From an uncultured Saprospiraceae bacterium (GTDB lineage Bacteria; Bacteroidota; Bacteroidia; Chitinophagales; Saprospiraceae), in assembly GCA_937959115.1 (NCBI GenBank), contig CALGAW010000040.1:62001-126000 (forward strand): DNA of 64,000 nt, written 5' to 3'. Position 1 is the first letter of the stretch; each line of letters opens with the position of its first letter. A program made the position numbers and the translations under genes. Shown here piece after piece: positions 1 to 64,000 of the stretch. The notes under the pieces are model-generated. The model ran no database searches. It was not told the origin of the DNA and worked only from the letters and a program-made list of their open reading frames with translations.

Positions 1-1
1 T

Positions 2-790
2 TTAGACGAAATTAATTATGTTAATGATAGACTTAGTAGAACTGTTCGTCATTTGTGGCTAGGACATTGGAAGCCAATTGTTCAACTAAATTATGACTAT
101 GGAACAGATGGATTCTTAGATCAAATGAGGCTTTTGACGTGGTCTTCGTTTACAAGCAGCTGGGAAGTAAAACGAAAGAATGTATTAGACTACAATTATA
201 AAGGTACATTAATTGAGAATCAAGCATACATTACGGTTGGTGGAAATTGGATGGGCACTTCAAAGTTTAACAAGGAGTATGATTCAGTAGGCAATCATGA
301 TTGTTTGACACTATATGATTGGAATGCGGCAGCACAAGTTTGGACAAACAAACGAAAATCCACTTCAAGCTTTGACCTATCCACCTCAATAAGTGAACTG
401 ATCACTCCTTTTGATATTGGTGAGGATCGACATAAAAAAACAGTTGATTCAAGCCAAGTATGGAGCTCATTTTTGAACGATTGGTCAACTACAGAACGTA
501 AATTCTACTATTATTCCTTTGAATCATTAGTAACAACTGATAATCAAGAACCAAAATCGACCAAGAAAGGACAAGTATATCCCAATCCAGTTCATGATGT
601 ATTGAATTTTGATTATTCATTTACAAGCGAGACAACAACCGTCTTCTTTTATCAAACAGATGGTAAACTGGCATACACAACAACTTTAAGAAATAATAGG
701 GTGAATTTATCCGACTTGACCAGTGGGATTTATATTTATCGAATCATTGACGGTCAGCACCAATATTCTGGAAGAATTATCAAACAATAA
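2..790 (+). CDS. T9SS-sorted secreted protein, 5' end outside window
   Basis: The frame is open from base 2, so the gene begins before the window and only its last 262 codons are seen. No catalytic domain is recognisable in the visible part, which is rich in aromatic residues and in short WxxxxK-type repeats typical of repetitive beta-strand proteins of Bacteroidota. The last ~75 residues are a T9SS type A sorting domain: the YPNPVHDVLNF start, a central beta-strand pair and the ending SGIYIYRIIDG...GRIIKQ. The protein should therefore be exported through the outer membrane and be released or anchored there. The in-frame TTG at base 53 is not a likely start because the frame continues upstream with good coding character. 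Confidence 0.75.
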   Translation, partial: LDEINYVNDRLSRTVRHLWLGHWKPIVQLNYDYGTDGFLDQMRLLTWSSFTSSWEVKRKNVLDYNYKGTLIENQAYITVGGNWMGTSKFNKEYDSVGNHDCLTLYDWNAAAQVWTNKRKSTSSFDLSTSISELITPFDIGEDRHKKTVDSSQVWSSFLNDWSTTERKFYYYSFESLVTTDNQEPKSTKKGQVYPNPVHDVLNFDYSFTSETTTVFFYQTDGKLAYTTTLRNNRVNLSDLTSGIYIYRIIDGQHQYSGRIIKQ

Positions 791-1035
791 ATTGGTTAAC
801 ACCTAGCGAATTTGCATGTTAATTGTTTGATTTACCGATGCTTAAAAAGGAATGGACCATCTATTTAGCGAATTCACTAATAAATTAGAAACTTAACATT
901 TTTAGGGTTTTAGATTTTAGCGTATCTTGCACCGGCAAAGCACAACAATTTACATTGAACTTATTAGTTAATAAACAATATAAATTTGATAACAATAATT
1001 TTACATTAATAAAGAAATAAATGATCAAGTTATTG
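791..1035. other. intergenic region with a short direct repeat
   Basis: This AT-rich gap contains two copies of TAGCGAATT, at 804-812 and 866-874, but no coding sequence or clear terminator. The repeat is too short to identify. Confidence 0.3.
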
Positions 1036-1043
1036 TAATTTTG
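1036..1043 (+). promoter_or_regulatory. candidate -7 promoter element (TAATTTTG)
   Basis: The octamer fits the Bacteroidota -7 consensus TAnnTTTG and lies 68 bp upstream of the start of the lamin-tail-domain gene. No convincing -33 TTTG box is seen at the usual distance, so the call is tentative. Confidence 0.35.
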
Positions 1044-1111
1044 TACTTGAAATTAGTTAACCAGAATTGATAAATTTTAAACTCGTATACTCATAAAAAT
1101 CCAACTTCATT

Positions 1112-2095
1112 ATGAAAAAAGCTATACTATTACTCTCTTTTTTGACCTACTCTATTTTTAGTTTTGCTCAGTGTGATCAAGTATTCATTTCTGAATACAT
1201 TGAGGGAAGCAATCACAATAAGGCATTAGAGTTCTACAACCCTACTAATACCGCAATAGACCTAAGCACTTACCGAGTTGTTAGATGGAGAAATGGAGGG
1301 AACACCTTCAGCTCTGGTAGCACCATTCAGCTTACAGGAACGATTCCTGCTCTAGGCACCTATGTAGCTGTGAAAGAAGCTGGAACTCAACAAGATGGTA
1401 CACCCGAAACTGTTGCACCTGCCTTAGAAGCAAAAGCAGATGGTTTTTACTGTATAGACTACAACACTAGTTCTGCTTTTTACTTTAATGGAGACGACGC
1501 TATTTCTCTTGACAAATTTGAGAATGGTGTATGGACAATTGTTGACTTTTTTGGAACTACTGCAACTGGAGACCCAGGAAGTGGTTGGAATGATATTCCA
1601 CCATTATATACTACTCCAAATTACTATGAATCATGGACAACTGATCAAACAATGGTTCGAAAGCCATCAATAATTGACGGTTTTGACTCTCCTACTTATG
1701 ATCCTTCTGGATCAATCGTAACCAATGTTCCTGCAGTGTTTAATCCAGCAATACAATGGGACACGTTAGCTGAAAACACTTTTTCAGGTCTTGGTGCGCA
1801 CGCTTGTTGGTGCGATCCTACAAACACTGAAGAAATTATAGAGGCAGTTGAATTGGAATTATTTCCTAACCCTCTAAGTAAAGAGGAGAACAACTTAATG
1901 ATTACAGCTTCTGAGTCCATCGAAAAAATTGAATTATACAATATTGTTGGTCAACAAATGGATTTCACTTCATTTGATAACCAAGCAAAAGAAATTAACT
2001 ATCCGATCGAAGGAAATATAAATCCTGGAGTGTACTTGGTAAAAATTGGATTTGCCAATAACAAATCAGCAGTAAGAAAGCTGATCATTAAGTAA
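1112..2095 (+). CDS. secreted lamin tail domain protein with T9SS sorting domain
   Basis: A 327-residue protein. Residues 1-19 are a signal peptide ending SFAQ. Residues ~22-135 form a lamin tail domain (LTD), an Ig-like fold: VFISEYIEG near the start, then the ALEFYNP turn and GTYVAV strand. The middle is not assigned. Residues ~250-327 are a T9SS type A sorting domain (FPNPL...NPGVYLVKIG...KLIIK). LTD domains occur in secreted bacterial nucleases such as ExeM-type enzymes, where they may bind nucleic acid or the cell surface. Here the LTD stands alone with no catalytic domain, but an endonuclease I gene lies two genes downstream on the same strand. A strong hairpin follows the stop, so this gene is probably its own transcription unit. 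Confidence 0.85.
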   Translation: MKKAILLLSFLTYSIFSFAQCDQVFISEYIEGSNHNKALEFYNPTNTAIDLSTYRVVRWRNGGNTFSSGSTIQLTGTIPALGTYVAVKEAGTQQDGTPETVAPALEAKADGFYCIDYNTSSAFYFNGDDAISLDKFENGVWTIVDFFGTTATGDPGSGWNDIPPLYTTPNYYESWTTDQTMVRKPSIIDGFDSPTYDPSGSIVTNVPAVFNPAIQWDTLAENTFSGLGAHACWCDPTNTEEIIEAVELELFPNPLSKEENNLMITASESIEKIELYNIVGQQMDFTSFDNQAKEINYPIEGNINPGVYLVKIGFANNKSAVRKLIIK

Positions 2096-2112
2096 TCAAA
2101 AAAAAACTTTGT

Positions 2113-2150
2113 GAAGCCAGTAATACAACAAATTACTGGCTTCCTTTTGT
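2113..2150 (+). terminator. rho-independent terminator after the LTD gene
   Basis: A perfect 12-bp stem (2113-2124 with 2132-2143, GAAGCCAGTAAT arm, 7-nt loop) is followed by CTTTTGTT. An A-run just before it could let it act on the other strand too, though no convergent gene is present. Confidence 0.85.
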
Positions 2151-2180
2151 TATCTAATCATCTAATTGTTAATCCGTAGT

Positions 2181-4988
2181 ATGAAATCGCTCCTTTCACT
2201 CCTTCTAATTCTTTTTATCTATTCCGGAATCCTTCAAGCACAAACAACAATTGTATCAGGTAAAATCTTTGATGGGGAAACCAACGAACCATTGATGTTC
2301 TCAAACGTTTCCTGTAATGATGCTGGTATAGCCAGTGACCTAGACGGAAACTACTCCATTGAACTACCAAACGGAACTCAGGAACTAACCTTCTCCTACG
2401 TCGGATATGAAAACCAAGTCAAAACAGTTGAACTGACAGGTGGTACAATGACATTAGATGTGGCGATGGGATCTAGTGTTACGCTTAAAGAAATTGAGAT
2501 CGTAGCAGATATTGCAATGGATCGTAAAACGCCAGTAGCGTTCACCAATATTCCAACTAAAAAAATCTTAGAGGAAATCTCTGGGGGAGATATCGCACAA
2601 ATGGTCAACACAGTACCAGGCGCCCAGTACACAGCCCAAGGAGGTGGAGACGGTGATGCTAGAATCACAATAAGAGGATTCAGTCAACGAAATGTAGCTG
2701 TCATGTTGGACGGTATTCCTGTAAACGATATGGAAAATGGTTGGGTCTATTGGTCTAATTGGTTTGGACTGGACGTAGCAACTAAGACTGTACAAGTGCA
2801 ACGTGGACTTGGAGCTTCAAAACTAGCACTACCTTCAGTTGGAGGAACCATGAATATTATTACCCGTGGAATAGAGTCTAAACGAAGAATACAATTAAAG
2901 CAACAGGTCGGCAACGACGGATTTACACAAACCACGTTAGGTGTTACTTCAGGAAGGATGAATGGCGGATTCGGTTTAGCCGCAGCACTCTCCTATAAAC
3001 AGGGACGTGGCTACGTTGATCAGAATTTTACGCAAGGCTCTTTCTACTATTTAAAGGTTGATAAGACCTTCGGCAATCACATTCTTACCTTGTCTGGAAT
3101 GGGCGCACCTCAGCAACACGGACAACGATCATTCAAGACCTTTGCAAGTATCTATGCTTCTGAATATGCAAAAGACAAACTGGGATTTACGGATGAGGAG
3201 ATCTTAGAACAGCACTATCAGTTTTTTGGATATGGAGACCCTAACAACTTCCTTCGTGATAGTTTCAATATCGATGATTTCCGAAAGGATAGAAGGTACA
3301 ATCAGCACTGGGGTGAATACACTACTGATGAAGGAGAGACAAAACGACTGACCGAACGAAAAAACTTTTATCACAAACCACAATTCAGTTTACGGCACAC
3401 GTGGGATAACCAGAAAAAGTTGTTTTTATCTAATATCCTCTATGCTTCTATTGGTAATGGAGGAGGAACGGGCACAGATGGTAACTTCCCATTAGCTACA
3501 GGCCTCAATGATCGAGGATCTGAATTCTTTGGACAAAGGAACTTGCAAGCCGTTTATCTAGGTAACCGAGCTCAACCTGACTCAACCGGCGAATTTGGCG
3601 CCTCTTCTATCCTTAGAGCAAGTATAAATAACCACCAATGGTTTGGGTTACTGTCTACACTTAACTATGAGCTGAATGATTTGTTTACCTTTTCTGGGGG
3701 TTTTGACCTTCGGACTTACAAGGGAGAACACAAGCGAATCGTTTATGATTTAATTGGAGGCGACTTCTTAAATACTTCGAGGCGAAATGCGAATGAAGAT
3801 CCAAACAAAAAGCTAAGAGTTGGCGATCAGTATTTTTATCATGATTTTGGACTTGTCCGTTGGGGTGGTGTTTTTGGATTGCTACAATTTGAAAAAGATA
3901 AAGTTGCTGCTTTTGTAAATGTTACTTCTGCATTAACCGGATACAATGTTGTAGATTTCCACCGCCCAAAGGCTTTAAACTTAGGAGACACTACTCTGAT
4001 AATTGGTTATGATAGCGTTGCTACTTACAATGGACAGACGTATGATCGGAATTCAGCGGGGCTTGAGTATCAAGAATCTGGCTGGAGAACGATTCCTGGT
4101 TACACGGTCAAAGCTGGAGCTAAATATAATATCAACAAGCAACATAGTATTTTTGCCAACTTAGGCTATCTAAGTAAAGCGGCACAGTTTGATAATGTAT
4201 TGTTTGGATTAAATTTCTATGAAGATTATAAAAACGAAATTATACAGGCTGCAGAAATAGGCTACAACTACAAGAGCAAACTATTCGCAACTAAATTAAA
4301 TGGTTATGTAACCAATTGGCTGAACAAACCCGAAACGTTTAGTTATACAGATCAAAGTAATGGTGAACGATACAGTGGAAATATCAACGGAATATCGGCA
4401 TTGCACTCGGGTGTTGAACTTGACTTTGCTATTAAGCCCATAAAAATGCTTTCTATTGAAGGATTAGTTTCCCTTGGAAATTGGGTATGGAATTCAGGTG
4501 GAAGATATACTCCAGTCGATGAATCAGGAACTCGTGTTTTAGATGATGCTGGCGAGCCGGTAGAGATTGAATTCGATGCTACTGGAGTGCACGTTGGAGA
4601 TGCTGCCCAATCTCAAGTAGGAGGACTGATTAGAGTAGAACCGATTAAGAACTTATATTTCAAATTTAAAGGCACTTATTTCGGAAATTATTACTCAAGT
4701 TTTAATGTGAATACCCTTCAAGGAGAAAATGGAGGAAGAGAATCCTGGAAGATACCTGATTACATGCTTTTTAGCATACACACAGGTTACAGTTATAAAC
4801 TAAAGAAAGGAACTCGTTTAGGTATTCGGTTTAATGTACAAAACCTGTTTGATTCAACTTACATCAGTGATGCGCTAAACAATGATCAGTTCTTGCCTGG
4901 TCAACAATATAACTTTGATGCACAATCGGCTTCTATGTTTGTAGGACAAGGGCGGCGCTGGAGTACTTCTTTTTCAATTACCTTCTAA
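2181..4988 (+). CDS. TonB-dependent outer-membrane receptor with CarboxypepD-reg-like domain
   Basis: The product (935 residues from the ATG at 2181) is a TonB-dependent transporter that would import a ligand across the outer membrane using TonB energy. The ATG is preferred over a TTG at 2166 because it directly begins the signal peptide MKSLLSLLLILF...LQAQ. Residues ~23-110 are a carboxypeptidase regulatory-like beta-sandwich (VSGKIFDGETNEPL). The plug follows, with RITIRGF, VMLDGIPVND and GTMNIITRG at ~155-230. The remaining ~700 residues are a 22-strand barrel ending in the aromatic TSFSITF. No SusD partner gene adjoins it, so a SusCD sugar system is unlikely. The next gene, a secreted endonuclease 34 bp downstream, is probably co-transcribed. 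The substrate is unknown; nucleic-acid breakdown products or phosphate are possible from context. Confidence 0.9.
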   Translation: MKSLLSLLLILFIYSGILQAQTTIVSGKIFDGETNEPLMFSNVSCNDAGIASDLDGNYSIELPNGTQELTFSYVGYENQVKTVELTGGTMTLDVAMGSSVTLKEIEIVADIAMDRKTPVAFTNIPTKKILEEISGGDIAQMVNTVPGAQYTAQGGGDGDARITIRGFSQRNVAVMLDGIPVNDMENGWVYWSNWFGLDVATKTVQVQRGLGASKLALPSVGGTMNIITRGIESKRRIQLKQQVGNDGFTQTTLGVTSGRMNGGFGLAAALSYKQGRGYVDQNFTQGSFYYLKVDKTFGNHILTLSGMGAPQQHGQRSFKTFASIYASEYAKDKLGFTDEEILEQHYQFFGYGDPNNFLRDSFNIDDFRKDRRYNQHWGEYTTDEGETKRLTERKNFYHKPQFSLRHTWDNQKKLFLSNILYASIGNGGGTGTDGNFPLATGLNDRGSEFFGQRNLQAVYLGNRAQPDSTGEFGASSILRASINNHQWFGLLSTLNYELNDLFTFSGGFDLRTYKGEHKRIVYDLIGGDFLNTSRRNANEDPNKKLRVGDQYFYHDFGLVRWGGVFGLLQFEKDKVAAFVNVTSALTGYNVVDFHRPKALNLGDTTLIIGYDSVATYNGQTYDRNSAGLEYQESGWRTIPGYTVKAGAKYNINKQHSIFANLGYLSKAAQFDNVLFGLNFYEDYKNEIIQAAEIGYNYKSKLFATKLNGYVTNWLNKPETFSYTDQSNGERYSGNINGISALHSGVELDFAIKPIKMLSIEGLVSLGNWVWNSGGRYTPVDESGTRVLDDAGEPVEIEFDATGVHVGDAAQSQVGGLIRVEPIKNLYFKFKGTYFGNYYSSFNVNTLQGENGGRESWKIPDYMLFSIHTGYSYKLKKGTRLGIRFNVQNLFDSTYISDALNNDQFLPGQQYNFDAQSASMFVGQGRRWSTSFSITF

Positions 4989-5022
4989 CAAATAAATACA
5001 AGAATTCAAAAAGCTTATTTAT

Positions 5023-7203
5023 ATGAAAAAACTACTTTATCTAACAGTTATGCTGTTCATTCATCTTGCACTGACAGCACAAACCACACTACCAACATCG
5101 CATAGTTTTGATGTTGCATTACCGAACGGGTGGACTGAAAGCGGAACTAACTTTTACACGAGTACCGTTGCCAATACTCCGCCTTCTTGCAAACTAGATG
5201 GTGATGGAGACTATGTTCAAATTCACTTTACGGATGCAGCTGGACCTATAGAATATTATCTTTCAGGAACAGGTTCTCAACAAGGGATTTTCCATATTGA
5301 AGAATCTGCGGATAATATTACATGGACTGTATTGGATATGTATACAAATAATCTTCCTTCTTCAAATTCTCTATTAACAACGCCTTTACCACAAGCTAGC
5401 TCTAGATATATCCGATTCATTTTGGTCGATAAAATTTCTGGAAGTAATGCTTCATTAGATGATATTATGATTCCTCTAGCACCAGCAGGTCCTATGCAGG
5501 AAATTAATGTTGTTGAAAGCATGAATTCTGTACCTAACAATGGTGACGTAACAACCACTTCCCCTACTGGTACTCCTAAGGTCATCAGTTTAACAATTGA
5601 GAATCAGGGAACCGCGAATACACTTAATGTACTAAGTGCATTGCTAACCAACAATGCTGAATTTACAATATCACCCTTTATGCCTGCTACAATTCCTGCG
5701 AATAGTAGTATCAATCTAGATGTAACATTCACACCAAGTGCATCTGGAACATTTACGGATCAGCTTGTTATTTCAAGTGATGATTCAGACGAATCGATCT
5801 ATACAATCAATCTAGTTGGATATGGTGACGGTCTAGCATCAGAACCAACAGCACAGCCAACTATGTTTACCGTTTCTAATGTTAAATCTTATCGATTCGA
5901 CAATGTACTGACGCCTGCACCTGGATCAGAAGGACATATCATCTTGCAAACAGATGCTGCTTTTTCTGATGCACCAGTAGATGGAGTTTCCTATTCTCCT
6001 GGAGATGTAGTTGGAAATTCTAAAGTGGTACACGTTGGTCCAGCAACTAGTTTCTTTACAAAAGGCATCATCGCGAACACTGATTATCATTACTCGATAT
6101 TCTCTTATAATGGATCTGGCGCATTTACGAATTACCTTCAAGCTGGACCATTAACAGAAACCGTTACAAGTGCAGATGGAAACCCTAATACTTATTATGA
6201 CAATATTAATACTACTTCACCGACATTTGTTGCAGATTTAACTGCGTTAATCCACCCTCACTTTCAACAGTTTTACGGCAACTACCACCGTTCAATGATT
6301 GATAAGTTCTACAGCGTAGATACCATTAACGGTCAAAGTACAATTTCTGGCAACTATTCTTCTGATGTGCTGATGTATAACAACCCGTTTAGCTGGACAG
6401 CAACGAACTATTCAAGAGAACACACGCTTCCACATGCTTGGATGCCTTCATTCAATGATCAAAGCACACCACAGTATAGCGATTATCACAACCTATTTCC
6501 AGTAGAAGGTTCAGTGAATACGAATAGAGGAACATTTCCTTTTGATGAAGTCGTCACACCACAATACACTTATCTAGAAGCGACACAAGGTTTTGAGAAT
6601 TCTGGCTATGATGTTGTATTTGAGCCTAGAGACGCAAATAAAGGAGATGTGGCACGGACATTAATGTATATGATGACTTGTTACAACGGGCAATCAGGTA
6701 GTTGGGCACTTAAAGACCTAGGAAGCCAAGGACCAATGCAAGATCCACTATTATTAATGCAGTGGCACTGTCAGGATCCACCAAGCAACGTTGAAATTGC
6801 TAGAAACGATTTTATTGATTCCTTGCAAAATAACAGGAATCCTTTTGTTGATCATCCTGAATATGCGCATGAAATTGATTGGTATACCTTAACTAAAAAA
6901 CAATGGACAACAGACTGTACAAATGTTGCGAATGAAGACGTTGCCGCATTAAAGAATAGTCTTGAAGTCTTTCCTACACCAGCATCTGACTTGATTAACC
7001 TACAAATCACGAACGAGTTTACGGGTCTAATGACAATAGAGATAACAGATATCAGTGGAAAAGTTATCCAAACTCAAACGATAGAAAAACAAGCAGAGCA
7101 GTTCACTCAAGCGCTTAACATAGAGCAGTTGAGCAGTGGATTTTACTTAATGAACGTAAGACAAAACGGACATGCTGCAGCTACAAAATTTGTTGTAGAA
7201 TAA
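5023..7203 (+). CDS. secreted endonuclease I family nuclease with T9SS sorting domain
   Basis: A 726-residue multidomain exported nuclease. After the signal peptide (1-19) come a beta-sandwich (~25-150), an Ig-like choice-of-anchor D/ASPM-SPD2-Hydin-type domain (~155-265, ending ...TINLVGYGD), a fibronectin III-like segment (~275-370) and the endonuclease I domain (~385-625). The nuclease core has REHTLPHAWM with His467 and His471, then the DYHNLFP and NTNRG motifs of the EndA/Vvn/NucM family, which cleaves DNA and RNA non-specifically with Mg2+ or Ca2+. Residues ~640-726 are a T9SS type A domain. The gene lies 34 bp after the TonB receptor, so cleavage outside the cell and uptake of products may be coupled. 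The N-terminal domains are probably accessory. Confidence 0.88.
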   Translation: MKKLLYLTVMLFIHLALTAQTTLPTSHSFDVALPNGWTESGTNFYTSTVANTPPSCKLDGDGDYVQIHFTDAAGPIEYYLSGTGSQQGIFHIEESADNITWTVLDMYTNNLPSSNSLLTTPLPQASSRYIRFILVDKISGSNASLDDIMIPLAPAGPMQEINVVESMNSVPNNGDVTTTSPTGTPKVISLTIENQGTANTLNVLSALLTNNAEFTISPFMPATIPANSSINLDVTFTPSASGTFTDQLVISSDDSDESIYTINLVGYGDGLASEPTAQPTMFTVSNVKSYRFDNVLTPAPGSEGHIILQTDAAFSDAPVDGVSYSPGDVVGNSKVVHVGPATSFFTKGIIANTDYHYSIFSYNGSGAFTNYLQAGPLTETVTSADGNPNTYYDNINTTSPTFVADLTALIHPHFQQFYGNYHRSMIDKFYSVDTINGQSTISGNYSSDVLMYNNPFSWTATNYSREHTLPHAWMPSFNDQSTPQYSDYHNLFPVEGSVNTNRGTFPFDEVVTPQYTYLEATQGFENSGYDVVFEPRDANKGDVARTLMYMMTCYNGQSGSWALKDLGSQGPMQDPLLLMQWHCQDPPSNVEIARNDFIDSLQNNRNPFVDHPEYAHEIDWYTLTKKQWTTDCTNVANEDVAALKNSLEVFPTPASDLINLQITNEFTGLMTIEITDISGKVIQTQTIEKQAEQFTQALNIEQLSSGFYLMNVRQNGHAAATKFVVE

Positions 7204-7227
7204 AGTAATAAATGAATTTGGAAATGG

Positions 7228-7252
7228 AGCCTGAAGTTAGTTACTTTGGGCT
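7228..7252 (+). terminator. candidate hairpin terminator after the nuclease gene
   Basis: A 10-bp stem (7228-7237 with 7243-7252) closes perfectly if two G-U pairs are allowed, with a TAGTT loop and a T-rich but interrupted tail. It covers a possible TTG start at 7246, which argues for the later ATG of the next gene. The 3' arm also contains TTACTTTG, one base from a -7 promoter box. Confidence 0.5.
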
Positions 7253-7269
7253 TCATTCATTTTAAGCAT

Positions 7270-7650
7270 ATGAAAAAACCACCAAGTTGGCTGTCTAGCG
7301 TTATTCAAACGAAGTGCGCACGTTGTCGTACAGGACCGATGTTTGCTCCTGTACAAAAGCTTAGTGACTGGTTTACAATGCATGATTACTGCCCAAATTG
7401 CAATGTCCATTTGTATATTGAGCCAGGTTTTTACTGGGGTGCGATGTATGTTTCGTATGCGATAAGCTCAGCGCTTGTTTTCATTCTATTTTTTTTAGCA
7501 TACTTTGGTTTTGGCTGGTCGCTCACCGGATCTTTTGCTTTTTTGACAATTGTGGTGGTGTTTCTTTCTCCTTACATATATCGATTATCTCGAAGTTTTT
7601 GGTTTGCGGCATTCAAAAAGTATGACCCTTCCATTCTAAAAAAAGAGTAA
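7270..7650 (+). CDS. DUF983 family membrane protein
   Basis: A 126-residue inner-membrane protein. Two CxxC-type pairs stand at the N-terminal side (TKCARCRTGPMF and YCPNCNVHL), as in the DUF983 family, and could bind zinc. They are followed by EPGFYWGAMYVSYA and two hydrophobic helices (~60-80 and ~85-105). The function of the family is unknown. The start was set at the ATG of MKKPPSW because the upstream TTG lies inside a hairpin. The gene is probably transcribed on its own. Confidence 0.85.
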   Translation: MKKPPSWLSSVIQTKCARCRTGPMFAPVQKLSDWFTMHDYCPNCNVHLYIEPGFYWGAMYVSYAISSALVFILFFLAYFGFGWSLTGSFAFLTIVVVFLSPYIYRLSRSFWFAAFKKYDPSILKKE

Positions 7651-7785
7651 AAAACGTTTAATTCATTCTAATAAATACATTTTTTAAACTTATTACACAG
7701 GAAAAACGACTACGTTCAGTGTTTTATAGGTTGTTCTATTTACGCTATTTGTGATCCGTACTTACAGCGCTAGACGTTATTTTTT

Positions 7786-7840
7786 CTTAGGGTCTCACCC
7801 TGGGATTAGATCTTTCGCGCCTTGAGCGCTATATCGTTTG
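7786..7840. repeat. Bacteroidota-type intergenic palindromic repeat, copy 1
   Basis: Within a 400-bp gap, 7786-7804 reads CTTAGGGTCTCACCCTGGG (palindromic) and 7817-7829 is a perfect hairpin GCGC-CTTGA-GCGC, followed by TATATCG. The arrangement (TTAGGG...CCCT, spacer, TCGCxCCTTxAGxGCT, ATATCG) recurs in diverged form at 12586-12746 and resembles high-copy intergenic repeats I know from Bacteroidota genomes. The rest of 7651-8006 shows no coding sequence. Confidence 0.55.
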
Positions 7841-8006
7841 TAGTATTTTCATAGGTTAAGAATTTTAAGTGGATGAAGTAACAACTTCCAGCCCAAATAT
7901 CTAATCTTAGAATATTTTAAACAACTTAACTTAACAATTTCCGTTACCTTATGTTAATAGATATATTGGATATTTGCGATTTCTAATAGATTGCCGTGTT
8001 TATTGC

Positions 8007-8014
8007 TATCTTTG
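8007..8014 (+). promoter_or_regulatory. -7 promoter element TATCTTTG of the helicase gene
   Basis: TATCTTTG matches the Bacteroidota -7 box exactly. Transcription would begin near 8020. Any start codon upstream of that (such as TTG 7974, which gives a longer open frame) would be outside the mRNA. This supports the TTG at 8052 as the start. No standard -33 box is seen. Confidence 0.55.
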
Positions 8015-8051
8015 CCAAACATTTGAATCACTGCTTTTAAATTACTTGCCT

Positions 8052-9299
8052 TTGAGATTTGATGAGTTTAATTTTGACTATGACTTACTAGATGGACTTG
8101 ATGCCATGGGGTTTGTCAACGCTACACCAATCCAGGAGCAAGCCATTCCGCTTATCCTTGACAGAGAAGACCTAATTGCTTGTGCGCAAACAGGAACTGG
8201 GAAAACAGCCGCCTTTCTACTTCCAGTTATTCAGCTTATCATGGATCGTAGAGAACGGAAAGGAATCAGCGCAATCATCATTGTCCCGACTAGGGAACTT
8301 GCCATCCAAATTGATAAACAGCTCGAAGGTCTTGGCTACTACACAGGAGTTAGTTCTCTCCCTGTATATGGTGGTGGCGATAGTAAATCTTGGGACCGCC
8401 AGAAAAAAGCGCTAACAAAAGGAGCAGACATCATCATCGCTACACCAGGACGAATGATCTCTCACCTCAATCTTGGGTACGTAGATTTAAAGTCAGTAGA
8501 ACATTTGATCCTTGATGAAGCAGACAGAATGCTAGATATGGGATTCTTTGACGACATCATGCTGATTATCAACAATTTGCCTAAAAAACGTCAGAATTTG
8601 ATGTTCTCAGCTACCATGCCTCCGAAAATCAGAAAGTTGGCCAAAGAAATGATGGATTCAGAGCCTAAACAAATCACGTTATCTCTTTCTAAACCAGCCG
8701 ATGGCGTTATGCAAATCGTTTACATGGTCTATGAACGATATAAAATCGAACTGATTTGTAAATTGATTGATGGGAAGAAAAAATATCCAAGTATCCTTGT
8801 ATTTTCCTCTACGAAAAAGACAGTTCGCGAAATTACGAAGGCACTTATTAAGCGAAAACTGCCTGCTAGAGCAATTTCGTCTGATCTAGAGCAAGGAGAA
8901 CGCGAAACAGTTCTCCAAGAGTTCAGAGCGCGCAAAGTACAAATACTTGTCGCTACAGACATCCTAGCACGTGGTATCGACATTAAAGACATCAACTTAG
9001 TCATTAACTACGACATCCCACGTGATGCGGAAGACTATGTTCATAGGATTGGTCGTACAGCTCGTGCCGACACCTCAGGCGTTGCCATTACGTTTATCAG
9101 TGAAAATGACCAGTATCGTTTTGGTAAAATAGAGAAGCTCATCGAACAAGAAGTAAGAAAATACGACACCCCGATTGAGATCGGCGAATCACCTAAATAC
9201 CAACCTAACAAAAAAGGAAATAACTTCCGAGGACGTGGTAGCAACCATCGAGGAAAGGGGAAAGGCGGAAATCGATATAAAGGTTCTAAAAGACGTTAA
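8052..9299 (+). CDS. rhlE: DEAD-box ATP-dependent RNA helicase, RhlE-like
   Basis: A 415-residue RNA helicase if read from the TTG at 8052, where the product begins like its relatives (RFDEFNFDYDLLDGLDAMGF). All family motifs are present: Q motif (PIQEQAIP, 26-33), Walker A (AQTGTGKT, 45-52), PTRELAIQI, TPGRM, DEAD, SAT, the C-lobe ATDILARGID and HRIGRTAR. The basic, glycine- and arginine-rich tail (RGRGSNHRGKGKGGNRYKGSKRR) is typical of RhlE/CsdA types and binds RNA. It probably remodels ribosomal or messenger RNA in the cytoplasm, possibly at low temperature. The symbol is given by subfamily resemblance; CsdA/DeaD is an alternative. Confidence 0.88.
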   Translation: MRFDEFNFDYDLLDGLDAMGFVNATPIQEQAIPLILDREDLIACAQTGTGKTAAFLLPVIQLIMDRRERKGISAIIIVPTRELAIQIDKQLEGLGYYTGVSSLPVYGGGDSKSWDRQKKALTKGADIIIATPGRMISHLNLGYVDLKSVEHLILDEADRMLDMGFFDDIMLIINNLPKKRQNLMFSATMPPKIRKLAKEMMDSEPKQITLSLSKPADGVMQIVYMVYERYKIELICKLIDGKKKYPSILVFSSTKKTVREITKALIKRKLPARAISSDLEQGERETVLQEFRARKVQILVATDILARGIDIKDINLVINYDIPRDAEDYVHRIGRTARADTSGVAITFISENDQYRFGKIEKLIEQEVRKYDTPIEIGESPKYQPNKKGNNFRGRGSNHRGKGKGGNRYKGSKRR

Positions 9300-9507
9300 A
9301 TCAATAAAACCTTAGGTTTTAACAAAATCACTTAATTTCTTGGTACGGAGGAGGAAATACCGTTATCATCATGCCATGGTAACTTGTCTACGGTATTGAT
9401 GTCTCCATATAGATTAATATCAACAATTTTGTAAAGATTGTATAGGCAAGATTAAATTTCATACTTTATTACTAGTAAAGCGAGGCTGTATAATTAACGA
9501 ATAAAAG
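9300..9507. other. gap with a weak hairpin
   Basis: A 7-bp inverted repeat AATACCG/CGGTATT (9356-9362, 9391-9397) encloses a second short pair GTTA/TAAC. It has no T-tract. It may be the terminator region between the convergent helicase and membrane-protein genes, but this is weak. Confidence 0.25.
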
Positions 9508-10188
9508 TTATTCTTTTAGTAGGCCAACTATTTTAATAATATCGGTAAGGTGTGTCCATAAAACGATAGGAACGACTGTTGCTGGGAGAAGCACAAATGG
9601 GAAATAGGTAACTGCTAGGTTCGGTTGATCAAACCCGAACAGCTGAATTGGTAATTCTGCAGAAAATATTCCAGATATCAGTATGAAAGAGATTAAAAAG
9701 AGTCCAATTACATTCCAAAGAAGTAAGCCTTTCTCTGACAACCAATTCTTCAAAAACAGAATACCAATGATTGGAGCGGTAATTCCCATAATAATATCAA
9801 AATTCTTACCCTCAAACGTCATCAGTTCAGGGATCATTTTGTAGATAAAAAGCTGAAAAAGAATAATCTCAATTGGAAAACGAATACTATGCAAGAACGT
9901 ACTAACCTTTAAATCTCTTTTTTCGATCACCCTTTTTCTAATGCTTGGAAGTAAGCTGTATGCAAACAATACAAATAGGGGCAAAAGTACTAAACCATAC
10001 CTAGGAGGGACTGCTTCTGTGTTCAAGTAAAAACCTTGGTATGAAAGTAAAGAATGAACGATAGACCAAAGAACAATTATGGCTGTTATTTTAAAGGGTT
10101 TTCCATTAGAATAATAAAAAAACACAATGGTTAGTATTGTCGTAAAAATAAAAAGTACGTCGACCCATTTAGGAAGTGTTTCAATCAT
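9508..10188 (-). CDS. hypothetical polytopic membrane protein
   Basis: A 226-residue protein that I do not recognise. It has about six or seven hydrophobic segments (~10-26, 32-49, 65-82, 103-120, 132-147, 156-174, 196-220), and the short loops are basic on one side (SIRKRVIEKRDLK). No catalytic or transport motif is visible. It ends on KEE-like residues near a lone stop and has no operon partner: both neighbours are on the plus strand. It appears real from its length and clean membrane pattern. Confidence 0.6.
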   Translation of the reverse strand: MIETLPKWVDVLFIFTTILTIVFFYYSNGKPFKITAIIVLWSIVHSLLSYQGFYLNTEAVPPRYGLVLLPLFVLFAYSLLPSIRKRVIEKRDLKVSTFLHSIRFPIEIILFQLFIYKMIPELMTFEGKNFDIIMGITAPIIGILFLKNWLSEKGLLLWNVIGLFLISFILISGIFSAELPIQLFGFDQPNLAVTYFPFVLLPATVVPIVLWTHLTDIIKIVGLLKE

Positions 10189-10492
10189 CTTTTGTTAAAA
10201 TAAAACGTGTTTTCAAGTTAAATTTCTGTTGTTCAAACGAAAGATATAGAATTGTTTTCAATAGTGGACTATCTTTTCCAACCATTACTCATATATCCTG
10301 ACTGTTTTCAATTAATTTCAATCGTAAGAATTGACAGCATCAATTCAATCATTAAACGAGTGGTGAAACATTCTTTTTAGTCGATACTACCCTCTTATTC
10401 ATTGCCTTTACGTGAAGATGACACAATTATGACGGTAGCATGATAATTCAGTATGATAAATTACGTTTCTTTGTAAAAATGGCTAAATATAA
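10189..10492. other. upstream region of the second TonB receptor
   Basis: The region between divergent genes is AT-rich. I looked for a cobalamin riboswitch because the receptor downstream resembles BtuB, but found no B12-box-like sequence. TTTCTTTG just before the start resembles a -7 box imperfectly. Confidence 0.3.
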
Positions 10493-12541
10493 ATGAAGTC
10501 TAGAGTTTTATTCTCAATATTGTACTTGCTTGTCGTTACAAGTTTGCATGGACAGACACAAAACGTTCTACCAGAAACTGATAGTATATTCACAACGATC
10601 GATCTAGATCAGTTTGTCGTAACTGGACAGTTTGCACCTACTGATTCCAGAAGTTCTATCTATGATGTTAAGGTCATCGACCGAAAAACAATTGAGCTAA
10701 GTGGAAACACCAATCTGCAGCAAGCGCTCACCAATGAATTAAACATTGATTTTAAGTTAGACCAATTTCTTGGTGGTAGTGTAAGCATGCAAGGTACAAG
10801 TGAAGAAAACATAAAAATACTGAAAGACGGTGTACCAATGATTGGTAGACAAGGTGGTAATATTGATTTATCGCAGATCAGCCTAAGCAATGTGGAACGA
10901 ATTGAAATCATTGAAGGTCCCGTTTCAGCGATTTATGGTAACAATGCACTGGGTGGTGTTATCAATATCATTACCAAGGCTTCTCAGGTGCATCCTTTTG
11001 AAATGGATTTAAACTATTTTGCTGAATCAATTCGTAAATTTGGCTATGATACTCGAATTGGGGCACGTTTTGGCAAGTCTTTCATTCAACTGACAGGCGG
11101 TTTATTCGACTTTAACGGTTTTTCTACCGATACGACACGTTCTGTATTTTTCAATCCTAAAAACAACGCTGAGGTAGGCGCTTTGTATCGATATATTGGA
11201 AAAAAGGATCAGTCTTTCAAGGTTGATTTTCATTATTCTAAGGAAAAGCTAAGTGATCTAGGAGATATTCGACGTCCACAATTTAAGCCGTATGCTTTTG
11301 ACGACTATTTTTATACTGAGCGCTTGGGCGTCGGTATGCACTATAGTAGTCAAGTGTTTAAAAAATACTTCATCAATTTTTCTTCTGGCTATAATCACTA
11401 TGAACGAAAAAATGAATCTTATCAGTATTTCTTTGAAACCTTAGAACGAGAGCGACTTACCATAGCTGAGGACACGACTGACAACACCTCTCTCTTTGGA
11501 AGAGCAACATTTTCAAGTCAATACGATGGCAAAATTAACGTTCAAGCAGGATTCGATTTAAATTATGAATCAATCACTGGAGAGCGAATTTCTGATACCT
11601 TGGCAACCCAAGAAAACTATGCTGAATTAGGGGATTACAGTGTATTTGTTAGTCTGCGATTTACACCGCTAAAACGGTTAACCATCTCGCCTGCTGTAAG
11701 GGCCACCTATCATACAAAATACGCAGCACCAATCACACCTTCTCTGAATATCAAATATGACGTTACAGACGAGTTTAGTGTGCGTGCTGGCTATGCTCGT
11801 GGTTTTAGAGCGCCCTCCTTGAAAGAATTGTATCATCGGTTTGACGATATCAACCACACGATCTATGGCAACCCTAGCCTTGAAGCAGAAACTTCGAATA
11901 ACTATCAGCTAAACCTTAAATACAAAACACAAATAGATAAGCGAAGTAAGATGACGCTGACTGCTGGTGGTTTTTTCAATCAGTTTTACAACCGAATTGA
12001 CCTACAAGAAAACCGTGGCGGGCAATCAGAACTTTGGTACCAGTACAAAAACTACGGTGATACGCTTACCTTCGGTGGTAATGGGAACATCCGATTTGAC
12101 ATCAGTAATATTTCTGTAAGTGCAGGCATTGGTGTAAACGCATTTGAAAATGATTTACCAGCAGACAGTATTCAGTTTCCTGCCTTCTCCTACGCAGTAA
12201 ATTCCTCTCAAAGGATCACTTATAACTGGAAAAAACAGAACGTCAAATTTAACTTAACCAGAAAGGATTTTGCTAAGCGCTCCTGGTATTTCAAGGAAAA
12301 TGGTCTAGTAAATGAAGGTTTTAGAGATGGGTTTGGTCTCATGGACTTCTCTATCAACAAAACCCTTTGGAAAGATCATGTAAGCATTACCGTCGGTGTA
12401 AACAATGTCCTCAATGTTACGGATGTAGGATCTTTTGGTCCACAGGAGGTTCATGCTAGTTCCGAAACAAGTTCGACTGTTGGTATCGGTAGATCTTTTT
12501 TCATAAAACTGAATACCCGCTTCTACTCCGTTAGTGAATAA
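10493..12541 (+). CDS. TonB-dependent receptor, BtuB/FepA-like
   Basis: A 682-residue outer-membrane transporter. Residues 1-20 are a signal peptide (...SLHGQ). There is no carboxypeptidase-like extension; the plug starts at once (QFVVTGQFAPTDSRSSIYDVKVID, TonB box region) and contains ILKDGVPMIGRQGG and RIEIIEGPVSAIYGNNALGGVINIITK. The barrel includes the RAGYARGFRAPSLKELY motif of colicin/siderophore/B12 receptors and ends GRSFFIKLNTRFYSV. Small size and this motif point to a metal-chelate or cobalamin ligand, but no B12 riboswitch or uptake partner is adjacent, so the ligand stays open. The gene is flanked by repeat-containing gaps and seems to be monocistronic. Confidence 0.87.
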   Translation: MKSRVLFSILYLLVVTSLHGQTQNVLPETDSIFTTIDLDQFVVTGQFAPTDSRSSIYDVKVIDRKTIELSGNTNLQQALTNELNIDFKLDQFLGGSVSMQGTSEENIKILKDGVPMIGRQGGNIDLSQISLSNVERIEIIEGPVSAIYGNNALGGVINIITKASQVHPFEMDLNYFAESIRKFGYDTRIGARFGKSFIQLTGGLFDFNGFSTDTTRSVFFNPKNNAEVGALYRYIGKKDQSFKVDFHYSKEKLSDLGDIRRPQFKPYAFDDYFYTERLGVGMHYSSQVFKKYFINFSSGYNHYERKNESYQYFFETLERERLTIAEDTTDNTSLFGRATFSSQYDGKINVQAGFDLNYESITGERISDTLATQENYAELGDYSVFVSLRFTPLKRLTISPAVRATYHTKYAAPITPSLNIKYDVTDEFSVRAGYARGFRAPSLKELYHRFDDINHTIYGNPSLEAETSNNYQLNLKYKTQIDKRSKMTLTAGGFFNQFYNRIDLQENRGGQSELWYQYKNYGDTLTFGGNGNIRFDISNISVSAGIGVNAFENDLPADSIQFPAFSYAVNSSQRITYNWKKQNVKFNLTRKDFAKRSWYFKENGLVNEGFRDGFGLMDFSINKTLWKDHVSITVGVNNVLNVTDVGSFGPQEVHASSETSSTVGIGRSFFIKLNTRFYSVSE

Positions 12542-12585
12542 GCAAATGTTGTGCTTGTTGTACTTGACGCTTTTTCGCATCTATT

Positions 12586-12746
12586 CCTAGGGTTTCCCTC
12601 CTAATTCCGTCAGTTAAGGCTTTTAAACCGAATACGACACCCTACAGGGTAGAATGATCTGTACTATTGGTTATTTTATTTCTAACCTACTATGACTATG
12701 CCGTACTCATTTCTTATGAGATCTATCGCACCTTCAGAGCTTTATC
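12586..12746. repeat. Bacteroidota-type intergenic palindromic repeat, copy 2
   Basis: The gap after the TonB receptor carries CCTAGGGTTTCCCTCCTAA (12586-12604), CACCCTACAGGGTAG (12638-12652) and GATCTATCGCACCTTCAGAG at 12719-12738 followed by CTTTATCG. The last block matches the block at 7811-7836 closely. It looks like a decayed member of the same repeat family. Confidence 0.5.
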
Positions 12747-12817
12747 GTTGAAACTGTTATGAAATAAATTAGAGTGACTTACCTGAGATAAACTGTCGGG
12801 ATGTTCGCTATTCGAAA

Positions 12818-12859
12818 GACGTTTTAGATCGGAAACTGATTCTACCGATGTTAGACGTC
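12818..12859. other. imperfect 15-bp hairpin downstream of the giant gene
   Basis: GACG...ATCGG at 12818-12832 can pair with CCGAT...CGTC at 12845-12859 (12 of 15 pairs). It lies about 60 bp after the stop of the minus-strand operon but lacks a U-tract, so it may be a 3' structure and not a simple terminator. Confidence 0.35.
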
Positions 12860-12916
12860 CCATACCCCAATTAAACACATAAATTCTAATCCAGATAACT
12901 TATTTCGGATATCCTT

Positions 12917-15900
12917 TTACCGCATCCGCCCTTTAAAGAAATTCATGTCCATTGGATCGGCTAAGGTGATTTCTAGTACACCACCATCTTTCATTTTTGT
13001 CTTCAATTCGTTCTTCTTCAGTGAGAAAAGAACATCATTATACGACTCATTGGAAGAAACAGTTTTCAAAATACGGTTTTGATAGGTGATGTAGTACCAA
13101 TCCTCGCTCGGTGATTCGATTAGAATTGAGAATTTATCCTGTTGTCCAAATATTTTTTGAATCTCTAGATAACCAGAAATCATTCGTTCAATTTTCTTAT
13201 TGTTGATTGAATGAAGACCAATCTTTCCTTTACTTTGAAAACCAAGTAAATCTCTATCCCATTTCATATTCAATTTACTAATAAAAAAGTCGTGTTGTTC
13301 TTTTTCAGGTAAGGCGAAAGAGAATCCTTCTTTGGCTGAGGTAACGGCTCTGTTATACAATTTCTCCTCGGAAATAAACTCAGCGAGTGTATTGTCAACA
13401 TGTGATCCGTAGGTGATTTGAGGGAGATCTGATGTGTAGGAATTTAGGTCGTTTGCAATGACTTCTAGCAATTTATCTGGCAATGGTAAGTCGATTGCCA
13501 TCATAAGCTCCATTCTCACTTTTTCCTTATTCACAAAACTGGTTTGTACTTTTCCTGCCGTGATCAAGCTCACATTTTTGAAAAACCCTTTATCCAGATT
13601 ATATCGACCTTCACAAATGATTGCTCCTGAATTTTCATCAAAAACCATTTTATTTCCTTTCAAAGCTCCTGCAGCTACTTTTGCTGAATCACCCATGATA
13701 AATTGGTTGGATGATTTATCATGTTTCACAATTCCATGAGCAGTGAAAAACTTCATGTCCTTCCTAGCTCTGGGTGCGCGCATTATAGAGGGATAGACAA
13801 GAGCAGTATCCAAGTCAACTAATAACCCGCTGTGTAGCTTAATCCCATCTTGATTGACCAGTTTCTTAAACTCAAGGAGGACATTCTTTTTATCTACTTT
13901 ACTTTTAATAGAAAACCAATCTGTTCTAGGAATTTTCGTAGAGTTCAATTTGGCATATCCTTTAAACACAAGGTTTTTACTATTAGAACTAAGGTTCACA
14001 CTTCCATGGTAAGAAATTCGCTCATCTACTAGGAAGTTATCAGCGGGTCTAATTATGCCAGATCCAGCACTTACGTATTGTTTCTTTTTTGTCCGTTTGA
14101 CTTGAATATTGTTAAACTCAATTTCCTGTTGCTTGTTTGGAATATTGTATTCGTAGAAGCCATTCGCAGTGTACTTGTTTCGCCCTTCAACAGTTACATT
14201 TGCCTTGTTAATTGTATGGTATTTGTTGGTGACACTAGCCAAAATCGTAGCATTCGTCAATTGCTGGATTTGTGCCCCAGGATTGATAACCACTTTACCA
14301 TCAGAAGGCGTAATTATCGCGTCTGCGACTTTGATATTCGGTACGCCTTCTATTTTTAGAATGTTCGTATTCAGATTATAACCCGCATTTGTTCCATTAA
14401 AGTTTAACGAGTCTTGAGATCGTTTGGTTGAAACGAATGACCCTACACCTGTTGAAGACCGGAACATAATATTCTGCCCTTTCATATCCCAATCAAATTT
14501 GTCCATTGACGTTCTAAATTCGTTGAAGGGAAGTTCCGTATTGGCTTTTTTCTTATCGTTAGATTCAAAAGTAGCAAGGCCTTTATCAAAGTCTAGTTTA
14601 GTAGAAACATTTTTGGTATTGAATGCCAATTTTTCATCTTGTGAGTCTAAGGCCTTAATGGAAAGATTTGCAGTGTCAGAGCTCACACCATTCGCACCAA
14701 AAAGCATTGCCTTTGAGGACATAGAAGCTTCATCCCAATTCAATGTGCCTTCGCCAAACAAGCCACCAGGAGACAACACTAGACCACCGTCCAATTTCTT
14801 TTCTTTGTCAAAGAATTCAAACGGTTTTTCTTCAGTAGACTTGATATACATACTGTCTTTATAAGGTTCCCAATCTACTAGTACTTCATCTGCACTTACT
14901 TCAGGGAATTCGACATCACCGCCTCTTTTCTCTTCCATCCCAAAACTTTTCGATTTCGCTTGCATTTTGTCTGGTAAGAAAAGAATTTCATCTGATTCAA
15001 TTTCAGCATTGATATAGTTGATTTCTCCTTTTCCGATTAGTCCTTTATTACTAAGAGAAATTTCATTGTCAAACTTTCCTTTAGGAGAACCGTCTTTGCT
15101 ATATAAATCAAAACCACCAGGAGGTGCTTTCGAAGTAAAACCAAGGGATTGATCATCTGATTGAATCCGTAGTTTTTCTTTAAAAGCTGGAAAGATGCCC
15201 GCTGTATTCATTTCTCCCTCAAAGCCAAGACCTGAAGGATCAAAGCCATCTAAGCTATCCAATGTAAACGGTTCTAATTCAAAATAGAAATCGTCCTTTT
15301 TATAAGCTCTGTTCTGAGTTTTTCTATCCTGGTAATAAACTCTTGACTTCGTTAAGCTCTCAAAGGATGGGAATTCTGCAATATTTTCTGTACTACTTTT
15401 ATTGCCAGGAGCATCAATCTGAATAGAGCCACGCATGCCTTCTATCCTAGAGGACAGTGGAGCGATAATTGGCGTTCCATCCACGTCCTCATCTACTTGA
15501 GTCCGAATGACTAAAGACTTAACAGTATCCATACTGATGTTAAACAGCTTATAGTTAAACTTATTACCGATACCATTGAAAATTCCGAATCCCGCATATA
15601 CCTGACCGTCAAATTCCATGTCTCTGTTTTTCATGACCTTTAGGTCGCCGTCAAGCGGCTTGGCAACTACGAGCTGTGAATCACTTATGATCATGTTTTT
15701 CACTCCGTATAGCTCCATGCTATTGTCTTCTAGGTTGATGCTACCGCTTGCTTTCTTCTCCTTATTTTTATCGGAGACTTTTTCCATGGTCCCTCGAATT
15801 CTGAGGACGTCAAAATCTACCTTTTTGGTTTTAGCATCTGCCCAGTTAAACACTTTTTCCTTAATGGTTACCATTTTCGTCTCAGGATTGTAATAGACAA

Positions 15901-17392
15901 ACCCGTCTTCTACTAGATTATTGATGGTGGACAGAATAATAGACAAATCATACTTTGGATTCATTGCAGTTGCCAGATCTTCCCCATGAATTTCGCGGGT
16001 ATCCATTTTCTCAGCATAATTACGGATTTGGGCTAAAGGATTTGTCGTACCGATTCCTTGATATTTCAGGTATTTTCGTTCATCAAAATAATTGAATGAT
16101 TCAAGTGTAATTCGTGGATCTGAAGAGGAAGTCAGCGTTTGTTTACCAATTTGAATCTCTTGACCATCAATCATCCAGACGATATTCTTTGTCTTCAAAT
16201 CGAACTTATGATAAGAATCAAAAAATGGAGAATTCCTTGAACCGCTTCCTTCTCTTGATAGGGTAAGTGTTCGTTCTTCAATATCAAATTGAAACCCAAC
16301 ATTAGGATGATAGATGGAATCTTCATTAAAATACATAGAAGCACTTGCTCCTTTTGAAACAACTGTTTTTGTATTTCGAATGATGAAGTCGTTCGAAACA
16401 GCACGGACAGCCAGTTCGTTTTTACTATTATAAAAATCAATCGTAGCAGATAGATCTTTTTGACCAAAACCAACAACATCAACCCCGTAAAGACTAAATC
16501 CACCAGTATACACGATTCCTTTACCGATATTATCAATCGTCAATTTTGAGACTTCGGAATCAAATCTTGGATAGGAAGTAGCAACGCCAGCACCGGTAAC
16601 AATTCGATCTTTGAACGATCCTTTTACTTTATTTTTAAAAAAAGCTGGATACGTCAATTCTGCTTCTTTTACTTCATATGCAGATTTCTTTACTTCAAGC
16701 ACATAATCTTCGAAATTAACGACCGCGGTACTACCAGACATCTCCTGTCGTTCCCAATCTACTGTTCCTTTTGTTCCCTTCCAAATGAAATCAGTTGGAT
16801 AATAGCGGCCTGAAGTCTTTTTTATTTTTATTGAATCTTTATTTCTGTATCCAACTAAATCAATGTCTTCGTAAACGACTGTTGGCTTATCACCATCCAT
16901 TTCAAACTTAAAGCTGCTGCTACTAGGGGTCCATCCTCCACTAGAGGTTGCGTAGAGTGCATTTTTCTCAAAAAGGACGTTTGTAAAACTTAGAAAATTC
17001 TTATACGGTGTGTACCTACCTGTCTTAAGTGTACCAATTACTTTCTCTACAGTGGAAAGATAGGATTCAATTTTTGAGGTTTGATTTTCCTCTGCCATCA
17101 CATTCAACGATCGGAAAAAATGCTCAAAATGCGGAAAAACCCTCATTTTCATAGATAACATCTTTTCGGAAATATCCCTAATTCTAACCATTTGATCTGG
17201 GTTATAACTTTTTGCAAAGTACTTAGGCATTTCAGAAGCGGTTTCTTTACACTTTTCATGGTCTGAATCGCCAATAAGTGAGATGGCTTGCTTTACAAAC
17301 GTGGTTTGATCTAGCGCAAAGGAATCAATTGATTGTGCAATCGAAAAATTAGAGATTAATCCTAGAGAGATTAGTAGTATCAGGCGTTTCAT
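12917..17392 (-). CDS. giant periplasmic beta-rich protein of unknown function (1,491 aa)
   Basis: I do not recognise a named family. The start is the ATG at 17392, which opens a signal peptide (MKRLILLISLGLISNFSIAQ) 11 bp after prmA; a longer frame would run into prmA. A helical N-terminal part (~25-130) with KCKETASEMPKYFAKSY is followed by more than 1,200 residues of alternating beta strands with recurring GxLxGxG-like units, for example GLIGKGEINY and GLFGEGTLNW about 100 residues apart. This periodic pattern recalls OstA/LptA-, AsmA- or TamB-type beta-groove proteins that carry lipids across the periplasm, but that is inference. No C-terminal sorting domain or barrel is seen; it ends MNFFKGRMR. 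It is the last gene of an apparent sanA-tpiA-prmA operon. The lack of stops over 4.5 kb and the signal peptide make the gene itself certain. Confidence 0.85.
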   Translation of the reverse strand: MKRLILLISLGLISNFSIAQSIDSFALDQTTFVKQAISLIGDSDHEKCKETASEMPKYFAKSYNPDQMVRIRDISEKMLSMKMRVFPHFEHFFRSLNVMAEENQTSKIESYLSTVEKVIGTLKTGRYTPYKNFLSFTNVLFEKNALYATSSGGWTPSSSSFKFEMDGDKPTVVYEDIDLVGYRNKDSIKIKKTSGRYYPTDFIWKGTKGTVDWERQEMSGSTAVVNFEDYVLEVKKSAYEVKEAELTYPAFFKNKVKGSFKDRIVTGAGVATSYPRFDSEVSKLTIDNIGKGIVYTGGFSLYGVDVVGFGQKDLSATIDFYNSKNELAVRAVSNDFIIRNTKTVVSKGASASMYFNEDSIYHPNVGFQFDIEERTLTLSREGSGSRNSPFFDSYHKFDLKTKNIVWMIDGQEIQIGKQTLTSSSDPRITLESFNYFDERKYLKYQGIGTTNPLAQIRNYAEKMDTREIHGEDLATAMNPKYDLSIILSTINNLVEDGFVYYNPETKMVTIKEKVFNWADAKTKKVDFDVLRIRGTMEKVSDKNKEKKASGSINLEDNSMELYGVKNMIISDSQLVVAKPLDGDLKVMKNRDMEFDGQVYAGFGIFNGIGNKFNYKLFNISMDTVKSLVIRTQVDEDVDGTPIIAPLSSRIEGMRGSIQIDAPGNKSSTENIAEFPSFESLTKSRVYYQDRKTQNRAYKKDDFYFELEPFTLDSLDGFDPSGLGFEGEMNTAGIFPAFKEKLRIQSDDQSLGFTSKAPPGGFDLYSKDGSPKGKFDNEISLSNKGLIGKGEINYINAEIESDEILFLPDKMQAKSKSFGMEEKRGGDVEFPEVSADEVLVDWEPYKDSMYIKSTEEKPFEFFDKEKKLDGGLVLSPGGLFGEGTLNWDEASMSSKAMLFGANGVSSDTANLSIKALDSQDEKLAFNTKNVSTKLDFDKGLATFESNDKKKANTELPFNEFRTSMDKFDWDMKGQNIMFRSSTGVGSFVSTKRSQDSLNFNGTNAGYNLNTNILKIEGVPNIKVADAIITPSDGKVVINPGAQIQQLTNATILASVTNKYHTINKANVTVEGRNKYTANGFYEYNIPNKQQEIEFNNIQVKRTKKKQYVSAGSGIIRPADNFLVDERISYHGSVNLSSNSKNLVFKGYAKLNSTKIPRTDWFSIKSKVDKKNVLLEFKKLVNQDGIKLHSGLLVDLDTALVYPSIMRAPRARKDMKFFTAHGIVKHDKSSNQFIMGDSAKVAAGALKGNKMVFDENSGAIICEGRYNLDKGFFKNVSLITAGKVQTSFVNKEKVRMELMMAIDLPLPDKLLEVIANDLNSYTSDLPQITYGSHVDNTLAEFISEEKLYNRAVTSAKEGFSFALPEKEQHDFFISKLNMKWDRDLLGFQSKGKIGLHSINNKKIERMISGYLEIQKIFGQQDKFSILIESPSEDWYYITYQNRILKTVSSNESYNDVLFSLKKNELKTKMKDGGVLEITLADPMDMNFFKGRMR

Positions 17393-17403
17393 GAATGCAA
17401 TGT

Positions 17404-18252
17404 TTATAATCTGGTTAGGTGTATGCATATCCATTCTTTGTTCGTCAGTATTTCTTTTAAGATAAAATTATTTTTATTGATAGAATCAATAACTAGCTCC
17501 TTGTCTTTCAACAGAATACCAGAAAGCAGCAATGCTCCATTGGCACTTAAAATCCGAAATAATTTGTCAAGGGAATTTAGGATAACAGTTAAGTTAATAT
17601 TGGCTAGAATGACTTGATATTTTTCATCAGGTATGTCTTTCCCTTCCCCCAATTGTATATGTACATTTCTGGTTTGATTCAATATAGTATTTTCCTTCGT
17701 ATTTTCGAAACATAACGGATCATAATCAATTGCAAACACGGATGATGCGCCCATCTTAGAAGCAAGGATTGCCAGTATACCAGTACCGCAACCAAAATCC
17801 AAAACCGACTTACCGGCAAACTCGATTTCACCCATTCGTTGCATCATCATAAACGTAGTTGAGTGGTGTCCAGTTCCAAAGGCCATTTTGGGCTCTATCA
17901 CAATCTCATATTTCACTTGATCCACTTGCTCATGAAAAGGAGCCCTTACCACACATAAATCTCCTACAGTGATTGGTGTAAAGTTACTCTCCCAAACGGC
18001 GTTCCAATTTTTCTGTTTTATGAGTTCCCAAGATGATTCGAAGTCAAATTGTTGCTTGTATTTATCAGCTACTGCCTTGCCTGCTTCTAGGGATTGATGC
18101 GCTGGCCAGTAAGCCAAAAAACCACTCTCCGTTTCCTGAAAACCTGAAAACGGCTCCATTCCCAGAAAGGCCATCAACAGTTCCGTGGTTGCTGGAGTTG
18201 TGATAACTGTCAAACAATAATAATCAGAGATGTTTGGATGAATCTTGCTCAT
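17404..18252 (-). CDS. prmA: ribosomal protein L11 methyltransferase
   Basis: PrmA trimethylates lysines and the N-terminus of ribosomal protein L11 with S-adenosylmethionine. The 282-residue product has the short N-terminal L11-binding domain of Bacteroidota (WNAVWESNF at the linker), the diagnostic MAFGTGHHSTT motif, SAM motif I LDFGCGTGILAI (~150-162), the acidic residue in AIDYDP, and ANIN as catalytic-loop motif IV. The start ATG lies 3 bp after the tpiA stop, and the stop lies 11 bp before the giant gene, so translation is probably coupled through the operon. Length is normal for the family. Confidence 0.95.
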   Translation of the reverse strand: MSKIHPNISDYYCLTVITTPATTELLMAFLGMEPFSGFQETESGFLAYWPAHQSLEAGKAVADKYKQQFDFESSWELIKQKNWNAVWESNFTPITVGDLCVVRAPFHEQVDQVKYEIVIEPKMAFGTGHHSTTFMMMQRMGEIEFAGKSVLDFGCGTGILAILASKMGASSVFAIDYDPLCFENTKENTILNQTRNVHIQLGEGKDIPDEKYQVILANINLTVILNSLDKLFRILSANGALLLSGILLKDKELVIDSINKNNFILKEILTNKEWICIHLTRL

Positions 18253-18255
18253 AGG

Positions 18256-19020
18256 TTAGGCTGACGCTCTTTTATTAATCAAGGATAAAAAGTCAGTTGC
18301 TTTCAGTGAAGCGCCACCGATCAGTCCACCGTCTACATCTGGCTGAGCAAACAGTTCGTCCGCATTTGCAGGTTTACAGCTTCCTCCATATAAAATTGTC
18401 ATGTCCTGCGCAATACGATCTGAGTAGGCATTGCCAACCGCTTTTCTGATTTCTTTGTGCATAGCCTGTGCCTGCTCTGGTGAAGCAACCTTCCCAGTAC
18501 CGATTGCCCAGACTGGCTCATAAGCAATCACTACATTTTTGATTTCTTTCTCATATAGGTGGAACAGACTTTCTCTAAGCTGCTTTTTAACAATTGCGTT
18601 GTGTGCTTCATCTTCTCTAGCAGCAAGTGATTCTCCACAACAAAATATGACCTTTAGGCCAGCGGCAACTGCCTGATTGACCTTAGCAGCAAGCATTTTC
18701 TTTGTTTCATCAAAGTGATTCCTACGTTCTGAATGTCCAATAATCACATAATCGGCTCCCACTGACTTGAGCATTGTTGCTGAGATCTCGCCAGTGTATG
18801 CACCAGCTGATTCTTGATGGCAGTTTTGTGCTGCAAGAAAGACATTGCTCTGGTTACCAATAATCTGTCTTACAGCATCCAATAAGTAGTAAGGAGGCGC
18901 TATTACCGTTGCGACAGAAGAGTCCCCTACTCCATTTACAATTTGTTGTGCTAGCGCTTGTCCCTCAGAAAAAGTCTTATTCATTTTCCAGTTGCCAGCA
19001 ATCATTTTTGTTCGGCTCAT
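18256..19020 (-). CDS. tpiA: triosephosphate isomerase
   Basis: The enzyme interconverts dihydroxyacetone phosphate and glyceraldehyde 3-phosphate in glycolysis. The 254-residue (beta/alpha)8 barrel has every key element: N10 and K12 in AGNWKMNK, the catalytic His in IIGHSERR, the catalytic Glu in AYEPVWAIGTG (flexible loop 6 follows), and the phosphate-binding YGGSCKPAN and DGGLIGGASL. It is the second gene of the sanA-tpiA-prmA-giant protein operon, 10 bp after sanA. Confidence 0.97.
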   Translation of the reverse strand: MSRTKMIAGNWKMNKTFSEGQALAQQIVNGVGDSSVATVIAPPYYLLDAVRQIIGNQSNVFLAAQNCHQESAGAYTGEISATMLKSVGADYVIIGHSERRNHFDETKKMLAAKVNQAVAAGLKVIFCCGESLAAREDEAHNAIVKKQLRESLFHLYEKEIKNVVIAYEPVWAIGTGKVASPEQAQAMHKEIRKAVGNAYSDRIAQDMTILYGGSCKPANADELFAQPDVDGGLIGGASLKATDFLSLINKRASA

Positions 19021-19030
19021 ATCAAATCAG

Positions 19031-19684
19031 TTAAATCGGTATGTTAATTTTTTCACCTAAAAATTTAGGTTTTGTCTTAAGAATATGCACATCCAACAAG
19101 GCTTTTAGTCGAGCTAGATATTCGCGATTATAAGGTCTTCTAGTTTGGGAGATCACTGTTTTTGCATTGTAAGCAACGGCATTTATTCCAAAATATTTGG
19201 CGATATATGCTGCTCTATAGTTGTGAAACTCTTGGGAGATAATTGTAAAATCGTTTTGTTGAAAAACCTCCTTGCATCGAACTACAGAGTCAAACGTTCT
19301 GAATCCGGCATAATCAAGTGTTATACAATTGTCTGGTATGTCAAGCTTCACCAATGCCTGATACATTTTACGGGGTTCGTTGTAATTGGTTTGGCTATTG
19401 TCTCCACTAACGATAATATGTTTGATTTTTTCTTGCTTAAACAACTCTGCCGCGGCTTCCACACGATATTTAAAAAATAGATTCGTATTTCCATTTACAA
19501 GTCGATTGCTAGTACCAAGGACAAGGCCAACGTCTTTATTCGGTAAATCATTTATAGAGTCAAATACAATGGCTTTACTTTGCTGTACGATCCAGATGTT
19601 TCCTAAAAGTATAATTAGAAACGGAGTAAGCGCAAAGATCAAAATGGTTTGCCACCAATATCTACGTAGTAATTTAATAATCAA
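19031..19684 (-). CDS. sanA: SanA/DUF218 family envelope protein
   Basis: A 217-residue protein with one N-terminal membrane helix (~12-35) and a periplasmic DUF218 domain: VGLVLGTSN, RVEAAAELFKQ, HIIVSGDN, EPRKMYQAL and IISQEFHNYRA. This matches SanA, which affects the envelope barrier against vancomycin at high temperature in Escherichia coli; the biochemical activity is unknown. It is the first gene of the tpiA operon. A second DUF218 protein, a lipoprotein, is encoded at 56574-57275 and belongs to the YdcF branch. Confidence 0.82.
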   Translation of the reverse strand: MIIKLLRRYWWQTILIFALTPFLIILLGNIWIVQQSKAIVFDSINDLPNKDVGLVLGTSNRLVNGNTNLFFKYRVEAAAELFKQEKIKHIIVSGDNSQTNYNEPRKMYQALVKLDIPDNCITLDYAGFRTFDSVVRCKEVFQQNDFTIISQEFHNYRAAYIAKYFGINAVAYNAKTVISQTRRPYNREYLARLKALLDVHILKTKPKFLGEKINIPI

Positions 19685-19804
19685 TTGACTGCTTGTTAAT
19701 TAATTTCATGTACTCGTAATGAATTCCTGTTCTCGCAATATATGTTCTATTGTTGAATAGTAAAAACTGTAGCAGATAAAAGGGGCCATCTTAACAAATA
19801 TTTA

Positions 19805-20611
19805 TTATTGGTTTTTTCCTAGCTCAATTGCGCGTTCATGTGCAGCTCTAGTGCCACTATTGATTCCAGTGTCTACAGAATTGCTAGCAAACGAATTCAT
19901 AGCTGCTTCTGTAGTTCCTCCTTTAGACGCTACTTTTTGTATCCAGTCTTTGCAGGATAGCTCATTCCTGTTTTGCAGATGCACTGATCCCATAAAGGTT
20001 TGGCCAACGAGCAACTCTGCTTCTGATTCGCTGAATCCTAATTCTTTAGCTGAATCAATCATTGCATTCATAAAATAGTAGACGTAGGCTGGTCCGCTTC
20101 CAGAAATTGCAGTAGCTGCGTCGATTAGTTGTTCTGATTCCACATAAATGGTTTTTCCTGTGGTGTTTAGAAGGTTTTGAACGGTGACTAGCTCAATTCT
20201 TGTAATATCATCTGTGCTTGTAAAAACGGTCATTCCCATTCCGATTTGCGCTGGGAGGTTTGGCATTGCTCTGATAATCTTTGTCACACCGAGCGAAGAA
20301 GCAATGAAATCCATTTTAACGCCTGCCATGATCGACAATACGACCTGCTGAGCATCCATGTATGGACGAATGGTATCAAATAACATGGATGTATCTTGCG
20401 GTTTTACTGCTAGAATGATAAGGTCTGCCTTCTTTAAACAGTCTTCAGGAGTTCCATAGACGGATCCCACGTTTTGTGAATTTAGAAGTTGAGCTCTATC
20501 CTCTGATTTTTCTAGTATCATTAGGTCTTTCTCTTCTGCAACACGTGCTTTTAAAAAGCTATGTGCATAAGTGATTCCCATATTCCCACCTCCGATGATC
20601 AGTGTTTTCAT
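19805..20611 (-). CDS. proC: pyrroline-5-carboxylate reductase
   Basis: The last step of proline synthesis: NAD(P)H-dependent reduction of pyrroline-5-carboxylate. The 268-residue product begins with a Rossmann motif (LIIGGGNMGITYA), has VKPQD at the NAD(P) site, IRAMPNLPAQIGMG, and the dimer/active-site signature ISGSGPAYVYYFMNAM with the Pro/Ala-rich domain after it. The C-terminus (NSGTRAAHERAIELGK) is typical. The gene starts 2 bp after the dcd stop, so the two are co-transcribed, although the pathways differ. Confidence 0.95.
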   Translation of the reverse strand: MKTLIIGGGNMGITYAHSFLKARVAEEKDLMILEKSEDRAQLLNSQNVGSVYGTPEDCLKKADLIILAVKPQDTSMLFDTIRPYMDAQQVVLSIMAGVKMDFIASSLGVTKIIRAMPNLPAQIGMGMTVFTSTDDITRIELVTVQNLLNTTGKTIYVESEQLIDAATAISGSGPAYVYYFMNAMIDSAKELGFSESEAELLVGQTFMGSVHLQNRNELSCKDWIQKVASKGGTTEAAMNSFASNSVDTGINSGTRAAHERAIELGKNQ

Positions 20612-20613
20612 TG

Positions 20614-21150
20614 TTAAAATTTATTCTTCCACATCATTGATTCTGTCGGCTTTTTGCTGACTTTGTTGTATTTGGCGTTTTTCTTTTTGTTGTAATAATT
20701 TTCAATTTCACCATCTACAGCAAAATAGATGAGTTGCCCAATAGGCATTCCTGCATAGATTCGAACGGGCTGTACACAGGAGATTTCGAGCGTCCAGTTA
20801 TTGCAGAATCCTACATCTCCTTTACCAGCAGTAGCGTGAATATCAATTCCGAGTCGACCAACACTTGATTTCCCTTCTAGGAAGGGAACGGAATTATGTG
20901 TTTCTGTATACTCTACTGTTGCACCTAAATAAAGTGTACCAGGTGCAATGATAAACCCTTCTTCTGGTATCAGTACTTCCTCTATTTCATTATGGCTTTT
21001 CGCATCAAGCACTCGACTTTTGTATACAGCAAGATACTTTGAAAGATGAACATCATATGAATTCGTTCCAAGACATTCTTTCTTATAGGGTTCTATTACA
21101 ATGGAGCCATCCTTGATCGATTCGAGTATTTTCTTATCAGATAATATCAT
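20614..21150 (-). CDS. dcd: dCTP deaminase
   Basis: Dcd turns dCTP into dUTP for thymidylate synthesis. The 178-residue protein carries the family signature KSSVGRLGIDIHATAG with the catalytic serine/arginine, then GFCNNWTLEI with the catalytic glutamate, and the C-terminal PIGQLIYF. A bifunctional dCTP deaminase/dUTPase is possible from sequence alone. It is the first gene of a dcd-proC pair. The upstream gap carries AT-rich repeats. Confidence 0.93.
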   Translation of the reverse strand: MILSDKKILESIKDGSIVIEPYKKECLGTNSYDVHLSKYLAVYKSRVLDAKSHNEIEEVLIPEEGFIIAPGTLYLGATVEYTETHNSVPFLEGKSSVGRLGIDIHATAGKGDVGFCNNWTLEISCVQPVRIYAGMPIGQLIYFAVDGEIENYYNKKKNAKYNKVSKKPTESMMWKNKF

Positions 21151-21178
21151 TTGTTGCGGATTTAAGGATGTAAAAGTA

Positions 21179-21336
21179 ATGTTTAATTTTTAATGTTTAA
21201 TGGTTAATTATTAAGGAATAATTGATAATGTTTAATTACCTCTGGTACTTGGGTATAAACGGGTTAGAAATGAGAGCACAATACTTCCTAACCCAGCATT
21301 ATCGCATGAATCAATGACGATCGAGCAATTAAACAT
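21179..21336. repeat. AT-rich repeat cluster between dcd and yggS
   Basis: ATGTTTAAT occurs three times in direct orientation (21179-21187, 21193-21201, 21228-21236) and once inverted (21328-21336). A GGGTTAG/CTAACCC inverted repeat (21261-21267, 21288-21294) lies between. The spacing is irregular, so this is a low-complexity repeat and not an obvious operator array. Confidence 0.4.
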
Positions 21337-21990
21337 TTAAAATAAAAGACTTCCTATTCTAACCATTGTGCTTCCTTCTTCAATCGCTAGCTTATAATCG
21401 CCTGACATTCCCATTGAAATTTGGTTGAAATCAGAAGATTGCAAAAAATAATCCGATTTCATCTTTTCAGAAATAGTCTTTAATGTTTGAAACTCTTTTT
21501 TTACTATTGATTTGTCATGTGTGAAGGTAGCCATTCCCATCACTCCAACAATTTGAATATGCTCTAGATTATTGAAGGTTTCACTGTTCAACATCTCAAT
21601 TGCAGAAGATTGTGTGAATCCATATTTCGTTTCTTCGGTAGCAATTTTAAATTGAAGGAGGCATTTGATTGTTCGATGATTGATTTTAGCTTGTTTATTA
21701 ATTTCCTTTAAAAGTTTAAAACTATCTACACTATGAATGAGCTCAATAAAAGAAGCTATTTGTTTCACCTTATTTGTTTGTAGGTGACCGATCATATGCC
21801 ATTGAACATCATCAGGAAGTTGGTTTACTTTTTGAAGGAGTTCCTGTACACGGTTTTCACCAAAAGTACGTTGCCCATACTTATAAAGACGATTCAATTG
21901 GTCTATTGTTCTGGTTTTGGAGACCGCTACAAGATGCGCATTATGATCATTTAGATATTCAAGTAAATTATTATATTCATCTTGATTCAT
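21337..21990 (-). CDS. yggS: PLP homeostasis protein YggS/PROSC family
   Basis: A 217-residue single-domain PLP-binding barrel (alanine racemase N-domain fold) that keeps pyridoxal phosphate levels in balance and has no known catalytic reaction. Recognised by LVAVSKTR (the PLP lysine), FGENRVQEL, WHMIGHLQTNK, ECLLQ-like strand CLLQFKIATEETKYGF, GVMGMAT and the C-terminal SMGMSGDYKLAIEEGSTMVR with the phosphate-binding loop. It is divergent from the DUF4296 gene with a 34-bp gap. Confidence 0.94.
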   Translation of the reverse strand: MNQDEYNNLLEYLNDHNAHLVAVSKTRTIDQLNRLYKYGQRTFGENRVQELLQKVNQLPDDVQWHMIGHLQTNKVKQIASFIELIHSVDSFKLLKEINKQAKINHRTIKCLLQFKIATEETKYGFTQSSAIEMLNSETFNNLEHIQIVGVMGMATFTHDKSIVKKEFQTLKTISEKMKSDYFLQSSDFNQISMGMSGDYKLAIEEGSTMVRIGSLLF

Positions 21991-21997
21991 ATTTCAT

Positions 21998-22005
21998 TAA
22001 CTTTG
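21998..22005 (+). promoter_or_regulatory. candidate -7 promoter element TAACTTTG
   Basis: This exact TAnnTTTG match ends 19 bp before the start of the DUF4296 lipoprotein gene, giving a short leader for the lipoprotein/two-component operon. A matching -33 box is not evident. Confidence 0.4.
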
Positions 22006-22024
22006 TGCTTTAAAATTTGTACAA

Positions 22025-22441
22025 ATGTCAGTTTTTTTATTGAAAAATTATCCTTTCGTCTTCGCTTTTTGTCTTTTATTAGCAGCGTGTAATGCTGAAT
22101 CTCCTGTTATTCCAACGAGTACTAACGAAAAATTTGAGATCTCAGAGGAAGAGATGGTTAACATTTTAACGGATGTCCATATTGCTGAAGGATTGATTCA
22201 AGTATCAGAAGGCAGCATTAAAGATAGTGTTGCTAATGCAAACTACCAGAAGATTTATAAGCATTATTCTATTGATGAAGAAAAGTTTGACGAAAGTCTA
22301 AAACAATACCTAAGAAATCCAGTATTAGCCGACAAGGTCTATAAACAAGTGTTAGAAAACTTAACAAAGCTTGAGGCGAAACCAGATCCAAAAGCTAAAG
22401 GAATGAAACAATCAATTGAGACAATAAATTCTAAAAAATAA
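22025..22441 (+). CDS. DUF4296 family lipoprotein
   Basis: A 138-residue lipoprotein: a hydrophobic N-terminus ends in the lipobox LLAAC (Cys ~22), followed by the DUF4296 core (EEEMVNILTDVHIAEGLI, then a Y..IY..Y.ID...F..SL..Y sequence). The rest is charged and helical. The family is found in Bacteroidota and has no known function. The stop is 9 bp before a response regulator gene and all three genes run the same way, so this protein may act as an envelope accessory of the two-component system, which is inference from position. Confidence 0.8.
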   Translation: MSVFLLKNYPFVFAFCLLLAACNAESPVIPTSTNEKFEISEEEMVNILTDVHIAEGLIQVSEGSIKDSVANANYQKIYKHYSIDEEKFDESLKQYLRNPVLADKVYKQVLENLTKLEAKPDPKAKGMKQSIETINSKK

Positions 22442-22450
22442 ACTAGTAAA

Positions 22451-23143
22451 ATGAATGAACAAGTGTCCAAGGTATTGATTGTAGATGATGAGGAAGATAT
22501 TCTAGAATTCATTCAATATAATCTAGAAAAGGAAGGGTATGATGTCTATACTGCAAAAAATGGCCTTGAAGGAATTACTGTCGCCAAAAAAGTGCTTCCT
22601 CAATTAATTTTATTAGATGTGATGATGCCAGAAATGGATGGAATAGAGGTATGCAGAACCTTGAGAGCCGATGCTAGATTTAAACAAACAATTATTGCTT
22701 TTCTTTCAGCTAGAAGTGAAGATTACACTCAAATTGCGGGGTTAGATGTTGGAGGTGATGACTATATCACAAAACCAATCCGCCCGAGACTCTTGATAAG
22801 CAGAATAAAGGCGTTGCTGAGAAGGGCAGAAAAATCTGAAGAGGTGGCAACTGACACGCTGATTTTTGGAAAACTGACAATTAATAAAGAACAGGTTTCA
22901 GTGATGATAGACGACCAGCAAATTCCGTTTGCAAAAAAAGAGTTTGCCCTACTACACCTATTGGCATCAAAGCCGGGAAAGGTTTTTGAAAGACAAGAGA
23001 TCTATAATAAAGTCTGGGGAACTGATGTCATTGTTGGAGATCGAACAATTGATGTTCATATTAGAAAACTAAGAGAAAAAATTGGCTCCGACTACATTAA
23101 AACAATCAAAGGAATTGGATATAAATTTGAATCAGCAGAATGA
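22451..23143 (+). CDS. OmpR/PhoB-family response regulator
   Basis: A 230-residue transcription factor. The receiver domain (~6-120) has the acidic pair in IVDDEED, phosphoacceptor Asp56 (LLDVMMPEMDG), Ser86 in the Thr/Ser switch position and Lys108 (DYITKPI). Residues ~132-228 are a winged-helix DNA-binding domain (FALLHLLASKPGKVFERQEI, TIDVHIRKLREKIG, IKTIKGIGYKF). It overlaps the kinase gene by 4 bp. The PhoB-like architecture suggests phosphate control, but no target site here shows this. Confidence 0.94.
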   Translation: MNEQVSKVLIVDDEEDILEFIQYNLEKEGYDVYTAKNGLEGITVAKKVLPQLILLDVMMPEMDGIEVCRTLRADARFKQTIIAFLSARSEDYTQIAGLDVGGDDYITKPIRPRLLISRIKALLRRAEKSEEVATDTLIFGKLTINKEQVSVMIDDQQIPFAKKEFALLHLLASKPGKVFERQEIYNKVWGTDVIVGDRTIDVHIRKLREKIGSDYIKTIKGIGYKFESAE

Positions 23144-24207
23144 GTTTAATCAACCTTAAGAATCAAACTCCTTTACAATTAGCCCGATATTCTGCATCGA
23201 TCATAACGTTGTCGAATCTAGTAGGTCTAGTATTGCTTAAATTTTGGTTTATCCCCTCGTTTTCCATCTGGTTAATGCTTGGGCTTTCTGTCATTATATT
23301 CATCGTGGCTTACTTCCTGGTTGTTGGTATCCTAGAACGCTATATCTACCACAGAGTCAAGCTTATCCATAAAACAATACATCGATTTAAGTCCAAAAGA
23401 AACGAATCGCTTTCAGACAAACTAGATCTCAAACACCGCCTCATCGATGAAGTAGAACACGAGGTATTAGAATGGGCGAAGGATCAGGAAAAAGAAATGG
23501 ACGATCTCCGTGAACTTGAAGTCTACAGACGAGAGTTTATGGGAAACATCTCCCACGAGCTAAAAACCCCTATTTTCAACATGCAAGGTTATTTGTACAC
23601 CCTTATTGAAGGTGGGTTGTACGATGAGAACATCAATATGAGTTACCTCAAACGTACCGCCAAAAATCTAGAGCGATTACAAGTTATTGTTGAAGAGTTA
23701 GACATGATTTCTCGCTTCGAGTCCAATCAACTTAAAATCGAGTCTAAGGCTTTTGACCTCCCAACACTTATTCTCGAAGCATTTCAAGCAACTGAGCTCA
23801 CTGCAAAGGAAAAGGGCATCTCTCTATATATCAGAAGTGATATGCCAACTGGATATCTAGTGGATGCAGATCGTGACAAAATCAAACAAGTATTCATCAA
23901 TCTACTGATCAATTCTGTTAAATATGGTGATAAAAACGGCAATACAGTCGTCAGTTTCTATAACGTTGACGATCAAACATGCCTGATAGAAGTTACTGAC
24001 AACGGGATGGGCATAGCAGCGCAACACTTGCCTAGGCTTTTTGAACGGTTTTATCGCGTAGATACAAGTCGATCAAGAGATGAGGGCGGAACTGGTTTAG
24101 GGCTAGCCATTGTCAAGCACATCATTGAAGCGCACAATCAAACGATTAATGTTAGGAGTACGGTGGATGTGGGTTCTACGTTTGCTTTTACGTTGAAGAG
24201 AAGTTAG
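23140..24207 (+). CDS. sensor histidine kinase, PhoR-like
   Basis: A 355-residue membrane kinase paired with the preceding regulator (ATGA overlap). Two membrane helices lie at ~18-38 and ~42-63 with hardly any periplasmic loop, so it probably senses within the membrane or through a partner. The dimerisation/phosphoacceptor box is FMGNISHELKTP with His139. The ATPase domain has the N box (NLLINSVKYG), G1 (DNGMGIA), F box (LFERFYRVD) and G2 (GGTGLGLAIVKHI). No PAS domain is visible. The lack of a real sensor loop makes the upstream lipoprotein an interesting candidate partner. Confidence 0.93.
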   Translation: MSLINLKNQTPLQLARYSASIITLSNLVGLVLLKFWFIPSFSIWLMLGLSVIIFIVAYFLVVGILERYIYHRVKLIHKTIHRFKSKRNESLSDKLDLKHRLIDEVEHEVLEWAKDQEKEMDDLRELEVYRREFMGNISHELKTPIFNMQGYLYTLIEGGLYDENINMSYLKRTAKNLERLQVIVEELDMISRFESNQLKIESKAFDLPTLILEAFQATELTAKEKGISLYIRSDMPTGYLVDADRDKIKQVFINLLINSVKYGDKNGNTVVSFYNVDDQTCLIEVTDNGMGIAAQHLPRLFERFYRVDTSRSRDEGGTGLGLAIVKHIIEAHNQTINVRSTVDVGSTFAFTLKRS

Positions 24208-24217
24208 GGCGTGTTGT

Positions 24218-26938
24218 CTATTTTAACAAAACAGAAAAATCGTCGAATCGGGCATCTTCATTTTTCATTTCTAGGAAGTCGACCATGTCTCCTACTGGCA
24301 GTCCAATTTCATCAAGGATATCAAGGGTTTCGGAGGTTCTGATTTCAATTTTTCCGGCTTTGATTTGTTCCATTCTCCACTGGTAGGTATTTTGCATTTT
24401 GTCCCAGATCTCTTGATTTATGATCGTGTGGTCATCATTTGGACTCATTTGCTTGGCATCTTTAAAGGCTTTGTTGTTTCTAGCAAACAGTTCACCAATC
24501 TCCATGATGTAGTAGGCGGTGTGTGCCCATTTTTCTTCCTTGTCTAGAAGTTTAGAATAGAATACCAATTGTAGATCTTCTCGATTTCGAATGTTTTCTT
24601 TAAGATAGGAACGGTTGGGCCACTTTAGATCAATGATTGCTCGATCATCTCCACGTTCTAGGACTAAATCAGCTTTTCCGTTCACTGGAACACCCATAAA
24701 TTCTCCCTCCAATTCTATCTCTGTGCCTCTTATTTTCCAATTGTTTTCTTTGATATGTTTTAACAAGGTGTGCACAGCATAATTCAATTTATTCAGGAAG
24801 CCGATACGTTCAGGTTCTCTTCCATAGAGCAATAAAGTTGCTCCTTCACTTTCAAGAACATCGGTCATCGTATGATCAATGAAGTCATCAATTTGCTCAT
24901 TGGAAAGTGCTAGTACATTTTCTACAGCGAATAGTCGTTCAAACAATAGATGAGATAGGTTTCCAAACAATGTTTTATCCGTTACAACGCTAAGGATAGT
25001 GGACTTTTTAAGTTTCAATTTATGTCTGAATGCCCACTTATAAGGATAATAAAACAAATCAGACAAACTACTAAACGATTCTTTGTCGCGTTCGCTCAAT
25101 TGTTTGTTTGAGGCGATTTCCAAATAGGGATCTTGCTTTTTTGGCGCTCGTCGCTTTAATTCAATTTGCTCTGGGAGTTTGAACGCACTCATAAGCTCAA
25201 GATTCGACTGATTCGCCATATCACAGCTAATGAGTGATAAATCAGTAAAAACCGCATGCAGATCTCCGTAAAGTGGATGTGGTTGAGCTTCATTGCCATT
25301 TATCCTTGCTTGCACAACGAGAATGAGCCTATCAGTGGTTTGAAGGACGGGTCTCAACCGTTGCCAAAGCAAACGCTTCCCTTCTAATTCAGGCGATTCT
25401 GTCTTGAGATGCAAGGCTTCAAGGTAATCGATTTCTTGGGTGTACCATTTAGGAAAACGATGTTCTTCTTCATGATCATTAAAATTCATCCAAAGGGTAT
25501 CCTTCGTCTGTCTTACAATCGCAGAGTGATGATGGACGAAGGGCAAACTCCCTACTTCTGTACTCGACAATTGAACATTTGAAGGTTCGTCTATGGTTCG
25601 AACGATGCGCTCAATTTGCAAGGCGGTTAACTCTGTTTCGGCAGGCGGAAGAAGGGCCAATAAATCTCTTATCTTTTTTGCTTGTGCGCTCAATGTTAAG
25701 AGTGATTGTTCTTTTCCTTGGTATTCATCGTATTGTTTCTTTGCCCATTGTGTTAGATAATTAAAAATTTTGATCACATCCTCCTTTGGCACTTTTCCAT
25801 TGATATCATGCCGTTTGCGGCTAAACCAAAAGTCGTATTGAAATCGAATATCTTTTATTTTTATGGATTTGTCATGCTCGGCACGTTCTTCCAATCTCTT
25901 AAAGTAACCAAAGACCTTCTTTCTCCACTCTTCACTATTAATCCCAGGGCTTTTTGCAATGGAATTTGCGATGATATATCCTAACTCGTAATGCAACGGC
26001 TTAACGGAAAGCGAGACAAATTGTAAGATCTTATAAGGGTCAACGGGTTTCCAGAGAAAAGCAGCGACCAATTTCAAGATTTGCAGTGTTGGCCTAGCTC
26101 TAGAAGAAGAAAGAATACCCATCGCTGGCAATCCTTCCTGAATCATGGTATTTTCAAGGGTTCGATTTTGCTCTGGAATCAAGCAAACTGGTTGGTAATC
26201 AGGATTTAATTTGAATAGTTTTGCGAAATTTGCTGCGTTGTCCGTTTCACGTTCTGCTTTTACGATGATCAATGATCCATCCCCCTTTGGTTGTATCTTC
26301 CCTTTTTTCCCAACGCGTTCGAGTAACGCATTTTGAAATACTGCGAGGTCATTATCTCCTTTAAATTCAGCTGTTTTTGCCTGTTCAATGGTAACACCAA
26401 TTTCTTGAAGCAATAGAAAAAGAGATTGAAAGTGAGGAGGTAACAACTCTAGTGGTTCATTTAAATGGATGCTACTGATGCCTAGCTGAATATCTGTAAT
26501 CAGATTGGCTACTTCAATAAAACGATCAGCAAATCCATTAACTTTCTGCCCAGTTCCTTCGTAGAGGTGCTGAACGTTTGCTAATGTCTGAAGTCTTTCT
26601 GGTGTTTTGTCATTAATATGAAAATCCCAACCAACCAAGAGCATTTCATCTCTTCTTGCCAATAGGTATTCAGCCGTGGCGAATGCATCTGCAGCCAATG
26701 ATCGAGTGTAGTAGGCGTTTGGGTTGTTTTCTGCAAATCGGTATAAGGCTTGTCTGAATTGCTCAATTCTGATGTATTCAAGGTCAGCTTCCTGAGGAGG
26801 AATGCCTATTTGCTCTTCTAGGAAATTGATTAATCCGAACGGGCCACAGTAAACCATTCCTTCTGGATACTCTGAATGGATTTGATGGAGGGGCGGATAA
26901 ACAAGATCATCTAGCTTTAGGCCAAAGTGGATTGTCAT
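24218..26938 (-). CDS. AddB-like PD-(D/E)XK exonuclease subunit
   Basis: A 906-residue protein read from the ATG at 26938; a TATCTTTC promoter-like box at 26957-26964 sits between this ATG and a TTG at 26968. The N-terminal two thirds look like an inactivated helicase of the AddB/RecB kind: there is no Walker A motif, but an alternation of QxLxxLxxxL helices and blocks such as DNAANFAKLF and QPVCLIPEQNR. The C-terminal ~250 residues form a PD-(D/E)XK nuclease, with GTEIELEGEF, NGKADLVLER and AIIDLKWP (Asp and Lys of the core) and QLVFYSKLL. AddB partners AddA in double-strand-break resection; no AddA gene lies in this window. A Cas4-like nuclease is less likely because of the length. Confidence 0.78.
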   Translation of the reverse strand: MTIHFGLKLDDLVYPPLHQIHSEYPEGMVYCGPFGLINFLEEQIGIPPQEADLEYIRIEQFRQALYRFAENNPNAYYTRSLAADAFATAEYLLARRDEMLLVGWDFHINDKTPERLQTLANVQHLYEGTGQKVNGFADRFIEVANLITDIQLGISSIHLNEPLELLPPHFQSLFLLLQEIGVTIEQAKTAEFKGDNDLAVFQNALLERVGKKGKIQPKGDGSLIIVKAERETDNAANFAKLFKLNPDYQPVCLIPEQNRTLENTMIQEGLPAMGILSSSRARPTLQILKLVAAFLWKPVDPYKILQFVSLSVKPLHYELGYIIANSIAKSPGINSEEWRKKVFGYFKRLEERAEHDKSIKIKDIRFQYDFWFSRKRHDINGKVPKEDVIKIFNYLTQWAKKQYDEYQGKEQSLLTLSAQAKKIRDLLALLPPAETELTALQIERIVRTIDEPSNVQLSSTEVGSLPFVHHHSAIVRQTKDTLWMNFNDHEEEHRFPKWYTQEIDYLEALHLKTESPELEGKRLLWQRLRPVLQTTDRLILVVQARINGNEAQPHPLYGDLHAVFTDLSLISCDMANQSNLELMSAFKLPEQIELKRRAPKKQDPYLEIASNKQLSERDKESFSSLSDLFYYPYKWAFRHKLKLKKSTILSVVTDKTLFGNLSHLLFERLFAVENVLALSNEQIDDFIDHTMTDVLESEGATLLLYGREPERIGFLNKLNYAVHTLLKHIKENNWKIRGTEIELEGEFMGVPVNGKADLVLERGDDRAIIDLKWPNRSYLKENIRNREDLQLVFYSKLLDKEEKWAHTAYYIMEIGELFARNNKAFKDAKQMSPNDDHTIINQEIWDKMQNTYQWRMEQIKAGKIEIRTSETLDILDEIGLPVGDMVDFLEMKNEDARFDDFSVLLK

Positions 26939-26985
26939 TTTTTGGTGTTTTGAATCGAAAGATAACAAATTAACTGCTTAAGTTA

Positions 26986-28263
26986 TTAGATTCGTTCAAT
27001 TACTGGGATGTCTTTTACCACCATTTGGGCATTATTTCTAATTCGTTCTTCCAAAATTACCATTTTCCCTTTTTTAAGACGTTCAATAACTTCATGCTTG
27101 TAATGTCTAATGGTAATTAATTCTAAATTTTCATCTTTTAAAACCTTAAAATCTTTTGTCAAATCTTCCAATAACCCTTTGATTCTTCTGATTTTGTTGT
27201 CAACACAAACGGAGAAACTAATGGCACTATTTTGCATCATGTTTACTTTGATTCGGTGCTTGGCAAAGGCAAGGAAAATTGCACTCAAATTATCTTCTGC
27301 AACGAAGGAGAAATTTCGGGTAGAGATGTGCAATAATACTTGATTTTTCTCTACTACAATTACAGGAGGATACTGGCTTTCTAGATTTGCTGAAATGATG
27401 GTTCCACTTCCTTCTGGCTCTATAAACGATTTGACATACAGCGTAATGTTTTTATTTTGAAGGGGTTTGATTGTCTTTGGATGAATCACTTTAGCTCCAT
27501 AATAAGTCATTTCGATAGCTTCACGGTAAGACAGTCGATCTATCTTGGTTACGTGCTTGAATAGTCTTGGGTCTGCCGTCAAAACGCCTGGAACATCTTT
27601 CCAGATTGACATAGACTTTGCGTTGAGGCAATAGGCGAAAATGGCCGCTGAGTAATCGGATCCTTCTCGACCTAGGGTTGTTGTAAAATTCTCAGACGTA
27701 GATCCAATAAATCCTTGAGTGATAACAAGTCCCTTTTTTGCTTGATCAGGAACGATCTCATTCATTGTTTTTTCAGTGGTATACCAGTCAACTTTGGCTT
27801 CGCGGTGGGTATTATTCGTGTGAATGACATCTCTTGCGTCTAACCATTGGGCGGGTATTCCCGATTTGTTGAGGAATGCGGCTACTATTTTGGTAGAGAC
27901 CATTTCTCCGATTGATACGATTTGATCGTAGATGTAGTCGTATTGTTCTTGGGGCTCATCTTCTAGAATCCAATCAATTTCCACGAAGGAGTCGTTTATA
28001 CTGGCGAACACTTCATCTGATGGATCGAAGAGTTGTTTTAGGAGTTCAAAGTGCTGATTTCTGATGGCAGTGAGCGGTTCTTGGGCGTTTTTTTTCGGAT
28101 CGAAGTACGCGTCTACGACTTGCTCAAGGGCGTTGGTCGTTTTACCCATTGCGGAGATCACAACGACTGTGTGTTCGTCTGCGTATTGCTCTAAAATACG
28201 AACAACATTTTTTATTCCATCTGCATCTTTTACGGATGCACCTCCAAACTTAAATACTTTCAT
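26986..28263 (-). CDS. lysC: aspartate kinase
   Basis: Aspartokinase phosphorylates aspartate, the first step toward lysine, threonine, methionine and diaminopimelate. The product is 425 residues from the ATG at 28263 (MKVFKFGGASVK). Family motifs: KFGGASV (ATP/phosphate), VISAMGKTTN, GSDYSAAIFA, and two C-terminal ACT-like segments (VVEKNQVLLHISTRNFSF and VNMMQNSAISFSVCVD) for feedback control. A promoter box TAAATTTG lies just upstream and would be destroyed by starting at TTG 28284, which supports this start. No homoserine dehydrogenase is fused. The adjoining nuclease gene lies 47 bp downstream. Confidence 0.94.
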   Translation of the reverse strand: MKVFKFGGASVKDADGIKNVVRILEQYADEHTVVVISAMGKTTNALEQVVDAYFDPKKNAQEPLTAIRNQHFELLKQLFDPSDEVFASINDSFVEIDWILEDEPQEQYDYIYDQIVSIGEMVSTKIVAAFLNKSGIPAQWLDARDVIHTNNTHREAKVDWYTTEKTMNEIVPDQAKKGLVITQGFIGSTSENFTTTLGREGSDYSAAIFAYCLNAKSMSIWKDVPGVLTADPRLFKHVTKIDRLSYREAIEMTYYGAKVIHPKTIKPLQNKNITLYVKSFIEPEGSGTIISANLESQYPPVIVVEKNQVLLHISTRNFSFVAEDNLSAIFLAFAKHRIKVNMMQNSAISFSVCVDNKIRRIKGLLEDLTKDFKVLKDENLELITIRHYKHEVIERLKKGKMVILEERIRNNAQMVVKDIPVIERI

Positions 28264-28281
28264 GTTCACTAAATTGAGGCG

Positions 28282-28289
28282 CAAATTTA
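28282..28289 (-). promoter_or_regulatory. -7 promoter element TAAATTTG for lysC
   Basis: An exact TAnnTTTG match on the minus strand 19 bp upstream of the lysC ATG. A TTTT run stands ~19 bp further upstream in place of TTTG. The short leader leaves no room for a lysine riboswitch. Confidence 0.5.
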
Positions 28290-28364
28290 ATCAAAATTTG
28301 AAATCCAGAAAATAAAGTTTTTAACCTGGGCCTTAAGAACTACTAGTAGCAAGTTGATACTAGC

Positions 28365-28400
28365 AAAAAAATAGTGCCTGAATTACATAAACTCAGGCAC
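28365..28400 (-). terminator. rho-independent terminator of the glycosidase gene
   Basis: On the minus strand GTGCCTGA pairs perfectly with TCAGGCAC (stem 8 bp, loop 11 nt), followed by TATTTTTTT. It lies 19 bp after the stop of the gene at 28419-31643. Confidence 0.88.
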
Positions 28401-28418
28401 CACTTTATAGCCTTTACT

Positions 28419-31400
28419 TTACTGAAAGTAGATCAATAATTCAGAGTCGGCGTTATTTGCTGGATTCGTTTCTCCTCCACTGAAAGGCACCACCGTAACG
28501 GAAATAGTCGTCTGCCCATTCGTGTTTTGAGGATCATAAAAACCGATAAAGCCAAAGGATAAACTGTTACTAGCACTCAGCACACCACTAAATTCAAAAT
28601 TATGGAAGATGCCATTATCACCAGTATAGTTCCAAGCCGTATTGTCAACTATGTTAAAACCGATTTGAGTCAACCCTGGATCCCAAATGAAGTTGTATCG
28701 ATCGTCTGACGGCACTCGCACTTTTATCATAGAACCCTCTGTATCGTAACCAGCGACTTCTGACACCTTAATCACCGTAGAAACAGTTGAGACGCCCTGC
28801 ACATTCGCAGGAATAACAGTGGCAACAACAGATAAGTCAGGATCACCACAAGAACCTGAACCGCCAACTACGACACTCTGAATATCGCACAGCGTCCCAT
28901 CACTATATTGAAATTGAACAAGATAAGTACCTGGATTTACCGTAAGGGAAGGATTCGTCCCATTTGAACAACTTGTCAGCCAAGTCGCACACAACCAATC
29001 GACTAAGGTGTAATCAGGATTCATTACCTTCACATAATCGACATCGCCTGCATTGATCGTAACAGAAATTGAGTTACTTCCTGCTGAGATCACTCCACCA
29101 TTACAATCCGTATAGTCTGTTCCACAGCCAGTTCCTAGGCAGGTGCAACCATCTGCTTGTATTTCATCGTTGCTTGTATTTGGATCTCCGTCGTCGCATG
29201 AAGTACCAGGAGTTGTTGGTACATTGGGATCATTATCATCACAATCTTCAGCAGTACAGACGCCATCTCCATCATTATCACTAACGATGACCGATATATT
29301 ATCTATTTGGCAAACCGTACCATCTAAATACTGGACTTGAACAATGTAAGTGCCTGCTGCTACAGTCGCTTGAGCGTTTAACCCATTCGTACAAGTTGGA
29401 GTTAACCAAGCAGCACAGAACCAATCAACTAGGGTATAATCTGGCAACATGATTTTGGCAAATTCAAGATCAGTTCCAGTAACATCTACTGAAACAGTTC
29501 CTGAGCCTACAGTTACGTTGACTCCAGTACAAGAGACATAGGTGGTATCACATCCGCCAGTAGGTGGTACAATTCCCAGACAGGTGCATCCATCTCCTTG
29601 AATAACATCTCCTGAGGTAGCTGGATTTCCATCATCACATACAGTACCTGGAGTTGTTGGAATGTTAGGATTATTGTCGTCGCAATCCACTGCTGCACAT
29701 ACATTATCATTGTCCATGTCTACGCAGCTGCCGGGTACAACGACTGTTGATTGGCAAGTCGTTCCATCAGAATAGCCAATTTCTACGGTATATGTACCAG
29801 GTGTTACAGTTGCATTGTTTGTACTACCATTTGAACAAGGAGTAGCCGTAGAGGAGCATATAGTTCCGACTACCGTAGCACCACTTAAAACGTTGATAAA
29901 ATCGACATTCCCTGCCGTGATCGTTGCACTGATTGTATTCGGAGTGACAGAGATATTAGCTCCTGTACAAGGCGCACCAGTTAGTTTGATATAAGCAGGC
30001 ATCCTTGTCGCATTGATGATTGTTGTGGCCCCTGGAGACGTTCCTGTTACTGCGTTGAAGGTATTACCAGTTGTTGGAGTGTAAGGCTCGTTCACTTCAT
30101 CTCCTGTCGTTGCAAAGAAAGTTGCTGCATTACTAGAAACTGCATAGTTATTCGGAAGTGTAACAGCTTGATTCACGCTGACTTGATTGAATAAAGTGTT
30201 ATCTTCTGAGTGTGTTGGATTCCAGAACACTAGGTAAGCATCGCTGCCATCAGGTTCTGCAATAATATAAGCATACACCTCATTGGTCTCAGCGACTGCT
30301 TCATAAAACACCTTTGTCTTAAACATTGTCTGAAATTCATACAAAGAAAAGAAGGATGCTTTAGGATTTGCCCCATGTGCAGGATCCGCAGATCCACTGT
30401 TCCAAACTGGATGCAAGCCTAGTTCCCAGAAACCACTACTGCTGTAATAATCACCGTGATAGATGTTTGTCGTCCTATTTAGATCAAATGCCATATAAAA
30501 ATCAACACGCTCCATGTGATACCTACTCGTTATCATGTACATTCTTAGTATGTAAGCCGCTTGAGTTAATTCACCAACACCAACTGCTAAACCTGATCCA
30601 TTATCTACATTCCAAGAGTCATATCCTGTTTCTGTAAGCCATATTCCCTTATCTTTTAGAAGAGGATTTGAATCTCTAAATGCTAAACTAGCTATAAATC
30701 CAAGAAACTCGTTGTTTGGTTTTTCAGGATGCACCAGATCCAACGTACCTTCATCAAACGGATAAGAATGTATGTTGATGGCATGTAAATCTTCTAAAAC
30801 AGTGCAATTCCCGATGTTTAGATAGTCCCCGATTTGGTTAAACATATCAACACTGGAACCACAGTTAGAAAAATCTCGTTGAGAAGAAGTACAGATATTA
30901 TCTCTTGTAAATGCTTGAAATGACCCCGGCATAAGCTTGACTGGCCAAGTTGATTCATCTGCTCCATACTTTGCAACAAATGCATTATGGGCTCCTTGCA
31001 TCATAGCATGATAATCCTCCTCTATTGGATAATCCCAAAGCTCATTTCCTACTTGATAGTAATCTACTATTACATTATTCGGATCGCCATATCGATCTAA
31101 AAAAGTAGTTGTATAATTCTCGTAAGACTGTTCGATTTGCTGCGGAATTGTTAATCCACTTCCTGATGGCCACCAATCAGATTCGTTCCAAATCTTTTCT
31201 TTCCAAGTAAGTGGATCCTTGTTTAAAATCTCCGTCGCAGAGCTAATACTGGTAATCCCTTGATGATTGACAAAATTATCGTAGTTACCATTTCCAACGC
31301 CAAGAAACTGTGGGAATCCATTGACATCTTTCGGTTTTGTAAGACTGGCATAAGGCGTTCCAAATTGAAGTCCTTGATTAAAATCATAATCCATCGCTCG

Positions 31401-31643
31401 AAAAGCACGCATCTTAGTCGTGAGGAATCGAATTGGATTTTGCTTTTGTCCCAACCCTTGAAATTGCCCAGCATCATTTACACCAAACATATCGCCGTAA
31501 GCATATGGACTAGGCTTGTTATAGTCATTTGCCAGGTTTACTCGATCAGCGGGGTCTGAACCAGCATCTTTGTCAAGTAGACATTGAGAAAATCCGAAAA
31601 AGGGAATTAGAAAAATAGAAAGTAGAAGGGTAATTTTTTTCAT
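28419..31643 (-). CDS. large secreted clan GH-A-like glycosidase with alternating repeats
   Basis: A 1,074-residue exported protein with signal peptide 1-20. Residues ~30-480 look like a (beta/alpha)8 glycoside hydrolase of clan GH-A: the predicted acid/base Glu201 in VGNELWDY, His292 in INIHSYPFDEG and the predicted nucleophile Glu338 in WLTETGYDS are in the right order and spacing. The family (GH39- or GH5-like) cannot be fixed here. A beta-sandwich follows, then about 400 residues of alternating units, three of an unassigned beta type (DYTLVDW...CSNG...PGTY) and two acidic calcium-binding-like units (DCDDNxPNxPTTPGTxCDDG). The C-terminal ~125 residues match the C-terminus of the protein at 34717-36927. 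No T9SS type A domain is present. It may act on an extracellular polysaccharide. Confidence 0.75.
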   Translation of the reverse strand: MKKITLLLSIFLIPFFGFSQCLLDKDAGSDPADRVNLANDYNKPSPYAYGDMFGVNDAGQFQGLGQKQNPIRFLTTKMRAFRAMDYDFNQGLQFGTPYASLTKPKDVNGFPQFLGVGNGNYDNFVNHQGITSISSATEILNKDPLTWKEKIWNESDWWPSGSGLTIPQQIEQSYENYTTTFLDRYGDPNNVIVDYYQVGNELWDYPIEEDYHAMMQGAHNAFVAKYGADESTWPVKLMPGSFQAFTRDNICTSSQRDFSNCGSSVDMFNQIGDYLNIGNCTVLEDLHAINIHSYPFDEGTLDLVHPEKPNNEFLGFIASLAFRDSNPLLKDKGIWLTETGYDSWNVDNGSGLAVGVGELTQAAYILRMYMITSRYHMERVDFYMAFDLNRTTNIYHGDYYSSSGFWELGLHPVWNSGSADPAHGANPKASFFSLYEFQTMFKTKVFYEAVAETNEVYAYIIAEPDGSDAYLVFWNPTHSEDNTLFNQVSVNQAVTLPNNYAVSSNAATFFATTGDEVNEPYTPTTGNTFNAVTGTSPGATTIINATRMPAYIKLTGAPCTGANISVTPNTISATITAGNVDFINVLSGATVVGTICSSTATPCSNGSTNNATVTPGTYTVEIGYSDGTTCQSTVVVPGSCVDMDNDNVCAAVDCDDNNPNIPTTPGTVCDDGNPATSGDVIQGDGCTCLGIVPPTGGCDTTYVSCTGVNVTVGSGTVSVDVTGTDLEFAKIMLPDYTLVDWFCAAWLTPTCTNGLNAQATVAAGTYIVQVQYLDGTVCQIDNISVIVSDNDGDGVCTAEDCDDNDPNVPTTPGTSCDDGDPNTSNDEIQADGCTCLGTGCGTDYTDCNGGVISAGSNSISVTINAGDVDYVKVMNPDYTLVDWLCATWLTSCSNGTNPSLTVNPGTYLVQFQYSDGTLCDIQSVVVGGSGSCGDPDLSVVATVIPANVQGVSTVSTVIKVSEVAGYDTEGSMIKVRVPSDDRYNFIWDPGLTQIGFNIVDNTAWNYTGDNGIFHNFEFSGVLSASNSLSFGFIGFYDPQNTNGQTTISVTVVPFSGGETNPANNADSELLIYFQ

Positions 31644-31894
31644 GGTCAGTAGTTTGTTAGTTATCTTAAAATCCTCAATGTAGTTCGATTGAAAACAACT
31701 TATATTGGGTTAGGGAAACCAATATTAGAATAGTGGGTGACAATCTGATGATGCATTATAAATAAAAATAATAAAAACTCCGTGATTTCCTTAAGAAAGG
31801 CTTAGATATTTCACTTAACCGTAAGATATAATCCCTTTGAATTATTCAGTTCATCGATTATTCTAAACACGTTGTGTTATAAGGATGTTTTTGG

Positions 31895-31995
31895 GGCCTA
31901 CCCTCATTTCAGCCTCTTGGCCTCATTTCGTGTCGGGCTCTTCGACACTCTTTACGCTGCACTCCATTCAAACAACATCTGCGATCCCTAGGCCG
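31895..31995. repeat. Bacteroidota-type intergenic repeat (GTCGGGCT...ATCCCTA family)
   Basis: TTGGGGCCTACCC at the start, GTGTCGGGCTCTTCGACAC at 31931-31949 and TGCGATCCCTAGGCCG at 31980-31995 follow the outline of repeats I know from Flavobacteriia genomes (GGGCGTTCCC...GTCGGGCT...ATCCCTAACGC). The block GTCG...CGAC can form a hairpin. The rest of 31644-32002 is AT-rich and shows no gene. Confidence 0.45.
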
Positions 31996-32002
31996 TTCCA
32001 AT

Positions 32003-33412
32003 TTATTGCCTTGCGACCTTCCGAATCAGTGCCCAAGCCTCTTTCACATGCGTAGCGTTCACATTGGTCTGTGCGATACAAAGACGGATGGTATACTTCC
32101 CATTCAGTTTTGTGTGTGTTAGAAACAACTCGCCAGAATCATTTAACTGGCCAACGATACGAGCATTTAATGCATTCAACGCCTCTTCAGTCAACTCTTT
32201 ATCCGTTGGGCGATATCGAAAACACAACAAACAAAAGTAACGAGGAGAAAGCAGTTCGAAATCAGCAGTCTCACGTATTTCTGCTTCTAGGTTTTCCGCT
32301 AGCATGATATGCGTTCTAAGCCGTTCTTGAATACCAGTTACACCGAAATTTCGAATGACAAACCAGAGCTTTAATGCACGAAAGCGTCGCCCTAGTTGTA
32401 TTCCCCAGTCCTTGTAATTGATAACCGTATCGTCATTCCTAGTTTTTAGATATTCAGGTAAAATGCTAAATGCTCTAATCATCACATCCTTGTCCTTGAC
32501 AAAGTAAGCGGAGCAATCGAAGTTTGTAAACATCCATTTATGCGGATTAAAGACAAAACTATCCGCTAGCTCTACTCCATTGATTTGATGACGGTGTTCT
32601 GGCAAAACCATTGCGGTACCAGCAAACGCTGCGTCTACATGGAGCCAAATATCGTACCGCTGGCAGATCTCAGCTATTTGTTTTAACGGATCAACTGCAG
32701 TTGAACTGGTAGTTCCAATAGCGACAACAACGCAGGCAGGCTTCTTTCCATTTGCAATATCGTCTTTGATTGCAGTTTCCAATAGATCTGGTCGCATAGC
32801 GAAGTTCTGGTCTACGCCAATTGCTCTATAGTTATCAGACCCCATACCTGCAAGGCGCACTGCTTTTTCGATGGAAGAGTGAATGTGCTCGGAGGCGTAG
32901 ACGGTGAGTGGCTGATGAACTCCTTTTTTGTTTGTGGTGTATCCGCTATACTTTTCACGAGCAGAGATGATTGCTACTAAAGTTGAGGAAGAGGCACTTA
33001 CTTGAATACAGCCGTCCCAGTTCTTCGGAAGTTGTAGGAGGTCGATCAGCCAATTCATCACACGTTCTTCCATTTCTGTAGCTGCGGGGCTGGTTTCCCA
33101 GAGCATGCCTTGTGCTCCCATTGTAGCCGTCAGCATTTCTGCAAGTAGTGAGGGATAGCTTGAGTTTGCAGGAAAATAAGCAAAATACTTAGGATGTTGC
33201 CAATGCGTCATCCCTGGGACAACAATCCGCTTAAAGTCCTCAAATATTGTTTGGATTGACTCTGGTTCTTGTGGCGGATTTTCTGGTAATTGATTATAAA
33301 TCTCACCAGGTTTCACCTGAGAACGGACGGGTAGCTCCTCGATTTGCTCTAAGTAATCAGCCATCCAATCGACAAACTGATGAGCAGTTGCTCTAAACTC
33401 TTTTGAATTCAT
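32003..33412 (-). CDS. PLP-dependent group II decarboxylase (aromatic amino acid type)
   Basis: A 469-residue enzyme from the ATG at 33412 (MNSKEFRATAHQFVDWMADYL, typical for the family); the longer frame upstream adds an unrelated leader. It has the substrate-side HPKYFAYFPANSSYPSLLAEML, HVDAAFAGTAMV (Asp for the PLP ring nitrogen), and SFVFNPHKWMFTNFDCSAYFV with the PLP lysine. It should decarboxylate an aromatic or related L-amino acid in the cytoplasm. Tyrosine, DOPA, tryptophan and others are all possible; substrate residues cannot be resolved by eye. No transporter or amine pathway gene adjoins it. Confidence 0.9.
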   Translation of the reverse strand: MNSKEFRATAHQFVDWMADYLEQIEELPVRSQVKPGEIYNQLPENPPQEPESIQTIFEDFKRIVVPGMTHWQHPKYFAYFPANSSYPSLLAEMLTATMGAQGMLWETSPAATEMEERVMNWLIDLLQLPKNWDGCIQVSASSSTLVAIISAREKYSGYTTNKKGVHQPLTVYASEHIHSSIEKAVRLAGMGSDNYRAIGVDQNFAMRPDLLETAIKDDIANGKKPACVVVAIGTTSSTAVDPLKQIAEICQRYDIWLHVDAAFAGTAMVLPEHRHQINGVELADSFVFNPHKWMFTNFDCSAYFVKDKDVMIRAFSILPEYLKTRNDDTVINYKDWGIQLGRRFRALKLWFVIRNFGVTGIQERLRTHIMLAENLEAEIRETADFELLSPRYFCLLCFRYRPTDKELTEEALNALNARIVGQLNDSGELFLTHTKLNGKYTIRLCIAQTNVNATHVKEAWALIRKVARQ

Positions 33413-33849
33413 AGTTGTGAATTGTTCTACGAAAGTAGGGATTAATAACATATTAAACCAAAAACTTTTATTGACCATATCCTGCCTTAAACATGTCCTG
33501 GTTTAACATCTTCTTTTGTTAAGAAGGTCAACCCCGCACTATAACTACCCAACCAACAGACTATCAACCAATTACTTGTCATTCTACTAGGATTTACAAC
33601 TGTTAAATCGCCTTATCGATTAACAAATTATTAATAACTCGCCAATTATTCTTAATAAAAAAATAACGCACCAGAACACCCAAAATACAGTAAATCAGAC
33701 GTTTAAACATAAGTCTGGCATAAGAATGGCAATAACAGATTTCATATTTGATAATTGAATAAAAACATCTTACAAATTGCTTTACTAAACTAATTTATCA
33801 ACTCAACCCGAAGGACTAGCTTAAGAATTTGGGATTAAACAACTGAATC
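33413..33849. other. AT-rich gap without visible features
   Basis: Between divergent genes. It contains stretches of A/T repeats but no coding frame, terminator or exact -7 promoter match that I could support. Confidence 0.3.
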
Positions 33850-34416
33850 ATGAAAAAGAAAATTTGCATATTTATCTTGAATCTAGTTACCATCACAATG
33901 TTCGCTCAATCATATAAAACAGCAGCAGGACTAAGACTAGGAACGAATTATGGAATTTCTGTTCAGCAAAAAATAACAGATGATCTTACTGTTGAAGGCG
34001 TTGCACATTACGATTTTAGAAGCAAAGCAGACTTTAGTCTTGTTGGAAAACAGTACAAGAAATTGTTGATCAAAAACCTAACTTACTTCTACGGTGCAGG
34101 TTTACACAAGGGATGGATTAAGGATTATTATATCAATGATGAAGGAAATAGAATAGAGTTAGAAGGCCAAGAAACAAAAGATCCGATTGGCATAACAGGA
34201 ACAGCAGGTGTAGAAGTAACACTAGGAAAAATCAATGTATCGTTTGATTATCGTCCAAAGATCAATATCAGTGGCGGCCCGGGTTTGCTCAATCATGATA
34301 CAGCACTTACGCTACGCTATGTATTGATTAAAGAGAATAAAAAGGCATTGTTTGGTGGAAATAAGGGAAAAAACAAAGGAAAAACTACGAAACCTAAAAT
34401 TGGGAAACGTGGATAA
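33850..34416 (+). CDS. small outer-membrane beta-barrel-like protein
   Basis: A 188-residue protein with signal peptide 1-19 (...TMFAQ). About eight amphipathic strands follow: YKTAAGLRLGTNYGISVQQ, LTVEGVAHYDF, NLTYFYGAGLHKG, ITGTAGVEVTLG, INVSFDYRPKI and ALTLRYVLIKE. This fits a small porin-like outer-membrane barrel family of Bacteroidota. The last ~25 residues are a lysine/glycine tail (GGNKGKNKGKTTKPK). The function is unknown. A good terminator lies 60 bp downstream. Confidence 0.65.
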   Translation: MKKKICIFILNLVTITMFAQSYKTAAGLRLGTNYGISVQQKITDDLTVEGVAHYDFRSKADFSLVGKQYKKLLIKNLTYFYGAGLHKGWIKDYYINDEGNRIELEGQETKDPIGITGTAGVEVTLGKINVSFDYRPKINISGGPGLLNHDTALTLRYVLIKENKKALFGGNKGKNKGKTTKPKIGKRG

Positions 34417-34476
34417 TATAGAATGGAAATTTAGTGTTGTTATGTAAAATAGAACTTTATACAAAATGTATTTGGT

Positions 34477-34513
34477 AATACCGGAGTCTGATCAATCAGA
34501 TTTCGGTATTTTT
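34477..34513 (+). terminator. rho-independent terminator
   Basis: A two-part stem: AATACCG (34477-34483) with CGGTATT (34504-34510) and, inside it, TCTGAT with ATCAGA, followed by TTT and T-rich sequence. It closes the outer-membrane protein gene. Confidence 0.8.
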
Positions 34514-34544
34514 GTTTGCATACAGCACATATTTTTAATTTAAT

Positions 34545-34569
34545 TTTATGTTTCACAAATAAACATAAA
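34545..34569. other. perfect AT-rich hairpin
   Basis: TTTATGTTT (34545-34553) pairs with AAACATAAA (34561-34569) over a 7-nt loop, in the gap before the next large gene. It has no T-tract and could be a regulator site or a chance AT palindrome. Confidence 0.3.
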
Positions 34570-34716
34570 TGGAACTATATTTTTCTATAATTAAAATTTG
34601 GCAAATTTTATATTGATAATCGACACTTCATCTTATACATAATTATTTGCAATTTCAACAAAATTGTAATACTTTAATAAGAAATAATTTATTTCAACCA
34701 CCTAACCTCCACTCTT

Positions 34717-36927
34717 ATGAAAGTCAATTCAATTACAATTGTTCTATTCCTTTTTTGTCATTTAACCTGCTCTATTTGCCTTTCTGGGCAGACAAATTGC
34801 AGCACTGCAGCAACTATTTTTCCACTTACGCTTCAATGTGGGACCTCTCAGGGAAATATGGGCGAATTTCCTGCTGATGGTTCTGCACCAATGAACACTT
34901 GTGGGGTCAACTATAATGATGATGAATATTGGTTTCAAATCACTGGGAATGGGACGCAAGGGATTAGAATCAATATCACTAGCATTAGTAACAGTTATGT
35001 GGGTGTATTTCTGTATGAAGGATGTCCTTCTTCTGGGGGCACTTGCATAAGTAGCGATGTAAACACCATCAGTACTGCCAACTTAAACATTACAACAGCA
35101 ACAACACTTAAGAGTGGTGTAGTTTACTACGTTGTTGTCGCTAATTGGGGTGCTCCAAATTACACTAATTTTTGCCTTGATGCTACCTTAATCGTTCCCC
35201 CTACCCCTCCAGCAAACAATGACTGTACCAGTGCAATTGTCTTAACGATTCAGCCAGACAACTGTACGACTTTTACAGCTGGAAGCAATGTCAATGCAAC
35301 AAATTCGAACGAGGGGACACCCTCCTGTGGCGATTTTCAGGGAGGTGATGTCTGGTACTCAATCACCACAACTTCTACTTCAGATGTGAATTTTGATGTC
35401 AGCAATGTCCAATGGCCCTTTGCTAATGCTTCGCTCTATTCAGGTTCTTGCGGAGGAGGCTTAACAGAAATCGCCTGCACTCAGTTTTCAACTGGATGGC
35501 CCTTTGCGTTTTTAGGCTTAACGGCAGGCACTTATTATCTACGGGTCTGGGACTATTCAAACAACCAAACTGGCACCTTTCAAGTCTGCGCCTTCAGCCC
35601 GCCTGCCAATCAGGTGCCGACGTCCAAATGTGGAATGTTTTCTAGTACACCAAATGCTATAATCAATGACTCTAACGACCCACAAGATAACTTGGTCGTA
35701 TCTGGAACTGGACAGCTTATCGGAGATCTAAATGTAGCCATGCGCATTGATCATACCTTCCTAGCAGACCTTGAGATTGCGCTTACTAGTCCTGAAGGAA
35801 CAACTGTAAATATTATGTTTGACAAGTGCTTATCCAATGATGACTTAAATGTTGAATTTGACGATGAAGGCAGTCCTCTAATTTGCGGTACACCGACGAT
35901 TGGCAACTACATTCCTCCTAGCGGTACATTATCCTCATTTGATGGAGAAGTGTTCGATGGGACTTGGACCATTTCCGTTGTAGATGACTCGAATGGTGAT
36001 CATGGAGAATTGGTGCAGTGGTGTCTGATTCCAAAGTATCTTGTCCCCTGCAATATGGTAGCTTATGCCTCTACGATCAATGTAAGTTGCAACAACACCA
36101 ATGATGGTACTGCTACCCTTATCGGTTCTCTTGGCACTGAGCCTTACTCCTATCAATGGGATGCTGCTGCTGGGCATCAAACTGAAGCGACAGCAACCGG
36201 TTTAGCGGCTGGCTTTTATCAGGCAACCGTTGCTGATAATGAATTGTGTTCTGTTGTCATCGGCGTTCAAATCGTAAATACCCCTTGTAATCCTTGTAGT
36301 GATGCCAGTTTAGATATTTGTGCAATCCTAACTGCTAATCCAGCGGATCCTTCTGGTGCGCTTGACTGTGATGGAGATGGCGTTGTTAACGTCAAAGAAT
36401 GTTCTGATATGACAGATCCAAGAGATGCGTGTCTCTTCAGTTCAGGGAGTATCTCCCTGCCTGTTACAGCAGATCAGAGTGGTTGTTTGAATCTATGCGC
36501 TGACCTGACACCGATTTCTACGATTCTACCTGGAAATATCACTGGAGTTTCCACTGTTTGTGCGGCTGTAGAAGTTTCTGAAATTAATTTTATTGATACA
36601 GATGGGACGGTACCCATTATCGTGCGGATTCCATTAGATCCAAGATACCCTATCCTATTTAATCCAAACGGATCTCCATGTGCACTTACACCACACAATA
36701 ACTCAGATTGGAACTATACATCAAGTGCTTTTACACATAATTTCACCTATGTTGGGTCACCAATATTGGCGGGAGAGACAAAAGCTTTCGCATTTGAAGG
36801 GTCTTATGATCCCTCTGGAACTTCAGGCCAAACCACTATAACTGCTTCTGTAGTACCAGGAAACGGAGGTGGAGAATGCAACATATTAAACAATACAGAT
36901 TCAGAACGATTAGTTTACTTTAATTAA
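34717..36927 (+). CDS. modular secreted protein with P domain and SprB-like repeat
   Basis: A 736-residue exported protein. Signal peptide ~1-25. Residues ~26-165 and ~170-300 are two beta-sandwiches of the peptidase C-terminal/PPC kind (DDEYWFQITGNG, GGDVWYSITTTS, LTAGTYYLRVWD). Residues ~305-440 are a proprotein convertase P domain (DNLVVSGTGQLIGDLNVAMRI, FDGTWTISVVDDSNGDHG). Residues ~445-525 match the SprB repeat (INVSCNNTNDGTATL...YSYQWD...AGFYQATVAD). A calcium-binding DCDGDGVVNVKE segment follows. The C-terminal ~125 residues are the same domain as in the glycosidase at 28419-31643. There is no enzyme domain, so an adhesin or surface role is likely. Confidence 0.78.
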   Translation: MKVNSITIVLFLFCHLTCSICLSGQTNCSTAATIFPLTLQCGTSQGNMGEFPADGSAPMNTCGVNYNDDEYWFQITGNGTQGIRINITSISNSYVGVFLYEGCPSSGGTCISSDVNTISTANLNITTATTLKSGVVYYVVVANWGAPNYTNFCLDATLIVPPTPPANNDCTSAIVLTIQPDNCTTFTAGSNVNATNSNEGTPSCGDFQGGDVWYSITTTSTSDVNFDVSNVQWPFANASLYSGSCGGGLTEIACTQFSTGWPFAFLGLTAGTYYLRVWDYSNNQTGTFQVCAFSPPANQVPTSKCGMFSSTPNAIINDSNDPQDNLVVSGTGQLIGDLNVAMRIDHTFLADLEIALTSPEGTTVNIMFDKCLSNDDLNVEFDDEGSPLICGTPTIGNYIPPSGTLSSFDGEVFDGTWTISVVDDSNGDHGELVQWCLIPKYLVPCNMVAYASTINVSCNNTNDGTATLIGSLGTEPYSYQWDAAAGHQTEATATGLAAGFYQATVADNELCSVVIGVQIVNTPCNPCSDASLDICAILTANPADPSGALDCDGDGVVNVKECSDMTDPRDACLFSSGSISLPVTADQSGCLNLCADLTPISTILPGNITGVSTVCAAVEVSEINFIDTDGTVPIIVRIPLDPRYPILFNPNGSPCALTPHNNSDWNYTSSAFTHNFTYVGSPILAGETKAFAFEGSYDPSGTSGQTTITASVVPGNGGGECNILNNTDSERLVYFN

Positions 36928-37031
36928 AATATGTTGAACTGATTGGTAATTTTCATTGAGTTTGTTAAATTTATAAGCGCTCGATCCGATTTGTTTCTAG
37001 CAAAAGAATACATTAAACCCAATCCACTATT

Positions 37032-37065
37032 AAGCTCCTTATCGTTTGATGAGGGGCTTTTTTTT
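37032..37065 (+). terminator. rho-independent terminator after the modular secreted protein
   Basis: AAGCTCCTTATC (37032-37043) pairs with GATGAGGGGCTT (37048-37059) using G-U pairs, followed by six T. It lies inside a longer open frame that ends in the acyltransferase, so that frame's first 57 codons are not coding. Confidence 0.85.
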
Positions 37066-37113
37066 GAACAAACAGGTTGTTTAGCTGTTCTTTTTCTATT
37101 AAATTGTGATCAA

Positions 37114-37854
37114 ATGAAAACAGTATTCAAGCGGATTTGGGCCTGTTATGGAATGATAGTCATGTCATTTTTTATAATGGGATATACCCTGCTTGCGTTT
37201 CCTGTTTTGCTGATTTTCGGAAAACGTTCTGAGCGTCTTATCTTAAAGATTGGTTATAAGCTACTTGCAAGACTTATAAGCATCTTACTTCTGATTCGAT
37301 ATAAATTACGATCTAAAATTTCCGTAAGTAAAAAAGAGAGCTATGTGTTGGTGAGCAATCACAAATCAATTGTTGATGTCTTTGCAAGTGAGGTGACTAG
37401 CCCAGTTATATTTAAATTTTTAGGTAAGATTGCCACAGGGCGCATTCCGGTTTGGGGATTGCTAATAAGGCGGTTGTGCGTGCTGATCGACCGTTCAAGT
37501 AAGGTCTCTAAGCAGTTTGGTTATCAGACGATGGCACGGAATCTCAAGGCTGGATTTTCTATTTTTATATTTCCTGAAGGTACGCGCAACATAACCACTC
37601 AACCCTTGAAACAATTTTACAATGGGGCATTTCGATTAGCCATCGAAGAAAAGAAATCAATCCTTGTACAAACACTTATTGGTTCAGAAAAGATCACGAA
37701 TCCACTACAAGGCTTTAATCTAAGTCCTGGTAATGTAACCGTTTATTGGGATGGACCGATAGACACAACTGGGTATACCCTTGACAACTTAGAGGAACTG
37801 CGGGACCGTGTGAAAGCGATTATGTTGGATCGGATCAAGAAACATTGTGATTAA
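37114..37854 (+). CDS. 1-acyl-sn-glycerol-3-phosphate acyltransferase (PlsC family)
   Basis: Membrane-bound acyltransferase that adds an acyl chain to lysophosphatidic acid or a related lipid. The 246-residue product starts at the ATG of MKTVFKRIWACYG; the terminator at 37032-37065 excludes earlier starts. One or two N-terminal membrane helices (~8-32, ~40-58) precede motif I SNHKSIVDVF (the HxxxxD box, spaced NHxxxxD), motif II near RIPVWGLLIRRL, motif III FPEGTRN and motif IV VQTLIG. It is alone between a convergent gene and the terminator. Confidence 0.87.
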   Translation: MKTVFKRIWACYGMIVMSFFIMGYTLLAFPVLLIFGKRSERLILKIGYKLLARLISILLLIRYKLRSKISVSKKESYVLVSNHKSIVDVFASEVTSPVIFKFLGKIATGRIPVWGLLIRRLCVLIDRSSKVSKQFGYQTMARNLKAGFSIFIFPEGTRNITTQPLKQFYNGAFRLAIEEKKSILVQTLIGSEKITNPLQGFNLSPGNVTVYWDGPIDTTGYTLDNLEELRDRVKAIMLDRIKKHCD

Positions 37855-37877
37855 TAATTAACACAGGGACTGAAATA

Positions 37878-38483
37878 CTATTTCTGAGAAAAATTTAACG
37901 ACCATTTATACTTAATGGAGAGGTAACGCACCAGGATAACAATGAGAATTGAGGAAATAATGTTTAAGTTTTCAAAGGAACTAATTTTCATTAAAACTAG
38001 ATAGACAACACCACCTATTAAACAGGCTGTTGCGTAAATTTCATTTCTAAAAATAAGTGGAATTTCATTGGTCAATACATCTCTTATTACACCACCAAAA
38101 CAAGCAGAAATCACTCCCATAATCAAGCATACCTCAACATTTAGTTTGTATTGCAGGGCAATTTGGATACCTAGAATCGTGAATAGGCCAATTCCGATGG
38201 TATCAAAAAGAAACATACTTCGTTTAAACCTCACCACCTTATTCTGAAAGATATAAGCAATAAGGTATCCTATAAAAATGACAATAAAATAATTTCTATC
38301 ATTTAACCATCCTACAGGAAACCGTCCAATCAACAAGTCTCTTAGGGTACCGCCTCCAATAGCCGTCACAAATCCAATAATCAAGGTACCAACTAGATCA
38401 AATTCCTTGCGAATCGCAGTCAGGACACCTGAAATTGCGAAGATACATGTGCCAAACAAATCAAGAAAATAGATCCAACTCAT
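37878..38483 (-). CDS. UPF0126/TRIC-type membrane channel protein
   Basis: A 201-residue inner-membrane protein with an internal duplication. Each half has three hydrophobic helices, and the paired signature glycine motifs are seen at GFVTAIGGGTLRDLLIG and ISACFGGVIRDVLTN. This is the UPF0126 family, related to trimeric intracellular cation channels; some members affect glycine uptake in bacteria. It lies convergent to the acyltransferase with a 23-bp gap. Assignment to the family is firm, the cargo is not known. Confidence 0.9.
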   Translation of the reverse strand: MSWIYFLDLFGTCIFAISGVLTAIRKEFDLVGTLIIGFVTAIGGGTLRDLLIGRFPVGWLNDRNYFIVIFIGYLIAYIFQNKVVRFKRSMFLFDTIGIGLFTILGIQIALQYKLNVEVCLIMGVISACFGGVIRDVLTNEIPLIFRNEIYATACLIGGVVYLVLMKISSFENLNIISSILIVILVRYLSIKYKWSLNFSQK

Positions 38484-38703
38484 TCCTTCTAATTATAAGT
38501 AGTTTATCAGAGCGCAAATATAGAAATAAAATACTCTAGCGAGTCTTTTTCCTCTACAGAGAAAGAAAGGAGAACAGTTTCAAGCAAAGACAATGCTTTA
38601 CAGTTCGTCGAGTTTTACTAGAAGGCAATAGATAATAGTCGAATCAGTTCAGAAAGTTAGATAAATTCAGTAATTAGTTTTCTTAAATTAAAAACTCTTA
38701 GCT

Positions 38704-39207
38704 ATGAGCACAAAAGAAGTTTGGAAGGGAGCGCCTTCTCACAAGCCACGGTTAGCGATTTTAAAGATATTGGGTAGTAATCCAGTTCTTGGGGTACTTG
38801 TCTTCGCTCCTTTAATTGGTAGTTTCGTTTTAGGAAACAATTTGATTTTTGGCGGTGCACTTCTTGTGTTTGTATTAATAACGGTCATCCCTGAAATCCA
38901 TAAGTCAATTAGACGGAAGGAAACGCAGTACAAGTTGTTGGAAGATCGATTGGTCATTAAAGACTATTGGTATGGTCATACGAAGGAGAATGCCCTCTTT
39001 TTTAATCAAATTACTAAAATGTATGTCGATAAGAACAAAAATGACTTTGGAACAATCTACTTCATTGTAAACGGTGATCGGCCTTTTAACACTAGAGGTT
39101 TTTGGAGTGGTGAAAAAAGACATCATATCACGTTTGAAGATCTTGTGGATGTTTCTCAGTCGTTTGATTTGATCAAAAAATTATTAAAAGAGTCTAAAAG
39201 TAGTTAG
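38704..39207 (+). CDS. membrane protein with PH-like domain
   Basis: A 167-residue protein with two adjacent hydrophobic helices (~24-44 and ~48-62) followed by a soluble beta-rich domain (IRRKETQYKLLEDRLVIKDYWYGH...) similar to bacterial PH domains (bPH2/YdbS-like). The C-terminal helix (VSQSFDLIKKLLKES) closes it. The function is unknown. It is on its own; it converges on pbpC with a 65-bp gap. Similarity to a PH domain is by fold pattern only. Confidence 0.55.
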   Translation: MSTKEVWKGAPSHKPRLAILKILGSNPVLGVLVFAPLIGSFVLGNNLIFGGALLVFVLITVIPEIHKSIRRKETQYKLLEDRLVIKDYWYGHTKENALFFNQITKMYVDKNKNDFGTIYFIVNGDRPFNTRGFWSGEKRHHITFEDLVDVSQSFDLIKKLLKESKSS

Positions 39208-39272
39208 ATGAAAATTCACAATAAAAAAATACAACATACGCTGCTTAACAATGGTTGAAGAGAAAGAATCGT

Positions 39273-41681
39273 CTAGCGAACCAAAATCTCGAATGCCTGC
39301 TCCAACCGAAATCCCTCCTCATCTACCAACGTCAAGACATGCCTCCCGGGCGCCGGATTAAACGCCAACTGGTGAAAGTCATTCGTCTGCCCGGCATAAG
39401 CATCATCCAAATGCCAATAGATTGTGGAAGTGCGCTTGCGGTGAGCCACTCGAAAAACAGTTCGACTCTTTTCTCCATCCAAGTCCTTAGGAATATAGAT
39501 TTTAGAAACCTCTCTTGGATAAATTAACTGCATTGGCTTATTGGCTTCTGCCATCATCCCTTTGCAATCTTCTCGAAATGGAGGCAGCACCTCGTAACTT
39601 GGGTTGTTTTTCTTGAAGAAATGCTCCTGGATAGGTGGTAGCACAAACCATGAAGCATGTGCCATATTGTTTGGCGATTCACAATCGCTATGCACTTGAT
39701 ATTCCTTGTCTGCATCTAGATGAACTAATCGATGAAATGGGCATGCGTCGCTTCTCAGACCAGCAGTTGCGACCAAGATGGTATCCGCCTCACTGCAATT
39801 TTCAGAAACCCGAAAACCACTGGATTTACAAATGGGAACAGCCACAAGTTCATCAAACGGTGGATCAAACCAATCGCCTTGAGGCAATAGTTCCACTAAT
39901 TCAAACAACAATGGAGCTGCAGCGTGTACTCCAACTAACGTTGGACGCCCTTCTCCATCCGCATTGCCTACCCACACGCCTACCGCATAGTTCGGCATGA
40001 CGCCAACAGCCCAGGCATCTCTAAACCCATGACTGGTTCCTGTTTTCCAAGCGATGGGGCGAGATGATTCGTAATAATCCCAAGCGCCTGAAGTATTGGG
40101 CCGCTCTACTTCTTGCATGGCTTCAAAGGTAAACCAGCTCGCTGCTGCACTGATATTCGGCGGATCTATTAATAATTTTGATTTTGGAGTTCCTTTGTGT
40201 TCTGCTCCAAAAACATAGTTTGGCGGTCTGAAATCTGCTGGATCATACCGACTACTTTGGTCATAAAAATGAAGCAGTGTCCTTGCCATACTTGCATATG
40301 TATTTGTAACCTCCCAAAGCTTCACCTCAGCACCTCCTAGGATTAGAGAAAGCCCATAGTGGTCTGCAGGTTTTGTGATGGTTGATATTCCTGCTTGCTT
40401 TAATTCAAGATGAAATTTATGAATCCCATGCTTTTCAAGCATTTTCACGGTTGGCACATTTAACGATCTTGACAACGCCTTCTTTGCTGGCACTGCACCA
40501 TCATAATCATTATTATAATTCTTAGGCGAAAAACTACCCATGTTAACAGGGATATCCGATATTAGCTGACTTGGTAATAGGCTTCCCTCTTGTATCATTC
40601 CTGCATATAGTAATGGTTTGATAATACTTCCTGTACTCCTTGAAGCCATGATCAAATCAACCTCTTCCCCATTCTCTTTTCCACTGGGCACATTTCCTAC
40701 GTAAGCCACCACATTCCCCGTTTCTACTTCCATGATCACTGCTGCAAGGTTGTTGATCCCGTTCTGTCTCAATCGGAGGTGATGTTGCTTGGCGATTCTA
40801 GAGGCTTGCTCTTGCAGTGTACGATCTATTGTTGTTCTAAGTCGGGTAACTACCCCACTCTTGCCTGAGAATTGTTCCGCGTAAGCACGTTCGAGCAAAT
40901 GTGGTGCTAGTCTTGGTAAGGGATGTGGCTTTTCTGGCAACGGTTCTTCCTTGGATAATTCACATGTCAATTGGTCTATTTTCCCTGCGGCATGGATTCG
41001 ATCTAAGAGGCGATTGCGTTTTGCTCTCAGGACATTTCTATTTTTTCCTGGGTGGACTAACGAAGGGCTGTTTGGCAATACCGCTAAGGTAGCAGCCTCG
41101 CCCCAAGAGAGCAATTCAGGTGCTTTGGCATAATATCGCCACGAAGCCGCATCTAAGCCAACGACATTGCCGCCAAAGGGTGCATTAGAGCTGTAGTAGG
41201 CTAATATCTCGTCTTTGCTGTAGGTGAGCTCCATCCGAGTTGCCATAATCGCCTCAATCGCCTTATTCCATACAGAGCGTGACGAGGCCCCTCTTGCCAT
41301 TCGCATCAGCTGCATTGTTAACGTGCTTCCTCCGCTCACAATACTACGATTTCTAATATTCTGATCCATTGCTCTAGCAATCGCTTTAGCATCAATCCCT
41401 GGATGACTGTAAAACCGTCGATCCTCAAATTCTAGTAGCGCAGTGGCAAACTTATGTGGGATGCTATCTCTGTAAGGAAACCGCCATTGCCCATCTGCTG
41501 CAATTCTAGCGCCGAGTAACTGGTTATCTTTGTCCAGTACCACCATGCTTGTTAACGTATCAAACAATGGTCGAGGCAAGCAAAACCAGTAGGCAACTAA
41601 GCTAATTACAAGCAAAGTGACACTCTTTTTCTTATGTTTGACAAAGAAAAAACGAATACTATTTTTAACCCATTTTTTCAC
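39273..41681 (-). CDS. pbpC: penicillin-binding protein 1C
   Basis: An 802-residue bifunctional-type PBP anchored by one N-terminal helix (~18-36). The transglycosylase domain (GT51) has the catalytic Glu86 in EFEDRRFYSHPG, then SGGSTLTMQLMRM and a second motif near ELTYSKDEILAYY. The transpeptidase domain has S352xxK (RSTGSIIKPLLYA), the SxN motif in RSLN, and KTGT (AWKTGTSHGFRDAW). The C-terminal ~90 residues match the PBP1C-specific biPBP_C domain. The GTG start overlaps the TGA of the upstream metallopeptidase gene (GTGA), so translation is coupled. PBP1C pairs with bacterial alpha-2-macroglobulin in several proteobacteria; here the same pair is kept. Confidence 0.93.
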   Translation of the reverse strand: MKKWVKNSIRFFFVKHKKKSVTLLVISLVAYWFCLPRPLFDTLTSMVVLDKDNQLLGARIAADGQWRFPYRDSIPHKFATALLEFEDRRFYSHPGIDAKAIARAMDQNIRNRSIVSGGSTLTMQLMRMARGASSRSVWNKAIEAIMATRMELTYSKDEILAYYSSNAPFGGNVVGLDAASWRYYAKAPELLSWGEAATLAVLPNSPSLVHPGKNRNVLRAKRNRLLDRIHAAGKIDQLTCELSKEEPLPEKPHPLPRLAPHLLERAYAEQFSGKSGVVTRLRTTIDRTLQEQASRIAKQHHLRLRQNGINNLAAVIMEVETGNVVAYVGNVPSGKENGEEVDLIMASRSTGSIIKPLLYAGMIQEGSLLPSQLISDIPVNMGSFSPKNYNNDYDGAVPAKKALSRSLNVPTVKMLEKHGIHKFHLELKQAGISTITKPADHYGLSLILGGAEVKLWEVTNTYASMARTLLHFYDQSSRYDPADFRPPNYVFGAEHKGTPKSKLLIDPPNISAAASWFTFEAMQEVERPNTSGAWDYYESSRPIAWKTGTSHGFRDAWAVGVMPNYAVGVWVGNADGEGRPTLVGVHAAAPLLFELVELLPQGDWFDPPFDELVAVPICKSSGFRVSENCSEADTILVATAGLRSDACPFHRLVHLDADKEYQVHSDCESPNNMAHASWFVLPPIQEHFFKKNNPSYEVLPPFREDCKGMMAEANKPMQLIYPREVSKIYIPKDLDGEKSRTVFRVAHRKRTSTIYWHLDDAYAGQTNDFHQLAFNPAPGRHVLTLVDEEGFRLEQAFEILVR

Positions 41682-42739
41682 TTAACTAGTATTTGCTCGA
41701 TTTGTTTTAATAATGCTTTTCCATCATCATTTAGCTTGTTATACCTTGCTTTATCCTTCTTTGACAGGGCCAACAGTGCGAAGTTGTCTGCTAGTATCTC
41801 ATCAGGATGGATGATGTAATCAGTGTTATTTCCAATTTGTGCTCTAAACTCTGGATGTGCAGTGTGGCTCACTGTGCTTAAGTAGCCAGTTGGTGTAGTT
41901 AAGACCTGCCAACCTGCTGTTGTTGAATCAATCTGGTAAAGATCAAACGCCATATGATGCAAGTAATCTTTCTTCTGTTTTTCTACGCCTTCACTAAAAG
42001 AGAACGTAAACGGTATCGCTTTAAACGATTGGCCTTCCTTGTCTTTAAGACGAATTGCATATCGTAGATCCATTCCATCTGGATTAAGCAACCGCTTGCG
42101 TTTCATCAGTTCCGTTAATAAAAGCTTGTCAATCGGCTGAAAACCAATCGTAGCGTACAGCTCTTCCTTTTTTACCTTGTTCTTTCGTGAATACAAATGA
42201 AAAATTTCGTGTAGCATTGTTTCTAGGAAATACTCGGGCGTTCTATACCCTGCTTTCAATTTCTGTGCGGGAACAACAATTGCATTTTCCCTAGTATAAT
42301 ATACATTCTCACCATAGTTATCGGCTTCATACTTGATCAGTTGAATTGGTTCATTAAACAAATCTCCTACAAAAGGACTGGAGAGTTGTTTTGCCTCTTC
42401 TAGAATACCTAAGACGTATATTTTTTCACTTTCGTTGAATGACACGCAGCCTTTTTTTAATACTTGTTTATAGTTCTGAAGGATTTCACCGAAAGGTGTC
42501 TCATCTTTTTCATCCAGTTTCAACTGAATTCTTAGATCTGTTGCATTAATCAACTCAAAGAATCGTTCGATTGTATCCCTTGTAATTTGCATTGCGGCCT
42601 CCTCTTGGTCAAGGAGTTGAAAATGCTTGGTTAAGGATTCAAATTCAGATAATTTACGATCAATGCTTTGCTTGCAGCCACAAGCTAGTACTAAGATTGT
42701 GGCTACAATCAAAACAGTATATGTTCCGTTAATTTTCAC
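41678..42739 (-). CDS. lipoprotein zinc metallopeptidase between A2M and pbpC
   Basis: A 353-residue predicted lipoprotein: the N-terminal hydrophobic stretch leads to a lipobox (LVLAC, Cys20, or Cys22). The middle and C-terminal part are helical and contain HEIFH at 177-181 (HExxH) and EILAD at 314-318 (ExxxD, the gluzincin third-ligand pattern as in thermolysin), so a zinc metallopeptidase is likely. A further Asp/Tyr-rich region (HHMAFDLYQ, ~261) may line the active site. Family unknown to me. The gene sits 29 bp after the alpha-2-macroglobulin gene and overlaps pbpC, so the three must be co-expressed. A peptidase beside a peptidase trap is unusual. Confidence 0.68.
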   Translation of the reverse strand: MKINGTYTVLIVATILVLACGCKQSIDRKLSEFESLTKHFQLLDQEEAAMQITRDTIERFFELINATDLRIQLKLDEKDETPFGEILQNYKQVLKKGCVSFNESEKIYVLGILEEAKQLSSPFVGDLFNEPIQLIKYEADNYGENVYYTRENAIVVPAQKLKAGYRTPEYFLETMLHEIFHLYSRKNKVKKEELYATIGFQPIDKLLLTELMKRKRLLNPDGMDLRYAIRLKDKEGQSFKAIPFTFSFSEGVEKQKKDYLHHMAFDLYQIDSTTAGWQVLTTPTGYLSTVSHTAHPEFRAQIGNNTDYIIHPDEILADNFALLALSKKDKARYNKLNDDGKALLKQIEQILVK

Positions 42740-42768
42740 GGTGTTCTCTTCTTAACTGGTCATTTTAA

Positions 42769-45700
42769 CTAATTGCCAGGTCTGAAAACTTCTACCCATT
42801 GTCCTGGTTGTCTGGCGTTAATGGTGTTGTCATACATGGCTTCACAATAGGTTGAAGGTAAGTAATATTTTCCAACATATGCTGCATTCAATTGAACATT
42901 GTACACTTGCTCTTCTGTAGCACGAATGTCAAAATAGCTGTAGACTCTATCGTCTCGGATATCTTGATATTCAGGTGTTGAAGCTTTTAAATTGTTACTT
43001 ACATTATTCATCCTAGAATTATGAATCTCCCATCCACTTGGAAAAATCTGACTCAGTGCCATTTCGTTGTATCGACCATGAAGTCCTGGATTTTTCAGTC
43101 GTACTTGAGCAATGAAATCTGTGCCTTGTTCTAGTTTACTAATGTTAATCGTATCGCCTTCTAGACTAAGGTAATTGACCTTCATTACTAGTTTGTTGGC
43201 TGCTTTGGTCTTGTCCCCTACAATTGGTTGTCCCTGTAATACAAGGCGAGCGAATACAATTCCATCTGTTGTATTCGAGATTGAAATTGACTTATTGGAT
43301 AGATTATCAACTCCCAGCGGAATCTGCACAACTGCTTTATCCGACCCTGCATTTATAGGACTTTGATTTCCAATTTTATAGGTAAAGTTAAATTTCTTAG
43401 ACAAGTCTTTCTCTCCAACAAACTTCCCACAAGCAAGTAAGCAGTATGAAATTGTCTGAGTAGAATGCCAGCCGTTAGAACTCAATTGATCAGAGATCTG
43501 TTTCATAACCTCAGCAGCACGTTTCCGATCATCTAGCAAAACTAGCGTCTCAAGGATCATTGCTCTGTCTCTCAAGGCAGATCCGTAGGTATAGCTCAAT
43601 TCTCGGTAAGGCTTGATTTCTGTCGTTAAGCCATTGATCATCTCTTTGGCGACTTCTGGTTTCCCAGCAAGGACGTAAGCTGCAGCAAGTCTCCATTTTG
43701 CAGTAGCAGGTAATTCCTTCACCTCTCGCATACGGTTCATAGAACCAAGTTCAGGCGACTTGGCTAAGGCAAGCATATACAAGCGGTATGACTGAACTAG
43801 ATGGACATTTCCACGATAGCCCCATTTATAAGGATAATCTTCTGGTCGCCAAGAGCGTACTGTTTTCTTTTGGAAATTCACCAAGTTATTCAACAAGGCT
43901 TCTGGTACATTGTATCCTGCATTTTTCGCTTCTATGAGAAAGTGTCCTGCATAGTTTGATCCCCAGTAACTTGGGTAGGTAGCACCGGGCCAATATCCAA
44001 GTCCACCTGAACCAATTTGGAACCGTTTGATTTTAGCAATTGCTTCTTTGATGTTGTATTCCGCTTCCTTCTTTTGAGCATCCGTCAAGTCAAGCAATCG
44101 ACCAGCGAATAACTGAGGAAAAACGGCTGAAGTCGTTTGCTCAATACATCCATGCGGATAGCGAATAAGGTATTCCATTCTGCGACCAAGGTTTAATGGT
44201 GGAATGCTTGAAACTTCTAGAATACCAGAGTTTGTGCCTTTGGTTCCTACGAGTTTAAAGTCTTCGTTCCAGGTTTCTCCCTTTTCTAGGACTCTAGCTG
44301 CTACATCGGTGACCTTTGGATTTGGATTTCGCACATCGAGCTCTATCTCTTGTGTTGCGGTTTCTCCTCCTCCAGTTGTGATTACTTTTACCTTGCCGAC
44401 TCCAATGCCTTTGGTTACTTTTAAGTCAAAAGTGACTACTTTTTCATCTGGTTTATCGAAACGGACTTTCTGGGAAGATGGACCAACGACTTCAAACAGT
44501 GCACTAGGTTCTATGCGTACATCTACCTCTTTCACTTTGTTCTCCATTGCGAAGACAGTCACTGGGAGTTTTACCGTTTCGGTTGGCCCTAGTACTCTTG
44601 GCAATGTTGCTAGTACCATGAGCGGTTTACGTACTGGTGTTGTCTTGTCTGCATTGCCATAGGCGCCTTCGTTTGCTGCTACCACCATTGTGCGGACAGA
44701 TCCGACATAATTTGCCATTTCCAGTTCATGTGTTGCCTTTGATCCTTTTTTAAGTTCAAATGGACCTAGGAAACTGACAACGGGTTTAAAACGGTTGGCT
44801 TTCTTTGCATTTTTAGGTTTAACAGCACCATCACCACCAATGGCCATGATCCGTTCTAAATCGCCACCGTAAGCACCGAGGACATAATTGTACATATCCC
44901 ATGATTTAACGCCTAGTGCTTCTTTAGCGTAAAAGGTATTCCAAGGATCAGGTGTTTTAAATCGCGTTAAATCAAGTAATCCTTCATCGACGACAGCGAT
45001 GGTATACGCCATTGGTTTACCACTCTTTTCCTTTACTTGAACCGTATATTTTTCCTCGGGTTTTAGGACATCATCCATCACAATTTGCGGTTCAATTCTA
45101 GTGTTTGGATCTTCGATGTAGATTGGAATTACCCCATACATTCTAACGGGCAAATCGTTTTTCACTTGGCCATGCGGCTGAATTAAGGTAACATGCGCAT
45201 ATACATTAGGTGTCATGGACTCCGTTGCGTAGAATTGGAATTTGGTTTCTCCTTTCTTTGCATTGACCCAGTAACTTTCTAGTACTCTTGAGCCATTCTC
45301 AATAGTTACGAGTGCTTTGCCTTCTTGCCCAGTGGGTATTTTAAGGGTGACTGTTTCGCCTACTGCATATTTCTTTTTGTCTGAAGAAAAAGCTAGCATG
45401 GTTGCCCCAGCTCTTGATCCGCCGTTCTCATCATCCCAAGGGCTGCCTGCGTAGGCAAAATCACCAGCACAGTGCCCAGATTCTGGATCACACACTCTGA
45501 TCATGTACCGTCCCCAGCCTTCTGGTTTCACAGACCAAGATGCGGTTCCGTTTCCATTGGAGGTGACTTCTGTTTTTGTGACTGCGTTTAGATGGGTTGT
45601 ACTGTTGTAGCGTCCTAGGTTATCACTTGAACGTTCCCACCACCACCGCCAATCTACCCGATAGAGACCAACATTCAATTTCTTGTTTTTAATTGGTTTT

Positions 45701-48372
45701 CCATTTGCATCAACCACTACGACCTCCACTCTATTGTTTTTTCCGATATCAAACCGCTTTGAGTTGTATTTGTTTTTCGGGATATTAATTCCTGCAAAGG
45801 ATTCATAAGGATTAAAATCCATTGCAAAGTTGTCTGAGCTAAAATCGCCACCGCTTTCAAATGCTCTTGCGCTAAAGAATACCTTCATCTTTCCAGGTAC
45901 TTCATCGTTGGTGTTTAATTTCGATTTGAACGTCGTGTAACCATCATCATTAACTTTTCCATCAAAAATTGTCTTTGGTTCAACCTCAAAAGCTCTTGCT
46001 GGGTCATCAAACATAAAATCATCGTAGGTTTTAAAGCGAGTTGTTACTGGTTTCATTTCCATTTTGATTTCAGTACGCACGCCTTTTGCTGGAGCACCAT
46101 GCAGCCAATTTACTTTAATGATACCTTCTAAATTCTTATCTGCTGCTTGTAACACTTGCCTTCCAAAATCGATGTTTAGTTTAAGTCGATTGGGCTTCAC
46201 CGTTTCCACTCTGATATTTTTATAGAATTTGGCTCCTCCGACTTCTATCAATGCTGACCAATTTCCAGTAGGCGCTTCTTGGGAAGTTGCCGTCTTGAAA
46301 TTATACATGTGCTTCACATGGCTTGTTCTTGTTGTAGTTTGCTGTAGTTGTCCTTTAGGATCTTTAAATTTAAACGTAACTGGATGGTTGTCCGGGAGTT
46401 TGTTTTGTTTGTCTTCAAGAATGAAACTCAGGTAAATAGAATCACCAGGACGCCAAACGCCACGTTCTCCATAGATGTATCCTTTCAATCCCTTCTGCGT
46501 TTGAGCACCCGACACTTCGAACTTACTCAATGAATTAGAAGATCCGTCAGCTAGTTTCAAGTAACCGACCTCATCGCCTCTTTTTACCGAAACAGCAAAA
46601 GGATTCCGTTTTGTATCAATGAAAAGTATTCCATCAGAATCAGATTTAAAATTACCTAACGATTGCTGTTGGTAATCGAACAGTTCAATATCAGCACCGG
46701 CGATAGGCTTTGCAGTAATTAGATCCGTGACGGCAATCATCAGATTTCCATCAGTTCCTTGCTTACCGATGATTCCGATATTAGAAGCAAATACATTTCT
46801 TTTCACCCAATTTCTGGAAGTATAGTAGGCAGGATAACAAGGATCATTTCTATGTTTGTACTTATATCCAGGGTAATTATAACTACGATATGGATTATCC
46901 CAAAAACTAACTAACTCTTCCTCCTCCGACCGTTCGTTTAATGAAACACGTTCCAAGTCATTGGTTTCATTTTCATTTTCGTCACAACTATAGGCTCTGT
47001 ATTCTTCCTTAAAACCAATTCTCACTTGGTAGATGGCACCAGGATCTGTCTGAGTCATTTTACTAAGATCCAATCCATACCTAGTCCATTCGGCAGCGTT
47101 GGCAGAGGCATTCAGTGCATTTAAGGGTACTTTCTCCTGGTGCACTACTCGACCGACTCTGTAGAAATCGTAGGTACTATTGAAATCGTTATTTTGAAAA
47201 AACTGAAGGATATTATTCTGGAAAATCTTAAACACCTCAACATCAATTGCCTTAAGATTTACGGCGTCAAACGGAAAAATCAGTCCATCAGTCCCTGGCA
47301 TAATCACACCATTACCGACTAGCTTCACCTTTGGTGGAAGGGTGCTAAATGTCAATGACCATTTGCCAGACTTCTCCATTTTAAAGGATTGAGAATTGCG
47401 GATGCCTGGAGTAAAACTCACGTCTTTTGCCCCTTGCAGGCGAACGCCTGGGTATACTCTTAGTTCATTACCATCGATCTTGTAACGGTAGTTTGACGTA
47501 TTTGCTCCAGAGATTTTCACCAACCCGCTTAGATTTTGATCCGCTTTTAAGGGATCACTGAATTTTGCTAGGATGTATTGTTCCGTCCCCTTGATCACTC
47601 TAGCGTCAAGCACTTTAAAATCTCCTAGGGCTGGAACTTCTACTTCCTTGGAATCTGAGCTTCTTACTCCGATCTGTTTTCCATTCCAACTCAAGTCAAC
47701 CTTTGAGGCTTTATTTGAACGCACCACATTATCAATTGTAAAATGGTGGGTCTCTTGATTTACATCATGTGTCCAGTTGATTTTTAGCTGATTGTTGCTT
47801 GGTTGGGAGAAGCTCAGCATTTGTTTGACGGCTTCAATATCAGCGTGATCAGCCGTCTGAATTTTCCCAAGTAGTTGCTGTTTATTAAGATCAGAAACAT
47901 CAGGTGTATTCAACCCCTCTACGATAATAGAATAGTCTTGTTTTTTCGTTTGGAAGAAATACTCAAATGTGGACAACTTAGAAGGGACATCCTCGTAAAG
48001 TTTATTTAGTTTAACTCTAACGGTGTATTCAGTATCTTCTTTTAAGTGGTTTGCAGGAGTAAACTTAATCGTTCTCTGGTCTTGCCATATAGCTGTTCCT
48101 TTAGTAGAAGGTGAAAGACTGATGACATTAGATTCAAGGGATTGGCCAATTTCGGATTGTTCGATAGCCGCTTCATTCAATTTTACAATAAGTGGGGTTG
48201 TCTTTGAGATCACACCACTGGAATAGGCGTAAATGTAGGAACCAAACCCAGGGTCTATTGTTGGGTAGGCTGTTTTCTTTTTTTGTTTACAAGAGGTAAT
48301 TAGAATCGATGTACAAAGGAAGAATAGAAGAAGTGTAATGATTGAAAAGGAAGAGCGTACGTTTTTTTTCAT
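42769..48372 (-). CDS. bacterial alpha-2-macroglobulin lipoprotein
   Basis: An 1,867-residue lipoprotein (lipobox ITSC, Cys28). The length, MG-type beta-sandwich domains and bait-like linker agree with bacterial A2M of the YfhM type. Signposts: RFxxT strands in the N-terminal MG domains, the macroglobulin core blocks YGERGVWRPGDSIYLSFILED and EEKYTVQVKEKSGKPMAYTIAVVDEGLLDLTRF, and the thioester CIEQ with Cys1409, Glu1411 and Gln1412 (GCIEQTTSAVFPQLF). The helical thioester-containing domain and a C-terminal MG domain follow. Such proteins trap attacking proteases in the periplasm and bind them covalently. It is the first gene of an operon with a metallopeptidase and pbpC. The thioester class (not the MagD-like thioester-free form) is indicated by the intact CxEQ. 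Confidence 0.92.
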   Translation of the reverse strand: MKKNVRSSFSIITLLLFFLCTSILITSCKQKKKTAYPTIDPGFGSYIYAYSSGVISKTTPLIVKLNEAAIEQSEIGQSLESNVISLSPSTKGTAIWQDQRTIKFTPANHLKEDTEYTVRVKLNKLYEDVPSKLSTFEYFFQTKKQDYSIIVEGLNTPDVSDLNKQQLLGKIQTADHADIEAVKQMLSFSQPSNNQLKINWTHDVNQETHHFTIDNVVRSNKASKVDLSWNGKQIGVRSSDSKEVEVPALGDFKVLDARVIKGTEQYILAKFSDPLKADQNLSGLVKISGANTSNYRYKIDGNELRVYPGVRLQGAKDVSFTPGIRNSQSFKMEKSGKWSLTFSTLPPKVKLVGNGVIMPGTDGLIFPFDAVNLKAIDVEVFKIFQNNILQFFQNNDFNSTYDFYRVGRVVHQEKVPLNALNASANAAEWTRYGLDLSKMTQTDPGAIYQVRIGFKEEYRAYSCDENENETNDLERVSLNERSEEEELVSFWDNPYRSYNYPGYKYKHRNDPCYPAYYTSRNWVKRNVFASNIGIIGKQGTDGNLMIAVTDLITAKPIAGADIELFDYQQQSLGNFKSDSDGILFIDTKRNPFAVSVKRGDEVGYLKLADGSSNSLSKFEVSGAQTQKGLKGYIYGERGVWRPGDSIYLSFILEDKQNKLPDNHPVTFKFKDPKGQLQQTTTRTSHVKHMYNFKTATSQEAPTGNWSALIEVGGAKFYKNIRVETVKPNRLKLNIDFGRQVLQAADKNLEGIIKVNWLHGAPAKGVRTEIKMEMKPVTTRFKTYDDFMFDDPARAFEVEPKTIFDGKVNDDGYTTFKSKLNTNDEVPGKMKVFFSARAFESGGDFSSDNFAMDFNPYESFAGINIPKNKYNSKRFDIGKNNRVEVVVVDANGKPIKNKKLNVGLYRVDWRWWWERSSDNLGRYNSTTHLNAVTKTEVTSNGNGTASWSVKPEGWGRYMIRVCDPESGHCAGDFAYAGSPWDDENGGSRAGATMLAFSSDKKKYAVGETVTLKIPTGQEGKALVTIENGSRVLESYWVNAKKGETKFQFYATESMTPNVYAHVTLIQPHGQVKNDLPVRMYGVIPIYIEDPNTRIEPQIVMDDVLKPEEKYTVQVKEKSGKPMAYTIAVVDEGLLDLTRFKTPDPWNTFYAKEALGVKSWDMYNYVLGAYGGDLERIMAIGGDGAVKPKNAKKANRFKPVVSFLGPFELKKGSKATHELEMANYVGSVRTMVVAANEGAYGNADKTTPVRKPLMVLATLPRVLGPTETVKLPVTVFAMENKVKEVDVRIEPSALFEVVGPSSQKVRFDKPDEKVVTFDLKVTKGIGVGKVKVITTGGGETATQEIELDVRNPNPKVTDVAARVLEKGETWNEDFKLVGTKGTNSGILEVSSIPPLNLGRRMEYLIRYPHGCIEQTTSAVFPQLFAGRLLDLTDAQKKEAEYNIKEAIAKIKRFQIGSGGLGYWPGATYPSYWGSNYAGHFLIEAKNAGYNVPEALLNNLVNFQKKTVRSWRPEDYPYKWGYRGNVHLVQSYRLYMLALAKSPELGSMNRMREVKELPATAKWRLAAAYVLAGKPEVAKEMINGLTTEIKPYRELSYTYGSALRDRAMILETLVLLDDRKRAAEVMKQISDQLSSNGWHSTQTISYCLLACGKFVGEKDLSKKFNFTYKIGNQSPINAGSDKAVVQIPLGVDNLSNKSISISNTTDGIVFARLVLQGQPIVGDKTKAANKLVMKVNYLSLEGDTINISKLEQGTDFIAQVRLKNPGLHGRYNEMALSQIFPSGWEIHNSRMNNVSNNLKASTPEYQDIRDDRVYSYFDIRATEEQVYNVQLNAAYVGKYYLPSTYCEAMYDNTINARQPGQWVEVFRPGN

Positions 48373-48692
48373 TTTGATTTGACGAATTGAAAAGGTGAAG
48401 AATTTTATTAGTGTGTTTTAACCCTTTATCATGTCCTAGGAAATCGGGTTTAAAGTTATAACGCAATTAACTATCTTTTTAGTTCAACAACATTTTGCGT
48501 CTTTGGTTAAAGTTATGTTATTCTGTCTTAAGCAATTCTTAATGTGCTACTAATCCACCAAAAATGACTTAAAAAGAACCTATTAATAAGTAGTGAAGTT
48601 TTAAACTGGCTATAAAACACCATATATAAAACATTCATTTTCAACTAAGGTTACCGTGTAAAAATTATTGGGAAAGGAAATCAACAGTTAGA

Positions 48693-48843
48693 TTATTTCT
48701 TATTTACTAAGATATAATAATTTTTTAATAAGAAGAAATTGGGTTGTCGAATTAATGAATGAGAGTCAGCAATCTTAGAGATCTCATTGTAGTTAACTCC
48801 TTGAATTTGAAAAAAGATAAGACCTGTCTGCTGTACATCTTCC
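48693..48843 (-). pseudogene. possible remnant of a sigma-70 region 4 (ECF type)
   Basis: On the minus strand the frame from the TAG near 48846 to the TAA at 48693 reads ...QQTGLIFFQIQGVNYNEIS, then KIADSHSLIRQ. The GVNYNEISKIA stretch resembles the helix-turn-helix of sigma region 4.2 (G-LxYxEIAxIL). No start codon, no promoter-binding region 2 and an upstream stop are found. It may be a decayed sigma gene or a chance match. The rest of 48373-48867 shows nothing. Confidence 0.35.
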
Positions 48844-48867
48844 TTCTAAACCATTCAATTTCTGACA

Positions 48868-49776
48868 TTAACGATGATAAAAAACGGGGCTTACCAGCCC
48901 AACTGGGATCATATAAAATTGCTTCGTTTCATTAATGGCATTACTCCACTGAATGATTTCTTCTGCGGAAAATGAATGTAATCTTATTTTGTACTGGTTT
49001 TGGTCTACGCTTTCTATAGAAAAAGGAATCGCTTTTGATTCAATTAATTCTCGGATCTCTTCTGAGGTTTTAGGATGGAGTGGCACCAGTGTTATTTCAC
49101 GTTGTAAAATTAAACCTCCTACTAAAGGTCCATTGGGTATGGATTGATTGTATGAAAAAAGTAATTTTGATATTCTAGAACGCGCTATACTGTCTAGTTT
49201 TTCAGGAATCTTATAGACTTGAATATCGAAACTCGTTTCTCCTAAGACAATATGATTTTTCCTTCTTCTTTTTTCTTTTTTTTCTAGAATAACGTTAGAT
49301 GAAACGAATCCTTCCTTTATTAGTTCATCTGCCAATAATTTTCCTTTTTCATAATCTAAAATAGCTAAACCAAACCGATTTGGTTGTTTGATGTATGGAT
49401 ATCTTATATTTCCAGAAGAATAATACCCGTGCCTTTTTTTACCCAGTACAATTGTGATTGAGCTACTAACATAATAGTTTAATATATCCTCCAATTGATA
49501 GGTTTCTTGTTGGTAGTTCCAATGCTTTATAATTAAAGTCCCCTTTTTATTTATTTTTGAAAAGCAATATTCTTTTCTACTTCGATCATATTTCCCTTTG
49601 TTTTTTTTACCATCTGATTCAATAATATAAACATTTGCGTTTTTTATGTATTGATTATAAGGACTAAACAATCTTATTTCTAAGCTATTTAGTGCGATGA
49701 GTTGATTGTGACAACTTGAGCATGCAAGTAATGAAAATAATAAAGCGATCGAAAAATTTAATTTTGTGGGAATCAT
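48868..49776 (-). CDS. unknown lipoprotein
   Basis: A 302-residue predicted lipoprotein (signal ~1-20, LLACSSC with Cys19 or Cys22). After it an Ig-like strand region (LEIRLFSPYNQYIKNANVYI) is followed by a Lys/Tyr-rich section. From ~130 (NRFGLAILDYEKGKLLADELIKEGF) the fold looks like repeating alpha/beta units. I do not recognise a family or active site. It is unusually lysine- and tyrosine-rich. Neighbours are a possible sigma remnant and a palindromic element, so this is an accessory area. Confidence 0.6.
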   Translation of the reverse strand: MIPTKLNFSIALLFSLLACSSCHNQLIALNSLEIRLFSPYNQYIKNANVYIIESDGKKNKGKYDRSRKEYCFSKINKKGTLIIKHWNYQQETYQLEDILNYYVSSSITIVLGKKRHGYYSSGNIRYPYIKQPNRFGLAILDYEKGKLLADELIKEGFVSSNVILEKKEKRRRKNHIVLGETSFDIQVYKIPEKLDSIARSRISKLLFSYNQSIPNGPLVGGLILQREITLVPLHPKTSEEIRELIESKAIPFSIESVDQNQYKIRLHSFSAEEIIQWSNAINETKQFYMIPVGLVSPVFYHR

Positions 49777-49897
49777 ATTCGTATTAATTACTGGTTAAAG
49801 TAAGGGGATGGAGCGGAATCATACATTTATAATTGGTAAATCAATTCGCAATTTTACAGATAAGATGAGGTTTGAATTGTTTTTGGTGGGTACGTTT

Positions 49898-50077
49898 AAC
49901 CCTCATTATGCATTAAGAATCAACTTTTGTCCTCAAACTACTTCAAAATCAAGCACGTCCGCCTATTTTTAATTTCACCATAGGGGTTACTATGCTTTCA
50001 ATGAAAAATAGGCGTGGAGTACTTGATTTTATTGTATTTTAAACCCAAAAGCTAATTCCCAATGCATAATGAGGGTT
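49898..50077. mobile_element. 180-bp MITE-like long palindrome
   Basis: The ends are perfect 17-bp inverted repeats (AACCCTCATTATGCATT at 49898-49914 and its complement at 50061-50077). The arms continue with imperfect pairing: CTTTTG with CAAAAG, AAAATCAAG (49945-49953) with CTTGATTTT (50022-50030), GCCTATTTTT (49961-49970) with AAAAATAGGC (50004-50013), and a CATAG/CTATG centre. TTAA flanks both ends. The whole element would fold into one hairpin. It has no coding capacity, as in miniature inverted-repeat transposable elements; a structured RNA is possible too. Confidence 0.65.
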
Positions 50078-50157
50078 TAAGTTTTAGTGGAAATTTGTTG
50101 GTAATACTAGGCTAAATTTAATTCCTGTAATGAACAATGGAAACTATTAGTAGAAAC

Positions 50158-50184
50158 CTCCTAGGTCGAAAAAAGACCTAGAAG
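50158..50184. other. short hairpin near AAA+ gene end
   Basis: CTAGGTC (50161-50167) pairs with GACCTAG (50175-50181) around GAAAAAA. It lies 120 bp after the AAA+ gene stop on the minus strand, without a clear U-tract. It could be a weak terminator. The remaining bases of 49777-50304 hold only the palindrome above. Confidence 0.35.
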
Positions 50185-50304
50185 GTTCGTTGTTTGATGT
50201 TTGCGTATTAGGGAACTCCATCCTTGAAAACTCCTACATCCCTGAACCCTGTCATCGAAGGATAGCGCACCTAATGCCGTTAAAAGGGATTCGGTGACTT
50301 GGTG

Positions 50305-51765
50305 TTAATTAAGGTCGCCAAGCATGCCTGATAACATGTCGCGAAATGACATTTTTGATTCTAGGACTTCCTTTGTTACAACGTCGAACTGTGCTAGGCC
50401 GTGCAGGATTAACTCCATGGTCAAGAGTTTTGGCTCGTTTTTACTTGCATATAGGGTTGCTAGTTTGCCCAGGCCTGCTACTTGTTCTAGTGCTTTTTGG
50501 TAGTCCGCATCTGATCCATCATTTAATAACTCAACCGTATTGCCTGCTGCGAACCAGGTACGAATAATACCATAGGGATCTCGCTCGTCTTCTCTTTGTA
50601 GTTTGTCAGGATTAGGGAAGCGCTCTAGGAACTCTTTCTTAGTTGCTTGGCCGATAAGCTCGAGGGCGACCGCGTATGGTCCTTCTTGTTCTCCCTCGTA
50701 GACGAGCTCTACCTTTCCAGTAATGGCGGGAATCATTCCCCAGAAATCAGTAATTCGAACGTCTGTTTGTTTGTCGCCGCTTAATAGCATTCGGCGTTCA
50801 GCGGAGCTACATAGGTTTTCCATACCGGAGATGGTGAGTCGAGCAGACACCCCACTCTTTTCATCGATAAACTCACTTTCTCTTGCTTGAAAGGAAATTC
50901 GCTCTAGTAGCGTTCGAATGGTTTCTGAGATCCGAACATTCATTTGCTGATTTTCAGATAGCCGTGCTTCTTGAAGCGTAATCGACTTGGAGAGCTCGAT
51001 TGTTTTCGGGTAATGGGTTAGTATCTGACTTTCTATTCTGTCTTTCAGTGGTGTGATGATGCTTCCTCGGTTCGTGTAATCTTCTGGATTTGCTGTAAAT
51101 ACGAATTGGATATCAAGTGGAAGTCGAAGTTTGAAGCCTCTAATTTGAATGTCTCCTTCTTGAAGGATATTAAACAATGACACTTGGATTCGTGCTTGCA
51201 AATCTGGCAATTCATTGATCACAAAAATACAGCGATGCGAGCGGGGAATTAACCCGAAATGGATGACCCGTTCATCAGAATAATCTAGTTTGAGCGTAGC
51301 CGCTTTGATGGGATCCACATCACCGATTAAATCAGCAACACTCACGTCTGGCGTAGCTAGTTTTTCTATATAGCGCGCATTTCTATGCACCCATTCAATT
51401 GGTGTTTTGTCTCCATGTTCTGCGATCAGATCGTGTGCGTATCTAGAAAGCGGTTGAAATGGGTCATCGTTTAACTCTGAACCAGCAACAATAGGCATGT
51501 ATTCATCCATCAGATGAACTAATAGACGCGCAATCTTGGTTTTTGCCTGGCCGCGTAAACCTAGGAGCAGTATATTGTGTTTGGATAAGATGGCTCGCTC
51601 AATATCTGGTAATACAGTATCGTCAAAGCCAATGACTCCTTCAAACACCTTTTCCTTATTTCTAAGCTTTTCGATTAGGTTTAAACGAAGCTCCTCTTTA
51701 AGCGATTTAGACTGGTAGGCACTCTTTTTAAGCGCTCCGATTGTCTTTATTTTTGATACGTCCAT
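50305..51765 (-). CDS. MoxR/ChlI-like AAA+ ATPase
   Basis: A 486-residue AAA+ protein of the MoxR/magnesium-chelatase-like group. It has a Walker A variant GLRGQAKTK (no second glycine before Lys), Walker B FVINELPDL (Asn-Glu where the family usually has Asp-Glu), sensor 1 VFTANPEDY, an arginine finger region PLKDRIESQ, and a C-terminal helical lid (SGMENLCSSAERRML). Such ATPases usually act with a von Willebrand factor A protein encoded next to them; none is seen here. The role could be protein-complex remodelling. Residue changes in Walker A/B may still allow ATP binding. Confidence 0.82.
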   Translation of the reverse strand: MDVSKIKTIGALKKSAYQSKSLKEELRLNLIEKLRNKEKVFEGVIGFDDTVLPDIERAILSKHNILLLGLRGQAKTKIARLLVHLMDEYMPIVAGSELNDDPFQPLSRYAHDLIAEHGDKTPIEWVHRNARYIEKLATPDVSVADLIGDVDPIKAATLKLDYSDERVIHFGLIPRSHRCIFVINELPDLQARIQVSLFNILQEGDIQIRGFKLRLPLDIQFVFTANPEDYTNRGSIITPLKDRIESQILTHYPKTIELSKSITLQEARLSENQQMNVRISETIRTLLERISFQARESEFIDEKSGVSARLTISGMENLCSSAERRMLLSGDKQTDVRITDFWGMIPAITGKVELVYEGEQEGPYAVALELIGQATKKEFLERFPNPDKLQREDERDPYGIIRTWFAAGNTVELLNDGSDADYQKALEQVAGLGKLATLYASKNEPKLLTMELILHGLAQFDVVTKEVLESKMSFRDMLSGMLGDLN

Positions 51766-52075
51766 AATGCAATTAACAAAAACTGTTCATGATTGTTTGC
51801 GTTAAGCAAATTAAAATTTAAAAATACAGTTAGTATTCAACAACAACCTCTCTTTTTAGAAAGTATTTTTTAAAAACTATATAATCGTGTTATTATTCCT
51901 TTTTAGATTTTAATTTCCATAAACAGCCTTGTCTCCAAACTTAACTTGCAACTCCATCCTAAAAAAATAATCCATTTACATCGTATTGCTTAACGATCAA
52001 TCCTACTTGCAACAATTCTAAACTAGCTGCGTAAACTTAGGAAATAACTAATTTATAATAAAATCTAATCAGTTT
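51766..52075. other. AT-rich gap without visible features
   Basis: Divergent intergenic region. I see runs of A/T but no exact promoter consensus, hairpin or repeat to report. Confidence 0.3.
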
Positions 52076-52459
52076 ATGAACACAACACAAGTTGCTCAAC
52101 AGTACATCGAATTTTGTAAAAAAGGTGAAACGACAGAATGTTTGAATACGCTTTATAGTCCTACCGCTGTAAGTTATGAGCCAAAAGGTGCTCCAACGGA
52201 AATGGTAAATGGTATCGAGGGTATTAGAAATAAGCAAGAAAATTGGAGAAACTCTGTAGAAGAAGTCCATAACATGGAGATTTCTGAGCCATTAGTGGCA
52301 GGCAACCATTTTTCCTGTACGATGCAAATGGATGTGACTTATAAAGGTCAACCTAGATCACAATTTGAAGAAGTTTGTGTATTTGAAGTTGAGAACGGCA
52401 AGATCGTAAATGAGCGATTTTTCTATAATGTCCCTGTTCCCCAAGAAGTTAATAACTAG
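52076..52459 (+). CDS. SnoaL/NTF2-like domain protein
   Basis: A 127-residue single-domain protein with the cone-shaped NTF2/SnoaL pattern: an N-terminal helix (VAQQYIEFCKKGETTECLNTLY), the beta strand TAVSYEP, a helix (IRNKQENWRN), and antiparallel strands ending MDVTYKG, FEEVCVFEVENGKI. No clear catalytic His/Asp pair is present, so it may be a binding or unknown enzyme domain. A strong terminator follows, so it is a separate gene. Confidence 0.8.
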   Translation: MNTTQVAQQYIEFCKKGETTECLNTLYSPTAVSYEPKGAPTEMVNGIEGIRNKQENWRNSVEEVHNMEISEPLVAGNHFSCTMQMDVTYKGQPRSQFEEVCVFEVENGKIVNERFFYNVPVPQEVNN

Positions 52460-52495
52460 ATTTCGTTTAGTTATCTCAATTTTACAAAACTACAG

Positions 52496-52526
52496 CCTGT
52501 ATTCTGATTTGAATACAGGTTTTTTT
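52496..52526 (+). terminator. rho-independent terminator
   Basis: CCTGTATTC (52496-52504) pairs perfectly with GAATACAGG (52511-52519), then seven T. It is also near the end of the convergent sugar dehydrogenase gene. Confidence 0.93.
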
Positions 52527-52550
52527 ATGGGGTGAATAGTCATGGTGAGC

Positions 52551-55500
52551 CTACTTAGGAACCGAAGAAAAGACACCGTTATTATATTGCCACATGATTC
52601 GATCGGCTCCGTTTACATCACCATCTTGATTTAGATCGCCAGGAAGATATGCGTTGAAGAGGCCATTTTGGACTTGCCAGATCGCTTTGTCTGATCCATT
52701 GATGTCATAACCTCCAACATCTGTTTGATCGATATCACCTGCTGGCATGCCCCAATTTCCATTTGTCAATTCCTTTTGTCCAATGCCTGCGCCTATTCGG
52801 TAACTATCAGCTACTCGAAAATCATAGCTTAGCCGATTGTCAGTCACAGAGATCAGTTGAGGCGTCATGATACCAATATGATTTCTGTGCTCGAGGACGG
52901 TATATAATTGAGTTGTGGAATTCGCAGGAATGCCACTCCCCTCAGGGAAATAGATACAGCCATCCGTCTGAAGCAAACCAGCAGTTTGAGCAATTTCATC
53001 TACCTTCAAGGGCGAAGTGCGAAAAGAAACGAGTAGCCAGTCCACCACATTACTAATCTCAAGGGTTTCTGTGCCAAGATAGTTCCAAGGCGATTGATTA
53101 TAGGGTTGAGTCAATGGAAGAAGGTTTCGAGTTTCAAGTAGATTCGTCATTTTGTTTGCTGTACTGTCATAAGTTGCTTCTAGGAAAACACAAAGATCTA
53201 AGGTCGCAGGACAATACTGGATTGAAGAATAGTTACTCAAGTAGATTTGATTGATTTGACTTTGATCTAGCGCACAGGAATAGATCCGCATTTCATCTAG
53301 TTTTCCGTCTAAATTTCTAGTACCGCCAGTGGCTGAACTGGGTTGATTTCCTAGGGCAACATCTACGAACGGATCGGTTAGAATGATTCCTGTTTTAGGC
53401 ATGGAAGCAATAAGACTGGCATTCTTGTAGATTTTCATCTCAGCACCATCATAAGTCGCAGTCAAGAACGTCCATTCATTTAGCAGTACCTCTCCTGCAG
53501 GACTGACCAAGGTGCTTGTCGCCCCTGAAGAGGTTTGAAGGCGGAATCTAAATTTTGAATCATTCAGTGTAGACAACATCCAAAAATGGTCTACATCATA
53601 TTGGCCTTGAGCTTTGGAGATAAACCGAGCATCCGATACTGTGTAACTGTTGAGATATGCCCAAAAAGTAAAGGAGACTTCGTTGCTGTAAATATCTAAG
53701 TTTCCTGCGTCTACCCTATCTGTAGGATTCGTAAACGAAAGACTGTGATTACTGCCATCGGGCGAATCCGTTGAATAGGTGGCATTTTCTATCGCGCCTT
53801 CATTGTTATTGGGTGAACTGTCTTCTACGGTGCCGCCTGATCCTTCCTCAAATGACCAACGAGCGACAAGGCAATTTAGGTAATCGTTAAGGATGGAAAC
53901 CACTTGAACTACAACGATATCATAATCTACAGCTCCATAAATATCTTCTACTTCAATTTTGAAGGTATAACATCCTGGTTCTGTTGGGGTAAAATTGGCC
54001 ACTGTTTCATCTTCATCCGCGATGACAACTAGCGGACCACCGATTTGTACCCAAGACTCTTGCAGTTCTAGGGGATTACCATCCGGGTCATACGTTCCAG
54101 AACCATTGAGGGTAACAATGGTATTGACTTCCATGATCAAATCTGGTCCTGCATCAGCAATAGGTGGTATGTTTGGAATTTGCCCAATGGTGTAATCGCC
54201 ACAGGTCACTATACTCGGCAGAAATCCGGGTTCGTAGGAGATGGCCTTTATTTGCATGCTACTGTTTACGGGGATTGGCGTGTTATAAATCTGGCTGGTG
54301 TTGTCTGGAATGCTTCCGTCGGTGGTATAATATAATGTCGCATTACTTGAACCGTTGATTGTCACTATTTGTGAGTTATTGTATTGGCCTGGTGGAGGAC
54401 TGAAGGTCGGTGTTTGACTCATAGCCATTCCGCTGTATCGGATTTTATGGATTTCTCCATTCCCTGTTTCGTAATCGGTCATACAGTAGTATAGATCATC
54501 GTCTGGGCCAATCTTTAGCATCACTGGTTTTAGCTCGCCTCCAATGATTACTTGATCGTAAAAGATGACTGGATTCGGGTTAGTTTCTGAGGGTGCTCTT
54601 GTGATATGTCCTGGTGCGCCTGCGGAGTTTGATCCCCAGAAGGCTGCGAAGTAGTTTTCCTTGTAGGTGGCTGGCCAATATCCTGTATTCGGATACCACG
54701 CGCCACCTGTGATCACTTTTGCGCTGTTGGTGGACATGTTTGCCCAGATGTTTGAGGCGGTGCCGATCCCTGTATAGCCGTCATGTCCGTAGTTGTTTCC
54801 TGCGCTTAGCTGTATTACGCTTGCCTTGTCGCCACCTACGGCGTCATTGACATAGATCTTATTGGTTGGAGACAAGTTGGAGAAGGCGTAGGGGTTTCTA
54901 AATCCTAGGGCATAAATTGCTCTGAAAGTACCGTTTGCTTGGTTATAAAATGGGTTGTCTGTTGGGATGGTTCCGTCTTTGTTCAACCGCCAGACTTTCC
55001 CTGTGAAGGTGGCTAGGCTCTGAACATTGTCTCCACCGTTCCAACCATCACCAGTGGTGAAGTACAATTTGCCATCACTGCCAAACATGACGTCTCCACC
55101 GTTATGGCTTCCACTGGAGGAACTGTTATTAAATGGAACTTCCATCAGTAAGGTCTCTCCTGGTAATGCGACATCTGGATTGTTTGGATTTGCTTGAATT
55201 CGGACCAGTCTATTATGCCGAGGATTGTCTTTCATGTAGAAGGCATAGATGTACCCATTTGCGGTGAAGTTAGGATCAAATGCAAACCCTCTCACGCCAG
55301 AGGATCTGTGTCTTTGTTGTGGGACGTCGAACTGATAAAACGGTGTTGCTTTTGAGACGAATTTATTGGTTGCTGGGTCTAGGCTGGCTACTTTCAGCTC
55401 TCCCGTTATTCGTTCGCCGTAGAACAGTCGACCATCAGGGGCGAACTCAAAACTAGCAGGATCTTGCATGTTTCTCAGCATCCAATCAGACACAAACCCG

Positions 55501-55598
55501 TTTTCTAGTTGTTGGGAGGAGAGGGAAATAGTGCTGCTCATTAAAAGTGCAACAAAAACGAAACACCTTGCCTTTTGAAATTCAAGTATTGTTCTCAT
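52551..55598 (-). CDS. secreted PQQ-type sugar dehydrogenase with LamG and Saprospiria-type C-terminus
   Basis: A 1,015-residue exported protein (signal ~1-28). Residues ~35-400 are a six-bladed propeller of the glucose/sorbosone dehydrogenase family: FAPDGRLFYGER, GVRGFAFDPNF, GSHNGGDVMFGSDGKLYFTTGDG, RAIYALGFRNPYAF and NYGHDGYT are typical. A chitobiase/beta-hexosaminidase C-terminal-like module (LYYTTDGSIPD), a PKD-like module (ADAGPDLIMEV) and a LamG domain (~570-760) follow. The last ~190 residues contain the HRNHIGIMT motif domain and two dockerin-like repeats (NGSDKAIWQVQNG, DLNQDGDVNGADR) ending FSSVPK. The enzyme may oxidise sugars outside the cell. The C-terminal domain probably does surface sorting but is not the type A T9SS domain. 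Confidence 0.82.
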   Translation of the reverse strand: MRTILEFQKARCFVFVALLMSSTISLSSQQLENGFVSDWMLRNMQDPASFEFAPDGRLFYGERITGELKVASLDPATNKFVSKATPFYQFDVPQQRHRSSGVRGFAFDPNFTANGYIYAFYMKDNPRHNRLVRIQANPNNPDVALPGETLLMEVPFNNSSSSGSHNGGDVMFGSDGKLYFTTGDGWNGGDNVQSLATFTGKVWRLNKDGTIPTDNPFYNQANGTFRAIYALGFRNPYAFSNLSPTNKIYVNDAVGGDKASVIQLSAGNNYGHDGYTGIGTASNIWANMSTNSAKVITGGAWYPNTGYWPATYKENYFAAFWGSNSAGAPGHITRAPSETNPNPVIFYDQVIIGGELKPVMLKIGPDDDLYYCMTDYETGNGEIHKIRYSGMAMSQTPTFSPPPGQYNNSQIVTINGSSNATLYYTTDGSIPDNTSQIYNTPIPVNSSMQIKAISYEPGFLPSIVTCGDYTIGQIPNIPPIADAGPDLIMEVNTIVTLNGSGTYDPDGNPLELQESWVQIGGPLVVIADEDETVANFTPTEPGCYTFKIEVEDIYGAVDYDIVVVQVVSILNDYLNCLVARWSFEEGSGGTVEDSSPNNNEGAIENATYSTDSPDGSNHSLSFTNPTDRVDAGNLDIYSNEVSFTFWAYLNSYTVSDARFISKAQGQYDVDHFWMLSTLNDSKFRFRLQTSSGATSTLVSPAGEVLLNEWTFLTATYDGAEMKIYKNASLIASMPKTGIILTDPFVDVALGNQPSSATGGTRNLDGKLDEMRIYSCALDQSQINQIYLSNYSSIQYCPATLDLCVFLEATYDSTANKMTNLLETRNLLPLTQPYNQSPWNYLGTETLEISNVVDWLLVSFRTSPLKVDEIAQTAGLLQTDGCIYFPEGSGIPANSTTQLYTVLEHRNHIGIMTPQLISVTDNRLSYDFRVADSYRIGAGIGQKELTNGNWGMPAGDIDQTDVGGYDINGSDKAIWQVQNGLFNAYLPGDLNQDGDVNGADRIMWQYNNGVFSSVPK

Positions 55599-55739
55599 TT
55601 CTTATTTTTTGTCTGTTTATCATTAGGACTGCTTGACAACTGCAACAATTCTGTCAATCTTGCTGTATTCCTTATGAACAATTTGTCTTAGTTTACCGCT
55701 TGTTTGATACAATTCTCCTATAATTTTTTGGTGTTATTT

Positions 55740-56014
55740 TCAATTCATTTTAAAAAACCGAATAAATGCCCTTGCCTCAGAAAACCCTAGAAGATAACTA
55801 ATTTCATCTATATTTCGGTCTTCAATAACGATAAATTTCTTTACCAATTTCATCTCAATGTGCTTAAAGCTAGTGTTTTGTTCGTATAATTTCCTTAGTA
55901 ACGTCCTTATCGATAAGTCCAGTCCAAGACTGACTTCTTTTAGAATAGATTTTGTGGTAATGTATCTAATATTATTCTTTTAACTTGTTCTGCTTTCTCT
56001 ACCTTTCCAGTAAT
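55740..56014 (-). pseudogene. broken AraC-family regulator (C-terminal DNA-binding part)
   Basis: The minus-strand frame ending at the TGA at 55740 encodes a double helix-turn-helix: LSIRTLLRKLYEQNTSFKHI, then DEISYLLGFSEARAFIRFFK, matching AraC-family DNA-binding domains. The expected preceding segment (AEQVKRIILDTLP) appears in the other frame and ends near 55950, so a one-base shift splits the gene around 55950-55957. Stops cut off both upstream frames, the effector domain is gone, and the C-terminus stops short of the usual WTG. This is a decayed gene located just downstream of the VOC gene. Confidence 0.7.
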
Positions 56015-56061
56015 TTAGTTAGGATTACAAGAGCATCCAGATCTTTATTTCAATTGAAAAA

Positions 56062-56436
56062 TCAAGCATTTTCAGTTAATGAAAGTAAGTTGCCATCAGG
56101 ATCTTTAAACCATGCTACCTTTGCTTTGCTTGGTGATGTCCAAATACCTAGATCATCCTGTGTAAGACCATTGTATCGTTCAAATACAACACCTTTTTTA
56201 ATTAGGGATTTTGCTTGGAGCTCTATCCCTTCAATCTTAAAGCCTAAAACGGTAAATGGTTGAGGATTTAAAATATCAACAATTGTAATTCTTAAGCAGA
56301 CGCCATTCCCTTCAAACTCTAGTGCATAGTTGTCTTCAGACACTAATCTTAGTCCTAGTGTATTCAAGAAGAATTGCTTGGACTGTTCTGGTTTTACGGT
56401 AGGTAAAAAGGCTGTTATTGTTGGTTCAAATAACAT
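56062..56436 (-). CDS. VOC superfamily (glyoxalase/bleomycin resistance-like) protein
   Basis: A 124-residue single VOC module pair (beta-alpha-beta-beta-beta twice): PTITAFLPTVKPEQSKQFF, LGLRLVSEDNYALEF, and the typical ending KVAWFKDPDGNLLSLTE. The metal-ligand pattern (His/Glu) is not complete: the position often taken by Glu is kept in ALEFEG and at the end, but His is not obvious. Function could be antibiotic binding, isomerase or dioxygenase; none can be chosen. The 3' neighbour is the AraC remnant. Confidence 0.8.
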   Translation of the reverse strand: MLFEPTITAFLPTVKPEQSKQFFLNTLGLRLVSEDNYALEFEGNGVCLRITIVDILNPQPFTVLGFKIEGIELQAKSLIKKGVVFERYNGLTQDDLGIWTSPSKAKVAWFKDPDGNLLSLTENA

Positions 56437-56573
56437 TTTCTTGTGTGATTAAACTTGTGATTGATCGTTATGGTAGTATTTCTAATAAATCTTAAAATAA
56501 TGATTCTTAAGGATATATTGACAGAATGAATCAATTTCCTGTGTTCAATCAACACTCCTTTTGGCTTTCCTGT

Positions 56574-57275
56574 TTATTCTTCTGCGAGTCTACCCTGTCT
56601 TCTGAGCTTTTTAACGGTACGTTCGTTGGGTAAATCTTCTGGATAAAACAGAATTTGTCTACCCAAGGTCCCTTTTAATCGATAGAAAAAGGATTCCCTT
56701 TCCTTGATGGAAATAAAATCCTCTTCAATTGCGACCTGTCCATTAATCGAAGGATCGGTATAATTTGCAGTGTTAATTGAATCTAAGATCAGAGGGATAA
56801 GATCAATCGGCAATTCCAGTTTGTTGACCATTCCTTTCAATGATTTTGCTTGAAACGGATCTGTAGCAAAAGCGACTCTTTCTAGTCCGTTTCTTTTAGC
56901 AACTAAGTAACCATAGTAAACGTTTTCAGAGCTGTGTTCAGCCAGCGTATCTAGTAGAATATTTGAGGGAGACACACCTAGGGCCTTGCCATATTCTGCC
57001 ATTATTTTGGCTTCTGAGTATTGTGTATAAACAGCTCCTCCAGAATAGATGATGTTCTCTGTAATTCCGTGTTCATACAGATAATAAGACCATAGTACTC
57101 TATTTCGCATTGTTGGAGACCAAGTCAATCCATCGAACGGAACGCCAGGAACAATGATCGCATCGTAGGGCGCTTTTGCTTGAGCTTCTTTGTAAAGACT
57201 TAATGACTTCTTAGTTGAAAATGAACAGCTTGAGACCAAGATTGTAAGGAGAATTATACTGAGTGATTTTGTCAT
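56574..57275 (-). CDS. YdcF-like DUF218 lipoprotein
   Basis: A 233-residue lipoprotein (lipobox LVSSC, Cys16). The DUF218 fold starts at YDAIIVPGVPFDG, with RVLWSYYLYEHG, NIIYSGGAVYT, AEYGKALGV and AEHSSENVYYGYLV; the acidic and SGG motifs match the YdcF family, which may bind S-adenosylmethionine. It differs from SanA (19031-19684) in being lipid-anchored. A TAAATTTG box lies upstream. Function unknown. Confidence 0.78.
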   Translation of the reverse strand: MTKSLSIILLTILVSSCSFSTKKSLSLYKEAQAKAPYDAIIVPGVPFDGLTWSPTMRNRVLWSYYLYEHGITENIIYSGGAVYTQYSEAKIMAEYGKALGVSPSNILLDTLAEHSSENVYYGYLVAKRNGLERVAFATDPFQAKSLKGMVNKLELPIDLIPLILDSINTANYTDPSINGQVAIEEDFISIKERESFFYRLKGTLGRQILFYPEDLPNERTVKKLRRQGRLAEE

Positions 57276-57348
57276 TTAGATGATGATTAAAGGGAAGCTA
57301 CTTGTTTTCTTTATTAATACTAAACATTGGTCGCAATGTACTTTTGTC

Positions 57349-57356
57349 CAAATTTA
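57349..57356 (-). promoter_or_regulatory. candidate -7 element TAAATTTG
   Basis: Minus-strand match to TAnnTTTG 73 bp upstream of the DUF218 lipoprotein start. The gap 57276-57505 otherwise shows no gene that I can support. Confidence 0.35.
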
Positions 57357-57505
57357 GTAAAAACGTTGGTTAGATTGTGTTTTTTATTGAATACAAGGCT
57401 TCAAAACCACAAGGTTCTATTTGTAGTATTTTATAATCGTTCCATTTTTGTCTATGATTTGCATAATATGGCGTGTACCCACATAGGGCGCTTGAACATT
57501 TTACA

Positions 57506-58492
57506 CTACATTGTGTGTAGTTTTCCTTTTTTCCATATTGCAATGTCTTCTATTAATTTATCAGCTTCTTGGATTTTAGAAGAGTGATTCCAGAAAGTAT
57601 GGAACATTTCATCATATTTTATAAGCGTTGTTTCGGTATTGAGAGCCTTTAAGTTTTCATTTAGCCTCAGTACTTGGTCTAATAACATTTCGTGCGTTCC
57701 AATGGCGATAAGAGTCTTTGGGAGTTTGACCAAGTTAGTTGAATTAAACCCTACTGGGTATTCATGTTGAATTTCTTTTTTGCCTACATAGGTGTTGTAA
57801 CATTCAATCAAATAATCACCATCAGCCACATCTTTTTCTTTGTTTGTTTGAATAGTCCCAGTTTTAGAAGTTGGTTCTACCCATGGTGAAATTAAAAAGC
57901 AACCTTTTATTCTTGATTTATTAGCAGGCGTCATATTCCTAAAAACGGATAGAACCAATGCCCCTCCTGCCGAATCTCCACCCAAGTGGAATTTGTTGTC
58001 CTTATGCTCATTCAATATCGATTCTACAAATTTGGTAGAAAATACATGCGCTTTAGGGTACGGTTCTTCTGGAGCAGTTGGATAGAACGGAGCAAGTACT
58101 TCCGAGTTTGTACTTAAAGCCAATTTTGAAATAAATTCTATAATTACGATTGGAGAACCTGTGACATATCCTCCGCCGTGGAAGTAGATAATCGAGTTTT
58201 CTATTTTACCCTCTGTTTTTGGTGTAATCTTTAAATAACTTCTCCCCTCATTTTGTATTTTTTTAACAACGAGTTGGTTTCCAAATTTTGCTTTTGGCTT
58301 ATAATTTTTGGACAACGATTTTAACCATGTTAGCCCGAACTTATTAGAGGTTAAAAGTGTATATCTTGTTGTAGCCCAAATCAACTCCGTTTGCAGATTC
58401 CAATTACTTACATGCTTTTTCCCCAAAAGACGTTTGCAAAGAACCTCAATTATTTTTACTAAAATTCCAATTGTATACCTAAATACTTTCAT
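57506..58492 (-). CDS. alpha/beta hydrolase fold-3 esterase (HSL family)
   Basis: A 328-residue hydrolase of the hormone-sensitive lipase/bacterial esterase group. The oxyanion HGGG box is in IIYFHGGGYVTGSP, the nucleophile elbow is GDSAGGAL (HLGGDSAGGALVLS), and a late Asp (EMLLDQVLRL) and His (MFHTFWNH) could complete the triad. A hydrophobic N-terminal segment (~1-20) may anchor it. It should cleave short-chain esters or related lipids. The gene is single; the next minus-strand gene is 230 bp downstream. Confidence 0.88.
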   Translation of the reverse strand: MKVFRYTIGILVKIIEVLCKRLLGKKHVSNWNLQTELIWATTRYTLLTSNKFGLTWLKSLSKNYKPKAKFGNQLVVKKIQNEGRSYLKITPKTEGKIENSIIYFHGGGYVTGSPIVIIEFISKLALSTNSEVLAPFYPTAPEEPYPKAHVFSTKFVESILNEHKDNKFHLGGDSAGGALVLSVFRNMTPANKSRIKGCFLISPWVEPTSKTGTIQTNKEKDVADGDYLIECYNTYVGKKEIQHEYPVGFNSTNLVKLPKTLIAIGTHEMLLDQVLRLNENLKALNTETTLIKYDEMFHTFWNHSSKIQEADKLIEDIAIWKKGKLHTM

Positions 58493-58645
58493 CTTATTTG
58501 TTTATTATACACAACGGTCAGTAGTCTCGCCGTAGTAATAGCACGAGCAAATATATAAACTTAAGATTTAGCACAAACATTAGATGCTAGGAAAATTGAA
58601 AATTATTCCAAGCAATTTTACTAGCAGTGTGTTGTTGGTATGTAG

Positions 58646-58801
58646 CCTGCTGTATCCCAAGTATTTGAAATTGCGGCCGTGTTACATTCTTATGAACATA
58701 ATTGGTTATCGGATCACCCAACATATAAAGTGGATTGGATGGATTGGTGTTACCATAATTTGACGTTAGAAAATAAAGTCTTACATTTATGGTACATCTA
58801 G
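58646..58801 (+). pseudogene. unidentified open stretch, possible gene remnant
   Basis: Between the esterase and the tailspike-like gene, a 51-codon stop-free stretch (after a TAG, before a TAG at 58799) is rich in Trp, His and Tyr: VFEIAAVLHSYEHNW, then DHPTYKVDWMDWCYHNL. It lacks a start codon. I cannot place it in a family. It may be a decayed gene end; chance is possible. The remainder of 58493-58920 shows nothing else. Confidence 0.25.
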
Positions 58802-58920
58802 AGATTCATTTATTCTTACCAAATTCACTACTGTTCATTTTTTTTTCAAGCCTCTATACTAAGCCAGTTTCTATAATTGTCAGGTGTTAATCATGTGACT
58901 AAATTTTAAGATTAATGTGT

Positions 58921-60762
58921 ATGAAGCGTTTATTTCTAGTCAATTGTTTCTTGTTCATTGTATTTTTACAAGCATCGGCACAATTGCATGTTACAGAATT
59001 TGGAACATCAATTAGAGCGGACACTGCTGCTCCACATCCGAGCTCCATACTTGATGTTCAAAGCTCAAGTAAAGGGGTCTTAGTTCCTAGAATGACAGGA
59101 GCCAACAAATTTGCTATAGCTTTGCCTGCTAAAGGTCTTTTAGTCTTCGATACAGATCGTAATTGCTATTCATATTATGATGGCATACAGTGGGTTGATA
59201 TTGCTAAAGCCAATAGTGATTTGTTGACGCTGGAACAAGCAAAATTGATCAAAGTAGAAGGAGATTATTTAGAAACAACTGGCTATTATATAAATGGCGA
59301 CGGTGGCGATGGCAAGTACATTAAAGGGACTCCGACTGTTCCATTGTTGGGGTTTACTGATTTATCTGGGCAAGATTGGAAACTAATCGATCCAATCATT
59401 AAGCCTGAACATGCTGGCTCAGATGGGACAGTAATAAAAGACACACCAGCCATGCTTGCAATTGCTTCGGATCCTCGGAAAAAGCGAATCAACGGCGCAT
59501 ACAAAGTCAATAGTGATATTGATCTGGCGGGGAACTCCATATGGGAAGGGACTGGATCTATTGAGCTAGACAATGCCAGCATAACTGCAGGATTGGTGGC
59601 AGATGCTAGACACATATATTTCGGAGCCATAAAATTATCATTGATAAATAGTTCAACGAACTACGCTATTAAATTGGGGTATTTAGCAAGGAGAATACAT
59701 TTTGATAAAACTAAGATTCTTGGCTCTACTGGTCATGGTGTTTGGGTCAATGGCGCTTACATTATCGATTGGGATGTTCCCTACATTGTTAATGTTGCTG
59801 GAAGGGCTTTATGTGTTGAGCATAACACTACTTTTGATACAGGAGGCAATGCGATAAACTTCAACGGTGGAGAAATTCAAAATGTTGGATTTGGCCAAAG
59901 TGTTTGGGCTATTTATCTTGAAAAAGTAAAGCAAATAACGTTTGACAAAACGATCATAGAAGGTGTTTATGGTGGCATTGAAACAGGAAAAGAAGTTCTT
60001 GGTTTGAATCTTGAAGCAAAATACTTTGAAGGATGCAAGGAAGGAATATTAAAATCGAAAGGCACTGCTACTGATGCTCAAGCTGACAGAGGTGGTCAAG
60101 TGGTAGGGCTAAATATCCCTGCAGGTACGGTGCTGTTTCAACGATCGTCAGAATTAACAACCATCATAGAGTTGGACGATGTTATTGAATGGACGTGGCC
60201 ATCTGGTTCTGCAATATACGCTGAAGCAAATGCAGCAGGTGATCCTATTGTGAAAATTGGCGAGCTTGCTCCTAACCGGGCACGAGGTGGTATCGGGAAG
60301 CAGTACTTGACAGCACCAAATAGTTTTCTTCAGAACAACACCCGTCGATTCGGGTTTCCGAAAACACGTAATTTTAATCTGGACAAACCATTGTCGGCAA
60401 CAGGGACATCTGAACGCTGTTATTTCGACCTCACTGGACTTAGTTACCCTGCAAGGATGTATGATCTTGTTTTGCTAGTCGATACAGATAGCTCGGGTGA
60501 TGCCGTTTTTCAGGTGTCTGGGGTTCGTGCGGATGGCACCTATACAGAAACCGGCTCAGGAGGATGGAGAACGTTAACACGTACTGTGCCAGCTGGAATG
60601 TCGAAAATTGTGCTCTTTGGAGCGCTTCATGATGGTGGTTGGCCAGTGGTGTTGCCTGAGTACGTGCGACTGCGACGAGTAGGCGGTGCATCGGCCGACA
60701 CGGCTGGTGAAGTAAAAATAATATCCGCAAACATAACGACGTATGAAAACAATGTAGATTAA
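58921..60762 (+). CDS. secreted tailspike-like beta-helix protein
   Basis: A 613-residue exported protein from the ATG of MKRLFLVNC (the ATG at 58915 is possible). Signal peptide ~1-21. Residues ~30-100 match the Bacteroidota N-terminal module SSILDVQSSSKGVLVPRMT...GLLVFDTD...YYDGIQW. Residues ~110-165 (YYINGDGGDGKY) resemble the head-proximal part of phage tailspikes. Residues ~165-400 look like a right-handed beta-helix with polar turns (HGVWVNGAYIIDW, GGNAINFNGG, GGIETGKEV). The C-terminal ~130 residues form a beta-sandwich (RCYFDLTGL...GGWRTLTR). The 3' third is richer in G and C than its neighbours. No T9SS type A tail is seen. It may bind or cut a polysaccharide. Confidence 0.7.
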   Translation: MKRLFLVNCFLFIVFLQASAQLHVTEFGTSIRADTAAPHPSSILDVQSSSKGVLVPRMTGANKFAIALPAKGLLVFDTDRNCYSYYDGIQWVDIAKANSDLLTLEQAKLIKVEGDYLETTGYYINGDGGDGKYIKGTPTVPLLGFTDLSGQDWKLIDPIIKPEHAGSDGTVIKDTPAMLAIASDPRKKRINGAYKVNSDIDLAGNSIWEGTGSIELDNASITAGLVADARHIYFGAIKLSLINSSTNYAIKLGYLARRIHFDKTKILGSTGHGVWVNGAYIIDWDVPYIVNVAGRALCVEHNTTFDTGGNAINFNGGEIQNVGFGQSVWAIYLEKVKQITFDKTIIEGVYGGIETGKEVLGLNLEAKYFEGCKEGILKSKGTATDAQADRGGQVVGLNIPAGTVLFQRSSELTTIIELDDVIEWTWPSGSAIYAEANAAGDPIVKIGELAPNRARGGIGKQYLTAPNSFLQNNTRRFGFPKTRNFNLDKPLSATGTSERCYFDLTGLSYPARMYDLVLLVDTDSSGDAVFQVSGVRADGTYTETGSGGWRTLTRTVPAGMSKIVLFGALHDGGWPVVLPEYVRLRRVGGASADTAGEVKIISANITTYENNVD

Positions 60763-60885
60763 TGTGCGAGCCTCTAGCTCTTTTTCTGATTTATTTCCTA
60801 GAGATTACATTTCTGGAAATTGTCAAAAGATAAAAATGATCGTTTACGTCAATATTATAGTGCATAAAAAAATGAAATAGAATTA

Positions 60886-61548
60886 ATGAACGAATTAAAA
60901 ATCACAGGTGGAGCAAGAATTGGAATGGCAAATGCTACATGGCCATTTGCAACTTTAAAAGTCAACAAGGATAAATTAGAACTCAATGCATCAATTGTAG
61001 GCAATCTTGTTTTTCAACCGTCAAACATAAATTCCATTGAACCATATACACAGATCCCCCTAATAGGACAAGGAATCAAAATCAATCATAATGTTGACTC
61101 ATACAAGGAAAAAGTAATTTTTTGGACATTCAAGAATCCTCAAACTGTAATTAACCAAATTAAACAAACCGGATTCTTGAACAAAGAAAAAGAACCAAAA
61201 GTGAATTCAAACGAAGAAATTCAAAACAGACAAAAAAGTGGTGGATCCCCAGTTAAAAAATCAATAGCAATAGGTGCCGTAGTTATTTGGAATCTCCTTT
61301 TTCTAATTGATTTCATTCCATTTTTTCAAGGTAAATCAGAAGGACTGCCAATTGGAAATGGAATACTAACGGCATTAGGGCTTTTATTCTTAAGTGCTTT
61401 ACTAAGTCTAATATCATCAGATTTCAGAGGATTGATATTGAAAGATGGTAGAACTCTTGAAGACATAAAGAAGTTCTCAATTTTCATTATGTTAATTAGT
61501 GGCTTCATGATGTTCAATTTTGTAATAATAACAAAAACAATGAATTGA
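60886..61548 (+). CDS. membrane protein with N-terminal PH-like domain
   Basis: A 220-residue protein with no signal peptide. Residues ~1-95 are beta-rich (ITGGARIGMANATWPFATLKVNKDKLELN...) and resemble a bacterial PH-like domain. A charged linker (NKEKEPKVNSNEEIQNRQKS) leads to three hydrophobic helices (~125-143, ~158-176, ~198-216). Family and function are unknown. The gene ends TGA and the same frame stays open for 67 further codons (see next). Confidence 0.55.
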   Translation: MNELKITGGARIGMANATWPFATLKVNKDKLELNASIVGNLVFQPSNINSIEPYTQIPLIGQGIKINHNVDSYKEKVIFWTFKNPQTVINQIKQTGFLNKEKEPKVNSNEEIQNRQKSGGSPVKKSIAIGAVVIWNLLFLIDFIPFFQGKSEGLPIGNGILTALGLLFLSALLSLISSDFRGLILKDGRTLEDIKKFSIFIMLISGFMMFNFVIITKTMN

Positions 61549-61752
61549 AAATACGACACCATAACAATAGATGATGATGATCGCATATCTCTTCGTGCCT
61601 CAGAGAGACGTTTTAATGAGGTGGCTTTTTTAGAAATATTCAAGGATCTAAGGTTCGTACAATGTTCAAGAATAAGCGTTTCAAAGAATACAGTTAAACA
61701 TTACGTACCCCAAATAATAAGGCTTCAGGAAGGTAAGACTTACGCTTTTTGA
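61549..61752 (+). other. open stretch after the PH-like gene stop
   Basis: In frame with the preceding gene after its TGA, 67 codons without stop encode a charged, protein-like sequence (SLRASERRFNEVAFLEIF, then ISVSKNTVKHYVPQIIRLQ). No start codon or RBS is clear. It may be a remnant of a longer gene or a chance opening; a read-through extension is also conceivable. Confidence 0.25.
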
Positions 61753-61784
61753 TAAGGGGAACCAGCCTGCATCACCATAAATAT

Positions 61785-62834
61785 TCAATCGATTTTAATC
61801 CATTTTTGCAATTTTATGACGTTAGCATCCTGCTTGATCATCATGAGATAAACTCCAGGAGGGTAATCCTCTATCCGCAACTTGGTTTGTGTAGATGTAG
61901 TCGTATTTTTTTTGAGTAGAATTCCCTGCATATTGTATATAAGCAGCTCTATTGGTTGTTCAACGGGTTGTTCAACGATTAGGAATTTGTTTGTTGGATT
62001 CGGAAAAATTGAAATAGAGGGATTAGAAAAATCTAGCGTGTTTACTGGCGGGTTTAAAGGATTTCCTGGGATTTTAGATGCTAAATCCACAAAACTATGT
62101 ACGGGATAAATGCACTGGACTACCCGATCACCTACATCCGCAATATTATTTTTCACCACAATCGAAACAATCTGGCTTTGAAAATCGGGATTTCCGTGTC
62201 CAAATCCTACGAAGATGGTATCCTTTTTCATTAAGGCACCATAAGCATTGAGTCCACTAATAGAAATACTCAATGGAAATCGGTTTATAATATTCCCAAA
62301 TCGATTCATGCAAATAAGGGTATCCATGCGGCCTACACCTGAAAAGAACCATGCCCTTCCTAAATCATCTACAGCAATATCCGCAATTTGATTATAATAC
62401 GAAGAAATAAGTGTAGGTGCATTTTCACCATCAAAATGAAAAATGCCATCACTGTTACCTCGCAAAATGAAATAGAAATCGTTTTTAAAACCACCTAAGC
62501 CTGCAGTAAACGTAGGCAAGGTGTATGCAAATGACACCCAGTTACTCCCATTCCAATAACTTAAGCCATTATTGCCTCCAGTACAGGTAACAAAGGTGTT
62601 TAAAGTAGTATCCGGGCTAATTGGAATATGTCCAATAGCAAATTCTCCTAAGCGTCCAGACACGAAGTCACCTTTGTAGATAGGAGTCTGACCATCAATT
62701 TCCCATGATTTAATCGTGGAGTTAAACGTTGTCCAGATGCAATTATCATGACAGTCTGTCAAGTCAACAATTACCTGACCTTGCAGGATGGTCGTTAAGC
62801 CTAGAAGGCAAATTATCTGTGTGATTTTATTCAA
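61785..62834 (-). CDS. T9SS-sorted propeller-like secreted protein
   Basis: A 349-residue protein with signal peptide ~1-20 (...ILQGQ). The middle (~30-250) contains repeating WxxDGxTP-like and FDGxxAPxL strands (IAVDDLGRAWFFSG) that suggest a beta-propeller of the two-component-regulator/Kelch kind. Residues ~265-349 are a T9SS type A sorting domain (ISIFPNPTNKFLIVEQ...PPGVYLMMIK...KWIKID). A tandem PVEQ repeat (VEQPVEQPIE) begins the domain. No enzyme residues are seen. A small open frame lies just upstream on the same strand. Confidence 0.75.
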   Translation of the reverse strand: MNKITQIICLLGLTTILQGQVIVDLTDCHDNCIWTTFNSTIKSWEIDGQTPIYKGDFVSGRLGEFAIGHIPISPDTTLNTFVTCTGGNNGLSYWNGSNWVSFAYTLPTFTAGLGGFKNDFYFILRGNSDGIFHFDGENAPTLISSYYNQIADIAVDDLGRAWFFSGVGRMDTLICMNRFGNIINRFPLSISISGLNAYGALMKKDTIFVGFGHGNPDFQSQIVSIVVKNNIADVGDRVVQCIYPVHSFVDLASKIPGNPLNPPVNTLDFSNPSISIFPNPTNKFLIVEQPVEQPIELLIYNMQGILLKKNTTTSTQTKLRIEDYPPGVYLMMIKQDANVIKLQKWIKID

Positions 62835-62852
62835 AATACTGCTATTTAATAC

Positions 62853-62981
62853 TTACAATGGCAACTCTAAATACTGAACATGATCTGCGCATTCGTCTTT
62901 CTTAATTCTGAATTGGTTTGAGCATGAAGGATGCAGGAAATACCTACCAATAGAAGTGTTGTTAATTTCGAACGCAGACAT
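62853..62981 (-). CDS. possible small protein of 42 residues
   Basis: An ATG-started frame (MSAFEINNTSIGRYFLHPSC..., ending LELPL) lies 18 bp upstream of the propeller protein's start. It has two cysteines and a protein-like composition, but no clear ribosome site (AAAAGAAACG before the ATG) and no recognisable family. It may be a leader peptide, a small real gene, or chance. Confidence 0.25.
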   Translation of the reverse strand: MSAFEINNTSIGRYFLHPSCSNQFRIKKDECADHVQYLELPL

Positions 62982-63119
62982 CGTTTCTTTTTAAAATTTT
63001 ATCCGTTTATAGAATTAATTACTTAGTATAAATATATAGATTTTTTTTTGGTGACGGAGTAATTTCTATATATAATATTTGCACACCAATGAAAAGTTGT
63101 TGCTTTTATAAGCATTAAA

Positions 63120-63599
63120 TTAAGCGTCAATTGCTTCCCATTTTTCATTAATAGTATTAAGGGTTATGATTAGAAAAACTAAAGAAATTATTTCAAAAAG
63201 TACTCTTAACCAATGCATAAATTCCCATTTTTTTAATGCAGATTTTAAATCGTTCGCATTAAGATATACATTGTAGAATTGCTGATTAGCATCCTTAAAA
63301 TAGATATAGAAAATTGCAATTATTAAAAGAGCAAAAAAAGAAGAGACAATTGAATATTTTAAAGCACTAAGTTGGTTAAAAAAACAATAAGCGCTAATGC
63401 TTATAGGAATCATTGTAGCGATAATCGTTAGAATGGAAAAAAATCTGCCAATTAGCGGGCCAAATTTAGAATAGTATTCATAAAACTCTGTTTTAGATAA
63501 CGACTTCCAATATGGAACTAATAAAAGACCTTCTGTAATTTGACTTCCTAAAAAAATGGAAAAAACTATAATTGATAAAAAAAATAAAATCCGATTCAT
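63120..63599 (-). CDS. DUF1772-like small membrane protein
   Basis: A 159-residue protein with four predicted membrane helices (~4-26, 45-67, 80-98, 128-148). The loop with GLLLVPYWKSLSKTEFYEYYSKFGP resembles DUF1772 proteins, which often have a short polar loop of this kind after helix 1. Function unknown. The gene lies 113 bp upstream in sequence of a partial Crp/Fnr gene on the same strand, so they may belong together. Confidence 0.6.
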   Translation of the reverse strand: MNRILFFLSIIVFSIFLGSQITEGLLLVPYWKSLSKTEFYEYYSKFGPLIGRFFSILTIIATMIPISISAYCFFNQLSALKYSIVSSFFALLIIAIFYIYFKDANQQFYNVYLNANDLKSALKKWEFMHWLRVLFEIISLVFLIITLNTINEKWEAIDA

Positions 63600-63712
63600 A
63601 CAATGACTATTTTATAGTTTAAACAAGCCCCTAAAAAGGCAATGCCTACAATAATTTTCAATGCAAAGGAAAATACTTTTCTGTGTTGTTACATTTACAT
63701 AAGTAATTAAAA

Positions 63713-64000
63713 TCAGAAATCTTTTAACTTTTTTCGAATTCGACTTAATTGAGTGGGTGAAATGCCTAAATATGAAGCAATGTAATATTGTGGAATTATA
63801 GTTTCAATAGATGGGAATTTTTGTCGCATTATTAAATATCTTTTGTCAGCATCTAATAGAGCCATTTCAATTTCTTTCTGTTCTTTTTCTAAAAAATAAA
63901 ATTCAGCAATTTTTCTGCCTAATCTTTCTAAATCGTGAAATTTAGTATAGAGTTTTTCCATTTCTTTATAGTTCGCAACCAAGATTTCACAATCAGTTAG
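63713..64000 (-). CDS. Crp/Fnr family transcription regulator, 5' part outside window
   Basis: Only the C-terminal ~95 codons are present; the frame stays open to base 64000, so the start lies beyond the window. The visible part has the linker helix (FHDLERLGRKIAEFYF), the region LLDADKRYLIMRQKFPSIETIIPQ, and the winged HTH recognition segment YYIASYLGISPTQLSRIRKKL, as in Bacteroidota Crp/Fnr regulators that lack a cAMP-specific site. The cyclic-nucleotide-binding domain is not visible. It may control the adjacent DUF1772-like gene. Confidence 0.85.
   Translation of the reverse strand, partial: LTDCEILVANYKEMEKLYTKFHDLERLGRKIAEFYFLEKEQKEIEMALLDADKRYLIMRQKFPSIETIIPQYYIASYLGISPTQLSRIRKKLKDF

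Follow-up and report, generated by a model that had tools for sequence, protein, structure and literature searches.

A gene encoding a putative lipoprotein metallopeptidase, situated between an alpha-2-macroglobulin (A2M) gene and pbpC in a 64,000-nucleotide stretch of DNA from an uncultured Saprospiraceae bacterium (hereafter the window), belongs to a family whose genomic linkage to pbpC is far stronger than its linkage to A2M. Our best explanation, held tentatively and with close to an even chance of being correct, is that the gene encodes a membrane-anchored periplasmic zinc metallopeptidase that is produced from one message with the penicillin-binding protein PBP1C and shares an envelope-maintenance job with it. 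That the protein binds zinc and is catalytic, sits at the membrane, shares a transcript with PBP1C, contacts or cooperates with it and acts on the kind of substrate proposed below is inferred. The placement of the peptidase on the PBP1C side is moderately supported, and a function in regulating the A2M trap is not supported.

The window translation reveals three genes in the same orientation on the minus strand, in the order A2M, 353-residue lipoprotein and PBP1C. The A2M gene (42769-48372, ATG start) encodes a putative lipoprotein of 1867 amino acids, for which we read the lipobox cysteine from the sequence in SCKQ (48283-48294, minus strand). Its thioester motif CIEQ (residues 1409-1412, window 44137-44148), together with the bait-region and MG domains among its Pfam matches (A2M_BRD, E=2.3e-19; MG2; bMG3/5/6/10, with bMG6 at E=1e-21; A2M; TED), identifies it as a type I bacterial A2M and thus as a putative protease trap. 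The pbpC gene (39273-41681, minus strand, GTG start) encodes a bifunctional glycosyltransferase/transpeptidase of 802 amino acids, which scores 680 bits on TIGR02073 (cut-off 494) and carries the Transgly (GT51), Transpeptidase and BiPBP_C domains with the motifs EDRRF, STGSI and KTGTS. The initial annotation recognized here a known bacterial pairing of PBP1C with an A2M that has an intact CxEQ, and this pair has indeed been described, with the proposal that it inhibits proteases entering the periplasm and repairs damaged murein (PMC4498604, PMC5764988). Like the type I A2M-PBP1C pair yfhM-pbpC of E. coli, the window combines a thioester A2M with a downstream PBP1C in one orientation, but it carries one additional lipoprotein-peptidase gene in between. 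For PBP1C itself, no role is known under standard laboratory conditions (PMC7554673). A literature search on the three-gene set or on A2M in Saprospiraceae returned nothing relevant.

The peptidase gene (41678-42739, minus strand, GTG start) lies 29 bp from the A2M gene, and its stop overlaps the pbpC start by 4 bp (GTGA, 41678-41681, minus strand). The anatomy claimed in the initial annotation, with an HExxH lipoprotein encoded between PBP1C and an A2M that bears the thioester motif, is therefore confirmed in its coordinates, motifs and GTGA overlap. Peptidase/pbpC overlaps of 4 bp occur in four genomes, namely that of the window, G030, G031 and G028. No terminator-like site was present on the coding strand between any of these genes; promoter- and terminator-like sites were not enriched over shuffled sequence. 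Judging by the gene spacing, the peptidase and PBP1C would be co-transcribed on one message. Compared with G002, a genome of the same genus, the window shows 49% identity for the peptidase, which is lower than for A2M (67%) and PBP1C (68%).

The peptidase possesses a lipobox, LACGC (42674-42688, minus strand), with Cys20 or Cys22 as the predicted acylated residue; by eye, the segment VLAC/GC at residues 17-22 reads as a lipoprotein signal, and Cys22 is invariant in an alignment of 78 homologues. Also invariant in these 78 rows are H177, E178 and H181 of the presumed zinc-binding and catalytic motif HEIFH (residues 177-181, 42197-42211, minus strand), N219-P220-D221 of the motif NPDG (residues 219-222, 42074-42085, minus strand), N305-T306, Y308, P312, E314, A317, D318 and N319. 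Glu314, the presumed third zinc ligand, and Asp318 belong to EILADN (41783-41800, minus strand; EILAD being residues 314-318), and the conservation of HExxH with a downstream Glu is the sequence signature of a gluzincin-type enzyme. In seven close pairs, dN/dS (Nei-Gojobori) ranged from 0.03 to 0.16, with dS above 1 in four of them. The homologues, the invariant residues and these ratios rule out a chance ORF or a pseudogene: the family is real and under purifying selection.

Peptidase homologues were found in 145 of the 298 Saprospiraceae genomes sampled, in 25 of 36 same-family genomes of the first sample (the window's own genome aside), and at 372 confirmed loci in a scan of a genome collection; nearly all of the 80 matches listed of these 372 carry the title Saprospiraceae or other Bacteroidota. 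A phylum-wide sample of 395 genomes yielded five with relatives outside the order, which by eye have apparent signal peptides without the conserved lipobox cysteine. The family is mainly one of Saprospiraceae, and other Bacteroidota have only sparse relatives. One member lies on a contig titled Thermoanaerobaculia (L114) in a histidine-kinase context typical of Saprospiraceae, and the contig is possibly misbinned. A distant relative (L159:8173-9144), adjoining a 2210-aa ORF, reads HKLFH and has thereby naturally lost the catalytic Glu (E178 to Lys), possibly as an inactive copy.

The peptidase could not be assigned to a known family, as searches against Pfam, NCBIfam, PHROGs, PADLOC and PDB sequences all remained below cut-off. 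MPTase-PolyVal (PF18818) was rejected with 15.1 bits against a cut-off of 27.5. DUF5700 (PF18958), a putative zinc-dependent peptidase, was likewise rejected: the window peptidase gave no match, a search of 61 relatives gave only two matches, both below cut-off, and the best of the family members scanned matches in the HExxH region over 87 residues (E=7e-4) with 19.5 bits against a cut-off of 25. An AlphaFold2 model built from the 78-row alignment (pLDDT 94.1, pTM 0.89) places the two motifs in helices, HEIFH in that of residues 168-186 and EILAD in that of residues 312-328, a predicted placement that fits a gluzincin-like HExxH...E arrangement. Periplasmic proteases of the M48 type, such as BepA, combine HExxH and a downstream Glu with an envelope location. 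The HExxH helix of the peptidase gave its top PDB profile match with M48-type proteases, but non-significantly (E=1.5); no significant sequence or fold match to M48/BepA was obtained, and 132 residues separate HExxH from the presumed third ligand in the peptidase. Foldseek of the model against the PDB produced no match better than E=0.68. In BFVD, two uncharacterised giant-virus proteins have a similar predicted fold at 16-19% identity, A0A5K0UA69 of Yasminevirus (E=5.5e-18, TM 0.71/0.79) and A0A2P0VNT6 of Tetraselmis virus 1 (E=1.8e-9, TM 0.47/0.68), so that the predicted fold is not unique to the family. A scan of IMG/VR for viral homologues confirmed none.

To see which neighbour the peptidase follows, gene positions were compared across the 298 Saprospiraceae genomes, among the matches listed. 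Of the 126 genomes that carry both peptidase and pbpC, 91 gave usable distances, as did 89 of the 120 that carry both peptidase and A2M; positions for four genomes (G004, G006, G009 and G029) were added from separate locus data, and the counts leave out three fragmentary peptidase matches as well as a few second copies. The peptidase lies at most 4 kb from pbpC in 38 of the 91 genomes, and in 37 it is upstream on the same strand; it lies at most 15 kb from A2M in 4 of the 89. Without the four added genomes and with the omitted G510, these counts become 36/90 for pbpC and 4/86 for A2M, and the conclusion on linkage is thus independent of the added genomes. With kinship ignored in each comparison, presence of the peptidase shows a weak association with that of pbpC (odds ratio 2.2, p=0.012); it is uncorrelated with that of A2M (Fisher p=0.66), and the association between A2M and pbpC is strong (odds ratio 71, p=2e-30). 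The peptidase-pbpC link is not obligatory: at the thresholds used, 17 peptidase-positive genomes have neither A2M nor pbpC detected, several of them being at least 97% complete, and gaps in the assemblies may account for part of these absences.

These results bear directly on the suggestion in the initial annotation that the peptidase might trigger or clear the A2M trap or be under its control, or might act on the murein side with PBP1C. The three-gene module is not conserved among relatives, with A2M and peptidase in proximity in only 4/89 genomes, and linkage and co-occurrence rule out trap control as the main reading. It is very unlikely that the peptidase cuts A2M in its bait region, removes spent A2M or is held in check by A2M. 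Such a partnership would be favoured by the four genomes in which the two genes are adjacent, which fall at three distinct points of the peptidase tree (the window with G002; G353, the L075 locus; and G441, L163), but the peptidase is kept where A2M is undetected and pbpC is near in all four loci, so that the A2M adjacency follows from an older A2M-pbpC pair and is best read as incidental. The murein-side part of the suggestion fared better, the upstream same-strand position and the overlaps speaking for it and the lack of an obligatory link against it.

Saprospiraceae as well as further families of the order (G040, G060) have A2M adjacent to pbpC without a peptidase between them, and the peptidase therefore probably entered an older pair. 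On the peptidase tree, pbpC linkage extends over deep branches, several of them poorly supported, and 12 changes are needed. The simplest account is that the gene was inserted beside pbpC in the old pair and that A2M was later separated in most lineages; alternatively, the genes may have re-associated repeatedly. In G441 and G353, a propeller-type histidine kinase (Reg_prop/Y_Y_Y; L163:10621-13731 and L075:9931-12990) stands between peptidase and pbpC.

Other contexts are varied. In a large clade, the peptidase gene follows directly behind a HAMP-type histidine kinase at 19 loci (HAMP-HisKA; L076:8541-9947 and 18 others), with Sir2 nearby, and in smaller groups its neighbours are Tex, WbqC or DUF4403. 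Histidine kinases of different architectures thus recur beside the gene. The varied neighbours point to no single function, yet do not contradict an envelope role. They do sustain a different account, in which a general periplasmic quality-control or nutritional peptidase has no tie to PBP1C and pbpC adjacency is inherited gene order only. We give this a substantial, though clearly less than even, chance: besides the unrelated contexts (Sir2-histidine kinase, Tex, WbqC, DUF4403), it is favoured by retention of the peptidase in genomes without detected pbpC and by relatives in other Bacteroidota without pbpC nearby, but it leaves aside that pbpC is spread over more branches than any other neighbour and nearly always lies downstream on the same strand, sometimes overlapping. 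A third possibility builds on the co-linearity of a lipoprotein with a class A PBP. PBP1a and PBP1b have lipoprotein cofactors in the outer membrane, LpoA and LpoB respectively (PMC7554673), and the peptidase might by analogy regulate PBP1C, its fold serving mainly for binding, sensing or processing. This resemblance in role is a hypothesis and appears quite unlikely to hold, as the invariance of HExxH and Glu314 speaks for a catalytic function, the gene is kept in genomes without detected pbpC, family searches gave no Lpo match, and the Lpo proteins are not peptidases and show no homology to it.

The preferred reading, an envelope peptidase working alongside PBP1C, draws on the pbpC linkage over deep branches, the overlaps, the invariant motifs and their position in model helices, and dN/dS. 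Against it stand the 17 genomes with neither partner detected, the large clade behind histidine kinase and Sir2, the shared ancestry that inflates the peptidase-pbpC linkage count, and the lack of a PDB fold match supporting the mechanism. Under this reading, the peptidase would be anchored, probably in the outer membrane, facing the periplasm as a zinc enzyme of the gluzincin-like HExxH...E type, and would be made with PBP1C from one message. Together they would maintain or repair the space between peptidoglycan and outer membrane, PBP1C rebuilding murein while the peptidase probably cleaves a damaged polypeptide or a protein of the envelope. HExxH peptidases are not known to act as murein hydrolases, which makes a murein substrate unlikely. 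A2M would adjoin because the peptidase gene was inserted into the older A2M-pbpC pair.

A bolder version, in which the lipoprotein represents a new family of peptidases, with no structure solved for its fold, and serves as an anchored partner of PBP1C that couples envelope proteolysis to murein synthesis, is unlikely, with a small chance of being right; if true, it would give PBP1C a testable role. As a trap regulator the peptidase would be ordinary, and as an unclassified family linked to PBP1C it is moderately interesting. The family is large, with its hundreds of confirmed loci, and unnamed in Pfam and NCBIfam, so that a single structure or assay would be enough to annotate genes by the hundred, and a conserved peptidase just upstream of pbpC in many Saprospiraceae offers a concrete handle on PBP1C function there.
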